NCBI GenBank assembly: GCA_025937235.1
Contig: JAICRU010000020.1
Span: forward strand, 1-42,140
DNA: 42,140 nt
Direction: 5' to 3'
Source of the DNA: Acidimicrobiia bacterium
GTDB lineage: Bacteria; Actinomycetota; Acidimicrobiia; Spongiisociales; ZC4RG35
Below, piece after piece: positions 1-42,140 of the stretch (its first letter is position 1; each line of letters starts with the position of its first letter). The notes below the pieces were generated by a model, which was given only the letters and a program-made list of their open reading frames with translations, had not been told where the DNA came from and made no database searches. The position numbers were made by a program, and so were the translations under genes.

Positions 1-80
1 GATCTTGGTAACCATGGCCGGAAGTTACACACATCCCCCTCCCGTGTAGGTTGGAGATCGGCTCTCCATGGAGGTCCCGG

Positions 81-212
81 ATGACCGCCCATCGCTCGCT
101 GGAGTAGGTGGCCAAGCTGGCCGGATTCGACTACGAAGTCGCCCTGTTCGGGCACGGCGAGCCGCTGCTCGACGGCGCTTCCGCCGCGGTGGCAGCCCTG
201 GCCCAGGCTTGA
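81..212 (+). pseudogene. metallo-beta-lactamase-fold hydrolase, C-terminal relic
   Basis: One frame reads MTAHRSLE, an in-frame TAG at 105-107, then VAKLAGFDYEVALFGHGEPL and a short alanine-rich tail ending at TGA 210-212. The ALFGHGEPL segment followed by a Gly-Ala tail resembles the extreme C-terminus of many MBL-fold hydrolases. The TAG sits where CAG (Gln) would fit, and upstream the frame is closed by another TAG at 48-50, so no N-terminal domain is present. This looks like the decayed end of a gene whose remainder is lost. The family call rests on a short motif only. Confidence 0.45.
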
Positions 213-236
213 ACGGTCCGACGGGCCGCTTCCCCC

Positions 237-242
237 TACGAT
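237..242 (+). promoter_or_regulatory. -10 element of a leaderless promoter for the DUF456 gene
   Basis: TACGAT ends six bases before the ATG at 249 and no Shine-Dalgarno is present. The transcript is predicted to begin at or next to the start codon. Confidence 0.45.
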
Positions 243-248
243 CCGCCG

Positions 249-728
249 ATGGATGAGCTCGGCGAGCTGGCCGTCGGCCTGATCATCGTCGTCTCACTCT
301 TTGGGATCGTCGTCCCCTTCCTTCCCGGGCTGGCCATGGAGGTGGTCGCGGTGGTGATCTGGGCGGCGCTGAAAGGAGGTACCGGCCCATGGGCGGTCGC
401 CATCGCCGCGATCGTCATCGGCGGGATCGGGACCTTCGTCAAGTACTCAGTGCCGAAACGCCACCTGAACGAGGGCGGGATACCCAACCGCACCCTCCTC
501 ATCGCGACCGCGGTCGCCATCGTGGGCCTTTTCGCGATCCCGATCGTGGGTGCCCCGATCGGGTTCGTGCTGGCCATCTACGTGAGCGAGAGACTCAGGG
601 TGGGACAGGCGCAGGCCTGGCCGGCCACCAAGCGCAGCCTGAGGGCCGTGGCAACGTCCATCGGCATCGAGCTCGCCACCGGCCTCTTGATCGCGGCCGT
701 CTGGTTCGGAGCGGTGCTGTTCACCTAA
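249..728 (+). CDS. DUF456 family membrane protein
   Basis: This is a 159-residue hydrophobic protein with about four membrane segments (roughly residues 7-25, 28-60, 80-110 and 136-157). The central glycine-rich hydrophobic stretch followed by a basic KRHLNEGG loop fits the DUF456 family of small integral membrane proteins, whose function is not established. The ATG at 249 is chosen because a TACGAT box ends six bases upstream. Its stop codon overlaps the stop of the convergent acetyl-CoA synthetase gene. Confidence 0.75.
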   Translation: MDELGELAVGLIIVVSLFGIVVPFLPGLAMEVVAVVIWAALKGGTGPWAVAIAAIVIGGIGTFVKYSVPKRHLNEGGIPNRTLLIATAVAIVGLFAIPIVGAPIGFVLAIYVSERLRVGQAQAWPATKRSLRAVATSIGIELATGLLIAAVWFGAVLFT

Positions 729-2674
729 TCGTCGGCGGATTCGGAGGCCTTGGTGGCGATCTCCATCACGACGGACTCGTTGGCCAGGGTGGTGACGTCA
801 CCGAGTTGGCGGTTCTCCGATATGTCCTGGAGAAGCCTGCGCATGATCTTGCCCGAGCGGGTCTTGGGCAGATCGTCGGTGAACACGATCGACTTGGGCT
901 TGGCGATCGGTCCCAGGGTCTGAGCGACGTGGTCACGCAGCTCGGCGAGGAGGGCCTCGTCACCAACCACGTCCATGCGCAATGTGACGAAGGCAGCGAT
1001 CGCCTGCCCGGTCAACTCGTCCTTCCGGCCGATCACCGCCGCCTCCGCCACCGATATGTGGGAGACCAACGCCGATTCGACCTCGGTGGTGGAGATGTTG
1101 TGCCCCGAGACCAGCATGATGTCGTCGACCCGGCCCAGCAGCCAGTAGTACCCGTCCTCGTCGCGCTTGGCCCCGTCACCGGGGAAGTAACGCCCGGGAA
1201 ACCTCGTCCAGTAGGTGTCCACGTATCTCTGGTCGTCGCCGTAGATGGTGCGGCACATCGCCGGCCAGGGACGGGTGATGACGAGGTATCCCCCGCCACC
1301 GAGCGGCACAGACTGGCCCGCCTCGTCCACCACGTCGGCGAAGATGCCCGGGAAGGGGATCGTGGCCGACCCGGGTTTGGTGGCGACCACACCGGGCAGG
1401 GGCGTGATCATGATCGCCCCGGTCTCCGTTTGCCACCAGGTGTCCACCACGGGGCAACGTCCGCCACCGATCGTCTGCTGGTACCAGATCCACGCCTCGG
1501 GGTTGATCGGCTCTCCGACGGTCCCGATCAAACGAAGCGAGCTCAGATCGTGCTTGCCGACGTGCTCGTCGCCCCATTTCATGAAGGTGCGGATGGCGGT
1601 GGGGGCGGTGTAGAAGATGGTGACCCCGTATTCCTCGATGATCTGCCACAGCCTGTCGAAGTCTGGGTGGTTGGGGGCGCCCTCGTAGAGGACGCTGGTG
1701 GCTCGGTTGGCCAGGGGCCCATAGACGATGTAGCTGTGCCCCGTCACCCAGCCGATGTCGGCCCCGCACCAGAAGACGTCGGTGTCGGGCTTCACGTCGA
1801 AGACGTAGTGGTGCGTGGTGACGATCCCGGTCAGATATCCGGCCTGGGTGTGGACTATCCCCTTGGGTCGACCCGTGGTGCCCGACGTGTAGAGGATGTA
1901 GAGCGGATCCTCGGCGCCCATAACGACCGGATCACACTCTTCGGCCTGGCCCTCGACCAGGTCGTGCCACCAGATGTCCCGCCGCTCGGTCATGTCGACC
2001 CCGTGGTCGGTCCTGCGCAGGACCACGACGTGCTCAACGTCTGGCGTGCTCGCCAGCGCCTTGTCCGCATTCGCCTTGAGAGGCACGACGTTCCCTGCCC
2101 GCCAGGCGCCGTCCTGGGTGATGACCACCCGGGCGTCGGCATCGAGGATTCGGCTCGAGAGCGCCTCGGAGGAGAAGCCGCCGAAGACCACCGAGTGGAC
2201 CAGGCCGAGACGAGCGCAGGCCAACATGGCGACGGGCAACTCGGGGACCATGCCCATGTAGATCGCCACCCGGTCGCCTCGGGAGACACCCAGGGTCTTC
2301 AGCCCATTGGCGAATCGACACACCTCGGCGTGGAGATCCCGGTAGGACAGTGTCCTGGTGTCCCCCGGCTCACCGACCCAGTGATAAGCCACCTGCTCGC
2401 CGTGCGCCTCGAGATGACGGTCCAGGCAATTGAAGGAGATGTTGAGCTCACCGTCGGCGAACCACTTGAAGAATGGCGGGTTGGAGTCGTCGAGGGTCTG
2501 GGTGGGCTCCTTGTGCCAACTGATGCGGGTAAGGGCCTGCTGCCGCCAGAACGCCAGATAATCCGCCTCGGCCTCCTCGTGTATCCCCCGCTTTGCATTG
2601 GCTTCGGAGGAGAACGCCGCGGTCGGCTCGAACTTGCGGTCCTCACTGAGCAGGTTCTCCAGTGCCTGAGACAT
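725..2674 (-). CDS. acs: acetyl-CoA synthetase (AMP-forming)
   Basis: The 649-residue protein converts acetate, ATP and CoA to acetyl-CoA, AMP and PPi in the cytoplasm. It has the usual family length. The adenylate-forming P-loop YTSGTTGRPKG is at residues 262-272, WWQTETG follows in the middle, and the C-terminal PKTRSGKIMRR motif places the catalytic Lys at 609. In this family that Lys is the reversible acetylation site. The ATG lies just after the lnt stop with GGAGG overlapping the end of lnt, so the two genes form a translationally close pair. The 3' end overlaps the DUF456 stop. Confidence 0.95.
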   Translation of the reverse strand: MSQALENLLSEDRKFEPTAAFSSEANAKRGIHEEAEADYLAFWRQQALTRISWHKEPTQTLDDSNPPFFKWFADGELNISFNCLDRHLEAHGEQVAYHWVGEPGDTRTLSYRDLHAEVCRFANGLKTLGVSRGDRVAIYMGMVPELPVAMLACARLGLVHSVVFGGFSSEALSSRILDADARVVITQDGAWRAGNVVPLKANADKALASTPDVEHVVVLRRTDHGVDMTERRDIWWHDLVEGQAEECDPVVMGAEDPLYILYTSGTTGRPKGIVHTQAGYLTGIVTTHHYVFDVKPDTDVFWCGADIGWVTGHSYIVYGPLANRATSVLYEGAPNHPDFDRLWQIIEEYGVTIFYTAPTAIRTFMKWGDEHVGKHDLSSLRLIGTVGEPINPEAWIWYQQTIGGGRCPVVDTWWQTETGAIMITPLPGVVATKPGSATIPFPGIFADVVDEAGQSVPLGGGGYLVITRPWPAMCRTIYGDDQRYVDTYWTRFPGRYFPGDGAKRDEDGYYWLLGRVDDIMLVSGHNISTTEVESALVSHISVAEAAVIGRKDELTGQAIAAFVTLRMDVVGDEALLAELRDHVAQTLGPIAKPKSIVFTDDLPKTRSGKIMRRLLQDISENRQLGDVTTLANESVVMEIATKASESADD

Positions 2675-2678
2675 CGGG

Positions 2679-4241
2679 TCACTCCTCCACGTCGATCTGA
2701 GGGACGGAAGCTACCAGCGGGCCTCTGCTCCGCCACCAGACGAAGAGACCCACGAGGGCAGCCAGGATCATCAGCACGTCCCCGGCCTCGGCGTAGATGG
2801 ATCGTGAGACCGGGTAGACCACACCGGTCAACATCTCCATCGTCCCCAGCCCGGTGGTCGCCGAAATCAGCTCCCCGCCGTCACCGATGAACACCGATTT
2901 CCCCGTCACCGCGGCGTGGATCACCGGCATGCCCAGCTCGGCCGCTCGCATCCGGGTCATGCCGATGAACTGGTCGGAGCCTGGCGTGGTGCCGTAGGAG
3001 CCCTCGTTGGTGGCCACCACGAGGAAGTTGGCGCCGGCCCGAGCGTGCTGGCGGGGGTAGCGGGAGAATCCCCCCTCGAACGAGATCACCGAGCCCATCT
3101 CGGCCCCTTCGCCGAGGTGGAACACCACCGGCCCCTCCCCGGGGATCATGTCCCGGGGCACCTGCTCCAGCTCCGGTATCCAGTCGAAGACCGGCCTCCA
3201 TGGGATGTACTCACCGAAGGGAACGGGGCGCTGCTTCTGATACTCGCCCACGATCTGGCCGTCGGGGTCGAACACCACGTTGGCATTCACCCAGTGGGTT
3301 TCGTTCAGCGGGCGGTCGCTGCCGACCAGGAACCAGGCACCAATCCTGCGGGCCTCGGCCCCGATGGCGGCGCCGATGTCGGCGTTCTGCACCGGATCGG
3401 CATTGAAGGAGCCGGTGGAGCCCTCCGACCACACGACGAGGTCGGCCGAGCCCGGCTCGAGCTGCCTGGTCAGCTCCAGGTGCTGCTCGAAGGTGCGCAG
3501 CCTCTCGTCTGGCGGGCAATGTTCGAAGGGGCAGGGTGTGGATCCCTGCACGATGACCGCGTCGAGCGTGACCGGGCGCCCGGGTGCCGGCATGCTCCAG
3601 GCCCAGGCAGCGATGCCGACCAGGAGTAATCCCGCCCCCACCCACGCCAGCCAGATCCCCCGCTCACCGAATGCGACGACGACCAGGGTGACGAGTGCGG
3701 CGATGGCGAGGACGGTGAGGCCGGTGGTCCCGACCAGAGGGGCGACGGCCCTGGCCCAGGGCTGATCGGAGAGGGCGTAGCCGACGGCACCCCATTCGAA
3801 TCCGCCCACCGGGAACCGATAGCGGATGAGCTCCATCAGCGCCCAACCCCCGACGGCGAGGAGGAGCCAGGTGACGGCCGGCCGATCGTTGTATCGGGTC
3901 AGCCACCACCCGTAAGCAGCGAAGAAGGCGCCCTGCACGATCACCAACGGGATCACGGCTATCAGACCGAGCTCGGACAGCCACCAGATCACTCCGCCGA
4001 AGAAGGTGAGGCCGTACAGGGCACCGTAGAGAAGACCCTGTGCCCTCGAACGCGCCACGTGCAAACCAGCCAGGAACAGTCCGACACCGGGCAAGATCAG
4101 CCAACCCGGCCCGATCCTCGGGAAAGCCAGAGCGGACATCGCCGCGCCGGCCAGAACCAGGAGACCACCAGTCACCGGCGGGAGGGTATTGACACCCGAT
4201 CTGCCAGGAGAAACCTGCTCGATGATCGGTCTTGCGTTCAC
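2679..4241 (-). CDS. lnt: apolipoprotein N-acyltransferase-like protein with Ser at the nucleophile position
   Basis: The 520-residue protein has about six to seven N-terminal membrane segments (residues 23-215) followed by a nitrilase-fold domain (about 225-480) and a final membrane helix. This is the architecture of Lnt, which adds the third acyl chain to lipoproteins on the outer face of the membrane. The catalytic Glu (WSEGS, E273) and Lys (EYQKQRPVPFGEY, K336) are present. The usual ICYE cysteine is replaced by Ser in VISFEGGF (S387, codon TCG). The start shown is GTG 4241. An alternative GTG at 4175 follows a TACCCT box by seven bases and would begin right at the first membrane helix. 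Confidence 0.85.
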   Translation of the reverse strand: MNARPIIEQVSPGRSGVNTLPPVTGGLLVLAGAAMSALAFPRIGPGWLILPGVGLFLAGLHVARSRAQGLLYGALYGLTFFGGVIWWLSELGLIAVIPLVIVQGAFFAAYGWWLTRYNDRPAVTWLLLAVGGWALMELIRYRFPVGGFEWGAVGYALSDQPWARAVAPLVGTTGLTVLAIAALVTLVVVAFGERGIWLAWVGAGLLLVGIAAWAWSMPAPGRPVTLDAVIVQGSTPCPFEHCPPDERLRTFEQHLELTRQLEPGSADLVVWSEGSTGSFNADPVQNADIGAAIGAEARRIGAWFLVGSDRPLNETHWVNANVVFDPDGQIVGEYQKQRPVPFGEYIPWRPVFDWIPELEQVPRDMIPGEGPVVFHLGEGAEMGSVISFEGGFSRYPRQHARAGANFLVVATNEGSYGTTPGSDQFIGMTRMRAAELGMPVIHAAVTGKSVFIGDGGELISATTGLGTMEMLTGVVYPVSRSIYAEAGDVLMILAALVGLFVWWRSRGPLVASVPQIDVEE

Positions 4242-4252
4242 GGCAAGGTCCG

Positions 4253-4258
4253 TATCCT
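4253..4258 (+). promoter_or_regulatory. -10 element of a leaderless promoter for the inositol phosphatase-family gene
   Basis: TATCCT ends six bases before the ATG at 4265. It lies in the short gap between the divergent lnt and phosphatase genes. Confidence 0.4.
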
Positions 4259-4264
4259 GCCCCC

Positions 4265-5071
4265 ATGTGGGAAGGTGACGTATGGGTGGCGGTTAGGGCG
4301 GCCCGGGCGGGAGCTGCCGTCGTGCGCCAGGGCTTCGAGGAGGAGTTCGCCACCGAGATGAAAGGGGTCGTGGACCCGGTGACCGAAGTCGATCGGGAGG
4401 CTGAGGAAGCCATCAAGACGGTCATCGGTTCGCATTTCCCCGATGACCTCATCCTCGCCGAGGAGGGTGGGGGCGCCGACTGGCGAGACCGCCGTGTGTG
4501 GATCATCGACCCGCTGGACGGGACGGTCAACTTCGTCAATCGCATCCCACAGGTGGCGATCTCTGTGGCCCTTTGGGACGAGGGACGACCTCTGGTGGGC
4601 GTGGTTATCGATGTCCCCAGGGACGAAGTATTCGTCGCCAGCCTGGGCGAGGGGGCGAGATCGAACGGCCGGCCGATCAAGGTCTCGGAGACGGCGGTCC
4701 TACGGGACGCCCTTGTGGCTACCGGTTTCCCCTACGACCGACAGCAATACGCCGGGGCCTACCTCGCCGTATTGGAGGAGGTGATGAGCAGATCGAGGGG
4801 AATGAGGAGGATGGGCGCAGCGGCACTCGACATGGCTTGGGTGGCATGCGGTCGGTTCGACGGATACTGGGAGCACGGGGGACCGGCCGGGGTCAAGCCA
4901 TGGGACGCCGCGGCCGGGATTCTCCTCGTCACCGAGGCCGGTGGTAGCGCTACGGACAGCACGGGTTCGATCCACGAGTTGGAGCCATCTGCCTTCGTCG
5001 TCACCAATGGCAAGATCCACGAGGAGCTCCGTCAGATCGTCGACGACACCATGCCGCCTCATCTCCGATGA
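4265..5071 (+). CDS. inositol monophosphatase family protein
   Basis: The 268-residue protein belongs to the Mg-dependent phosphatase superfamily that hydrolyses inositol monophosphate, histidinol phosphate or related sugar phosphates. Metal-binding motifs are visible: AEEGGG (E66/E67), IDPLDGT (D82, D85) and KPWDAAAG (D214). The family members cannot be separated by eye, so the substrate is open. The ATG at 4265 is preferred over an upstream in-frame ATG at 4232 because of the adjacent TATCCT box and because the extra residues do not resemble the family. The ATGA overlap with the next gene indicates translational coupling. Confidence 0.88.
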   Translation: MWEGDVWVAVRAARAGAAVVRQGFEEEFATEMKGVVDPVTEVDREAEEAIKTVIGSHFPDDLILAEEGGGADWRDRRVWIIDPLDGTVNFVNRIPQVAISVALWDEGRPLVGVVIDVPRDEVFVASLGEGARSNGRPIKVSETAVLRDALVATGFPYDRQQYAGAYLAVLEEVMSRSRGMRRMGAAALDMAWVACGRFDGYWEHGGPAGVKPWDAAAGILLVTEAGGSATDSTGSIHELEPSAFVVTNGKIHEELRQIVDDTMPPHLR

Positions 5072-6309
5072 CGTACCACGACCATCACATTCACCCCATC
5101 GGCTACGCCACGATGGTCGACGGCTTGGAGTTGATGGGTTCGGTCGACCTCGAAGACCTGACCGCCAGAGTGGCTCGGTACGCCGGCACCGTCGAGGGAG
5201 CGGTGATCGGCCGACGGCTCAACGACGAAGGGCTGGCGGAGGGTCGGTTGCCCACCCGAGACGACCTGGATGACGTCGTCGGCGATCGGCCAACTCTGCT
5301 CTACCGCTATTGCGGGCACATTGCCGTCGCAAACAGCGCCGCGTTGTCGCTGGCCGCGATCGACGTCGACACGCCGGACCCCGAAGGCGGTTCCTTCGAC
5401 CGAGGCCCCACCGGCGAGCCCAGCGGCGTTCTGAGGGAAACCGCCATCCAGAGTGTCTCCAGCGCGCTGGCACCGCTGGTGACCGGCCCCTCCGACGCGG
5501 CCATCCTGAGAGCGTTTGGTGACCTGGCCGGGATGGGGCTCGGCTCCATAACGGGCATCGTCTCGGCGGGCGAGCCGCTTTGGTGCGGGGTGGCGGACGA
5601 GCTGGATGTCCTCTGCCGTCTCGCCCCGGATCTGCCCATCGACGTCGATGTGCTGGTGATCGCCCCCGATCCCCATTCTCTGGCCGAGGCAGCGGAGAAG
5701 ATAAGACGCTCACAAGGACGAGTGAGCTTTCTCGGCTGGAAGGACTTCGCCGACGGGAGCTTCGGCGGTCACACGGCCGCCCTGCACGAGCCTTTCACCG
5801 ATCGGCCCGACACCAGGGGCACCGAGAGACTCGACCGGGAGCACGCCATCACGATGGCCAGGGCGACGATGATGCTGGGGGGCACGGTCGCCGTCCACGC
5901 CATCGGCGATCGGGCCAACGACGCCGTCCTCAACCTGTTCGAAGATCTCATCGAGATGGGAGCCGACCCGACCCGGCTTCGGGTGGAACATGCCTCTCTG
6001 CTGACGCCTGAGGCCATCGAGCGACTGGCGCGTCTCGGGGTTACCGCCTCGGTCCAGCCTGCCTTTCTCGCCTCAGAGGGCGACTGGCTGGTGAAGCGGA
6101 TCGGCGAAGAGCGGATGAGCCGCGTCTACCCCTTCAGATCGCTGATCCAGGCCGGGATCGAGGTGATCGGGGGCAGCGATTCCCCGGTGGAGCTGCCAGA
6201 CCCGACGATCGGCATCAATGCAGCCATCGATCGCCCCGGGTTCGACCCGGCTCAATGTCTCTCTCCCGATGAGGCGGCTGCCCTCTTCGCCCCACCGACC
6301 CGATTCTGA
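5068..6309 (+). CDS. amidohydrolase family 3 (YtcJ-like), compact form
   Basis: The 413-residue metal-dependent hydrolase has a TIM-barrel core. Visible features are the N-terminal H-x-H (DHHIH, residues 5-9), VAVHAIGD, RVEHASL and GGSDSPVELPDP, which match the metal ligands and substrate pocket of the YtcJ-like group. Family members normally begin with a beta domain and finish with strands after the barrel. Here the HxH is at the very N-terminus and the protein stops shortly after LSPDEAAALF. The start overlaps the phosphatase stop (ATGA), so the two are coupled. The substrate is unknown. Confidence 0.82.
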   Translation: MTYHDHHIHPIGYATMVDGLELMGSVDLEDLTARVARYAGTVEGAVIGRRLNDEGLAEGRLPTRDDLDDVVGDRPTLLYRYCGHIAVANSAALSLAAIDVDTPDPEGGSFDRGPTGEPSGVLRETAIQSVSSALAPLVTGPSDAAILRAFGDLAGMGLGSITGIVSAGEPLWCGVADELDVLCRLAPDLPIDVDVLVIAPDPHSLAEAAEKIRRSQGRVSFLGWKDFADGSFGGHTAALHEPFTDRPDTRGTERLDREHAITMARATMMLGGTVAVHAIGDRANDAVLNLFEDLIEMGADPTRLRVEHASLLTPEAIERLARLGVTASVQPAFLASEGDWLVKRIGEERMSRVYPFRSLIQAGIEVIGGSDSPVELPDPTIGINAAIDRPGFDPAQCLSPDEAAALFAPPTRF

Positions 6310-6317
6310 CCAATCCG

Positions 6318-7511
6318 TCAGCTGAACCGGAGCCGAAGCCGATCTGCCAGGGCGGTGTAGTCCTCGGGGGTGTTGTACAGGTGGGCGGAGAGACGCATCA
6401 GCTGATGAGGCCACTGGGGCCAGAGCTGGACGATCACGGAGAATCCCTCCTGGGAGAGCTCGCCCATGAGGGGGGAGAGATCGCCTCTTGTCGGCAGACC
6501 ACTGGCGTCCGGCAAGAGGACCGAGGCCATCGACCCGATCATGTGGTCAGGAGCAGGTAGCTCGGTGCCGACAGCCGCGGAGACGATGCGGCGGCCGTCG
6601 AGGATGAGGTCGTGGTTGCGCTTCATCAGCCCCTCCCAACCGCCCGGTTGGAGCCCGCCGACGATCCGCAGCACGTCCGGCAGCACCGCCCAGGAGCTGA
6701 AGTCATCGGTGCCCAGCCAGTCGAAGAGGGCGTGGTACCTCTCCACCGCCCCCTGCACCTCTGCGTTGTAACCGTGCGAGATGATCGCCGGCACGGTCAT
6801 GTCGATCCGATCCGATCTGGTGTGGAGAAAGGCCGCGCCCTTCGGGGCGCACACCCACTTGTGGAGATTGCCGGTGTACCAGGACGCGCCCAGCTCATCG
6901 AGTGACAGTGGGACCTGCCCCGGTCCGTGGGCGCCGTCGACGAGGACCGGCACTTCCGGCTCCAGCGACCTCACCACAGCCTCGATCGGGAAGACCAGAG
7001 CGGTGGGGGAGGTGACATGATCCACGACGGCCAGCCTCGTCCTATCGGTCACGGCTGCAGTGATGGCCGCGGTCACCTCGGCCGGGTCGCCTATCGGGAA
7101 CGGGACCCGTGCCACCACCACCTCGGCGCCGACCCGCTCCGCGGTGAAGCGCAGGATCTGTCGCACTGCGTTGTAATCGTGGGCAGTTGTCAGGATCTGA
7201 TCACCCGGCTCCAGGAAGGGCTCCAGCGATACCAGCACCGAGGCGACCCCGGTGGTTGCGTTTCGCACCGGGGCCAGTCCCGCCGGATCGGCCCCGACGA
7301 ATTCACCCAGTACGTGACGGGCGGCGTCGACCGCCGGGTGGAGATCCTCGAACACGAACCTGGTCGGGTCCGCCTCGAACCTGCGGCGCCAGTGATCCTG
7401 AGCCTGGAGGACCTCCTCCAGGACCGCGCCGAACGAACCATGGTTGAGCTGCCGGCGACCCGACTCGAGTGCCCATGCCCTGGGTCCACCTTCCCCGCCG
7501 ATTCCGGTCAC
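6318..7511 (-). CDS. aminotransferase class V / isopenicillin N epimerase-like PLP enzyme
   Basis: The 397-residue fold-type I PLP enzyme resembles the CefD/EgtE-like branch of class V aminotransferases. Landmarks are LNHGSFGA near the N-terminus, the aspartate that contacts the pyridine nitrogen (VLVDGAHGPGQ, D192), and the Schiff-base lysine in GNLHKWV (K218). The reaction could be epimerase, C-S lyase or desulfurase type, and the sequence does not decide. The GTG at 7511 is preceded by TACGTT with a six-base gap, so it is probably leaderless. It is divergent from the M3 peptidase. Confidence 0.85.
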   Translation of the reverse strand: MTGIGGEGGPRAWALESGRRQLNHGSFGAVLEEVLQAQDHWRRRFEADPTRFVFEDLHPAVDAARHVLGEFVGADPAGLAPVRNATTGVASVLVSLEPFLEPGDQILTTAHDYNAVRQILRFTAERVGAEVVVARVPFPIGDPAEVTAAITAAVTDRTRLAVVDHVTSPTALVFPIEAVVRSLEPEVPVLVDGAHGPGQVPLSLDELGASWYTGNLHKWVCAPKGAAFLHTRSDRIDMTVPAIISHGYNAEVQGAVERYHALFDWLGTDDFSSWAVLPDVLRIVGGLQPGGWEGLMKRNHDLILDGRRIVSAAVGTELPAPDHMIGSMASVLLPDASGLPTRGDLSPLMGELSQEGFSVIVQLWPQWPHQLMRLSAHLYNTPEDYTALADRLRLRFS

Positions 7512-7517
7512 GGGTGA

Positions 7518-7523
7518 AACGTA
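7518..7523 (-). promoter_or_regulatory. -10 element of a leaderless promoter for the class V PLP enzyme
   Basis: On the minus strand TACGTT is followed by six bases and then the GTG start at 7511. Confidence 0.45.
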
Positions 7524-7555
7524 GAGGGTCGAATTCGATGCCGTGGGTGTCTGGC

Positions 7556-7561
7556 TACCGT
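7556..7561 (+). promoter_or_regulatory. -10 element of a leaderless promoter for the M3 peptidase
   Basis: TACCGT ends six bases before the ATG at 7568. This supports that start over upstream in-frame candidates. Confidence 0.5.
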
Positions 7562-7567
7562 GCCCGC

Positions 7568-9532
7568 ATGACCAGCCTTGACTTCGGATACTCCTCGGTG
7601 AGCGCGGAAAAGGTGGCCCAGGGCATCGATGACGCCATCGAAGAGGCCCGGGGCATCCTCGAGGAAATGGTGGCTCCCAGGGCCTACCGCACCTTCGAGA
7701 ACACGATGCTCCCCCTCGACCGCATCTCCGATGCCCTGTCCAAGGCCAATGCCAGATACGCCTTCATGGGTTATGTGCACCCGGAGAAAGAGATCCGATC
7801 CGCCGCAAAGACGGCAGAAGAGAAGTTGGAGACGTTCGGGGTCGAGATGGTGTTCCGGGACGATCTGAACGCCGCGGTCCAGGAGTACGCCGTCACCGAC
7901 GAGGCAACCGAACTGGGCGGCGAGAGGGCCCGGTTCGTCGAATTCACGCTCCGCGACCTCCGTCATGCGGGCCATGAGCTGTCACCAGAGGCCAGGGCCA
8001 GGGTCAAGGAGAAGACCCAGCGGCTGGTCGAGCTCGGGGTGCGCTTTCAGGAGAACATCGACGAATGGGAGGACCACATCCTGGTCACCCCCGACGACCT
8101 GGAGGGCCTTCCTCCCAGCTTCGCGGAGTCACTGGAGACCGATGAGGACACCGGGAAGCTGAAGGTGACACTTGCCTACCCCCATCTGATCCCCTTCGTC
8201 GAGAACGCCAAGCGGCGGGAGCTGCGCGAGCAACTGTCTTTCAAGTTCAGCACCCAGGCAGTGGAGGCGAACCGCGAGATCCTCGAAGAGGCTCGCCGGC
8301 TCCGCCACCAGATCGCAGAGGAATTCGGCGTGCCGAGCTGGGCACACCACCGGCTCGAGGAACGGATGGCCAAGGATCCCGAGCGGGTCGCATCGTTCTA
8401 TGACGACCTCGTTTCTCCCCTCACTCAACAGGGGGAAGCCGACCTGTCGGTCATGGGCGAGCTCCTCGCCGAGGACGTCGGCGAGACCCAGATTCAGGGA
8501 TGGGACTGGCGCTACTACGACACCCAACAACGTCGCACCGACTACGGCGTCGACCCGTTCGAAGTGGCGAACTACTTCCCCCTCGACGGCGTCCTCGGTG
8601 GGATGTTCGACCTGGTCCAAGAGACATTCGGCCTGGAGTTCCGGGAGGTCGCCGACCCCGACGTATGGCATCCTGACGTCAGGCTGTTCGCCATCCACGA
8701 CGCGGAGAGCGAGGAGCAGCTCGCCCACTTCTACCTCGATCTCTTTCCCCGGGAGGGCAAGTACGGCCACGCCGCCGAGTTCCCGCTGGTGATGAGCCGT
8801 CGCATGGAGGACGGGTCCTATCAGAACCCGGTGTGCGCCATGGTGGCCAATTTCACCAAGCCGACCGCCTCCGCTCCCTCATTGTTGCAGCACGGTGAGG
8901 TGGAGACCCTGTTCCACGAGTTCGGGCATGTACTTCATCAGAACCTGGGGAGGACCGAGCTTGCCCGCTTCGCCGGCACCAGCGTGGAACGCGACTTCGT
9001 CGAGGCGCCCAGCCAGATCATGCAGCATTGGGTATGGCGGGCGGACGTCCTTCGCCGGTTCGCCCGTCACCACGAGACCGGGGAGCCCATCCCGGACCAA
9101 CTCGTCGAACAGCTGGTCGCAGCCCGGCAGCTCAACGTCGCCATCCATCAGCTTCGCCAGCTCCAGTACGGCTGGTGGGACCAAACCATGCACGGGACCG
9201 ATGTCGCGCTGGACTTCGATCACATCTTGAGGGAGGGGGCGAGGCTCGGCCTGATGCCTTTCCACGAGGGCACCTTCGCCCTGGCCTCCTTTGGTCACCT
9301 CATGGGTGGTTACGACGCCGCCTACTACGGGTATATGTGGTCGGAAGTGTTTGGCGACGATATGTTCTCCCGGTTCGAGGAGGAGGGCGTCACCAACCCG
9401 GCCGTGGGAATGGCCTACCGCCGCGAGGTGTTGGAGAGAGGTGGATCGGTGGACGCAGACGACATGCTCACCGCCTTCCTGGGTCGAGACCCGGACAACT
9501 CCGCCTTCCTGAGGAAACTCGGCATCGACTGA
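7568..9532 (+). CDS. M3 family zinc metallopeptidase (oligopeptidase)
   Basis: The 654-residue cytoplasmic oligopeptidase-type enzyme carries the M3 zinc motif HEFGH at residues 450-454 (LFHEFGHVLHQNLG). The downstream DFVEAPSQIMQHW supplies the third zinc ligand, and YAAYYGYMWSE-like residues near the C-terminus are typical of the thimet oligopeptidase/Dcp group. The N-terminal half is the helical M3 domain. No signal peptide is seen. The ATG at 7568 is chosen on the leaderless promoter spacing. Family members trim short peptides. Confidence 0.92.
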   Translation: MTSLDFGYSSVSAEKVAQGIDDAIEEARGILEEMVAPRAYRTFENTMLPLDRISDALSKANARYAFMGYVHPEKEIRSAAKTAEEKLETFGVEMVFRDDLNAAVQEYAVTDEATELGGERARFVEFTLRDLRHAGHELSPEARARVKEKTQRLVELGVRFQENIDEWEDHILVTPDDLEGLPPSFAESLETDEDTGKLKVTLAYPHLIPFVENAKRRELREQLSFKFSTQAVEANREILEEARRLRHQIAEEFGVPSWAHHRLEERMAKDPERVASFYDDLVSPLTQQGEADLSVMGELLAEDVGETQIQGWDWRYYDTQQRRTDYGVDPFEVANYFPLDGVLGGMFDLVQETFGLEFREVADPDVWHPDVRLFAIHDAESEEQLAHFYLDLFPREGKYGHAAEFPLVMSRRMEDGSYQNPVCAMVANFTKPTASAPSLLQHGEVETLFHEFGHVLHQNLGRTELARFAGTSVERDFVEAPSQIMQHWVWRADVLRRFARHHETGEPIPDQLVEQLVAARQLNVAIHQLRQLQYGWWDQTMHGTDVALDFDHILREGARLGLMPFHEGTFALASFGHLMGGYDAAYYGYMWSEVFGDDMFSRFEEEGVTNPAVGMAYRREVLERGGSVDADDMLTAFLGRDPDNSAFLRKLGID

Positions 9533-9611
9533 TGCTCAGGTTCCCGCTCCGGGCGCCGATAGATAGAAGTCGCCGACCAATTGGGTTTGGCCATGGGGGG
9601 CGACCAGCGGG

Positions 9612-9617
9612 TACCAT
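9612..9617 (+). promoter_or_regulatory. candidate housekeeping -10 (TACCAT) upstream of the small Cys/His protein gene
   Basis: TACCAT at 9612-9617 has TTGGCC 19 bases upstream (9587-9592). A transcript from here would have a leader of about 185 nt before the ATG at 9811. Confidence 0.25.
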
Positions 9618-9629
9618 GTGGCATCGAGG

Positions 9630-9657
9630 GGAACCAGTTCGGGCTTCCCGACGTCTC
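9630..9657 (+). promoter_or_regulatory. candidate ECF-type promoter (GGAACC, 16 nt, CGTCTC)
   Basis: GGAACC at 9630-9635 is followed after exactly 16 bases by CGTCTC at 9652-9657. This matches the usual ECF sigma layout and shares its -35 with the divergent promoters at 15008-15068. Downstream lies a hairpin at 9668-9691 and then the small Cys/His gene. Confidence 0.35.
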
Positions 9658-9667
9658 TACTCATGTG

Positions 9668-9691
9668 AGCGGAGGTTTGTTTACCACCGCT
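9668..9691 (+). other. hairpin in the leader of the small Cys/His protein gene
   Basis: The arms AGCGGAGGT (9668-9676) and ACCACCGCT (9683-9691) pair with one A-A mismatch around the loop TTGTTT. Only two further T residues follow, so it may be a 5' stabilising hairpin or a weak attenuator. Confidence 0.35.
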
Positions 9692-9810
9692 TTAGGGACG
9701 GGGACGCACACTCAACCTCGGCGGGGGTCGACACGGCTTCCGGTCCTATCCAATCTCATCAGAACAAACCGTTTCAACATCACGGCCCAGGTCAAGGAGG
9801 GCCATAGAAA

Positions 9811-10008
9811 ATGACTGACATCGTGAGAGGGGCAGCCATCAAGGGCATGACGCGACCTTCGAAGAGATTCAACGAAGGCAGGGTCTGCGCCAAGAAGGGC
9901 TGCACCACCAAGCTCTCCCAATACAACAAGTCGGAGTACTGCCACGCCCATGCCCCAGTCCGCTTCCCACGGGTGCGCGGCAAGATCATGGACGGGCAAG
10001 ACGCCTAG
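9811..10008 (+). CDS. small zinc-ribbon-like hypothetical protein
   Basis: This is a 65-residue basic protein. The centre holds CAKKGC and, 13 residues later, CHAH, a Cys/His arrangement (residues 31, 36, 50, 52/54) able to bind one zinc. The flanks are rich in Arg/Lys and the C-terminus reads PRVRGKIMDG. A strong Shine-Dalgarno AAGGAGG (9794-9800) supports the ATG at 9811. This contrasts with the mostly leaderless genes nearby and points to a transcript with a real leader. A strong terminator follows. I do not recognise a function; nucleic-acid binding is a guess. Confidence 0.75.
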   Translation: MTDIVRGAAIKGMTRPSKRFNEGRVCAKKGCTTKLSQYNKSEYCHAHAPVRFPRVRGKIMDGQDA

Positions 10009-10058
10009 AACTCTGGCGCGGACGGGCTCTCCTCCTCCCCCCGTCCCGATCAGATCAA

Positions 10059-10092
10059 AGAGCCCCGGGCCTCTGGACCGGGGCTCTCTTGT
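10059..10092 (+). terminator. intrinsic terminator after the small Cys/His protein gene
   Basis: The arms GAGCCCCGG (10060-10068) and CCGGGGCTC (10078-10086) pair perfectly around a nine-base loop and are followed by TCTTGTTT. Confidence 0.75.
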
Positions 10093-10123
10093 TTGACAGC
10101 TGAGCCCGGGCTGCGGGTAGCCT
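10093..10123 (+). promoter_or_regulatory. promoter of the HMA/CopA copper unit
   Basis: A consensus -35 TTGACA (10093-10098) is followed after 19 bases by TAGCCT (10118-10123). The GTG start at 10131 is seven bases further on, again a leaderless layout. Confidence 0.6.
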
Positions 10124-10130
10124 CAGAAGC

Positions 10131-10340
10131 GTGAACGAGGTACTGCTTCAAGCCCCGGAGATCCACTGCGATCACTGCAAGATGAGCATCGAAGACGCGG
10201 TGGGGGCGCTCGACGGGGTGGAGACGGTGGATGTGGCCATAGCCGACGCCACCGTGAGAGTCACCTTCGACGACGAGCGGGTAGAGCTAGCGTCGATCAA
10301 GAGGACAATCGAGGAGCAGGGTTACGCCGTATTCGGCTGA
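10131..10340 (+). CDS. heavy-metal-associated (HMA) domain, CopZ-like or first domain of CopA
   Basis: The 69-residue ferredoxin-like HMA domain carries the metal motif HCDHC (C13, C16) and ends [10 protein letters not shown]. As a stand-alone protein it would be a CopZ-type copper chaperone. The sequence between its stop and CopA reads, in the CopA frame, as a continuous Gly/Ser/Arg-rich linker with no start codon. The domain may therefore be the first of two N-terminal HMA domains of CopA, separated by a +1 frame change at GGC TGA C (10335-10341). It starts at GTG 10131 on a leaderless promoter. Confidence 0.85.
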
Positions 10341-10422
10341 CACAGCCCCGGCGGGGGTCGGGGGGTCGTCCCGCAGCGGCGACAGGTCCCGGACCGACAC
10401 CGTCCTGTTCGACGTCGAGGGG

Positions 10423-12555
10423 ATGACGTGCGCCACCTGTGCCGTGCGCATCGAACGGGTCCTGGGACGACAAGAGGGTGTCGAGGCCGCCAACGTCAAC
10501 CTGGCGGGCGCAACCGCGCTGGTCCGGGTGGACGACAGCGCAGATATCGACGCACTCCGGACGGCAGTCAGCAAGCTGGGCTATTCCATCTCGCCACACG
10601 CCGGCGATCAGCCAAGGGACATGGCCGAGCAGTACCAGGGTGACGCCATGGCGCAGTGGAGACTCTTCTGGGTCGCCGCCGCGCTCACCCTCCCGACCAT
10701 GTTGCTCTCCATGTTCGGCCCCGATGAGACGTGGAGTCGTCTCGCCCAGGCCCTCCTGGTCACACCGGTGGTTCTTTGGTGTGGATGGCAGTTTCACCGC
10801 GTGGCGGTGCGCCAGGCCCGTCACGGAAGCGCCAACATGGACACACTCATCTCACTGGGCTCGCTGGCCGCGTATCTCTACTCCATCTGGGCGCTGTCTA
10901 ACGGAGCGCATGTCTTCTTCGAGACCGCCGGGGTCATCATCACCCTCATCGTCCTGGGACGCGCCCTGGAGGCGAGGGCGAAGGGGAGCGCCTCCGCTGC
11001 CGTCCATCGTCTGCTCGAACTGGGAGCGACCGAGGCCCGGGTCAGGTCGGCAGAAGGCGATCAAATGGTCCCGATCGGGAAGATCATCCCTGGAGACCTG
11101 ATGGTGGTCCTCCCCGGGGAGAAGATCCCCACCGACGGGTTGGTGATGGCAGGAGCATCGTCGGTAGACGAAGCAATGCTGACCGGAGAGTCGCTCCCGA
11201 TCGACAAGAGACCCGGTGACACCGTGTTCGGAGCCACGATCAACCAGGCGGGTCGTCTCGAGGTTCGCGCCACTGCAGTCGGGTCCGACACGGTCCTGGC
11301 GGGGATCGTGCGAATGGTGGAGCAGGCGCAGGGATCCAAGGCGCCCATCCAGCGTCTCGCCGATCGGGTCGCTTCGATATTCGTACCCGTCGTGATGCTC
11401 TTAGCCCTCATCACAACCGGGGTCTGGCTGGTCCTGGGGAATACAGTCGACCAGGCCGTCCAGGCCGGCGTGGCGGTGCTGATCATTGCCTGCCCTTGCG
11501 CCCTCGGACTCGCCACCCCCACCGCCATCATGGTGGGAAGTGGACGCGGCGCGGAGCTCGGCATCCTCTTCAAACGAGCGGAGGTATTCGAGACCGCGGG
11601 CCATGTGGACACTGTCGTCTTCGACAAGACAGGGACACTCACGACCGGGGCAATGTCCCTCACCGACCTCCACAGCGATGTGCCGGTCGAGGAATTCCTC
11701 CGGCTGATCGCCCCAGTCGAAGCAGCCTCTGGGCACCCGATCGGCATGGCCGTTGCGCTCGGTGCCGACGAAGCGGGAGTGGATCTCCTCGACGCGGAGC
11801 GTGTCGAGAGCCTGGCCGGGCTTGGTGTGATCGGGGTGGTGGATGGGCATGAAGTGATCGTGGGCAAGGAGAAGCTCCTGGCCGACCGCGGTGTCGCCAT
11901 CCCGGAGAAGTGGTCGGCCGAGATGGGGCGACTCGAAGACGAGGGCAAGACCGCATTCCTGGCGGGCTGGGACGGGGAAGCGACCGGTGTGATCGCCGTT
12001 TCGGACTCTGTCCGGGAGGGGGCCATGGCCGCGGTGGCCGGCCTACATGCGGGAGGAATCGAGACCATCATGGTCACCGGCGACAACCGAAGGACCGCCG
12101 AGAGGATCGGGGCGAGGATCGGCATCCCCACGGTCCGGGCGGAGGTCCTGCCCGGCGAGAAGGCGGATCAGGTGGCCCTCCTCCAGGCGGGCGGTCGCGT
12201 CGTGGGATTCGTGGGCGACGGTCTGAACGACGCCCCGGCGCTGATTCGGTCCGATCTCGGGTTGGCAATCGGCACGGGCACGGCGGTGGCGGTGGAAGCG
12301 GGAGACGTCGTCCTGCTCAACCCGGACCCTCGCCTCGCCCCGGTGGCGATCGACCTGGCCGAGACCACTCTCGGCACCATCCGACAGAACCTGGTCTGGG
12401 CCTTCGGCTACAACACGGCGGCGATCCCGATCGCCGCAGTCGGCCTCCTCGACCCGATGATCGCCGCGGCGGCCATGGCATTGTCGTCCGTATCGGTGGT
12501 GCTCAATGCCTTGCGCCTGCGTCGGTATCGACCCGACGCTTCGTTGAACCTCTAG
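10423..12555 (+). CDS. copA: copper-exporting P1B-type ATPase
   Basis: The 710 residues from the first ATG contain most of an HMA domain (MTCATC, C3/C6). They also contain TGES (254-257), the transmembrane CPC metal site (C357-P-C359), the phosphorylation site DKTGT (D401), SGHP and GDGLNDAP. It exports Cu(I) at the cell membrane. The first HMA beta strand (TVLFDVEG) is encoded upstream of the ATG in the same frame. That frame is open back to a TAG at 10288 but has no ATG, GTG or TTG. Joined to the upstream HMA domain the product would be about 807 residues, close to two-HMA CopA proteins such as that of Bacillus subtilis. Confidence 0.93.
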
Positions 12556-12569
12556 CCCGGTCCGGGGAG

Positions 12570-12575
12570 TAGTTT
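12570..12575 (+). promoter_or_regulatory. -10 element of a leaderless promoter for the PAC2 gene
   Basis: TAGTTT ends six bases before the ATG at 12582. Confidence 0.45.
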
Positions 12576-12581
12576 GGAGTC

Positions 12582-13403
12582 ATGGGCTCCCTGCAATGGC
12601 TGGACCGACCGGTCCTCGACGATCCCGTGGCGCTGGTCGCCTTCGAGGGATGGGGTGACGCAGGCGAGTCGGCTAGCCAAGCTGTCACTGCGTTCCTCGA
12701 CAATCTGGACGCCGAGCTGTTCGCCATCATCGACCCGGACGACCATTTCGACTTCCAGGTGAGACGGCCGATCGTCGAGCTCGATTCGACGGGGATCCGC
12801 TCCATCTCCTGGCCCCGCAACGAGCTGTATGTCGCCAAGGGCGCCGAGCGTGACCTGGTGGTGCTACTCGGGGAGGAGCCGCACTACCGCTGGAAGGCCT
12901 TCACCAACGACGTGATCGAGGTGATGAGGGTCGCGGGTGTGACCAGGGCGGTCACGATGGGGGCCTTTATCGGACAGGTAGCTCACACCTTGCCGGTTCC
13001 CCTGGTCGGCTCGGCCAATCGGCCCGACGACCTCGCCATCCACGGTCTGCTGCCGTCTGGCTATGAGGGCCCGACCGGGATCCTGGGCGTGCTCAACCAT
13101 GCTCTGGGAAACGTCGGAATCGACGTGATCTCGGTGTGGGCCGCTGTGCCCCATTACCTGTCCAATCAGGAATACCCACCGGCCGCCGAGGCCCTTGCGG
13201 TCAAGGCATCTGAGTTGTGCGGGGTCAGCGTGGACATCGGGGACCTGGCCACCGCATCACAACAGTTCCTCTCAACGGTGGAGGCCGCCATCGAGGGGAA
13301 CGCCGAGTTGGAGGAGTACGTCGAGCGTCTGGAGCAAGAGGCCGACGACGACCGCGGCGACCGTCTGGTCGAGGAGATCGAGAAGTACCTCCGGGGCCAG
13401 TAG
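12582..13403 (+). CDS. PAC2 family protein
   Basis: The 273-residue cytoplasmic protein has a PAC2 domain over about residues 10-220 (VAFEGWGDAGESAS near the start, TMGAFIGQVAHTLPVP and GPTGILGVLNHA in the middle). An acidic helical tail follows (roughly 228-273). The archaeal/eukaryotic relatives are proteasome assembly chaperones. The family is widespread in Actinobacteria, where its role is not settled. The start is set by the TAGTTT box. A bidirectional hairpin separates it from the convergent bS22 gene. Confidence 0.88.
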   Translation: MGSLQWLDRPVLDDPVALVAFEGWGDAGESASQAVTAFLDNLDAELFAIIDPDDHFDFQVRRPIVELDSTGIRSISWPRNELYVAKGAERDLVVLLGEEPHYRWKAFTNDVIEVMRVAGVTRAVTMGAFIGQVAHTLPVPLVGSANRPDDLAIHGLLPSGYEGPTGILGVLNHALGNVGIDVISVWAAVPHYLSNQEYPPAAEALAVKASELCGVSVDIGDLATASQQFLSTVEAAIEGNAELEEYVERLEQEADDDRGDRLVEEIEKYLRGQ

Positions 13404-13449
13404 CGAACCCAATGCTTGGCGTCACGCATACGGGACCATCTGCATAAAG

Positions 13450-13475
13450 AATGGGCCGGCGAATGCCGGCCCATT
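13450..13475. terminator. bidirectional hairpin terminator between the PAC2 and bS22 genes
   Basis: Two 11-base arms (13450-13460 and 13465-13475), built on ATGGGCCGGC/GCCGGCCCAT, pair perfectly around the loop GAAT. On the minus strand a short T-rich CTTTAT follows, so it may serve both convergent genes. Confidence 0.7.
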
Positions 13476-13482
13476 CGATACA

Positions 13483-13572
13483 TCACTTCCGCTTGTGGCG
13501 ATTCGCCTTGAGACGCTTGCGGTACTTGTGTTTCGACATCTTCTTGCGACGCTTCTTGACCAACGATCCCAT
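13483..13572 (-). CDS. bS22-like / AURKAIP1-COX24 domain ribosomal protein, 29 residues
   Basis: The reading frame encodes 29 residues beginning MGSLVKKRRKKMSKHKYRKR and ending in more Arg/Lys/His. This matches the MGSxxKKRRKRMxKxKxRK pattern of the very small actinobacterial ribosomal protein bS22, related to the mitochondrial AURKAIP1/COX24 domain. GAGG lies seven bases upstream of the ATG, and a good promoter (TTGAAT, 17 nt, GACCAT) lies just before. More than half the residues are basic, as expected for an rRNA-binding peptide. Confidence 0.85.
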   Translation of the reverse strand: MGSLVKKRRKKMSKHKYRKRLKANRHKRK

Positions 13573-13607
13573 GAAAAAACCTCGGTTCCGAAAGGGGAGA
13601 CGGCTCC

Positions 13608-13636
13608 ATGGTCGCACCGATCGGGGTCTTATTCAA
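13608..13636 (-). promoter_or_regulatory. promoter of the bS22-like gene
   Basis: On the minus strand TTGAAT (13636-13631) is followed after 17 bases by GACCAT (13613-13608). This predicts a leader of roughly 30 nt containing the GAGG ribosome site. Confidence 0.55.
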
Positions 13637-13653
13637 ACCGGTGAGGAACCGGT
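13637..13653 (-). terminator. weak hairpin at the end of the ECF sigma operon
   Basis: ACCGGT (13637-13642) and ACCGGT (13648-13653) are self-complementary and form a short stem, followed by TTTG on the minus strand just after the stop of the membrane protein gene. Confidence 0.35.
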
Positions 13654-13656
13654 CCG

Positions 13657-14427
13657 TCAGTCGGCGCTGCCAATCGACCTTGCCAGAGCCAACGCCTGTT
13701 GGAGAGGGAGCGTGGTCTCGATCCGGTGAGTCACGCCTGCCCTCTCCCACATCAAGACGTTGCCGGCCAGTCGCGTTTCTTCTTCTACGACCTTCCCGGC
13801 GGCGTCCTCGTAGGTGATGGCATGCGGTGCCCCGTCGATCCACAGACCAAGGATCCCGGCGATGTCGACCGCTCTCACCCCGTTCTCCGGTCGAACGCTC
13901 TTGACAAAGAGCTCATTCTCGGCCAGATCGAGCTCGAACTGGCTGTGGATCAAGCCGACATCCGCTTCCCCGGCCGCGGGCAGCGTCTCGTCTCCCCGCC
14001 ACACCATCGAGACCCTGCCTTCGGAAGGCCGCGGGGATAGATAGATCGCATCGGGCTGCCCGAGGGAATCGATGAGCGACAAATCGAAGTCGACTGCAGT
14101 CTGAGCCTCTTCCAAGGTGACGACCTCTCCCAGGTCGAGCTCTGCGCCCACCGGAGGCTCCATTCCGGGGTCGAAGCGGACTTCGATCCCGGCCACACCG
14201 AGCAGATCAGCCACCGCCTGCCGTGCTCCAGGCGACAACAGGAAAACCGATGCGACGATCAGGATGATGGCGGCCGTCGCTGACACCCAACGGAGCCGTC
14301 GTTGCGGCCGGGTCGGGGCCGAAAGCCGACGCAGGACGGCTGGCACCTGGTCGGGGTGCTCGGGCCAGTCGATCTGCTCGCCGAGCCGGTAGAGCATGGA
14401 TTCGATCGCTCTCGAGCCGTCAGTCAT
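13657..14427 (-). CDS. membrane-anchored probable anti-sigma partner of the ECF sigma factor
   Basis: The 256-residue protein has a short cytoplasmic N-terminal region (1-43), one membrane helix (about 46-64, ATAAIILIVASVFLL) and a large extracytoplasmic part. Its position directly after an ECF sigma gene, overlapping it by eight bases, and its single-pass topology fit an anti-sigma factor or sensor. No HxxxCxxC zinc anti-sigma motif is seen, so this is inferred from context. The external part resembles DUF4367-type lipoprotein-like domains only loosely. Confidence 0.7.
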   Translation of the reverse strand: MTDGSRAIESMLYRLGEQIDWPEHPDQVPAVLRRLSAPTRPQRRLRWVSATAAIILIVASVFLLSPGARQAVADLLGVAGIEVRFDPGMEPPVGAELDLGEVVTLEEAQTAVDFDLSLIDSLGQPDAIYLSPRPSEGRVSMVWRGDETLPAAGEADVGLIHSQFELDLAENELFVKSVRPENGVRAVDIAGILGLWIDGAPHAITYEDAAGKVVEEETRLAGNVLMWERAGVTHRIETTLPLQQALALARSIGSAD

Positions 14428-14992
14428 CGCGATCCTCCTTCAACTCGATGAGGTTCGACTCCAGCCTGTCCAAGGCACGGGCGGTGCGCGACTTGACCGT
14501 CCCAACGGGGACCCCGAGAGCCGCAGCCGTCTCCGCCTCGCTCAGACCGAGCAGATATCGGAGGCTCACGATGTCCCGGTAATGAGCTGGTAGATCGGCT
14601 ACGGCGGCGAGCACCGTCTCCCGCTCCACCCCCGCTATGACCGTCGTCTCGGGAGATGGGGCCGCACCTCCCGAGACGGGGTCATGGGCCAGACGCAGGC
14701 TGAGCCGCTCCTGGCGACCCTTTCGGCGACGTTGGTTCAGGGCCTCGTTCCTGACTATTCGGAGCAACCACGGTCGGAATGCAGCGTCGTCACGAAACCG
14801 GGGCAGACCCCGAAAGGCCTTGACGAACGCATCCTGGGTCACGTCTTCGGCCATGCTGCCATCCCACACGACCAGATGGGCCACGCGCAGGGCGATCTGC
14901 TGATGTGACCTGACCAACATCTCGAACGCGGCGACATCGCCATTCTTCGCTCTGAGGATCAGTTCTTGCTCGTTCAGTGGGCGGCCCTCCAC
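14420..14992 (-). CDS. ECF RNA polymerase sigma factor
   Basis: The 190-residue protein has a sigma-70 region 2 (about 20-90, with AEDVTQDAFVKAF and FRPWLLRIVRNEALNQRRR) and a region 4 helix-turn-helix (about 125-180, LRYLLGLSEAETAAALGVPVGTVKSRTARAL). Region 3 is absent, as in ECF factors. GTG 14992 is taken as the start; it follows the putative -10 TGTATC (15013-15008) by about 15 bases. The promoter GGAACC-16-TGTATC is ECF-type and suggests autoregulation. The gene overlaps the downstream membrane protein gene. Confidence 0.92.
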   Translation of the reverse strand: MEGRPLNEQELILRAKNGDVAAFEMLVRSHQQIALRVAHLVVWDGSMAEDVTQDAFVKAFRGLPRFRDDAAFRPWLLRIVRNEALNQRRRKGRQERLSLRLAHDPVSGGAAPSPETTVIAGVERETVLAAVADLPAHYRDIVSLRYLLGLSEAETAAALGVPVGTVKSRTARALDRLESNLIELKEDRDD

Positions 14993-15007
14993 CGACTTTT
15001 GGCAATT

Positions 15008-15035
15008 GATACACCGGGGAGGCCGAATCGGTTCC
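15008..15035 (-). promoter_or_regulatory. ECF-type promoter of the sigma factor operon
   Basis: On the minus strand GGAACC (15035-15030) is followed after exactly 16 bases by TGTATC (15013-15008). It mirrors the plus-strand promoter next to it. Confidence 0.6.
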
Positions 15036-15046
15036 GATCTGGAACC
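15030..15046. promoter_or_regulatory. inverted repeat formed by two back-to-back ECF -35 elements
   Basis: GGTTCC, five bases, GGAACC. The two halves are the -35 elements of the divergent promoters. The dyad could also bind a dimeric regulator. Confidence 0.5.
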
Positions 15047-15068
15047 TCAGACCGAGGTCCGGTGTAGG
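15041..15068 (+). promoter_or_regulatory. ECF-type promoter of the secreted protein-cytochrome c-cupredoxin operon
   Basis: GGAACC (15041-15046), 16 bases, TGTAGG (15063-15068). It has the same -35, the same spacing and the same TGTA core as the sigma operon promoter facing the other way. Confidence 0.6.
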
Positions 15069-15094
15069 GAATCACGACGAACCGAGGAGGTTTG

Positions 15095-15607
15095 ATGAGA
15101 CGTCGGATCCGCCTGGTCATCCCGGCCGCCTTGATCCTCATGACGATCGCCGCTCCCGCGTTAGGGGGCGGAGTGACGGTGGTCAACTTCACCGAGGTCC
15201 CGCCTGACTTCGAGGCGGGGACCCCATACCGGCTCGACTACTCGATTCTGGGTCACGGCGTGGAACCGATGGACGTGGGCCATTCGACACTCCAGTTCCA
15301 CGGTCCGGGTGGGGAAACGGTGATCTTCCCGGCCGAATCGACCGCCAAGGGCCAGTGGACGGCCGAGGTCGTCCTCCCCACCGCCGGTGAGTGGCGATGG
15401 GAGGTCCTTGCCGGCTCTGAGGTGATGCAGACACTGGGCACCTTGTCGGTGGAGCCCGCTCGGGAGGCAATTCCGGCGGGGCTGATGGATTCCCTCCGTC
15501 TTGGTCTGCCCATCGCCACTCTGCTGGCACTCATACTCCTGGTGACCGAAATCAGGTCACGGTCACGGACCGAGAGGCAGCCCGCGGCTGCGGCCGATGT
15601 GGCCTGA
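15095..15607 (+). CDS. secreted, C-terminally membrane-anchored hypothetical protein
   Basis: The 170-residue protein has an N-terminal signal peptide (RRRIRLVIPAALILMTIAAPALG, roughly residues 2-24, ending near ALGGG). An extracytoplasmic beta-rich domain of about 100 residues follows, then a C-terminal membrane helix (about 138-156, GLPIATLLALILLV) and a short basic tail. The beta domain (YRLDYSILGHGVEPM, GQWTAEVVLPTAGEW) vaguely resembles FixH/YtkA- or CopC-like folds but I cannot assign it. GAGGAGG (15084-15090) supports ATG 15095. It overlaps the cytochrome c gene by 11 bases. Confidence 0.78.
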   Translation: MRRRIRLVIPAALILMTIAAPALGGGVTVVNFTEVPPDFEAGTPYRLDYSILGHGVEPMDVGHSTLQFHGPGGETVIFPAESTAKGQWTAEVVLPTAGEWRWEVLAGSEVMQTLGTLSVEPAREAIPAGLMDSLRLGLPIATLLALILLVTEIRSRSRTERQPAAAADVA

Positions 15608-15992
15608 TCGGATCGGCACTGTCCTCACCGCCGTCATCGTGGTCCTGCTCGCCGGGGCCACGGTGGCGGTCTATGCCTACGACCCCGTCGACAACACGGC
15701 GACCGTGGAGCCGGTCGATGGGCGGACCGTCTTCCTCACCAAAGGCTGTACGGGCTGTCACAGCATCGACGGTGTCTCCGAGACAGGGCAGATCGGACCG
15801 AATCTGACCGGGTTGCCTGATCGCGCCGGCGAGAGAGTCGACGGCCTGTCGGCAGGGGAGTACGTCAGACAGTCCGTGCTGGAGCCCCAGGCCTACATCG
15901 TGAGTGGATACGGGGAGTTGATGCCCACGTTGCCCCTGGACACCGATGAGCTCGATGCTCTGGTGGAGTTCCTGCTCGATCCGGGCACCTGA
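15597..15992 (+). CDS. membrane-anchored class I cytochrome c
   Basis: The 131-residue protein has an N-terminal signal anchor (about 6-28) and one haem-binding site CTGCH (C51, C54, H55) in the context RTVFLTKGCTGCHSIDG. The likely axial methionine is in YGELMP (M109). IGPNLTGLPDRAG and the C-terminal TDELDALVEFLL helix are typical of small class I cytochromes c. It should face the outside of the membrane and carry electrons. The start overlaps the preceding gene, so the two are co-translated. Confidence 0.9.
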   Translation: MWPDRIGTVLTAVIVVLLAGATVAVYAYDPVDNTATVEPVDGRTVFLTKGCTGCHSIDGVSETGQIGPNLTGLPDRAGERVDGLSAGEYVRQSVLEPQAYIVSGYGELMPTLPLDTDELDALVEFLLDPGT

Positions 15993-16027
15993 GCTCGACC
16001 ACAACGCCACCGGCTCGAACATCAGGG

Positions 16028-16353
16028 ATGTCCCCGAACCGATCGGGCCACGTTCACCCTGGGCGTTCTCCTGGCCGCCTGTGTCGACGACCTGCCCACG
16101 ACCCCCCGCCGGTGACCGAGAGCCCGACCGTCACGACGCGGACATGCAGTTCACCCCGAGCCACGTGACCATCGAGGCAGATGACACCGTGACCTGGATC
16201 TGGGACGACGGGAGCATGCCCCACGACGTGTCGGGCGACGGGTACGGGAGTGAAGTCAAATCGAGGGATCGCACCTTCGACGATCCTGGGGACTACCCGT
16301 ACGTCTGCACCCTGCATTCGGGCATGAGCGGGGCGGTGACTGTCGAGGGCTGA
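16028..16353 (+). pseudogene. cupredoxin (plastocyanin-like) lipoprotein interrupted by frame changes
   Basis: The copper-binding domain is intact in one frame from about 16141: MQFTPSHVTIEADDTVTWIW leads the domain, and the type 1 copper ligands are H27 in MPHDV and C55, H58, M61 in YVCTLHSGM (counted from M at 16144). The lipoprotein signal LGVLLAACVDD is in another frame (16059-16091), and a PPPVTESPTVTT linker is in a third (16103-16138). The first change falls at a run of six C (16102-16107) and the second near 16139. Either the gene is broken or single bases are missing from the sequence. It is the last gene of the secreted protein-cytochrome c operon. Confidence 0.65.
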
Positions 16354-16361
16354 GTGTCCGT

Positions 16362-17921
16362 TCAGACGCCGGCCCGGAGCAGGCCGACCATGATCCCCTC
16401 GCTCAAGGCCTGCCAGGAGGCCTCGATGATGTTCTGGTGGACACCGACCGTGCCCCAGCTCGACTCCCCGTTGGTGGTCTCGATCAGGACGCGAACCCTG
16501 GCTGCGGTCCCATCCGATGAGTCGAGGTCGCGCACCTTGAAGTCGGTGAGGCGGAGACGTTTCACCTCCGGGTAGGTGTCTTGAAGAGCACTGCGAAGTG
16601 CCTGGTCCATGGCGTTGACCGGGCCGTCACCCTCGGCTGACACCTCCACGGTCTCGTCGCCGACCGTGAGCGTCAGGTGCGCCTTGGCCGTGACCTCGCC
16701 GTTGGCCCGTATGTTCACCGACAGTGCATCGAGGCGGAACAGCTCGACGTGGCCTGCCACGGCCCGCCGGACCAGCATCTCGAAGGAGCCGTCGGCCGCC
16801 TCGAACTGGTACCCGGCGTGTTCGAGCTGCTTGACCTGGTCGACGAGAGCCTGGGCTCGATCCGGGTCGAGGTCCCATCCCTTCTCGCGGGCCACGGTGA
16901 GCACGGTGGTCCGACCCATCAGCTCGCTGAACAGCATCCGCGCCGAGTTCCCGACCGCCCCCGGGCTGATGTGCTCGTAGGCGCCCTCGAGGCGAGCCAA
17001 GCCAGAGGTGTGGAGACCGCCCTTGTGGGCGAAGGCGGAGGCGCCGACGTATGGCCGCCGGGCATCGATCGGGGCACCCAGGATCTCGGCGATCTGCTGG
17101 GCGATCGGGTAGAGGCGGCTGAGCGAGTCTGAAGGGATGCTCTCGACCCCTGACTTGAGACTCAAGTTGGGGATGACGGAGCAAAGGTCGGCATTGCCGG
17201 TCCGCTCCCCGTATCCGTTGATGCAGCCCTGCACCTGATGCACCCCGAGGGAGAGAGCGGTGAGGGAGTTGGCCACGGCACAGTCCGAGTCGTTGTGGAA
17301 GTGGACGCCTAGTGCGGCCTCGATCCGCGTCGTGACCGACTCGACGGCAGGGGCGATGTCATGGGGCAGGGCCCCACCGTTGGTGTCACAGAGCACGACT
17401 CGCTCGGCGCCGGACTGTGCCGCGGTCTCGATCACCGACAGGGCGTACTCCGGGTTCCTTCTGAACCCATCGAAGAAGTGCTCGGCGTCGAAGAACACCC
17501 TCTTCCCCCGCTCACGGAGGAACGCGATCGACTCCCCGACCATGTCGAGACCTTCCTCCAGGGACGTGTTCAGGGCCGCGGTGACGTGCCGGTCCCATGA
17601 CTTGCCCACGATGCAGATGAACTCGGTGTCGGCGGCGAGGAGAGCCTGGAGTTGGGCGTCACTGTCCACGGCACCGCGGGGACGTCGGGTCGAGCCGAAG
17701 GCGACCAGCTTCGACCGCTCCAGATCGAGCTCGTTCCGCGCCCGGGCGAAGAACTCATCGTCCTTGGGGTTGGCCCCCGGCCAGCCTCCCTCGATGAAGT
17801 GCACCCCGAGCTCGTCGAGGAGGTGGACCACGCGCAACTTCTCCCCGACCGTCGGGGAGAGCCCCTCCGCCTGGGTGCCGTCACGGAGTGTGGTGTCGTA
17901 GATCTCTGCTGTCTTGTTCAT
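16362..17921 (-). CDS. cimA: (R)-citramalate synthase
   Basis: The 519-residue enzyme condenses acetyl-CoA and pyruvate to citramalate, the first step of the threonine-independent isoleucine route. Diagnostic features are IYDTTLRDGTQAEG at the N-terminus, FIEGGWPGANPKDDEFF (typical of CimA rather than LeuA), GVHFHNDSDCAVANS, and a C-terminal regulatory domain from about residue 390. ATG 17921 is chosen; the frame continues upstream but through a terminator hairpin. AGGAC lies about nine bases upstream. A leader peptide with Ile-Val-Ile and a terminator precede the gene, indicating attenuation by branched-chain amino acid supply. Confidence 0.93.
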   Translation of the reverse strand: MNKTAEIYDTTLRDGTQAEGLSPTVGEKLRVVHLLDELGVHFIEGGWPGANPKDDEFFARARNELDLERSKLVAFGSTRRPRGAVDSDAQLQALLAADTEFICIVGKSWDRHVTAALNTSLEEGLDMVGESIAFLRERGKRVFFDAEHFFDGFRRNPEYALSVIETAAQSGAERVVLCDTNGGALPHDIAPAVESVTTRIEAALGVHFHNDSDCAVANSLTALSLGVHQVQGCINGYGERTGNADLCSVIPNLSLKSGVESIPSDSLSRLYPIAQQIAEILGAPIDARRPYVGASAFAHKGGLHTSGLARLEGAYEHISPGAVGNSARMLFSELMGRTTVLTVAREKGWDLDPDRAQALVDQVKQLEHAGYQFEAADGSFEMLVRRAVAGHVELFRLDALSVNIRANGEVTAKAHLTLTVGDETVEVSAEGDGPVNAMDQALRSALQDTYPEVKRLRLTDFKVRDLDSSDGTAARVRVLIETTNGESSWGTVGVHQNIIEASWQALSEGIMVGLLRAGV

Positions 17922-17938
17922 GGTGTGTCCTGGCAATG

Positions 17939-17965
17939 AAAAGACCCCCGCAGTTTGCGGAGGTC
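17939..17965 (-). terminator. attenuator terminator in the cimA leader
   Basis: On the minus strand GACCTCCGCA (17965-17956), loop AAC, TGCGGGGGTC (17952-17943), then TTTT. The ten-base stem has one G-T pair. It ends 18 bases before the cimA ATG. Confidence 0.75.
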
Positions 17966-17978
17966 TGGAGCCGGGGCG

Positions 17979-17996
17979 GCGCCTCACGTGAGGCGC
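17979..17996 (-). promoter_or_regulatory. upstream hairpin of the cimA attenuator
   Basis: GCGCCTCACGTGAGGCGC is a perfect 18-base palindrome between the leader peptide stop and the terminator. As RNA it would fold to a tight hairpin that could pause RNA polymerase or switch partners with the terminator. Confidence 0.55.
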
Positions 17997-18002
17997 GGGC
18001 CC

Positions 18003-18047
18003 CTACGGAATGACGATGTGCGTGCTCGGCTCGATCATTCCTCTCAT
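18003..18047 (-). CDS. leader peptide of the cimA attenuator
   Basis: The 14-codon frame reads MRGMIEPSTHIVIP and stops with TAG. Three isoleucines (codons 5, 11, 13) and one valine are present, and the Ile-Val-Ile run lies just before the stop, where a stalled ribosome would influence the downstream hairpins. It begins ten bases after a CATACT -10 box, so it is translated from the extreme 5' end of the transcript. The length, the position between promoter and terminator, and the match with the Ile pathway make it a convincing attenuation peptide. Confidence 0.65.
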   Translation of the reverse strand: MRGMIEPSTHIVIP

Positions 18048-18057
18048 TCGGTGGCTC

Positions 18058-18086
18058 AGTATGGGAATGGAGAAGGGTTAAGTCAA
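18058..18086 (-). promoter_or_regulatory. promoter of the cimA leader transcript
   Basis: TTGACT (18086-18081), 17 bases, CATACT (18063-18058) on the minus strand, a near-consensus housekeeping promoter. Confidence 0.65.
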
Positions 18087-18215
18087 GACCAGCCTCGTGC
18101 CACCGAGCCGTTTGGCTGGGCCGGTAGGAGATGCGTCACAGAGTGGCGCGGGAGGTGCGGAATGCTGGCCCCTCCCCATCCATGCCCGCCGGTGAATCCC
18201 CGTCGCGGAAGCGTT

Positions 18216-18221
18216 TACCGT
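18216..18221 (+). promoter_or_regulatory. -10 element of a leaderless promoter for the APH-family kinase
   Basis: TACCGT ends seven bases before the ATG at 18229. Confidence 0.45.
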
Positions 18222-18228
18222 CGGAGCC

Positions 18229-19161
18229 ATGGTCGACAACGCCCCGCACCCCGCCGCCGCCCAGCTCGCAACTCTCGGCGAGGCACTCGGTGTGGCTGTC
18301 TCATATGGACACCGAATCATGGGTGGTGTCGGTGGGACCGTCGACGTGTTGCGGCGAGAGGACGGAGGTCTCGTCGTCCTCAAGAGATACTGGTTGCCAG
18401 ACGGTGATGAGCCGAGCCCGGCCGAGTCAGAGTTCCGGGCCCTGTCCCTCGCTCGTCAGCACGGAATCCCCTGCCCGGCGCCGTTATGGATCGATCGAAT
18501 AGGGCTCTTCCAGGAGCGGGCCGTCCTGATCGAATACATCGATGGCAAGACCCTGCTTCAGCCATCGGACCCGCTCGATTGGGCCAGGCAACTCGCCTCG
18601 GCCCTGGCGGCCATCCACCAGATTCGACCCGCGGTCGAGGACGAGGCGCTGTTCCCGGTGCTCACTACTGGCCAGTGGCCCCACGAGGACGAGTATCCGT
18701 TCGCCGACGCAGAGCATCCGTTGCGGGAGCACGTCCGGTCAACGAGACGTCGGGCGAAGGCCTCGCTGCAGCCCGAGACTGCGGTCTACCTGCACCACGA
18801 CTACTGGCCGGGGAACACCCTCTGGATGGACGAGCAACTGATCGCGGTCGTCGACTGGGAAGGAGGTGTGATCGGAGACCCGGCCATCGATGTCGCCTGC
18901 TGCGCCTTCGATATCTCGATGCTCGGACTGGATGTTGCGGCATCTCATTTCGTCGCTGTCTATCGGGAGCTCTCCGGCCGGGCACTGCCCAATCTGGCCT
19001 ATTGGGCTCTCATGGCAGCAGGTCGACCATGGCCCGACATTGCCATCTGGCTGCCCGGCTGGGAGGCGATGGGGCTGGACCTGGACCCGAACGAGGCGCG
19101 TGACCGGCACCGCTCGCTGATCGAGTCCGCACTTGCCGGATTGCCCGCTGCTCGCACGTAG
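18229..19161 (+). CDS. aminoglycoside phosphotransferase (APH) family kinase
   Basis: The 310-residue protein kinase-like fold enzyme carries the catalytic loop YLHHDYWPGNTLW (HxDxxxxN) and the metal-binding VVDWEGGVIGDPAIDVA. The N-terminal lobe (VLKRYWLP, VLIEYIDGKTL) is present. The family phosphorylates small molecules such as sugars, choline, amino acids or antibiotics. Nothing in the sequence or the neighbours shows a resistance role, so the substrate is open. A divergent cimA leader lies upstream and a strong hairpin lies just after the stop. Confidence 0.85.
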   Translation: MVDNAPHPAAAQLATLGEALGVAVSYGHRIMGGVGGTVDVLRREDGGLVVLKRYWLPDGDEPSPAESEFRALSLARQHGIPCPAPLWIDRIGLFQERAVLIEYIDGKTLLQPSDPLDWARQLASALAAIHQIRPAVEDEALFPVLTTGQWPHEDEYPFADAEHPLREHVRSTRRRAKASLQPETAVYLHHDYWPGNTLWMDEQLIAVVDWEGGVIGDPAIDVACCAFDISMLGLDVAASHFVAVYRELSGRALPNLAYWALMAAGRPWPDIAIWLPGWEAMGLDLDPNEARDRHRSLIESALAGLPAART

Positions 19162-19164
19162 TTT

Positions 19165-19192
19165 GGGGAGGGGCCCTCACCGGCCCCTCCCC
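19165..19192. terminator. hairpin between the APH-family kinase and the second ECF operon
   Basis: GGGGAGGGGCC (19165-19175) pairs perfectly with GGCCCCTCCCC (19182-19192) around a six-base loop. It lies between two convergent genes. There is no T tract on either side. Confidence 0.6.
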
Positions 19193-19212
19193 ATTCACGC
19201 CACGAGCAGGGG

Positions 19213-19824
19213 TCAGGCTCCGAAGGCCTGCTCGAAGGCGGCTCGGAACTCGGGCGTCGAAGGACCGCTGAAGCCGCAGTAGTTGACGTTCCCGTCGAAT
19301 GCGGTGATCAGATACTGGCCCCCAACCTCGAACGGGAAGCCGGCGATCAGTGCCTCCATCCCGGCCGGTGCATGCAGCACAACCTGACCGGCGTCACCGC
19401 CCTTGAACCACTCGTCGACATCGAGAGTGACCGTCTCGCCCTCCACGGCGGTCACGGTCCCCTCGAAGGCGACCTCCATCTTGGCCAATTCCTCGACGCT
19501 GAACATGATGCACATCGCCATCGGGTCCTCACCGCCGGCGTTCAATTGGAGCGGCGGGCCCGAGGCGGCAGGTTCCTCAGCGGGGTCGCCACCTGTCAGT
19601 GCGATCGCCCCACCCACCGCGATGACCAGGGCGGCTGCCGCCGCCACCCCCACCAGCCAGCGGTTGGACTTGGGCTCCGGTGCCGCCGGGGGCTGGTCGG
19701 TGACTGGTGTGCTCATGATTCCCTCCAGGAGATTTCGTGACGATTTGGTCGTCAAGGGCTCGGTTCCGACGCCGGGATGCATCGGATCGAGACGGGCTAG
19801 CCGTTCGCGTAGCTGGTCTGTCAT
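19213..19824 (-). CDS. single-pass membrane protein encoded with an ECF sigma factor (probable anti-sigma)
   Basis: The 203-residue protein has a cytoplasmic N-terminal region of about 54 residues, one membrane helix (about 56-76, WLVGVAAAAALVIAVGGAIAL), a Pro/Ala linker and an external domain with two cysteines (MAMCIMF and VNYCGF) that could form a disulfide. The ATGA overlap with the upstream ECF sigma gene suggests an anti-sigma role. No known anti-sigma motif is visible, so this rests on context and topology. Confidence 0.65.
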   Translation of the reverse strand: MTDQLRERLARLDPMHPGVGTEPLTTKSSRNLLEGIMSTPVTDQPPAAPEPKSNRWLVGVAAAAALVIAVGGAIALTGGDPAEEPAASGPPLQLNAGGEDPMAMCIMFSVEELAKMEVAFEGTVTAVEGETVTLDVDEWFKGGDAGQVVLHAPAGMEALIAGFPFEVGGQYLITAFDGNVNYCGFSGPSTPEFRAAFEQAFGA

Positions 19825-20369
19825 CCTCGATCCTCCTCGGCGTTTTCACCCTCTTTGTGTCCGGTCGCAGAGGGATCCTGTCGGGTCAAAGCATCGGAGA
19901 GCTTCTTTCTGGCGCGGCTGAGACGGAGGCTGACGGCATTGGCGGTGCTCCCCAACACACGTGCGATCTCACGCGGCTCGAGCTGCTCCCAGGCCCAGAG
20001 CCTTAGCACCTCCTGGTCGGCGGGTGGGAGCGAGGCGAAGGCGGTGGCCAGCTCGGGGTCTTCGATGGTATCGGCCGGGTCAATTACGAGCACCGGTCTT
20101 TGCGACTCGAGACGCTCCACCAGTCGCAAGTGACGTGCCGCCGACCGTCGCTGATTGGCCAGAGTGCGACGGGCCACGCCATATGACCAGGGAAGAACCG
20201 CCTCCTCGGGCACCTCGTCGAGACGACGCCATAACGTCAGCAGGACATCGGCCAGCGCGTCAGAAGCTTCTTCGCCCGATGTTCGGCGACGCAGATAGCG
20301 CTGCAAGGGGTCGTAGATGTCGGCTACAGCCGCCTCGTAACGGGCTCGCCGTGCGCCTTCGGAGCTCAC
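19821..20369 (-). CDS. ECF RNA polymerase sigma factor
   Basis: The 182-residue protein has region 2 at about 12-80 (ADIYDPLQRYLRRRTSGEEASDALADVLLTLWRR, PWSYGVARRTLANQRR) and region 4 at about 110-165 (LPPADQEVLRLWAWEQLEPREIARVLGSTANAVSLRLSRARKKL). The start is GTG 20369. It is followed by its membrane partner with a four-base overlap. It is only distantly similar to the sigma factor at 14420. Two AGGATTCT direct repeats lie 25-55 bases upstream. Confidence 0.9.
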   Translation of the reverse strand: MSSEGARRARYEAAVADIYDPLQRYLRRRTSGEEASDALADVLLTLWRRLDEVPEEAVLPWSYGVARRTLANQRRSAARHLRLVERLESQRPVLVIDPADTIEDPELATAFASLPPADQEVLRLWAWEQLEPREIARVLGSTANAVSLRLSRARKKLSDALTRQDPSATGHKEGENAEEDRG

Positions 20370-20393
20370 CGTATGCCTGTGTCCGCCATCAGC

Positions 20394-20423
20394 AGGATTC
20401 TGTCAGCGTTCTGTGAGGATTCT
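20394..20423. repeat. direct repeat AGGATTCT x2 upstream of the second ECF sigma gene
   Basis: AGGATTCT occurs at 20394-20401 and 20416-20423, exactly 22 bases apart, about two helical turns. It may be a regulator site or repeated promoter element. The rest of the 20370-20563 gap shows no gene I can support. Confidence 0.4.
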
Positions 20424-20563
20424 CTGCCTCCAGGGGCACGCCCCTTGCCCAACGCGCATGAGTCGGGAGGCCCATGCAGTTTTGCGACCTTTTGGACGAC
20501 GATGAGCGCTGCAGCAGGCCAGATGCCGGAGTGGGTCGGCTCCCTCCGATCCAGCCTCCCTGA

Positions 20564-20599
20564 GAACCAGGTGCGGAGCCACCACCCCGCACCTGGTTC
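20564..20599. terminator. hairpin downstream of thrB
   Basis: GAACCAGGTGCGG (20564-20576) pairs perfectly with CCGCACCTGGTTC (20587-20599) around a ten-base loop, immediately after the thrB stop. There is no T tract. Confidence 0.6.
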
Positions 20600-20606
20600 A
20601 CTGCTT

Positions 20607-21467
20607 CTAAACCAGCCCCGTGCTGGCGAGATGCGGTGTGAGCACCTCGACGTCCACGGCGGCGAATGCGTCGACCACCTTCTCCCTCGAGTCGGCAGTG
20701 CAGATCGCAATGACCGAGGGCCCGGCCCCGGATCTTGCGGCATGAAGCGCCCCGGAGCCCTTCGCAACGTCGATCAGCCCCGCCACCTCCGGTGAGATCC
20801 CCTCACGCGCCTGCTCATGGATCTCGTCCCCGTGTGCCGCCCCGAGCAAGGCGGGATCGCCGGTGATGAGACCGGCGGTCAGGGCAGAGATGCGGGACAA
20901 GCTGCGCAGCACGCGGTCATGGGGATGAGTGGGTGCGATCACGCTGCGGGCGTGCTCGGTGGGAAGATGGTGAGCGGGAACGGCGATGACCACTTGCAGA
21001 GCGGGGTGGATGGGCAGGCGCAGCGGCAAGCCCTCGGCCGGGACGAGAGCAAGGCCGCCATACACGGCCGCCGCAACGTTGTCGGCGTGGCCCTCCAACT
21101 CGACCGACTGGCGGTAGACGCGGTCGGGGCTCGCCTCTTCACCAGTCAGCCGCAGGGCTGCCGCGATGCCGGCCACCGACGCTGCTGCCGACGAACCGAG
21201 GCCCTTGCCGATGGGGATATCTGCGTCGACCTGGATGCTGAGCGGGAGCCCGTCGCCCACGATCCGGCGGGCGGCACTCATCACCCGATCCCCCTCCTCG
21301 GGACCCGGTTGATACCTGCCGATGTGCTCGACACTCCACTCGTCCGAGAGACTCGCCTTGACGGCACACCGGATCTCCAGTGCCAGCGCCAAGCAATCGA
21401 ACCCCGGTCCGAGATTGGCCGAAGTCGCAGGTGCAGAGGCTGATGCCGAGTGGAGGTCCTGGCGCAC
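20607..21467 (-). CDS. thrB: homoserine kinase
   Basis: The 286-residue GHMP kinase phosphorylates homoserine in threonine biosynthesis. The N-terminal ATSANLGPGFDCLALAL and the ATP-binding PIGKGLGSSAAASVAGIAAAL motifs are clear, and the C-terminal SGAGPSVIAI closes the family pattern. The GTG at 21467 follows TAACCT by six bases, so it is probably leaderless. thrA and thrC are not adjacent. It is divergent from a small membrane protein gene. Confidence 0.93.
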   Translation of the reverse strand: MRQDLHSASASAPATSANLGPGFDCLALALEIRCAVKASLSDEWSVEHIGRYQPGPEEGDRVMSAARRIVGDGLPLSIQVDADIPIGKGLGSSAAASVAGIAAALRLTGEEASPDRVYRQSVELEGHADNVAAAVYGGLALVPAEGLPLRLPIHPALQVVIAVPAHHLPTEHARSVIAPTHPHDRVLRSLSRISALTAGLITGDPALLGAAHGDEIHEQAREGISPEVAGLIDVAKGSGALHAARSGAGPSVIAICTADSREKVVDAFAAVDVEVLTPHLASTGLV

Positions 21468-21473
21468 GCTGGC

Positions 21474-21479
21474 AGGTTA
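21474..21479 (-). promoter_or_regulatory. -10 element of a leaderless promoter for thrB
   Basis: On the minus strand TAACCT is followed by six bases and the GTG start at 21467. Confidence 0.45.
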
Positions 21480-21487
21480 TTCGGGGT

Positions 21488-21493
21488 TAGCGT
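21488..21493 (+). promoter_or_regulatory. -10 element upstream of the 72-residue membrane protein
   Basis: TAGCGT ends eight bases before the TTG start at 21502. Confidence 0.35.
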
Positions 21494-21501
21494 GACCGAG
21501 G

Positions 21502-21720
21502 TTGGGCGACATCTTCGACTTCGAGAATCTCCTGCCCGAGCTGACCATCGGTCTGGGCCTCGCCCTCCTCGTAGGCAATGGGCTCGCCTGGTGGCGGCAT
21601 CGTCAGGGCAGGGTCCCCCAGGGAGTGGAAGATCCCCAGTTCCGGGGTGGCCGGGTCGTCTTCCTGATGGTGGTCGGTGTCGTCATGACCGCCTGGGGGG
21701 CGGTGTCACTCCTCACCTAG
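21502..21720 (+). CDS. small two-helix membrane protein of unknown function
   Basis: The 72-residue protein starts at TTG 21502 (MGDIFDFENLLPE when initiated). It has two hydrophobic helices, about residues 14-31 (LTIGLGLALLVGNGLAWW) and 50-70 (VVFLMVVGVVMTAWGAVSLL), joined by a polar loop. I do not recognise a family. The stop codon lies inside the TAGCAT box that precedes the CDF gene nine bases later, so the two are adjacent but the second probably has its own promoter. Confidence 0.6.
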   Translation: MGDIFDFENLLPELTIGLGLALLVGNGLAWWRHRQGRVPQGVEDPQFRGGRVVFLMVVGVVMTAWGAVSLLT

Positions 21721-21723
21721 CAT
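21718..21723 (+). promoter_or_regulatory. -10 element of a leaderless promoter for the CDF transporter
   Basis: TAGCAT ends six bases before the ATG at 21730 and includes the stop codon of the preceding gene. Confidence 0.45.
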
Positions 21724-21729
21724 CGAAAG

Positions 21730-22686
21730 ATGGCAGCAGGCGGGGGCATCAGAGCGATAATTGCGGCGATGCTGGCCAACGCGGGGATTGCGCTGGCCAA
21801 GTTCGTCGCTTATCTCGTCACGGGCTCCGCATCGATGCTCGCCGAGTCGATCCACTCGGCGGCCGACACCTCCAATCAGGGATTGCTCCTCCTGGGTGGC
21901 AAGCGTGCCCAGCGAATCGCCGACGACCAACACCAGTTCGGTTACGGACGGGAGCGCTATTTCTGGTCGTTCGTCGTCGCCATGGTCCTGTTCACGCTGG
22001 GTGGCCTGTACTCGATCTATGAGGGCATCACCAAGATGCGCGACCCACACGAGCTGACCTCGATCGGCTGGGCCATTGGGGTCCTCGTAGTCGCCATCGT
22101 CCTCGAGACGTTCAGCTTTCGGACCGCGATCATCGAGGCGCGCAAGGTGAAAGGTGAGCGCGCTTGGTGGCAATACATCCGCACCTCCCGCTCCCCCGAG
22201 CTGCCGGTGGTCCTGCTCGAAGACGCCGGAGCCCTCTTCGGGCTGATGTTCGCCCTGACCGGAGTCGGGTTGGCGGCGATCACCGGCGACGAGGTCTGGG
22301 ACGCAGTGGGCACCCTATGCATCGGCGCCCTGCTCCTGGTCATCGCCGGCTTCCTCACCGTCGAGATGAAGTCGCTACTCATCGGCGAGGCTGCCACCGA
22401 GGACCATGTCTATGCGATCCGCAAGGCGGTGGAGGAATGCACCGACGTCGTGCGTGTCATCGATCTGAAGACCCAGCACATCGGTCCCGAGGAGCTACTC
22501 GTTGCCGGGAAGCTGGAGTTCGCCCCGACCCTGACCACCTCACAGCTCGCCGCGGCCATCAACGTGACCGAGACCTCGATCCGGCAAGCGGTTCCGCTCG
22601 CCGCCCGCATCTACCTCGAGCCCGATGTTTGGACAGCGGACCACCCTCCTACCCCGGATGGACCCCCGCCCCAAGGGGAACACTGA
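21730..22686 (+). CDS. cation diffusion facilitator (CDF) family metal transporter
   Basis: The 318-residue protein has about six membrane segments followed by a C-terminal cytoplasmic domain (from about residue 220). The signature SASMLAESIHSAADTSNQ in the second helix supplies metal-site residues. The fifth helix reads VVLLEDAGALFGL, so Glu replaces the His of the usual HxxxD, as in the SLC30A9-like branch. It probably exports Zn or another divalent metal from the cytoplasm. The metal cannot be assigned by eye. Confidence 0.88.
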   Translation: MAAGGGIRAIIAAMLANAGIALAKFVAYLVTGSASMLAESIHSAADTSNQGLLLLGGKRAQRIADDQHQFGYGRERYFWSFVVAMVLFTLGGLYSIYEGITKMRDPHELTSIGWAIGVLVVAIVLETFSFRTAIIEARKVKGERAWWQYIRTSRSPELPVVLLEDAGALFGLMFALTGVGLAAITGDEVWDAVGTLCIGALLLVIAGFLTVEMKSLLIGEAATEDHVYAIRKAVEECTDVVRVIDLKTQHIGPEELLVAGKLEFAPTLTTSQLAAAINVTETSIRQAVPLAARIYLEPDVWTADHPPTPDGPPPQGEH

Positions 22687-22730
22687 GCACCCAACTGCGG
22701 CCAGTGTTGCTGTGCAAGCTCCTCCCCAGT

Positions 22731-22787
22731 GTTCAGTAGTGGTGAATTCGTGTCCGCATCGGTACCCGTCGCGTTCAGTATTCGTGT
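22731..22787. repeat. composite direct repeat upstream of the branched-chain amino acid ABC operon
   Basis: GTTCAGTA occurs at 22731-22738 and 22773-22780, and ATTCGTGT at 22746-22753 and 22780-22787. CCAGTGTT also repeats at 22701-22708 and 22726-22733. A -10-like TACCGT follows at 22787-22792. It could be an operator for the ABC operon. Confidence 0.35.
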
Positions 22788-22871
22788 ACCGTCGTCGACG
22801 CACCCCGGGGTCCCTGTGGCTGCAGGCGAGGCAAGGGCACGGGCAAGACGTCTACTGACGAGGAGGAGAAC

Positions 22872-24212
22872 GTGAGCAGACGAGCAAGCATCCTGGCGCT
22901 GATGACTGCCATGGCCCTCACCATCGCGGCCTGCGCCGGCGATACCGGGACCACGACCACAGCCGGCGCGGAGGGCACGACGACTGCGGCGCCAGGGACC
23001 ACGGCGTCCCCCGACACCACCGCCGCCCCGAGCACCACGGCGGAAGGGTCAGGTGATCCAATCGTCGTCGGTGGGACACTCTCGCTCACCGGGGCATTCG
23101 CCGCCACCGGGGCGATTCACAAGCTCGCCGGGGACATGTTCGTCGAACGGCTCAACGCCGCCGGTGGGCTACTGGGCCGGGAGGTGGAGTGGAATCTGCT
23201 CGACGACGAGTCAGACACGGCCAACATCGCCCCCCTATACGAGCAGCTGATAAGTCAGGACCAGGTCGATCTCATCATGGGCCCCTACGCCACGCCCAAC
23301 ATCCTCGCCGCCATGCCCGTGGCCGAGCGGTACGGGTACACCCTTCCCCAGCACACAGCGGTGCTCGCACCGCTGATGACTTATGCCTGCCAGTTCCCGG
23401 GCTGGTCGATCGGCCCGGAGCCGAACTCGTTCATCCCGAACCAGATCGCCGATGCCCTCGACAGCCTCGACGGTGCGGTGAGCACCGTGGCCCTCCTCAC
23501 CAACGAGTCGGGCTCCACGGCGTTCATCAGCTACGGCATCGCCGATGACCCCGAAGACCCGTCGACGCTCAACATCCTGCCCGAGCGTGGTTACGAGATC
23601 GTGGCCGACATCCCCTACCCGCCCGGATACGAGGATTGGGGATCGACGGCGGCCCAAGTCCGTGACGCCAACGCCGACCTGGTCTTGATCAACGGGCTCG
23701 GAGTCGAGGCCAACTCCCTGATCGAGGCGATGCAGCAACTCGACTACAGGCCACCGCTCATGTTCGCCCTGTTCCCGGCCCCCGGCCCGCTCCTCGGACT
23801 GGGGGACGCGGCTCAAGGGACTCTCTCGGTTTCGATCTTCGAGCCAAACGAGCCGATCCTCGAGCAAATGGATCCCGAGGTGCGCGAGATCGTCGAGGAG
23901 TTCGCAGAGCGCGCCGCCGCCGAGGAGATCCCCTACACGGTCTTCGAGACCCAGGCCGCCGCGTCCTGGAACGCGTGGGAGATCCTGGCTCAGGGTGTCG
24001 AAGGGGCTGGATCGACCGACGGGCAAGGGATCTGTGACTCGCTGCATTCGACGGGTGCCGAACTGACATTCAGCGGGGCGGTCACCTTCGACCCTGCGGT
24101 GAACAACTTCTGGGACACAACCGAGGGCCTCAAGCAGATCCAGGGCACCGAGTGGGTGATGGTCTGGCCGGAGGACATCGCGGCCGGCACGCTGGCCGGT
24201 CCCACCGGCTGA
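22872..24212 (+). CDS. branched-chain amino acid-type ABC transporter substrate-binding lipoprotein
   Basis: The 446-residue protein has a lipoprotein signal (LALMTAMALTIAAC, lipid-anchored at C21), a Thr/Ala-rich tether to about residue 60 and a periplasmic-binding fold of the LivJ/LivK type (PIVVGGTLSLTGAFAATG onward). It delivers its ligand to the permeases encoded downstream. The ligand could be a branched-chain amino acid, urea or a related compound. GTG 22872 is preceded by AGGAGGAG at 22861-22868. Confidence 0.88.
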   Translation: MSRRASILALMTAMALTIAACAGDTGTTTTAGAEGTTTAAPGTTASPDTTAAPSTTAEGSGDPIVVGGTLSLTGAFAATGAIHKLAGDMFVERLNAAGGLLGREVEWNLLDDESDTANIAPLYEQLISQDQVDLIMGPYATPNILAAMPVAERYGYTLPQHTAVLAPLMTYACQFPGWSIGPEPNSFIPNQIADALDSLDGAVSTVALLTNESGSTAFISYGIADDPEDPSTLNILPERGYEIVADIPYPPGYEDWGSTAAQVRDANADLVLINGLGVEANSLIEAMQQLDYRPPLMFALFPAPGPLLGLGDAAQGTLSVSIFEPNEPILEQMDPEVREIVEEFAERAAAEEIPYTVFETQAAASWNAWEILAQGVEGAGSTDGQGICDSLHSTGAELTFSGAVTFDPAVNNFWDTTEGLKQIQGTEWVMVWPEDIAAGTLAGPTG

Positions 24213-24231
24213 GCCGAGCGATTGGACAGGC

Positions 24232-24264
24232 GCCCCGGGTCTCCACCGATCGGAGATCCGGGGC
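24232..24264 (+). terminator. hairpin between the substrate-binding protein gene and the permease genes
   Basis: GCCCCGGGTCTCC (24232-24244) pairs with GGAGATCCGGGGC (24252-24264) with one G-T pair around a seven-base loop. Such hairpins after the binding-protein gene usually raise its expression over the membrane genes. A TACCGT box (24265-24270) follows directly. Confidence 0.6.
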
Positions 24265-24300
24265 TACCGTCCGCGGTGCAGAACCCCGGATGAGTGCCAG

Positions 24301-25167
24301 TTGATCGAGCTGCAGGCCGCCGTCTCGGGCGCTCTCAACGGCAGCCTCTTCGCCCTCATGGCCCTGGGGCTCTCCCTGGCCTGGGGATTTCTCAAGGTCA
24401 TCAACCTGGCCCATTTCGCCATGATCCTCACGGCGGGCTATCTCACCTTCGAGCTGGCGACCTCGACCGGCCTGAGCCCGATAGCAACGATCGTGGCCAC
24501 CGTCCCCCTCATGTTCGTGGTCGGAGCCCTGATCCAACTGGGCTACGAGCGGTTCGGCGTGTCCGAGCTCAACTCACTGCTGATCAGCTACGGGCTCCTC
24601 ATCATCACCGTGCAGGTGGTGACCAACATCTGGACCGCCGACTTCCAGCGACTCCCGACCGAGATCAATCCCTATGCCTCCGAGTCGGTGGCGGTCGGGT
24701 CGCTCAGGTTCCCGATGCCGACGCTCTTGGCTGCCGGGTTCGCCGTCATCCTGGTCGTGACCTCGGCGTTGGTGCTCGAGCGGACCTACGCGGGAAGAGC
24801 GTTACAGGCCTTCGGTCAGGACCGGGAGATCGCCTCGGCCTTTGGCATCGACCATCGCCTGTTGGGGGTGTTGCTCGCAGGCGCGGCAGGGGCCAGCGCG
24901 GCGATCGCCGGCATGTTGTTCCCGATCGGCGGCACTCTCACCCCGGATCTTCCCTTCGAGTGGATCGGCCAGGTCTTCGCCATCGTGATCCTCGGTGGCA
25001 TCGGCAATGTCACGGGCACGCTCTATGCCGGGCTTCTCGTCGGGGCCATCTCTGGTCTGGTGGCGGTCATATGGACCCCATCCACTTCCCCATTCGTCGT
25101 CTTCTCCCTCGTGGTCCTCGCCCTGGTCTTCCGCCCCAAGGGCCTGTTCCCACAGAAGGGGGGTTGA
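24301..25167 (+). CDS. branched-chain amino acid-type ABC permease (LivH-like)
   Basis: The 288-residue inner-membrane permease has about eight hydrophobic segments and the family patterns ALMALGLSLAWGFLKVINLAHF near the N-terminus and IVILGGIGNVTGTLYAGLLVG near the C-terminus. The start is TTG 24301. A four-codon frame (ATG 24290, MSAS) ends on a TGA overlapping this TTG and may couple initiation. The gene abuts the fused permease-ATPase gene. Confidence 0.88.
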   Translation: MIELQAAVSGALNGSLFALMALGLSLAWGFLKVINLAHFAMILTAGYLTFELATSTGLSPIATIVATVPLMFVVGALIQLGYERFGVSELNSLLISYGLLIITVQVVTNIWTADFQRLPTEINPYASESVAVGSLRFPMPTLLAAGFAVILVVTSALVLERTYAGRALQAFGQDREIASAFGIDHRLLGVLLAGAAGASAAIAGMLFPIGGTLTPDLPFEWIGQVFAIVILGGIGNVTGTLYAGLLVGAISGLVAVIWTPSTSPFVVFSLVVLALVFRPKGLFPQKGG

Positions 25168-27078
25168 GTGCGCCAGAAGGGATGGCTGGCCTTGGTCGGG
25201 ATCGCCGTGGCTCTGGTGGCCCTTCCCGCCGTCCGTCACGCCACCGAGTTCCCGATGTTCTACCTGATATTCCTCTCGGGAATCCTGTTCTGGGCGGCTC
25301 AGTCGACGAGCTGGAACATCCTCTCCGGCTACAGCGGCTACTTCAGCTTCGGCCAGGGTGCCTTCTTCGGCGTGGGGGTCTATGCGATGGCGATCCTCTT
25401 CGGCCGCCAAGGGATGAGCTGGTGGGTGGCCGCCCTGGCCGCGGGGCTGGCCTCCATGCTGTTGGGACTGGCCATAGGGACCATCGCCTTCCGGCTCAGG
25501 TCGCTCCGCGGCGAGATCTTCGCTCTGCTCACGTTGGCGATCCCCTTCATCCTGGCGTCGCTCGCCCGGCTCTCCAAGGCCATCGACGGGGGGCAGGGAA
25601 TAGTCATCCCGGTCCCCGAAGCTCCATCATTCCTCAGCCAGTTCCAGGAGTTCGTGTTCGTCGTGAGTGGGCTCGTGGCGCTGTTCGCCCTGAGCGTCGC
25701 CTATGTGATGCAGCGCACCCGCTATGGCTGGGCGCTCTTCAGCATCCGCGACGACGAAGACGTTGCAGAGGGCCTCGGTGTGCCCACCTTCTTCCACAAG
25801 ATGATCGCGATCGGCATCACCGGGTTGATCGCCGGGATCTCGGGCGCGGTCGCCGCCCTTCAGTTGGGGTTCGTCAGCGTCGAGGGCACGTTCAACCTCG
25901 ATGTCCCCCTTTTCGTCATCGTGATGAGCGTGCTCGGTGGCAGGGGCCACTGGGCCGGCCCGATGGTGGGAGCCGTCTATGTGTACACCCTCCAGAACCG
26001 TCTCGCGTCCGGCGGTTTCGAGGGGTGGAGCCTGATCGTCCTCGGCGCCATCCTCGTTCTCGTCATGCTGCTCGCCCCGCAGGGGCTCATGGCCGGCTTT
26101 CGCCGGCGACCGTGGCTTTCGGCGGGCATCTTCATAGTGGTCTTCCTTGGGCTCTGGCTGCTCGGGATCATGTCCGATCCGGTGACTGCGCTGGCCTTGG
26201 CGCTCGGGGTGACGGCGATCATCGCCTTCATCCCCGGCGGCGAGAAGCGACGGATGTCGCCTCCTGTCGGCGCTGGTGAGCCACCGGAGCATCACGCCCC
26301 CGTCGGCGACGAGATGGCGGATGTGATGGCGGAGGCGAGGCGTCCCCTGCTGGTAGCAGAAGACGTGGTGAAGACCTTCGGCGGTGTCCGGGCGTTGCGC
26401 GGGGTCTCGATGACCGTCCACGTGGGTGAGCTGGTCGGGTTGGTCGGGCCCAACGGGTCGGGCAAGACCACCCTGGTCAACCTCATATCGGGCGCCTTCC
26501 CGCCAACGTCGGGGAACATCTCGCTCGACGGGACCGGGATCGTCGGATACAGACCGCATCGGGTCGCCCATCTCGGTATCGCTCGGACCTATCAGATTCC
26601 AAGACCGTTCACGTCTCTAACCGTCCGGGACAACGTGGCCATGGCGATCATGTTCGGACGCGACCCACTCGGTCTAGACGCGTCGAGACGGGCGGCGACC
26701 GAGTACCTGGATCTGGTCGGCCTCGCCGGCCGCGCCGATGCCTTTCCTGGAGAGATAAACCTCCATCAGCGCCAGTTGCTCGAGATGGCGAGGGCGATCG
26801 CCACCCGTCCATCGTTGCTTCTCCTCGACGAGGCCCTGGCGGGCCTCAACCCGGTGGAGATCGACAACGCGGTCGAAGTGGTCCGGCGTATCCGCCGGTC
26901 CGGGGTGAGCATCGTCCTCGTGGAACATCTGCTCAGAGTGGTGAACCAGCTGGCGACCAGGATCGTGGTCCTCGATCAAGGCCTCGAGCTCGCCGAGGGC
27001 GAGCCGGCGGTCGTGATGAGGGACCCGGCGGTGATCAAGGCATATCTGGGAAGGCAGGCCGATGCTACAGGTGACTGA
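25168..27078 (+). CDS. fused LivM-like permease and LivG-like ATPase
   Basis: The 636-residue protein joins two subunits usually encoded separately. Residues 1-350 are a LivM-type permease with about nine hydrophobic segments. A polar linker follows (about 352-388), then an ATP-binding domain (about 390-636). The ATPase has Walker A GPNGSGKTT and Walker B LLLLDEAL, but the signature reads NLHQRQLLEMARA instead of an LSGGQ-like sequence. GTG 25168 follows the LivH stop directly. The end overlaps livF by 17 bases. Confidence 0.88.
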   Translation: MRQKGWLALVGIAVALVALPAVRHATEFPMFYLIFLSGILFWAAQSTSWNILSGYSGYFSFGQGAFFGVGVYAMAILFGRQGMSWWVAALAAGLASMLLGLAIGTIAFRLRSLRGEIFALLTLAIPFILASLARLSKAIDGGQGIVIPVPEAPSFLSQFQEFVFVVSGLVALFALSVAYVMQRTRYGWALFSIRDDEDVAEGLGVPTFFHKMIAIGITGLIAGISGAVAALQLGFVSVEGTFNLDVPLFVIVMSVLGGRGHWAGPMVGAVYVYTLQNRLASGGFEGWSLIVLGAILVLVMLLAPQGLMAGFRRRPWLSAGIFIVVFLGLWLLGIMSDPVTALALALGVTAIIAFIPGGEKRRMSPPVGAGEPPEHHAPVGDEMADVMAEARRPLLVAEDVVKTFGGVRALRGVSMTVHVGELVGLVGPNGSGKTTLVNLISGAFPPTSGNISLDGTGIVGYRPHRVAHLGIARTYQIPRPFTSLTVRDNVAMAIMFGRDPLGLDASRRAATEYLDLVGLAGRADAFPGEINLHQRQLLEMARAIATRPSLLLLDEALAGLNPVEIDNAVEVVRRIRRSGVSIVLVEHLLRVVNQLATRIVVLDQGLELAEGEPAVVMRDPAVIKAYLGRQADATGD

Positions 27079-27766
27079 CCTCGACGTCTTCCACGGCGAC
27101 GCCCAGGCCCTATGGGGGGCATCGGTCACCGTGGGCAACGGTGAGGTGGTCGCCATCGTTGGGTCGAATGGGGCCGGTAAGTCGACTCTGGTCAACGCGA
27201 TCATGGGGATCCTCAGGCCGCGCCGAGGCCGAATCGTGCTCGACGACCAGGACGTGACCGCGATACCCGGGCACCGGATGTGTCGGGCCGGCGTAGCAAT
27301 CGTCCCCGAGGGCAGGCGGTTGTTCCCTGCGATGAGCGTGGAGGACAACCTCGACCTCGGTGCCTTCAACCGGCTCGCTCGGGCGCGCTATGACGAATCG
27401 CTGCAATGGGTTCACACATTGTTCCCCCGACTGGCCGATCGGCGTTCCCAGCTGGCAGGAAGCCTCAGCGGTGGCGAGCAGCAGATGCTCGCCATCGGGC
27501 GCGGACTGATGGCGCGTCCCCGCCTCCTTTTGATGGACGAGCCGTCTCTCGGGCTGGCCCCAGTCGTGGTCGACGAGGTCTTCGACGTCATCGAGACCGT
27601 GCGTGACGAGGGAGTCAGCGTCTTGCTGGTCGAGCAGAATGCACAAATGGCTCTGGACGTCTCGTCCCGGGCCTATCTACTGGCCGAGGGGCGCGTGGTC
27701 ATGGAGGGCACCGCCAAAGAGCTGGCGAAGAGCCGGGAGGTGAGGGACGCGGTCCTGGGTCTGTGA
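27062..27766 (+). CDS. branched-chain amino acid-type ABC ATPase (LivF-like)
   Basis: The 234-residue ATPase has Walker A GSNGAGKST, a canonical signature LSGGEQQMLAIGRGLM and Walker B LLLMDEPSLGLAP. It pairs with the ATPase domain of the fused protein to drive import. The signature is intact here, so one of the two ATP sites is composed with a normal signature and the other with the degenerate one. ATG 27062 lies inside the end of the upstream gene. Confidence 0.92.
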   Translation: MLQVTDLDVFHGDAQALWGASVTVGNGEVVAIVGSNGAGKSTLVNAIMGILRPRRGRIVLDDQDVTAIPGHRMCRAGVAIVPEGRRLFPAMSVEDNLDLGAFNRLARARYDESLQWVHTLFPRLADRRSQLAGSLSGGEQQMLAIGRGLMARPRLLLMDEPSLGLAPVVVDEVFDVIETVRDEGVSVLLVEQNAQMALDVSSRAYLLAEGRVVMEGTAKELAKSREVRDAVLGL

Positions 27767-27812
27767 GCTGGCTCGTCACTCTCCCACTGGGCTCATAGTC
27801 GACTCGGGCTGT

Positions 27813-27818
27813 GACAAT
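27813..27818 (+). promoter_or_regulatory. -10 element of a leaderless promoter for the glutathione peroxidase gene
   Basis: GACAAT ends six bases before the ATG at 27825. Confidence 0.35.
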
Positions 27819-27824
27819 CGGTGG

Positions 27825-28304
27825 ATGAGCATCCGTGACATTGCGCTTACCACGATTGATGGGGATGAGGCCACCCTCGCCGACTATGCCGATCAAGTGG
27901 TGCTGATCGTGAATGTCGCCTCTCGCTGCGGTCTCAGTCCGCAATACGAGCAGCTGGAGGAGCTACATGAGACCTACCAGGACCGTGGCTTCACCGTGCT
28001 CGGCTTCCCCAGCAACCAGTTCCACCAGGAGTTGGGGAGCGAGGACGAGATCAAGGAGTATTGCTCCACGACCTGGGGCGTCACGTTCCGATGTTCGCCC
28101 GGGTCAAGGTGAACGGGAAGTCACGACATCCGTTGTATCGAGAGCTGACGCGGGCCCCCGACGACGCCGGCAAGGCGGGAAGGATCCAATGGAATTTTCG
28201 AGAAGTTCTTGGTGACGCCTGACGATCAGATCCGGCGCTTCCGACCCCAAACCGCCCCCGACGCGCCCCAAATCTTATCGGCCATCGAGGCAGCACTCGC
28301 GTAG
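27825..28304 (+). pseudogene. glutathione peroxidase-family gene with two compensating frame breaks
   Basis: The first frame gives a good N-terminal half with the catalytic SRCG (C35, a Cys and not selenocysteine) and FPSNQF (Q65). At about 28092-28094 (TTCCGATGTTC) one C is missing from the expected TTC CCG ATG TTC. The next frame gives MFARVKVNG onward. At 28194-28197 a run of four T has one base too many for WNFEKF, and the original frame returns to the stop TAG 28302-28304. The corrected product is about 160 residues, normal for thioredoxin-dependent bacterial Gpx. Either two sequencing errors or a recent pseudogene. Confidence 0.75.
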
Positions 28305-28355
28305 GGGTCGCACTGGCGCGCTTCGCAGCGACGGGAAGTAACCTGGCGACGTTTC

Positions 28356-28426
28356 GCGGGTGTAGTTCAATGGTAGAACACGAGCTTCCCAAGCTCGGAG
28401 CGAGGGTTCGATTCCCTTCACCCGCT
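28356..28426 (+). tRNA. tRNA-Gly (anticodon CCC)
   Basis: The acceptor arms GCGGGTG (28356-28362) and CACCCGC (28419-28425) pair fully, and T28426 is the discriminator. The D arm TAGTTCAATGGTAGA, the anticodon stem CGAGC/GCTCG with loop TTCCCAA, and the T loop GGTTCGATTCC are all standard. The anticodon reads CCC, decoding GGG. CCA is not encoded. Confidence 0.95.
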
Positions 28427-28618
28427 CTCTCATACCCGCTCGTGCCCCGGCATGCACTTCAGCGGCGCCCCGCGCTGTATCCGGAGGGCGCATCTACCCA
28501 CGATTCGCTTGATTTGGACGTGGTGATCCTGCAGGAGAAGCCAATGGTCATCGTCATCGCACAACACTGACGACGGATCGGGGCCGATGACCCAGGTTTG
28601 GGTGGGCGCCATTCCGAC

Positions 28619-28652
28619 GTGCGGCTGAGGCGGGGTGTGCCCCGCGCCGCAC
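28619..28652. other. imperfect inverted repeat before dcd
   Basis: GTGCGG (28619-28624) pairs with CCGCAC (28647-28652), and the inner GCGGGG (28630-28635) pairs with CCCCGC (28640-28645). It could end an upstream transcript or act on the dcd promoter. The stretch 28427-28618 between the tRNA and this repeat shows no gene I can support. Confidence 0.4.
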
Positions 28653-28653
28653 C

Positions 28654-28659
28654 TACCAT
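28654..28659 (+). promoter_or_regulatory. -10 element upstream of dcd
   Basis: TACCAT ends nine bases before the GTG at 28669. The gap is slightly longer than in the other leaderless candidates. Confidence 0.3.
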
Positions 28660-28668
28660 GCCCAATCT

Positions 28669-29235
28669 GTGATCTTCTCCGACCGCTCAATCAGGGAGGC
28701 CATCGATTCCGGCCTCATCCAGATCGATCCCTACGAGCCGGCCTACGTCCAGCCCTCGTCGATCGATCTGCGGGTCGGCGACGGATTCCGGGTGTTCGTG
28801 AACCATCGGTACAGCCAGATCGATCCTCGCGACCCACAATCGGACCTCACCAAGCTCGTGGAGGTGGGTGAGGAGGAACCGTTCATGCTCCATCCGGGCG
28901 AGTTCGTCCTGGGCTCGACCCTGGAGCGGGTCAAGCTGGGGAACGACGTGGTGGCACGGCTCGAAGGAAAGTCGTCGCTCGGGCGGCTCGGCCTGCTCAT
29001 CCACTCCACCGCCGGATTCATCGATCCCGGATTCGAGGGTCACATCACCCTGGAGCTATCCAACGTGGCGACGCTCCCAATCGCCATCTACCCCGGGATG
29101 AAGATCGGCCAGATCAGCTTCTACCAGATGACCACCGAGGCCGACCTCCCCTACGGATCTCCCCAGCTGGGTTCGAAATACCAGGGGCAGACCGGACCGA
29201 CGGCGAGCCGTTCGCACCGGGACTTCGGTAACTAG
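28669..29235 (+). CDS. dcd: dCTP deaminase
   Basis: The 188-residue trimeric enzyme of the dUTPase fold deaminates dCTP to dUTP. Some actinobacterial homologues also hydrolyse dUTP to dUMP. Motifs include the N-terminal [21 protein letters not shown] and [10 protein letters not shown], the active-site block [27 protein letters not shown], and the C-terminal [12 protein letters not shown]. The start is GTG 28669. Whether this copy is bifunctional cannot be read from the sequence alone. Confidence 0.93.
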
Positions 29236-29426
29236 CGCGACTGCGTATATTTGTTTATGAGTCCGGCTCTGCCCGACCAAGGGGGCTCGGGAGGTACAGA
29301 ATCGGTTTCAGGTCCCCCATGGCCCTAATTGAGTCCCCCTCTAGAAGCTTCCCCGGCTTCACAGGGCAATGCGGGAACCCCTCCAAGCGGCAGCCTCAGG
29401 GTTGCCGCTCGCCCCTGTCTTCACGG
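29236..29426. other. intergenic region between dcd and the lipoprotein gene
   Basis: No coding frame or recognised RNA family is visible. It holds an AT-rich patch (TATATTTGTTTATGAG near 29246-29261), a possible stem CCCGA/TCGGG (about 29267-29289) and a second stem GCGGCA/TGCCGC (about 29387-29407). Either stem might terminate one of the convergent genes; neither has a T tract. Confidence 0.3.
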
Positions 29427-30029
29427 TCAGCGCTCTTCGAGGAACTCCGCGACGTCTTCCCGCTCGAAGAACTCTTGAGCTCTCGCCGGGCTGCACGCCG
29501 TCGATATCGAGGCCACCAGACTCCCCACCTCGACGACCTGGGTCATGGTGAGTTCCGACATGGTCCCGCCCTGGTCGATGATCCCCTGCAAGGCCCCGAT
29601 ATCGGTCTCGCAGTCCCCTGATACCTCGCCGGGCCCTTCGAGCCCGGAGACGGCAGCAGCCACCCACTCCAGATAACCCACCGTCCCCGGCGCTTCACGC
29701 TCGGCAAGAGCAATCACCGCATTGAACGCCTCATCGTCGCTGCCGACAGGGTCCGGGCAGTCCATGCCCTCGATCTCGGCCGTCATGTCTTCGGAGAGCC
29801 CTTCCAACTCCGAACCAAGGGTCTCCAGGTCCGATCCGGTCAGATTCTCGAAGTCGATGCCCTCGACGACGGGTTCGATCAGCCGAAGATATTCGGCCAG
29901 GGCGTCGATGCACACCTCGGGCATCTCACCGAGCGCAGCCGGCACCGCCGTGGTCGTCGTCTGTGTTCCCGACGAGCAGGCGAACAGGGTGGAGACGAGG
30001 AGGAGTGAAAGCACACGCATGGGCCTCAT
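29427..30029 (-). CDS. hypothetical lipoprotein
   Basis: The 200-residue protein begins with a lipoprotein signal (MRVLSLLLVSTLFAC, anchored at the Cys) and a Thr-rich tether. An acidic, mostly helical domain follows, with Cys residues that may form disulfides (EVCIDAL, GMDCPD, SGDCETD, STACSP). I do not recognise the domain. It lies 37 bases after kup on the same strand, with GGGAG seven bases before the ATG, and so is probably co-transcribed with the potassium transporter. Confidence 0.75.
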   Translation of the reverse strand: MRPMRVLSLLLVSTLFACSSGTQTTTTAVPAALGEMPEVCIDALAEYLRLIEPVVEGIDFENLTGSDLETLGSELEGLSEDMTAEIEGMDCPDPVGSDDEAFNAVIALAEREAPGTVGYLEWVAAAVSGLEGPGEVSGDCETDIGALQGIIDQGGTMSELTMTQVVEVGSLVASISTACSPARAQEFFEREDVAEFLEER

Positions 30030-30066
30030 CGGGGCGCTCCCTCTCTTGCAGGGGCAAAAGGCTAGG

Positions 30067-31947
30067 TCAGAGCGCGATCTGTTTCCCGATCTCGATCACC
30101 TGCCCCGGGGGCAGGCTGAAGAACTGGACAGGGCTGGATGCATTGCGATGCATCAACGCGAAGAGACCGGCCCGGGCGCGCCCGAGGCCACCGCTCCTGT
30201 TGATGATGGTCTCCCGCCCAATGAAGAATGTCGCATCGTCCGGATCGAACCCGAACTCAGGGTCCACGATGTTGGCCAGTGCCCTGGGGACGTCTGGCTC
30301 ATCCATGAAACCGAAATGCAGGACGACCTGGACAAAACCCTCGCCCAGATCGTGCACCGTCGCCCTCTTGACCTGGGGGACACGGGGCACCGTCGAGTTC
30401 TGGACGGCGACCAAGACGACGGTCTCGTGCAGGACCTCGTTGTGTCTGAGATTGGCCAGCAGCGCAGGCGGGGTTATGCCGGGGTCGGGAAAGAGAAAGA
30501 CCGCCGTGCCGGGAACTCGAACCTGCGGATGCGCGGTGATAGATCCGATGAAGCGTTCTATGGGGAGCTCACCGCGCTTCAACGCCCCGGTGAGCCGCCG
30601 TCTCCCCGTCTTCCACGTCGTCATCACGGTGAACAGGGCCAGACCGACCACGAGAGGGAACCACCCACCGGCCGGGACCTTGACGATGTTCGCCGAGAAG
30701 AAGGCGAGATCGACGATCAGGAAAAGGACGGTCAGGGAGCCTGCCACCCACTTCGACCAGTGCCAGCGGGTTCGCATCAGGAAGTACAAGAGGATGGTCG
30801 TGATCACCATGGTGGTGGTGACGGCGACGCCATAGGCTGCTGCCAGATTGCTCGAGCTTCTGAAGGCGAGTACCAGGCCGACACAGGCAACGGCGAGCCC
30901 CCAGTTGATGGTCGCGATGTAGATCTGGCCAATCTCACGGGGGGAGGTGTGATCGATGTCGAATCGGGGGAGATACCCGAGTTGCACCGCCTGCATGGTC
31001 AGTGAATAGACCCCCGAGATCAGGGCCTGGGAGGCGATGACCGTGGCCATCGTCGCCAGGATCACGAGGGGGAGCACGGCCCACTCGGGAGGCATCCGGA
31101 AGAACGGGTTGTCGATCGCATCGGGCGATGAGATCAGCATCGCTCCCTGCCCGAAGTAGTTGAGGAGGAGGGCGGGGAACACCACCAGGTACCAGCCGAG
31201 ACGGATGGGTCGCTTCCCGAAATGGCCCATGTCGGCGTAGAGCGCTTCGGCACCCGTAACGACGAGGAAGATGGAGCCGAGGGCGAGGAACGCTTGCCGG
31301 GGGGAGTCCGAGATCAGCCTGATGCCGTGAAATGGGTTTACCGCGGCCATTACTCCCGGGTCCTGGATCACGTGGTAGGCGCCGAGGAGGGCGAGAACGG
31401 TGAACCAGACGATCATCACCGGCCCGAAGATGGCCCCCACGACGGCGGTCCCAGCGCGCTGGATGCTGAACAGAGCTATGAGGATGGCCACCGCTATCGA
31501 CACCACATATGGCTCCAAGGCCGGGGCGGCGATCTCCAAGCCCTCGACCGCGGAGAGGACCGATATGGCTGGCGTGATCATCCCATCGCCATAGAGGAGG
31601 GCGGTCCCGAACAGACCAAGGAGGATCAGCGTCCAGCGCAGGCCGACAGTCGGCTGCCTGCGCCGGGGGACCAGCAGGGCGGTGAGTGCCAGGATGCCGC
31701 CCTCGCCGTGGTTGTCGGCTCGCATCACGAATATCAGGTACTTGAAGGAGACCACCAAGACCAGTGCCCAGAACATGAGGGAGAGGATCCCGAGGACAGT
31801 GGGGCGGGTGACCGAAAGGCCCTCGGCGACGTGAAAAGACTCGCGGAAGGCGTAGAGAGGGCTGGTCCCGATGTCTCCGTACACGATGCCGAGTGCGCCG
31901 ACCGACAGCATCAAGAGGTAGCGCTTCCCGCGCTTCTGGGTGGCCAT
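30067..31947 (-). CDS. kup: potassium uptake protein, Kup/HAK/KT family
   Basis: The 626-residue protein has about 12 membrane segments in the first 430 residues and a C-terminal cytoplasmic domain. The family start LMLSVGALGIVYGDIGTSPLYAFRESF is present, as are GDGMITPAISVLSAVEGLE and GAEALYADMGHFGKRPIRLGW. It is an H+-coupled K+ importer of the cytoplasmic membrane. ATG 31947 opens the family motif after a short KRGKR start. The 125-base gap before the divergent ppa gene is too short for a ydaO-type riboswitch. Confidence 0.95.
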   Translation of the reverse strand: MATQKRGKRYLLMLSVGALGIVYGDIGTSPLYAFRESFHVAEGLSVTRPTVLGILSLMFWALVLVVSFKYLIFVMRADNHGEGGILALTALLVPRRRQPTVGLRWTLILLGLFGTALLYGDGMITPAISVLSAVEGLEIAAPALEPYVVSIAVAILIALFSIQRAGTAVVGAIFGPVMIVWFTVLALLGAYHVIQDPGVMAAVNPFHGIRLISDSPRQAFLALGSIFLVVTGAEALYADMGHFGKRPIRLGWYLVVFPALLLNYFGQGAMLISSPDAIDNPFFRMPPEWAVLPLVILATMATVIASQALISGVYSLTMQAVQLGYLPRFDIDHTSPREIGQIYIATINWGLAVACVGLVLAFRSSSNLAAAYGVAVTTTMVITTILLYFLMRTRWHWSKWVAGSLTVLFLIVDLAFFSANIVKVPAGGWFPLVVGLALFTVMTTWKTGRRRLTGALKRGELPIERFIGSITAHPQVRVPGTAVFLFPDPGITPPALLANLRHNEVLHETVVLVAVQNSTVPRVPQVKRATVHDLGEGFVQVVLHFGFMDEPDVPRALANIVDPEFGFDPDDATFFIGRETIINRSGGLGRARAGLFALMHRNASSPVQFFSLPPGQVIEIGKQIAL

Positions 31948-32059
31948 GATCTGGTGGTCTATCCCGGGATCCGGGTTTGTCCGAGCGTCATCGAGATAGG
32001 AGCCAACGTCGTGGCATGGCCACCTGTCTGACGCACAACCCGGCGAGAGTAGCCACCTG

Positions 32060-32065
32060 TACAGT
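32060..32065 (+). promoter_or_regulatory. -10 element of a leaderless promoter for ppa
   Basis: TACAGT ends seven bases before the GTG at 32073. This supports that start over the in-frame ATG at 32085. Confidence 0.45.
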
Positions 32066-32072
32066 CATACCG

Positions 32073-32552
32073 GTGCTGGTGACGATGATCGTGGAGATCC
32101 CCAAAGGGAGCCGGAACAAATACGAGACCGACCACGAAACAGGCGAGATCTTTCTCGACCGGATGCTGTTCACTGCCACCCGGTATCCGGCCGATTACGG
32201 CTTCATCCCCGAGACCCATGCCGACGACGGCGACCCGCTCGACGTCCTTGCCCTGGTGACCGAGCCGACTTTTCCCGGCTGCCGGATTCGGGTCCGCCCC
32301 ATCGGCCTGTTCCTGATGGAGGACCAGGGCCACGCCGATCACAAGGTGCTGGCCGTTCCAGACGGGGACCCTCTGTGGCGTGGTGCCGAAGACCTCGATG
32401 ATGTCCCCGAGCACCTCCTCGCCGAGCTCGAGCACTTCTTCGCGGTGTACAAAGAGCTCGAGGACAAGAAGACGGCGACCCTGGGCTGGCGGGGAGCGGA
32501 AGAGGCCTTCGAGACCATCGAGCGAGCCCTCGAGGCGGGCCGGGCTAGGTGA
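32073..32552 (+). CDS. ppa: inorganic pyrophosphatase
   Basis: The 159-residue family I pyrophosphatase hydrolyses PPi to phosphate in the cytoplasm. Metal and substrate motifs are clear: EIPKGSRNKYE, DYGFIPET and DGDPLDVL. The start is GTG 32073 by promoter spacing. The alternative ATG 32085 would drop four residues. The 3' end overlaps the convergent dnaB stop by eight bases. It removes PPi made by, among others, acetyl-CoA synthetase and DNA synthesis. Confidence 0.95.
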   Translation: MLVTMIVEIPKGSRNKYETDHETGEIFLDRMLFTATRYPADYGFIPETHADDGDPLDVLALVTEPTFPGCRIRVRPIGLFLMEDQGHADHKVLAVPDGDPLWRGAEDLDDVPEHLLAELEHFFAVYKELEDKKTATLGWRGAEEAFETIERALEAGRAR

Positions 32553-34587
32553 CGTCCCGACCCAGGTTGGCGAATCGGGTGAACTCGGGCTGAAAGGTGA
32601 CCTCCACCGGCCCCGTGGACCCGGCGCGGTGCTTGGCCACGATCACCTCGGCGATCCCCTTTCGGTCCTGATCTTCGGGGTGGTAGTACTCGTGCCGATA
32701 GATGAACATCACGACGTCGGCGTCCTGCTCGATGGAGTTGTGGGCGACGATCCCGTTGGCTACGAAGTTGTGGGTCAGTTCGACGGTGGCGTCGAAGACC
32801 TCCTGCTCTCCGACCGGGATGATGGACACGACTCGGTCCCAGAGCACATCCGACTCGGCGAGTGCGTCGAGGTAGTCATCGTCGAGGACGCTCGCCAGTC
32901 GGCGCATTCGGGCACGCGAGATACCCGACTTGTAGAGCGTGGAGCCGCAGTACGACATGCCGAGTCGCTTCGCCAACTCGCGGGCCGACACGCCGGCGGC
33001 GGGCATCGCCTTGTGCCTGATGTAGGTCCACACGGAGGCCGGGATCGTGTCGACGTTCGGATTCGCCTCCTGGGCAAGCACCACGATCTGATCATCGGTC
33101 ATCACTGGTTGGGCCCTGCTATCAGCCAGCCTTCTGGTGACCGCGATCCGGTCACCGGGTTCAAGGTCATCGAGGCGAACCCAACCGTCCACTGTGAGGA
33201 ATGGATGGTTTCCTGAGCCTTGGATCGTCCGGCCCGAGGCGAGCTCCATCTCGAAGGCAGGCTTCACCCCGCTCGAGAATGCTTTGGTCAGCCGTGACGG
33301 AACGAGCTTGTAACGATCGTCGAGGCTCCACACCGGAATGTCGCTCGCTCCAGTTGCCACCAGCTCGCCCAGAGTCATCTCTACGTTCGTGTCAGCCCTC
33401 ACCAGCCGGGTATCGGCGGTCAGGCAACCCGATTCACGGAGGTCGGAGAGACGCGGTCGCTTGTCCTCTCTGGCCTCCAGAGAGCGGTTGAGCTGGGACA
33501 CCGCGATGACCGGCACCTCCAGCTCACGTGCCAGATTCTTCAGGTTCCGGGTGATCTCCGATATCTCCTGCTGCCGGTTCTCCCGACTGGATGCCTCCAT
33601 CAATTGCAGATAGTCGATGACCACGAGAGACAGCCCCTTCTTGCGCTTGAGACGCCGGCACTTGGCGCGGATGTCGGTAACCGTCACCACCGGGGAGTCG
33701 TCGATGTAGATCGGCGCCTGGTACATCTTGCCCGCCGCGTCGACCACTCGTTGCCAAAGCGGACCGAGTTGCCCGGAGCGAAGCTTCATCGAGTCGACCC
33801 GTCCTACCGAGGAGAGGATGCGCTGGACGATCTCCTCTTTCGACATCTCCAATGAGAAGATCGCCACCGGCTCTTGCTGAACTGCGGCGTTGACCGCGAT
33901 GCCGAGTGCGAGGCTACTTTTTCCCATGGCCGGCCTCGCCGCGATCACGACCAGGTTGGCCGCTTGGAGCCCGGCCAGCTTCTTGTCCAGGTCGACGTAC
34001 CCGGTGGCCAGCCCGGTCAGCTCCGACCCCCGCTGCTCGAGCAGCTCGATGTGCTCCAGGACGTCGCTGAAGAGCGGACCGACTTCGAGAAGAGTCTGGG
34101 CGCTGCGCCGCTCGGCCACCGACAGCACCGCCTGCTCGGCACGGTCGAGGACGTGGGCGATCTCCTCGTCGATGTCGAAGGCGACGTCTGTGACCGAGGC
34201 GCCGGCCCGGATCAGCTCACGCCGCTTGGCGTGCTCCTCGACGATCCCCGAGTAGTAGAGGATGTTCGAGGTGGAGGGGACGATGTCGACGAGGCGGGTC
34301 AGGTAGGCCACCCCTCCCACCTTCTCCAGCTCTCCCCGGCGGCGCAGCGCCTCCGACACGGTGACGGCGTCGATGGCCTGGTTGGTGTCGAAGAGCTCCC
34401 GCATCGCCTCGAAGATGGCCTGATGGGCCGGGACATAGAAGTCGGGGGGATGGAGCCGGTCCATGACCTCGTTGACCGCCTCTTCCGAGAGGAGCACCGC
34501 ACCGATGACCGACTCTTCCGCCTCCCTGGAATGGGGAGGGCTGCGGAATCCGGGCCGTAACTGCCCTTGATCGGTCATGCCGCTCAT
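32545..34587 (-). CDS. dnaB: replicative DNA helicase with an intein
   Basis: The 680-residue precursor is a hexameric replication fork helicase interrupted by a 230-residue intein. The N-terminal domain covers about 15-160, the RecA-like domain has Walker A ARPAMGKSS (217-225) and LVVIDYLQLM (Walker B, 321-330), and the intein occupies residues 388-617 between LRESG and SIEQDADVV. Removing it leaves a normal 450-residue DnaB. The gene closes the rpsF-ssb-rpsR-rplI-dnaB cluster, but a 251-base gap separates it from rplI. The start is ATG 34587 or, nine bases later, ATG 34578. Confidence 0.95.
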   Translation of the reverse strand: MSGMTDQGQLRPGFRSPPHSREAEESVIGAVLLSEEAVNEVMDRLHPPDFYVPAHQAIFEAMRELFDTNQAIDAVTVSEALRRRGELEKVGGVAYLTRLVDIVPSTSNILYYSGIVEEHAKRRELIRAGASVTDVAFDIDEEIAHVLDRAEQAVLSVAERRSAQTLLEVGPLFSDVLEHIELLEQRGSELTGLATGYVDLDKKLAGLQAANLVVIAARPAMGKSSLALGIAVNAAVQQEPVAIFSLEMSKEEIVQRILSSVGRVDSMKLRSGQLGPLWQRVVDAAGKMYQAPIYIDDSPVVTVTDIRAKCRRLKRKKGLSLVVIDYLQLMEASSRENRQQEISEITRNLKNLARELEVPVIAVSQLNRSLEAREDKRPRLSDLRESGCLTADTRLVRADTNVEMTLGELVATGASDIPVWSLDDRYKLVPSRLTKAFSSGVKPAFEMELASGRTIQGSGNHPFLTVDGWVRLDDLEPGDRIAVTRRLADSRAQPVMTDDQIVVLAQEANPNVDTIPASVWTYIRHKAMPAAGVSARELAKRLGMSYCGSTLYKSGISRARMRRLASVLDDDYLDALAESDVLWDRVVSIIPVGEQEVFDATVELTHNFVANGIVAHNSIEQDADVVMFIYRHEYYHPEDQDRKGIAEVIVAKHRAGSTGPVEVTFQPEFTRFANLGRDVT
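32737..33426 (-). other. mini-intein in DnaB
   Basis: The 230-codon insertion starts CLTADTRLV and ends IVAHN before Ser+1. The splicing residues are all visible: Cys1, His74 in block B (GNHPFLT), His219 in block F (THNFVAN), penultimate His229, Asn230 and extein Ser+1. Between blocks B and F there is no LAGLIDADG motif. The sequence runs DDQIVVLAQEANPNVDTIPA and then a helix-turn-helix-like stretch (VSARELAKRLGMSYCGSTLY) as found downstream of the endonuclease core in full-length DnaB inteins. It should still splice but cannot home. Confidence 0.9.
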
Positions 34588-34838
34588 CTGATGTTCATCT
34601 CACAACCCGGGTATGACACTTTTTTCGTTTTCGCGAAGTCAGGCCGCGTTGAACCCAGAGGGCAAGGGGGAAGGTGCCGGCTTCGGGGGAAGCGGACGGA
34701 AACATAGACAGCTGCGCGGACACTCACCAAAAGGACGCGAAGCTTTCTCGAAAAGCGCGATACCTCTCGTTAGATCGCGAAAGGAACAACTGTCCGAGTC
34801 CGTGGTCAGCCTGCTCGCGCAGCGAACCACGCCTCGTG
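34588..34838 (-). promoter_or_regulatory. rplI-dnaB intergenic region with possible dnaB promoter
   Basis: This 251-base gap is AT-richer than its surroundings. It contains an inverted repeat ATCGCG/CGCGAT (34774-34779 and 34756-34761), TTCGCGAAAACG near 34630, and a TCATAC box about 30 bases before the dnaB start. A separate dnaB promoter is plausible; the exact elements are not certain. Confidence 0.35.
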
Positions 34839-35288
34839 TCAGCTGGCGGGGATGACGTCCAGCGTGAGCGGGAACTCCACCTCGGGGTGGAGTCTGATGT
34901 TGATCTCGTGGAGTCCAATCGCCTTGATCGGCTTGGTGATCTCCAGCGTGTCCCGTTCCAGCTCGATGCCGGTGAATCTCTTCACGCCCTCGACCACATC
35001 AGCCGGTGAGATGGAGCCATAGAGCTGGCCCTCGTCGCCGGCCTGCGCCGCAATCACCACCCGGCTCCCCACCAGTTGGGTGGCGAGCCTCTCGGCGTCC
35101 TCCTTGGCCTTGCGCTCGAACTCGATCCGCGCTTCGCGTACGGCCTCGGCCTGAGCCAGCGCTCCCTCGTTCGCCCTCACCGCCTTTTTCCGGGGGAGCA
35201 GGAAGTTGCGGGCGTAACCCTCGGCCACGTCTACGACATCCCCACGCTTGCCCAGAGCCTCCACATCCGATGTGAGGATCAGCTTCAT
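34839..35288 (-). CDS. rplI: 50S ribosomal protein L9
   Basis: The 149-residue protein has the bL9 N-terminal domain ([33 protein letters not shown]), a long connecting helix (about 45-75) and the C-terminal rRNA-binding domain. The ATG at 35288 overlaps the rpsR stop (ATGA), giving translational coupling. Confidence 0.97.
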
Positions 35289-35557
35289 CGGGTGTTCAGA
35301 TAGGGAAGCAGGGCCATCTCCCGGGCGTTCTTGATGGCGTTCGCCACTTCGCGCTGATGTGCCGGGCAGTTCCCGTTCACTCGCCGCCCCCGGATCTTTC
35401 CCCGGTCGGACATGTACTTTCGCAGGACCGAGACATCCTTCCAATCGATGAACGCGACCTGCTGCTTGCAGAACGCGCACGGCTTGGGACGTCCCCGGCG
35501 CATCTCCATCCCCCGCCGGCGCTTGGGCCGCGGGTTGTTGGTGCTTTTTCTCGCCAT
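35285..35557 (-). CDS. rpsR: 30S ribosomal protein S18
   Basis: The 90-residue basic protein has the bS18 core ([22 protein letters not shown]). It carries CAFC near residue 27 and a further Cys in NCPAHQ, the pattern of zinc-type (C+) S18 paralogues. It lies 20 bases after ssb and overlaps rplI by four bases. Confidence 0.97.
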
Positions 35558-35577
35558 TTTCCTCGACTACTCCTGGA

Positions 35578-36033
35578 TCAGAAGGGCGCCTCGTCGGGCC
35601 CGTAACTCTCTCTGGCCACCGGCGCCGGGGGCACATCGGCTCCCTGCCCGCCGCCACCGCTCCACTCACCACTACCTGAGCGCTGGGTCTTGTTCACCGA
35701 GGCGGTCGCCCAGCGCAGTGAGGGGCCGATCTCGTCGATCTGGACCTCGACCACCGAGCGCTTGTCACCCTCAGGGGTCTCCCAGCTCCGCTGCTCGAGA
35801 CGACCGGTGACGATCACCCGGGCCCCCTTCTGCAGGGACTCCGCGGCGCTCTCCGCCTGCTCCCTCCACACCGTGCCGGTGAAGAAGCTGGTGTCTTCCT
35901 GCCACTCGCCGTCGTTGCCTCGCCAGCGCCGGTTGACGGCGAGGCGGATCTTGGCCATGGCTACCCCGGATGGGGTGAATCGCAACTCCGGGTCGTCGAC
36001 CAGGTTGCCTATCAATGTGACGTTGTTCGACAT
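35578..36033 (-). CDS. ssb: single-stranded DNA-binding protein
   Basis: The 151-residue protein has an OB fold over about 1-105 (NVTLIGNLVDDPELRFTPSG, NRRWRGNDGEWQEDTSFF), a Gly/Ser-rich linker and the acidic partner-binding tail PDEAPF at the C-terminus. It coats single-stranded DNA at the replication fork next to the DnaB helicase encoded in the same cluster. Confidence 0.97.
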   Translation of the reverse strand: MSNNVTLIGNLVDDPELRFTPSGVAMAKIRLAVNRRWRGNDGEWQEDTSFFTGTVWREQAESAAESLQKGARVIVTGRLEQRSWETPEGDKRSVVEVQIDEIGPSLRWATASVNKTQRSGSGEWSGGGGQGADVPPAPVARESYGPDEAPF

Positions 36034-36095
36034 GTGAAATCTCCTCTTCTCACGTCCCTGGGCCGATCATGCCCCAGCCCTGGGACGGATTCCAG

Positions 36096-36383
36096 TCATC
36101 CGGGCTTGCGGACGATCTTGTGTCGAACCACCTCATCGGCCAGCGACAGCATCCGATCGAGTGAGGCGACGGCAGCCGCCTCTGCCTGGAAGGTGACCAC
36201 CGAGTAGTAACCCTCGGAGAAATGGTCGATCTCGTAGGCGAAGCGGCGCTTCCCCCAGATATCCCTCCCATCGAGCGTGGCTCCCTGGCCCGACAGATGC
36301 GATTCCAGGTCCGTGATCCTGGCTTCGACCTCGTCCTCAGCCAGGTCGGGCCGATGGATCGTCATTACCTCATAATCGCGCAT
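36096..36383 (-). CDS. rpsF: 30S ribosomal protein S6
   Basis: The 95-residue bS6 begins MRDYEVMTIHRPDL and contains the family GKRRFAYEIDHFSEGYY segment. ATG 36383 is preceded by AGGAGG, which fixes this start over an in-frame upstream ATG at 36401. It is the first gene of the ribosomal-replication cluster. S6 and S18 bind rRNA as a heterodimer and their genes flank ssb here. Confidence 0.97.
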   Translation of the reverse strand: MRDYEVMTIHRPDLAEDEVEARITDLESHLSGQGATLDGRDIWGKRRFAYEIDHFSEGYYSVVTFQAEAAAVASLDRMLSLADEVVRHKIVRKPG

Positions 36384-36413
36384 GTGACCTCCTGTGGACA
36401 TCCGATTCGGAAG

Positions 36414-36434
36414 GCCCCACCAACACGGTGGAGC
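36414..36434 (-). promoter_or_regulatory. hairpin in the rpsF leader
   Basis: On the minus strand GCTCCACC (36434-36427) pairs with GGTGGGGC (36421-36414) around the loop GTGTT, with one G-T pair. It lies about 30 bases upstream of the ATG and contains an ACCG at the stem-loop border. It might be an S6:S18 autoregulatory element, but the known motif cannot be confirmed by eye. Confidence 0.3.
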
Positions 36435-36482
36435 AGGGGTTTCACGCCGGTCGGCGGCGCGAGACGCCGGGGCGGAGACCTG

Positions 36483-36488
36483 ATTCTA
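36483..36488 (-). promoter_or_regulatory. candidate -10 of the rpsF operon
   Basis: TAGAAT on the minus strand, about 100 bases before the rpsF ATG. No convincing -35 is present. It predicts a structured leader of about 95 nt. Confidence 0.3.
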
Positions 36489-36496
36489 AGGCGCTC

Positions 36497-36973
36497 TCAG
36501 CCGGAACCCGAAGTCGTGATCATCGCCCCGTCCTCGAAGGTGAAGTCCCCCGCCGGCGTCTCGAGCGACCAGCCCACCGGGAAGGAGGTTGGGTAGAGGG
36601 TGCAGGGCTCCTCGGCGCAGGGCTCCATGGTCACCATGGAGATCAGCGCGCCGTTGGGGTCGAAGTGCCAGAGATCGAGCGGGATGACGGTGTCCTTCAT
36701 GGTGAAGGTGGGGACAGCGGGGGGATCGAAGATGAACATCATCCCGTCGATTCCCTCGGGCAGGCTCTCGAGCATGCTGAGACCCTGACGCCGTTCCCCG
36801 GTCTCGTCGGCCACCCACACGGTCAGCTCCGTATCGGCGACGGTGATCTGCTCTACCGGGAACAGGTCCTCGCTCGCCGTGCCCGGCACGGATCCTTCCT
36901 CGGCGGGAACCGTGCTGCCGGCAGACGCTCCGCCGCATGCCGCGACGAGGAGAAGGATTGCGGCTAACCGGAT
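36497..36973 (-). CDS. DUF192 family lipoprotein
   Basis: The conserved DUF192 domain covers most of the protein (TELTVWVADETGERRQGLSM, GMMFIFDPPAVPTFTMKDTVIPLDLWHFD). A clear lipoprotein signal RLAAILLLVAAC lies in frame upstream, but the frame has no ATG, GTG or TTG before it. The only start near it is ATC at 36973, seven bases after AGAGG and inside the end of panB. The first conventional start is GTG 36889, which would remove the signal. I give 36973 as the probable 5' end because the signal peptide looks real. Confidence 0.7.
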   Translation of the reverse strand: MRLAAILLLVAACGGASAGSTVPAEEGSVPGTASEDLFPVEQITVADTELTVWVADETGERRQGLSMLESLPEGIDGMMFIFDPPAVPTFTMKDTVIPLDLWHFDPNGALISMVTMEPCAEEPCTLYPTSFPVGWSLETPAGDFTFEDGAMITTSGSG

Positions 36974-37812
36974 TTCCGGCCTCTGAGCATCTCTGCGGCG
37001 ATCTCGTCCGACACGTGGTAGGACTCGTCTTCACCGGGGAAATCGCCCGAGGTCACGTCGGCGACATACCGTTCGAGGGCGGCCACGGCGTCGTCGGCCA
37101 GGCTGGCATAGGGACGTACGAACTTGGGATAGTTCCCAGAGCCGAGGCCGAGCACATCGTGGAAGACGAGGACCTGGCCGTCAGTGGCCGGCCCGGCGCC
37201 GATGCCGATGGTTGGTATGTCGACCTCCTTCGTGATGAGCTCGCCGAGAATATCCGGCACGCCTTCCAACACGACGGCAAAACAGCCATTTTCTGCAATG
37301 GCGATGGCGTCCTCGATCAGCTCTTGGGCCGCATCGACCATCTTGCCCTGGACCTTGAACCCACCCATGGCGTGCACCGACTGAGGGGTCAGACCGAGAT
37401 GGCCCATCACAGGGATCTCGGCGTCGAGAATCGCCCGGATCATCGGGAGCCGCTTTCGCCCTCCTTCGAGTTTGACTGCTTCGGCTCCTCCCATCTGCAC
37501 GATCCGACCGGCGTTGCGCACCGTGTCCTCGATCGAGACGTGGAAGCTGAGCCAGGGCATGTCGACCACGAAGAGCGCCTTCGGCTCGGCCCGTTTCACG
37601 GCACGGGCATGCATGATCGTCTCATCCATCCCGAACTCGAGTGTCGTCGACATACCGTGGACCACATTGGCCGCTGAGTCGCCGACCAGGACGATGTCGA
37701 CTCCCGCCCGATCTGCGATCACCGCCCCCGGGTAGTCGTAGGCGGTGACCATCGAGATCCGCGGACCACCTTTTCGTTCCCTGATCGCTGGAACCGTGAC
37801 CTTCTCGCGCAT
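36964..37812 (-). CDS. panB: 3-methyl-2-oxobutanoate hydroxymethyltransferase
   Basis: The 282-residue enzyme makes ketopantoate for pantothenate and CoA synthesis. The motifs MVTAYDYPGAVIADRAGVDIVLVGDSAANVV, HLGLTPQSVHAMGGFKVQG and GIGAGPATDGQVLV are diagnostic. ATG 37812 is set by the TATCCT box six bases upstream; a longer in-frame extension upstream is not conserved in character. It is divergent from the Mrp antiporter operon and overlaps the DUF192 gene by ten bases. Confidence 0.95.
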   Translation of the reverse strand: MREKVTVPAIRERKGGPRISMVTAYDYPGAVIADRAGVDIVLVGDSAANVVHGMSTTLEFGMDETIMHARAVKRAEPKALFVVDMPWLSFHVSIEDTVRNAGRIVQMGGAEAVKLEGGRKRLPMIRAILDAEIPVMGHLGLTPQSVHAMGGFKVQGKMVDAAQELIEDAIAIAENGCFAVVLEGVPDILGELITKEVDIPTIGIGAGPATDGQVLVFHDVLGLGSGNYPKFVRPYASLADDAVAALERYVADVTSGDFPGEDESYHVSDEIAAEMLRGRKSG

Positions 37813-37818
37813 GAAAGG

Positions 37819-37824
37819 AGGATA
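37819..37824 (-). promoter_or_regulatory. -10 element of a leaderless promoter for panB
   Basis: On the minus strand TATCCT is followed by six bases and the ATG at 37812. Confidence 0.45.
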
Positions 37825-37859
37825 CCGGCCGGTCCCGGATCTGCTCCCGACCCCCTTGT

Positions 37860-37865
37860 TATGCT
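37860..37865 (+). promoter_or_regulatory. -10 element of the Mrp antiporter operon
   Basis: TATGCT ends 11 bases before the probable TTG start at 37877. No clear -35 is seen. Confidence 0.3.
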
Positions 37866-37876
37866 CGAAAAGCAAC

Positions 37877-40825
37877 TTGGTGGTGTTGCTCCTAGCCCAT
37901 GCGGCAGCCGCGTTAGGCGCCCCGGCCCTCGTCTCATGGCTGGGCCGCCGGGCCTTTCTGGTGCTGGCCTTTTTCCCGGGGTCGGCCGTGGCTTGGGCCC
38001 TCACCCAGACCCCGGCGGTGACCTCGGGGCAGGCCCCGACCACGACGCTGTCGTGGATCCCGGCCCTGGGGATCGACCTCGCCTTCCGCCTCGACACCCT
38101 TTCCTGGCTGATGGTGCTGCTGGTCGGTGGGGTCGGCGCCCTCGTCCTCGTCTACTGCTCCGCCTACTTCTCGCCGGCCTCGACCAACCTCGGGCGGTTC
38201 GCCGCCTACTTCCTGGGCTTCGCCGGCGCCATGCTCGGTCTGGTCACCAGCGACAACCTGGTGCAGCTCTTCGTCTTCTGGGAGCTGACCACGGTGTTCT
38301 CCTACTTGCTGATCGGGCACTACACCACGCGCAAGTCGTCACGGAGGGCGGCCACCAAGGCGATCCTGGTCACCACGACAGGCGGTCTCGTGATGCTGAT
38401 CGGGATAATCCTCATCGGCGATCTGGCCGGGACGTACGCCATCACCGACATCGTCGCCTCACCTCCGACCGGACCGGTGGCGGTGACGGCGGTGCTCCTA
38501 CTCCTGACCGGGGCCGCCAGCAAGTCGGCGCTGGTGCCCCTTCATTTCTGGCTCCCGGCGGCGATGGCGGCCCCTACCCCGGTCAGTGCCTACCTCCACG
38601 CCGCGGCGATGGTCAAGGCCGGCATCTATCTCGTCGCCAGGCTCGCCCCCGGGTATGCCGGCCTGGAGGCGTGGCAGCTCATGGTCCTGGTCCTGGGTGG
38701 TGTCAGCCTGGTGATGGGTGGATACCAAGCCCTCCGTCAGAACGACCTCAAGCTGCTGCTGGCATTTGGGACGGTGAGCCAGCTCGGCCTGCTTGCCATC
38801 CTCCTCGGCGCCGGGTCCCGCGCCACGGCCCTCGCCGGTCTAGCGCTGCTCGGCGCCCATGCCATGTTCAAGGCGGCGCTGTTCCTCGTGGTGGGCATGG
38901 TGGACGCGGCCACCGGCACCCGGGACCTTCGAAACCTCTCGGCAATCTGGCGCCGCCTCCCTATGACCGCGGTCGTAGCGGCGCTGGCCGTGGCATCGAT
39001 GATCGGCCTACCCCCCTTCGCCGGGTTCGTGGCGAAGGAGGCAGCGCTCGAATCGTTGCTCCAGGGCGGAGTCGGCCCGGCATGGTTGAACATCGCACTC
39101 CTGGTGGCATTCGTGGCCGGTTCGGTGCTGACAGTTGCCTACGGGTTGCGTCTCTGGTGGGGGGCATTCGCCACCAAGACGACCGTCCCCGACATCGAGC
39201 CGATCACGGTCGTTCGGCCCCCTTCGCTGCTCCTCGCTCCGGCGGCGGTCCTGGCGGCGGGTGGCTTCGCCGTCGCCGTGATCCCCGGCCTCGGGGAGCA
39301 GGTGCTGTCCCCATATGCCAACACCTATCCCGCCGGCGAGACGGGCCACCTTGCTCTGTGGCCGGGTCTCACGCCGGCCCTGATGATCTCGATCGGAGTG
39401 CTGGCGGCCGGGGTCGGGCTCTTCGCCCTCAGGGACCGAGTCGAGCGGTGGCAGACGACCCACCAGGGTCCTCTCGACGCCGACAACATCTACCGGCGGA
39501 CGCTGCGCGGCATCGATCTCTTTGCTGCCGATATCACTTCGTTGTTCCAGAGGGGCTCTCTGCCCTTCTACCTCGGGATCATCCTCCTCGTGGTCGTGAT
39601 CCTGCCGGGCGGGGCGATGGCCCTGGAGACATCGCTTCCCGACGACATCATCCTGGCCGGGGGTGTCCCCCAGCTTCTCGTCGGTGTCCTGGTGGTAACC
39701 GCGACCATCCTCACGGTCCGATCGCGGCGCAGGCTCAAGGCGGTGATCCTCACCGGGATCACCGGCTACGGGACTGCCATGTTGTTCTTCCTCTACGGAG
39801 CGCCGGATCTCGCCCTCGACCAGGTCTTGGTGGAGACCATCACCCTGGTGGTCTTCGTCCTCGTGCTCCGTCGGCTCCCGGCCTATTTCTCCAACCGGCC
39901 ACTGGCGGCGGACCGCTGGGTCCGGCTCGGACTCGGGATCGCTGTTGGGGTCACCGTGGCCGGGTTCGCCCTGGTGGTGCCTCAGGCCCGCCTCGACCCA
40001 CCGGTGTCTGCGGCCCTACCCGAGGAGGCGGTGGCGTTCGGCGGCGGGCTGAATGTGGTCAATGTGATACTCGTCGATGTCCGGGCCTGGGACACCATGG
40101 GCGAGATCTCGGTGCTGGTGGCGGCGGCCACCGGGATAGCTTCCCTGACCTTCCTCAGGAGCCGGACCAGGGACTCACGCCGGCCCCGCGACCACGTTCC
40201 CGGTGAATTGCCTGTGCTGGGACTGGGCGACCCCGACCCCATGGCCCCGTTGCGGCGTCCCGGGCCCTCATCGGGCTCACGATCCCAGGAGTGGCTCCGC
40301 GGTGGGCGGACCCTTGCCCCGCAGCGCCGCTCCGTGGTCTTCGAGGTGACGACCCGGATGCTCTATCACACCATGCTGGTCTTCGCCATCTGGCTCCTCT
40401 TCAGCGGTCACAACGCCCCCGGAGGAGGATTTGCCGCCGGCCTGATCACCGGTCTCGCCCTGGCGGTCCGCTATCTGGCCGGTGGCCGCTATGAGCTGGC
40501 CGAGGCGGCCCCCCTCCATCCGGGGTTGCTCCTCGGGTCCGGGCTGTTCCTGGCCACAGGCAGCGGTCTGATCCCGATCTTCTTCGGCGGCGAGGTGCTG
40601 CAGACGGCCATATTCGACCTGACCGTTCCTTTGATCGGGGAAGTCCATATCGTCACTTCCACCTTCTTCGACATCGGTGTCTACCTGGTGGTCGTGGGGC
40701 TGATGCTCGATGTCCTGCGCAGCCTCGGCGCTGAGATCGACCGGCAGGGTGAGGCCACGGGCCACGACAGCGACCTGGTCGGCCCGGCACTGGAGCCCGC
40801 CCCACCACTGTGGGACCGTCTGTGA
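37877..40825 (+). CDS. mnhA: Na+/H+ antiporter MnhA/MrpA fused to MnhB/MrpB
   Basis: The roughly 982-residue membrane protein forms the large subunit of the multi-subunit Mrp antiporter. The first part (about 1-500) is homologous to complex I NuoL (GVGALVLVYCSAYF, LHAAAMVKAGIYLVARL). A middle region (about 585-770) includes LYGAPDLALDQVLVET and DTMGEISVLVAAATG, and the last 160 residues (from about 817, FEVTTRMLYHTMLVFAIWLL, SGHNAPGGGFAAGLITGLAL) are a MrpB domain. Start choice is uncertain: TTG 37877, GTG 37880 and GTG 37883 are all in frame just before the first helix. Confidence 0.92.
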   Translation: MVVLLLAHAAAALGAPALVSWLGRRAFLVLAFFPGSAVAWALTQTPAVTSGQAPTTTLSWIPALGIDLAFRLDTLSWLMVLLVGGVGALVLVYCSAYFSPASTNLGRFAAYFLGFAGAMLGLVTSDNLVQLFVFWELTTVFSYLLIGHYTTRKSSRRAATKAILVTTTGGLVMLIGIILIGDLAGTYAITDIVASPPTGPVAVTAVLLLLTGAASKSALVPLHFWLPAAMAAPTPVSAYLHAAAMVKAGIYLVARLAPGYAGLEAWQLMVLVLGGVSLVMGGYQALRQNDLKLLLAFGTVSQLGLLAILLGAGSRATALAGLALLGAHAMFKAALFLVVGMVDAATGTRDLRNLSAIWRRLPMTAVVAALAVASMIGLPPFAGFVAKEAALESLLQGGVGPAWLNIALLVAFVAGSVLTVAYGLRLWWGAFATKTTVPDIEPITVVRPPSLLLAPAAVLAAGGFAVAVIPGLGEQVLSPYANTYPAGETGHLALWPGLTPALMISIGVLAAGVGLFALRDRVERWQTTHQGPLDADNIYRRTLRGIDLFAADITSLFQRGSLPFYLGIILLVVVILPGGAMALETSLPDDIILAGGVPQLLVGVLVVTATILTVRSRRRLKAVILTGITGYGTAMLFFLYGAPDLALDQVLVETITLVVFVLVLRRLPAYFSNRPLAADRWVRLGLGIAVGVTVAGFALVVPQARLDPPVSAALPEEAVAFGGGLNVVNVILVDVRAWDTMGEISVLVAAATGIASLTFLRSRTRDSRRPRDHVPGELPVLGLGDPDPMAPLRRPGPSSGSRSQEWLRGGRTLAPQRRSVVFEVTTRMLYHTMLVFAIWLLFSGHNAPGGGFAAGLITGLALAVRYLAGGRYELAEAAPLHPGLLLGSGLFLATGSGLIPIFFGGEVLQTAIFDLTVPLIGEVHIVTSTFFDIGVYLVVVGLMLDVLRSLGAEIDRQGEATGHDSDLVGPALEPAPPLWDRL

Positions 40826-41316
40826 TCTCCACCCCCGACCTCGTCCTCGTGGTGGTCATCGCCGTGCTGTTCGCGGGCGGGGTCTATCTCATGCTGGAGC
40901 GAAGCCTCTCCCGGGTCCTGATCGGCATCATCCTCATCTCCAACGGGGCGAACCTCCTCATGCTGGTGGTCGGCGGGCCCCCTGGCGGCGCCCCCATCGT
41001 CGGGATGACCCCCGAGCAGGAGATGAGCGACCCGCTGCCCCAGGCCATGGTGCTCACAGCCATCGTGATCACCCTGGGAATGAGCGCGTTCCTGCTCGCC
41101 ATGGCCCACCGGTCCTGGCAGCTCAACGAGCACGACGAGGTGCAGGACGACCTCGAGGACCGCCGGCTGGCCAAGCTGGCCGCCACCGACCAGGGTCTCC
41201 GGTCGGAGCTCGGCTTCGACGGTGCTTTGCCCGCCACGATCGACGAGGAGGCCGCCGAGGCAAGAGACGAGATGGCCCTGTTCGGAGAGGAGCGGGCTGA
41301 GGTGGACTGGGAGTGA
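40822..41316 (+). CDS. mnhC: Na+/H+ antiporter subunit C (NuoK-like)
   Basis: The 164-residue protein has three membrane helices in the first 100 residues, with LSRVLIGIILISNGANLLML and DPLPQAMVLTAIVITLGMSAFLLA, the MnhC/NuoK pattern. It also has an acidic cytoplasmic extension of about 60 residues. GTG 40822 overlaps the MnhA stop (GTGA), indicating coupling. An in-frame GTG at 40810 is the alternative. Confidence 0.93.
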   Translation: MISTPDLVLVVVIAVLFAGGVYLMLERSLSRVLIGIILISNGANLLMLVVGGPPGGAPIVGMTPEQEMSDPLPQAMVLTAIVITLGMSAFLLAMAHRSWQLNEHDEVQDDLEDRRLAKLAATDQGLRSELGFDGALPATIDEEAAEARDEMALFGEERAEVDWE

Positions 41317-42140
41317 CCTGGCTCGTGCCTCTCCCGGTGATCCTCCCTCTGGCCGGGGCCGGGTTGGCGCTGGCCCTGTCCCGCCGTCCCCGCGCCCAGC
41401 GCATCATCAGCGTGATCGTGCTCACCCTGGTCTTGGTGGCGGCGGTGAGCCTCCTGGGGCTGGCCGACCAGGCTCCCCTGGTGGTAGATGTCGGGGGGTG
41501 GGCAGCACCCGTCGGCATCTCGTTGGTAGCCGACCGGCTCGCCGCCTTGATGCTGTCGGTGTCGGCGGCGGTGACGCTATGCGTCCTCCTCTATTCCCTG
41601 GCACAGGGCCTGGCCGATGGCGACGAGGAGGCTCCGGTCGCCATCTATCACCCGACTTATTTGGTCCTCGTCGCCGGGGTGGCCAACACGTTCCTCTCCG
41701 GAGACCTCTTCAACCTCTACGTGGGCTTCGAGATGCTGCTCCTGGCCAGCTTCGTGCTGATCACCCTGGGTGGGACCGCGGCCCGGATCCGGTCCGGTTC
41801 GATCTATGTCGTGGTGGCTATCGCCTCGTCGGTCATCTTCGTGGTGGCGATCGCCCTCACCTACTCGGCTGCTGGCACGTTGAACCTGGCGCACCTGGCA
41901 CAGCGGCTCCCCGAGATCGACCCCGGGATCGGGCTGGTGCTGCAGCTCCTCTTGCTCATCGCATTCTCGGTCAAGGCTGCCGTGTTCCCCATGTCGGCCT
42001 GGCTTCCCGACTCCTACCCGACCGCCCCGGCCCCGGTCACGGCGGTGGGGGGCGGCCGGCTCACCAAGCGCCGCCGCGAACCCCACCCTAGCACCCCCAC
42101 CCAACACTACACCGAGGGCCGGGCCGGCGAGCTCCGGGAC
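41313..42140 (+). CDS. mnhD: Na+/H+ antiporter subunit D, partial at window end
   Basis: The gene starts at GTG 41313 overlapping the MnhC stop (GTGA) and runs off the window. The NuoM/NuoN-like membrane domain is clear: GDLFNLYVGFEMLLLASFVL and AFSVKAAVFPMSAWLPDSYP. After TAPAPVTAV (about position 42045) the family would continue with a Gly/Leu-rich helix. Here the frame reads GGGRLTKRRREPHPST and a polar sequence unlike the family, although it stays open. The last roughly 90 bases may be low-quality or misjoined. Confidence 0.88.
   Translation, partial: MTWLVPLPVILPLAGAGLALALSRRPRAQRIISVIVLTLVLVAAVSLLGLADQAPLVVDVGGWAAPVGISLVADRLAALMLSVSAAVTLCVLLYSLAQGLADGDEEAPVAIYHPTYLVLVAGVANTFLSGDLFNLYVGFEMLLLASFVLITLGGTAARIRSGSIYVVVAIASSVIFVVAIALTYSAAGTLNLAHLAQRLPEIDPGIGLVLQLLLLIAFSVKAAVFPMSAWLPDSYPTAPAPVTAVGGGRLTKRRREPHPSTPTQHYTEGRAGELRD

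Follow-up and report, generated by a model that had tools for sequence, protein, structure and literature searches.

An ECF sigma factor encoded in the analyzed window (the whole 42,140-nucleotide stretch of Acidimicrobiia DNA) very probably activates its own operon as well as two neighboring envelope genes, as judged from the sequence conservation of two back-to-back promoters located between them. The favored reading, considered fairly probable, is that these genes form a local, autoregulated ECF module whose output, a YtkA-like protein and a cytochrome c, maintains extracytoplasmic electron transfer. The gene content, the promoter conservation, the linkage of the genes, and the broken state of a cupredoxin gene are read directly from the DNA. 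The regulatory mechanism is ordinary for ECF modules; the composition of the module is new, and a conserved element lies at the sigma start codon. An uncharacterized ECF family thereby gains a testable promoter code, a cognate anti-sigma factor, and a recurring envelope output in uncultured Actinomycetota, where regulation is little known.

The sigma gene (14420..14992, minus strand) and the divergent YtkA-like gene (15095..15607, plus strand) are separated by exactly 102 bases (14993-15094). On the minus strand of this gap, GGAACC (15035-15030) is followed after 16 bases by TGTATC and, on the plus strand, GGAACC (15041-15046) is followed after 16 bases by TGTAGG, which bears out to the base the two promoters of identical design described in the initial annotation. 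Both sites are better represented by the common form GGAACC-N14-GGTGTA, with GGTGTA as the shared −10 element. Motif searches and orthologous gaps place the promoter of the sigma/anti-sigma operon at 15010..15035 (minus strand), with 17 nt between the end of the −10 element and the GTG start codon, and the promoter of the ytkA-like/cytochrome c operon at 15041..15066 (plus strand). The loose pattern GGAACC-N15..17-TGTA has two matches in the window, where shuffling predicts 0.09.

To assess conservation, the eight divergent sigma/YtkA gaps available in the family (the window and seven others) were compared. The mirrored motif is present on both strands of every gap, giving 16 of 16 sites versus 0.001 expected from 3000 dinucleotide shuffles. 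The GGAACC/TGTA pattern, whose conservation the initial annotation had proposed to check, thus precedes both genes in all seven other divergent gaps, and it is also found upstream of sigma orthologues in other classes. The promoters are conserved even though the YtkA proteins of the other gaps are only 28-76% identical to that of the window, and even though the PAC2, cimA, Cu-ATPase, and M3 genes that flank the module here do not adjoin it outside the genus. This conservation makes it very likely that one sigma factor drives both transcripts, as originally suggested. The dyad GGTTCC-N5-GGAACC formed by the two −35 boxes is present in the window as well, but its 5-bp spacing is not a family feature: the hexamers are separated by 0, 1, 4, 5, 5, 9, 11, and 13 bp in the eight gaps. 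A single palindromic operator was rejected on account of this variation, and the conserved element is therefore a pair of abutting promoters rather than a dyad. From the size of the polymerase footprint, two holoenzymes probably do not occupy both promoters at once; with −35 boxes so close together, feedback and output would therefore compete.

The reach of the motif was then evaluated across the genome to which the window belongs. The loose form is not enriched genome-wide (11 matches versus 19 in the reversed control). The strict form, GGAACY-N14-GGTGTA, has four matches versus none in the control, comprising the two gap promoters and one sequence that lies within a coding frame on two contigs (C24 and C111). 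One-mismatch sites show no excess (25 versus 26 in the reversed control). With these sites at background and the remaining strict match inside a coding frame, a broad regulon was rejected for this genome, and the regulon appears from the sequence to be local.

The sigma gene has a GTG start (VEGRPL...) and encodes a 190-aa protein whose only regions are sigma2 (PF04542, residues 26-93; Sigma70_r2, 4.7e-17) and sigma4 (PF08281, residues 125-177; Sigma70_r4_2, 2.6e-15), the composition of ECF (group IV) factors; its orthologues are 53-83% identical. Two further hallmarks of ECF factors are suggested by sequence, namely a GGAAC-type −35 element before its own gene, conserved across classes, and a putative co-transcribed cognate anti-sigma gene, which overlaps it and encodes a transmembrane protein. 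When the sigma alignment was scanned against 84,980 species genomes, approximately 50 close relatives were recovered from Acidimicrobiia, Thermoleophilia/Gaiellales, and MAGs named Chloroflexi, nearly all of which carry GGAAC[C/T/G]-N14-GGTGTA with a −10 element ending 8-21 nt before the GTG. The protein shares its fold with the actinobacterial SigM/SigE-type ECF models of NCBIfam and scores 68-128 bits against many models, but it differs from the named sigma factors in that no equivalog cut-off (SigM, SigE, SigW, SigK, RpoE) was reached among the models shown: the best score was 128 bits versus a cut-off of 204 (PRK11922), and SigM scored 110.7 versus 190. No paper on this sigma family was found in the literature searched, which lay outside the main ECF reclassification paper, where the family may already be numbered. 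That both gap sites are read by some other sigma factor is highly improbable. GGAAC −35 elements are common to many ECF factors, and the genome contains further ECF genes (e.g., 19821-20369); against this, the motif tracks the present family across classes, at the sigma gene and at linked genes and in several arrangements, as expected of an autoregulated ECF factor.

The membrane protein that the initial annotation had paired with the sigma factor is assigned by alignment as a single-pass membrane anti-sigma factor (13657..14427, minus strand; 8-nt overlap with the sigma gene). The pair recurs across Acidimicrobiia, Thermoleophilia, and 'Chloroflexi' MAGs, with the anti-sigma gene directly after the sigma gene in nearly all loci whose following gene is covered. 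Several Thermoleophilia-type loci (L095-L098, L102, and L113) also carry an lgt-like gene near the pair, and a conserved protein of ~66 aa with no Pfam match beside it. The anti-sigma factor has a short cytoplasmic N-terminus with a conserved 'DWP', one transmembrane helix, and an extracytoplasmic domain, and DUF4367 is weakly matched in two of eight orthologues. The alignment contains no cysteine, which rules out a thiol-based switch in this protein, and no obvious metal site. In the structural model (pLDDT 68), residues 103-256 align best with the C-terminal domains of RseB/MucB (Z 9.2 over 94 residues, 14% identity), which account for the six best rows of the comparison, the next best hit having a Z of 6.2; Foldseek alone returned nothing significant for this model (E > 0.05), and a PDB sequence search nothing useful. 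The combination of an ECF factor with a membrane anti-sigma factor and an RseB/MucB-C-like domain, the last in a predicted model, is reminiscent of RpoE-RseA-RseB in E. coli and AlgU-MucA-MucB in Pseudomonas. Here, in contrast, the predicted domain is fused to the anti-sigma factor itself, no separate RseB is present, and the regulon appears tiny and local.

On the other side of the gap, the YtkA-like gene begins at ATG 15095, behind a Shine-Dalgarno sequence AGGAGG (15085..15090, plus strand), which corrects the start originally given for this secreted-protein gene. Its product consists of a signal peptide, an Ig-like beta domain, and a C-terminal transmembrane helix. The assignment is drawn from orthologues, structural modeling, and alignment: PF13115 is matched by seven of nine members (best 2.3e-8), while the window protein alone remains below the cut-off (E 0.17). 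The AlphaFold model (pLDDT 81) resembles filamin/Ig-like folds, a PDB sequence search gave nothing useful, and the invariant residues include H54-G55-x2-P58, with H54 as the sole invariant histidine. The cytochrome c gene (15597..15992, plus strand), which overlaps the ytkA-like gene by 11 nt, encodes a membrane-anchored class I protein (PF00034, 6.6e-8) with CTGCH near the N-terminus and a distal MP providing the methionine ligand; C51, C54, H55, M109, and P110 are invariant in eight orthologues. The YtkA protein CtaK of Bacillus, a lipoprotein, has been implicated in assembling the CuA center of the caa3 oxidase (PMC13344008). Both CtaK and the YtkA domain of YcnJ in Bacillus subtilis resemble the window protein in being membrane-attached extracytoplasmic YtkA-like domains. 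Unlike the lipoprotein CtaK, however, the window protein is anchored by a C-terminal transmembrane helix, is paired with a cytochrome c, and is probably under ECF control; a copper role is suggested here by analogy. The role of CtaK was deduced from genetics in Bacillus and may not hold for the window protein.

The type 1 copper protein that had been listed as the third member of this operon is encoded by a broken gene. In a sister species (G122), the cytochrome gene is followed by an intact gene for a lipoprotein cupredoxin (MEQRHNN...LAAC...CTLHSGM). Alignment with it shows that the window copy (16054..16353, plus strand) has a 97-nt gap around the start and signal region and additional single-base gaps, with the start and most of the signal peptide gone. 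The listed ORF at 15946-16353 fuses about 60 out-of-frame codons to the surviving cupredoxin domain, the in-frame part of which matches PF00127 (2.8e-10); an intact exported type 1 copper (PF00127) reading frame was not found in the window operon. The gene is best regarded as a remnant, barring assembly errors at the gaps. A cupredoxin is part of the operon only in this genus, none being present in the divergent YtkA-cytochrome operons outside it. The idea that other cupredoxins of the same genome are controlled by this sigma factor was rejected, as none of the fetched cupredoxin loci carries the motif.

Among relatives, the YtkA-like gene is linked to the sigma/anti-sigma pair in three arrangements: divergent from the sigma gene (eight loci), upstream and codirectional (L048, L049, L102, L107, and L114), and downstream of the anti-sigma gene (L111, L121, L124, L131, and L136). 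In L111, L114, L121, and L124, the YtkA-like gene has its own copy of the promoter. In G168, a finished genome from another family, the sigma, anti-sigma, YtkA, and cytochrome c genes follow one another collinearly at locus L290, preceded by a one-mismatch promoter. Parsimony on the sigma tree implies nine changes of arrangement, of which strongly supported branches alone force no more than one. Of 52 loci around related sigma factors, 30-odd have no YtkA gene visible within the stretch examined, and the output therefore differs between lineages. The YtkA type of this module is present in 12 of 395 genomes, and most of the class lacks the module. Two cupredoxin genes of relatives are preceded by the strict promoter, one directly behind the sigma/anti-sigma pair (L057) and one unlinked (L072, G114).

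The same promoter also directly precedes genes of the KGP family, secreted, transmembrane-anchored proteins with an AKGP..ATITGPG start and no Pfam match (L085 and L086 in G113, L080 in G119, L043 in G120, and L060 in G040), as well as an unrelated secreted protein (L078). It was found once each before the gene of a molybdopterin oxidoreductase (L068) and that of an amine oxidase (L079). Such targets bear on an alternative in which the sigma factor responds to general envelope stress, with misfolded protein or lipid stress as the signal, as for RseA/RseB, and the YtkA-like protein and cytochrome c as two of several envelope proteins. This alternative would accommodate the RseB/MucB-like domain predicted for the anti-sigma factor, the promoters before unrelated secreted proteins (the KGP genes of L085, L086, L080, and L060, and L078), and the lgt-like gene close by in several Thermoleophilia loci. 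It is nevertheless unlikely, given that no broad regulon is visible in the window's genome, where only the two linked strict promoters and the coding-frame sequence were found over a background level of one-mismatch sites.

By composition, the closest described system is that of Sinorhizobium meliloti RpoE4 (ECF26), which activates its own promoter and that of the sorT-cytochrome c (SMc04048)-azu2 operon (PMC3511301, PMC6527743). The initial claim that no sigma-controlled module of this composition had been described was thus overstated. In both systems, ECF and anti-sigma genes adjoin an operon that includes genes of the cytochrome c and blue copper protein types. The S. meliloti system differs in having sulfite dehydrogenase as its main enzyme, no YtkA protein, another promoter, and another gene arrangement. 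This likeness raises the alternative that the regulation is as proposed but the output proteins help to oxidize a small substrate, for example sulfite, with the cytochrome c accepting electrons from a molybdenum oxidoreductase. The ECF, anti-sigma, cytochrome c, and blue copper composition indeed corresponds to rpoE4/SMc04050/sorT/SMc04048/azu2 (PMC3511301). In G132, a strict promoter lies 57 nt before a PF00174 oxidoreductase gene (L068), another PF00174 gene is located near the sigma gene in L116, and the window cytochrome c scores on SoxX/SorU models, albeit below the cut-off. However, no PF00174 gene adjoins the module or belongs to its operon in the window, and the promoter is not the GGAAT/CGTC of RpoE4 (PMC6527743) but has a GGTGTA −10 element. 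Moreover, the promoter is missing, even at one mismatch, from all other PF00174 loci retrieved from nine relatives' genomes, among them four of the five in the window's genome. With the motif at only one of the fetched PF00174 loci, sulfite oxidase was rejected as a general partner, and the sulfite alternative is regarded as quite improbable.

The favored reading of a local module supporting extracytoplasmic electron transfer can be formulated as follows. The sigma and anti-sigma factors would be co-translated and, in the resting state, the anti-sigma factor would keep the sigma factor at the membrane. An envelope disturbance sensed by the RseB/MucB-C-like extracytoplasmic domain would free the sigma factor, which would then guide RNA polymerase to GGAACC-N14-GGTGTA, its presumed recognition sequence. 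From one of the back-to-back promoters, more sigma and anti-sigma factor would be produced as feedback and, from the other, the YtkA-like protein and the cytochrome c, both membrane-anchored. By analogy with CtaK in Bacillus, the YtkA-like protein may act in copper handling or in assembly of a metal center for a respiratory oxidase, with the cytochrome c as its electron carrier partner; some relatives would extend the output by a cupredoxin controlled from the same promoter. A copper/oxidase role of the output would, by this analogy, be the most likely; copper or redox stress is a candidate signal. With a cytochrome c beside the YtkA gene and cupredoxins in relatives, copper and electron-transfer upkeep would be the most economical function. 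The module may thus represent a sigma-based route to tune extracytoplasmic copper handling or electron transfer.

In addition to the promoter, nucleotide-level conservation revealed a dyad at the sigma start codon (GTGGAGGGCCGCCCAC at 14977..14992, minus strand; family consensus GTGGNGRRCCGNCCRC). It contains the start codon in all 52 genes that match the start pattern; eight further scanned relatives, most of them distant family members, failed to match. These 52 genes begin with GTG GNG RRC CGN CCR C, with one exception in which codon 2 is GAT. The proline of codon 5 is encoded by CCA in 45 genes, by CCG in 7, and never by CCC or CCT, as compared to 11% CCA and 41% CCC among proline codons in the remainder of the same genes. 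Codon 3 is GGC, GAC, or AGC, and codon 6 encodes Leu, Pro, or Arg. Because codon 3 always ends and codon 6 always begins with C, ordinary 5′ AT-rich codon bias was rejected as an explanation. A phylum scan for the promoter plus GTG-N5-CCG-N-CC yielded 13 matches in 12 of 396 genomes, two of them the window and G120, versus one match for the reversed control. All 13 open with GTGG and close with CCRC, which include bases outside the searched pattern, and elsewhere in nine genomes the dyad pattern is near background. The dyad thus reflects a nucleotide-level constraint. A possible GUGG/CCRC hairpin would enclose the start codon. Three of its five pairs never vary, and pair 5/12 occurs as A-U, U-A, and U-G variants and is unpaired in 19 of 42 sequences. 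It is tentatively proposed that the dyad provides a further layer of control from within the sigma coding sequence, acting as RNA or as DNA, by gating translation of the sigma factor or binding a regulator. With the −10 element ending so close to the GTG, many sigma transcripts would have little or no leader, and a hairpin at their very beginning would mask the start codon. The dyad is retained across Actinomycetota and 'Chloroflexi' MAGs, raising the question of whether conserved structures exist at the extreme 5′ end of leaderless ECF mRNAs. In one group of closely related 'Chloroflexi' MAGs (L127, L129, L130, L135, L137, and L138), the dyad is retained, the upstream box is CTGGTATGAAGG, and only a GGTA-like −10 element remains, possibly representing a shifted −10 specificity.

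Several neighboring genes were also noted. A copper-type P-ATPase gene (HMA domain, CPC motif; 10423-12555, plus strand) is located two genes from the module and also neighbors it in G122; in G123 (L050), where the M3 peptidase and PAC2 genes are closer together, no match was found within the stretch examined. A second ECF sigma gene (19821-20369, minus strand) overlaps a gene for a membrane protein with no Pfam match (19213-19824), and the two (19213-20369, minus strand) are probably another sigma/anti-sigma pair. Finally, a tiny basic ORF, MGSLVKKRRKKMSKHKYRKRLKANRHKRK, at about 13485-13573 (minus strand) presumably resembles the small ribosomal protein of the bS22/AURKAIP1 type.
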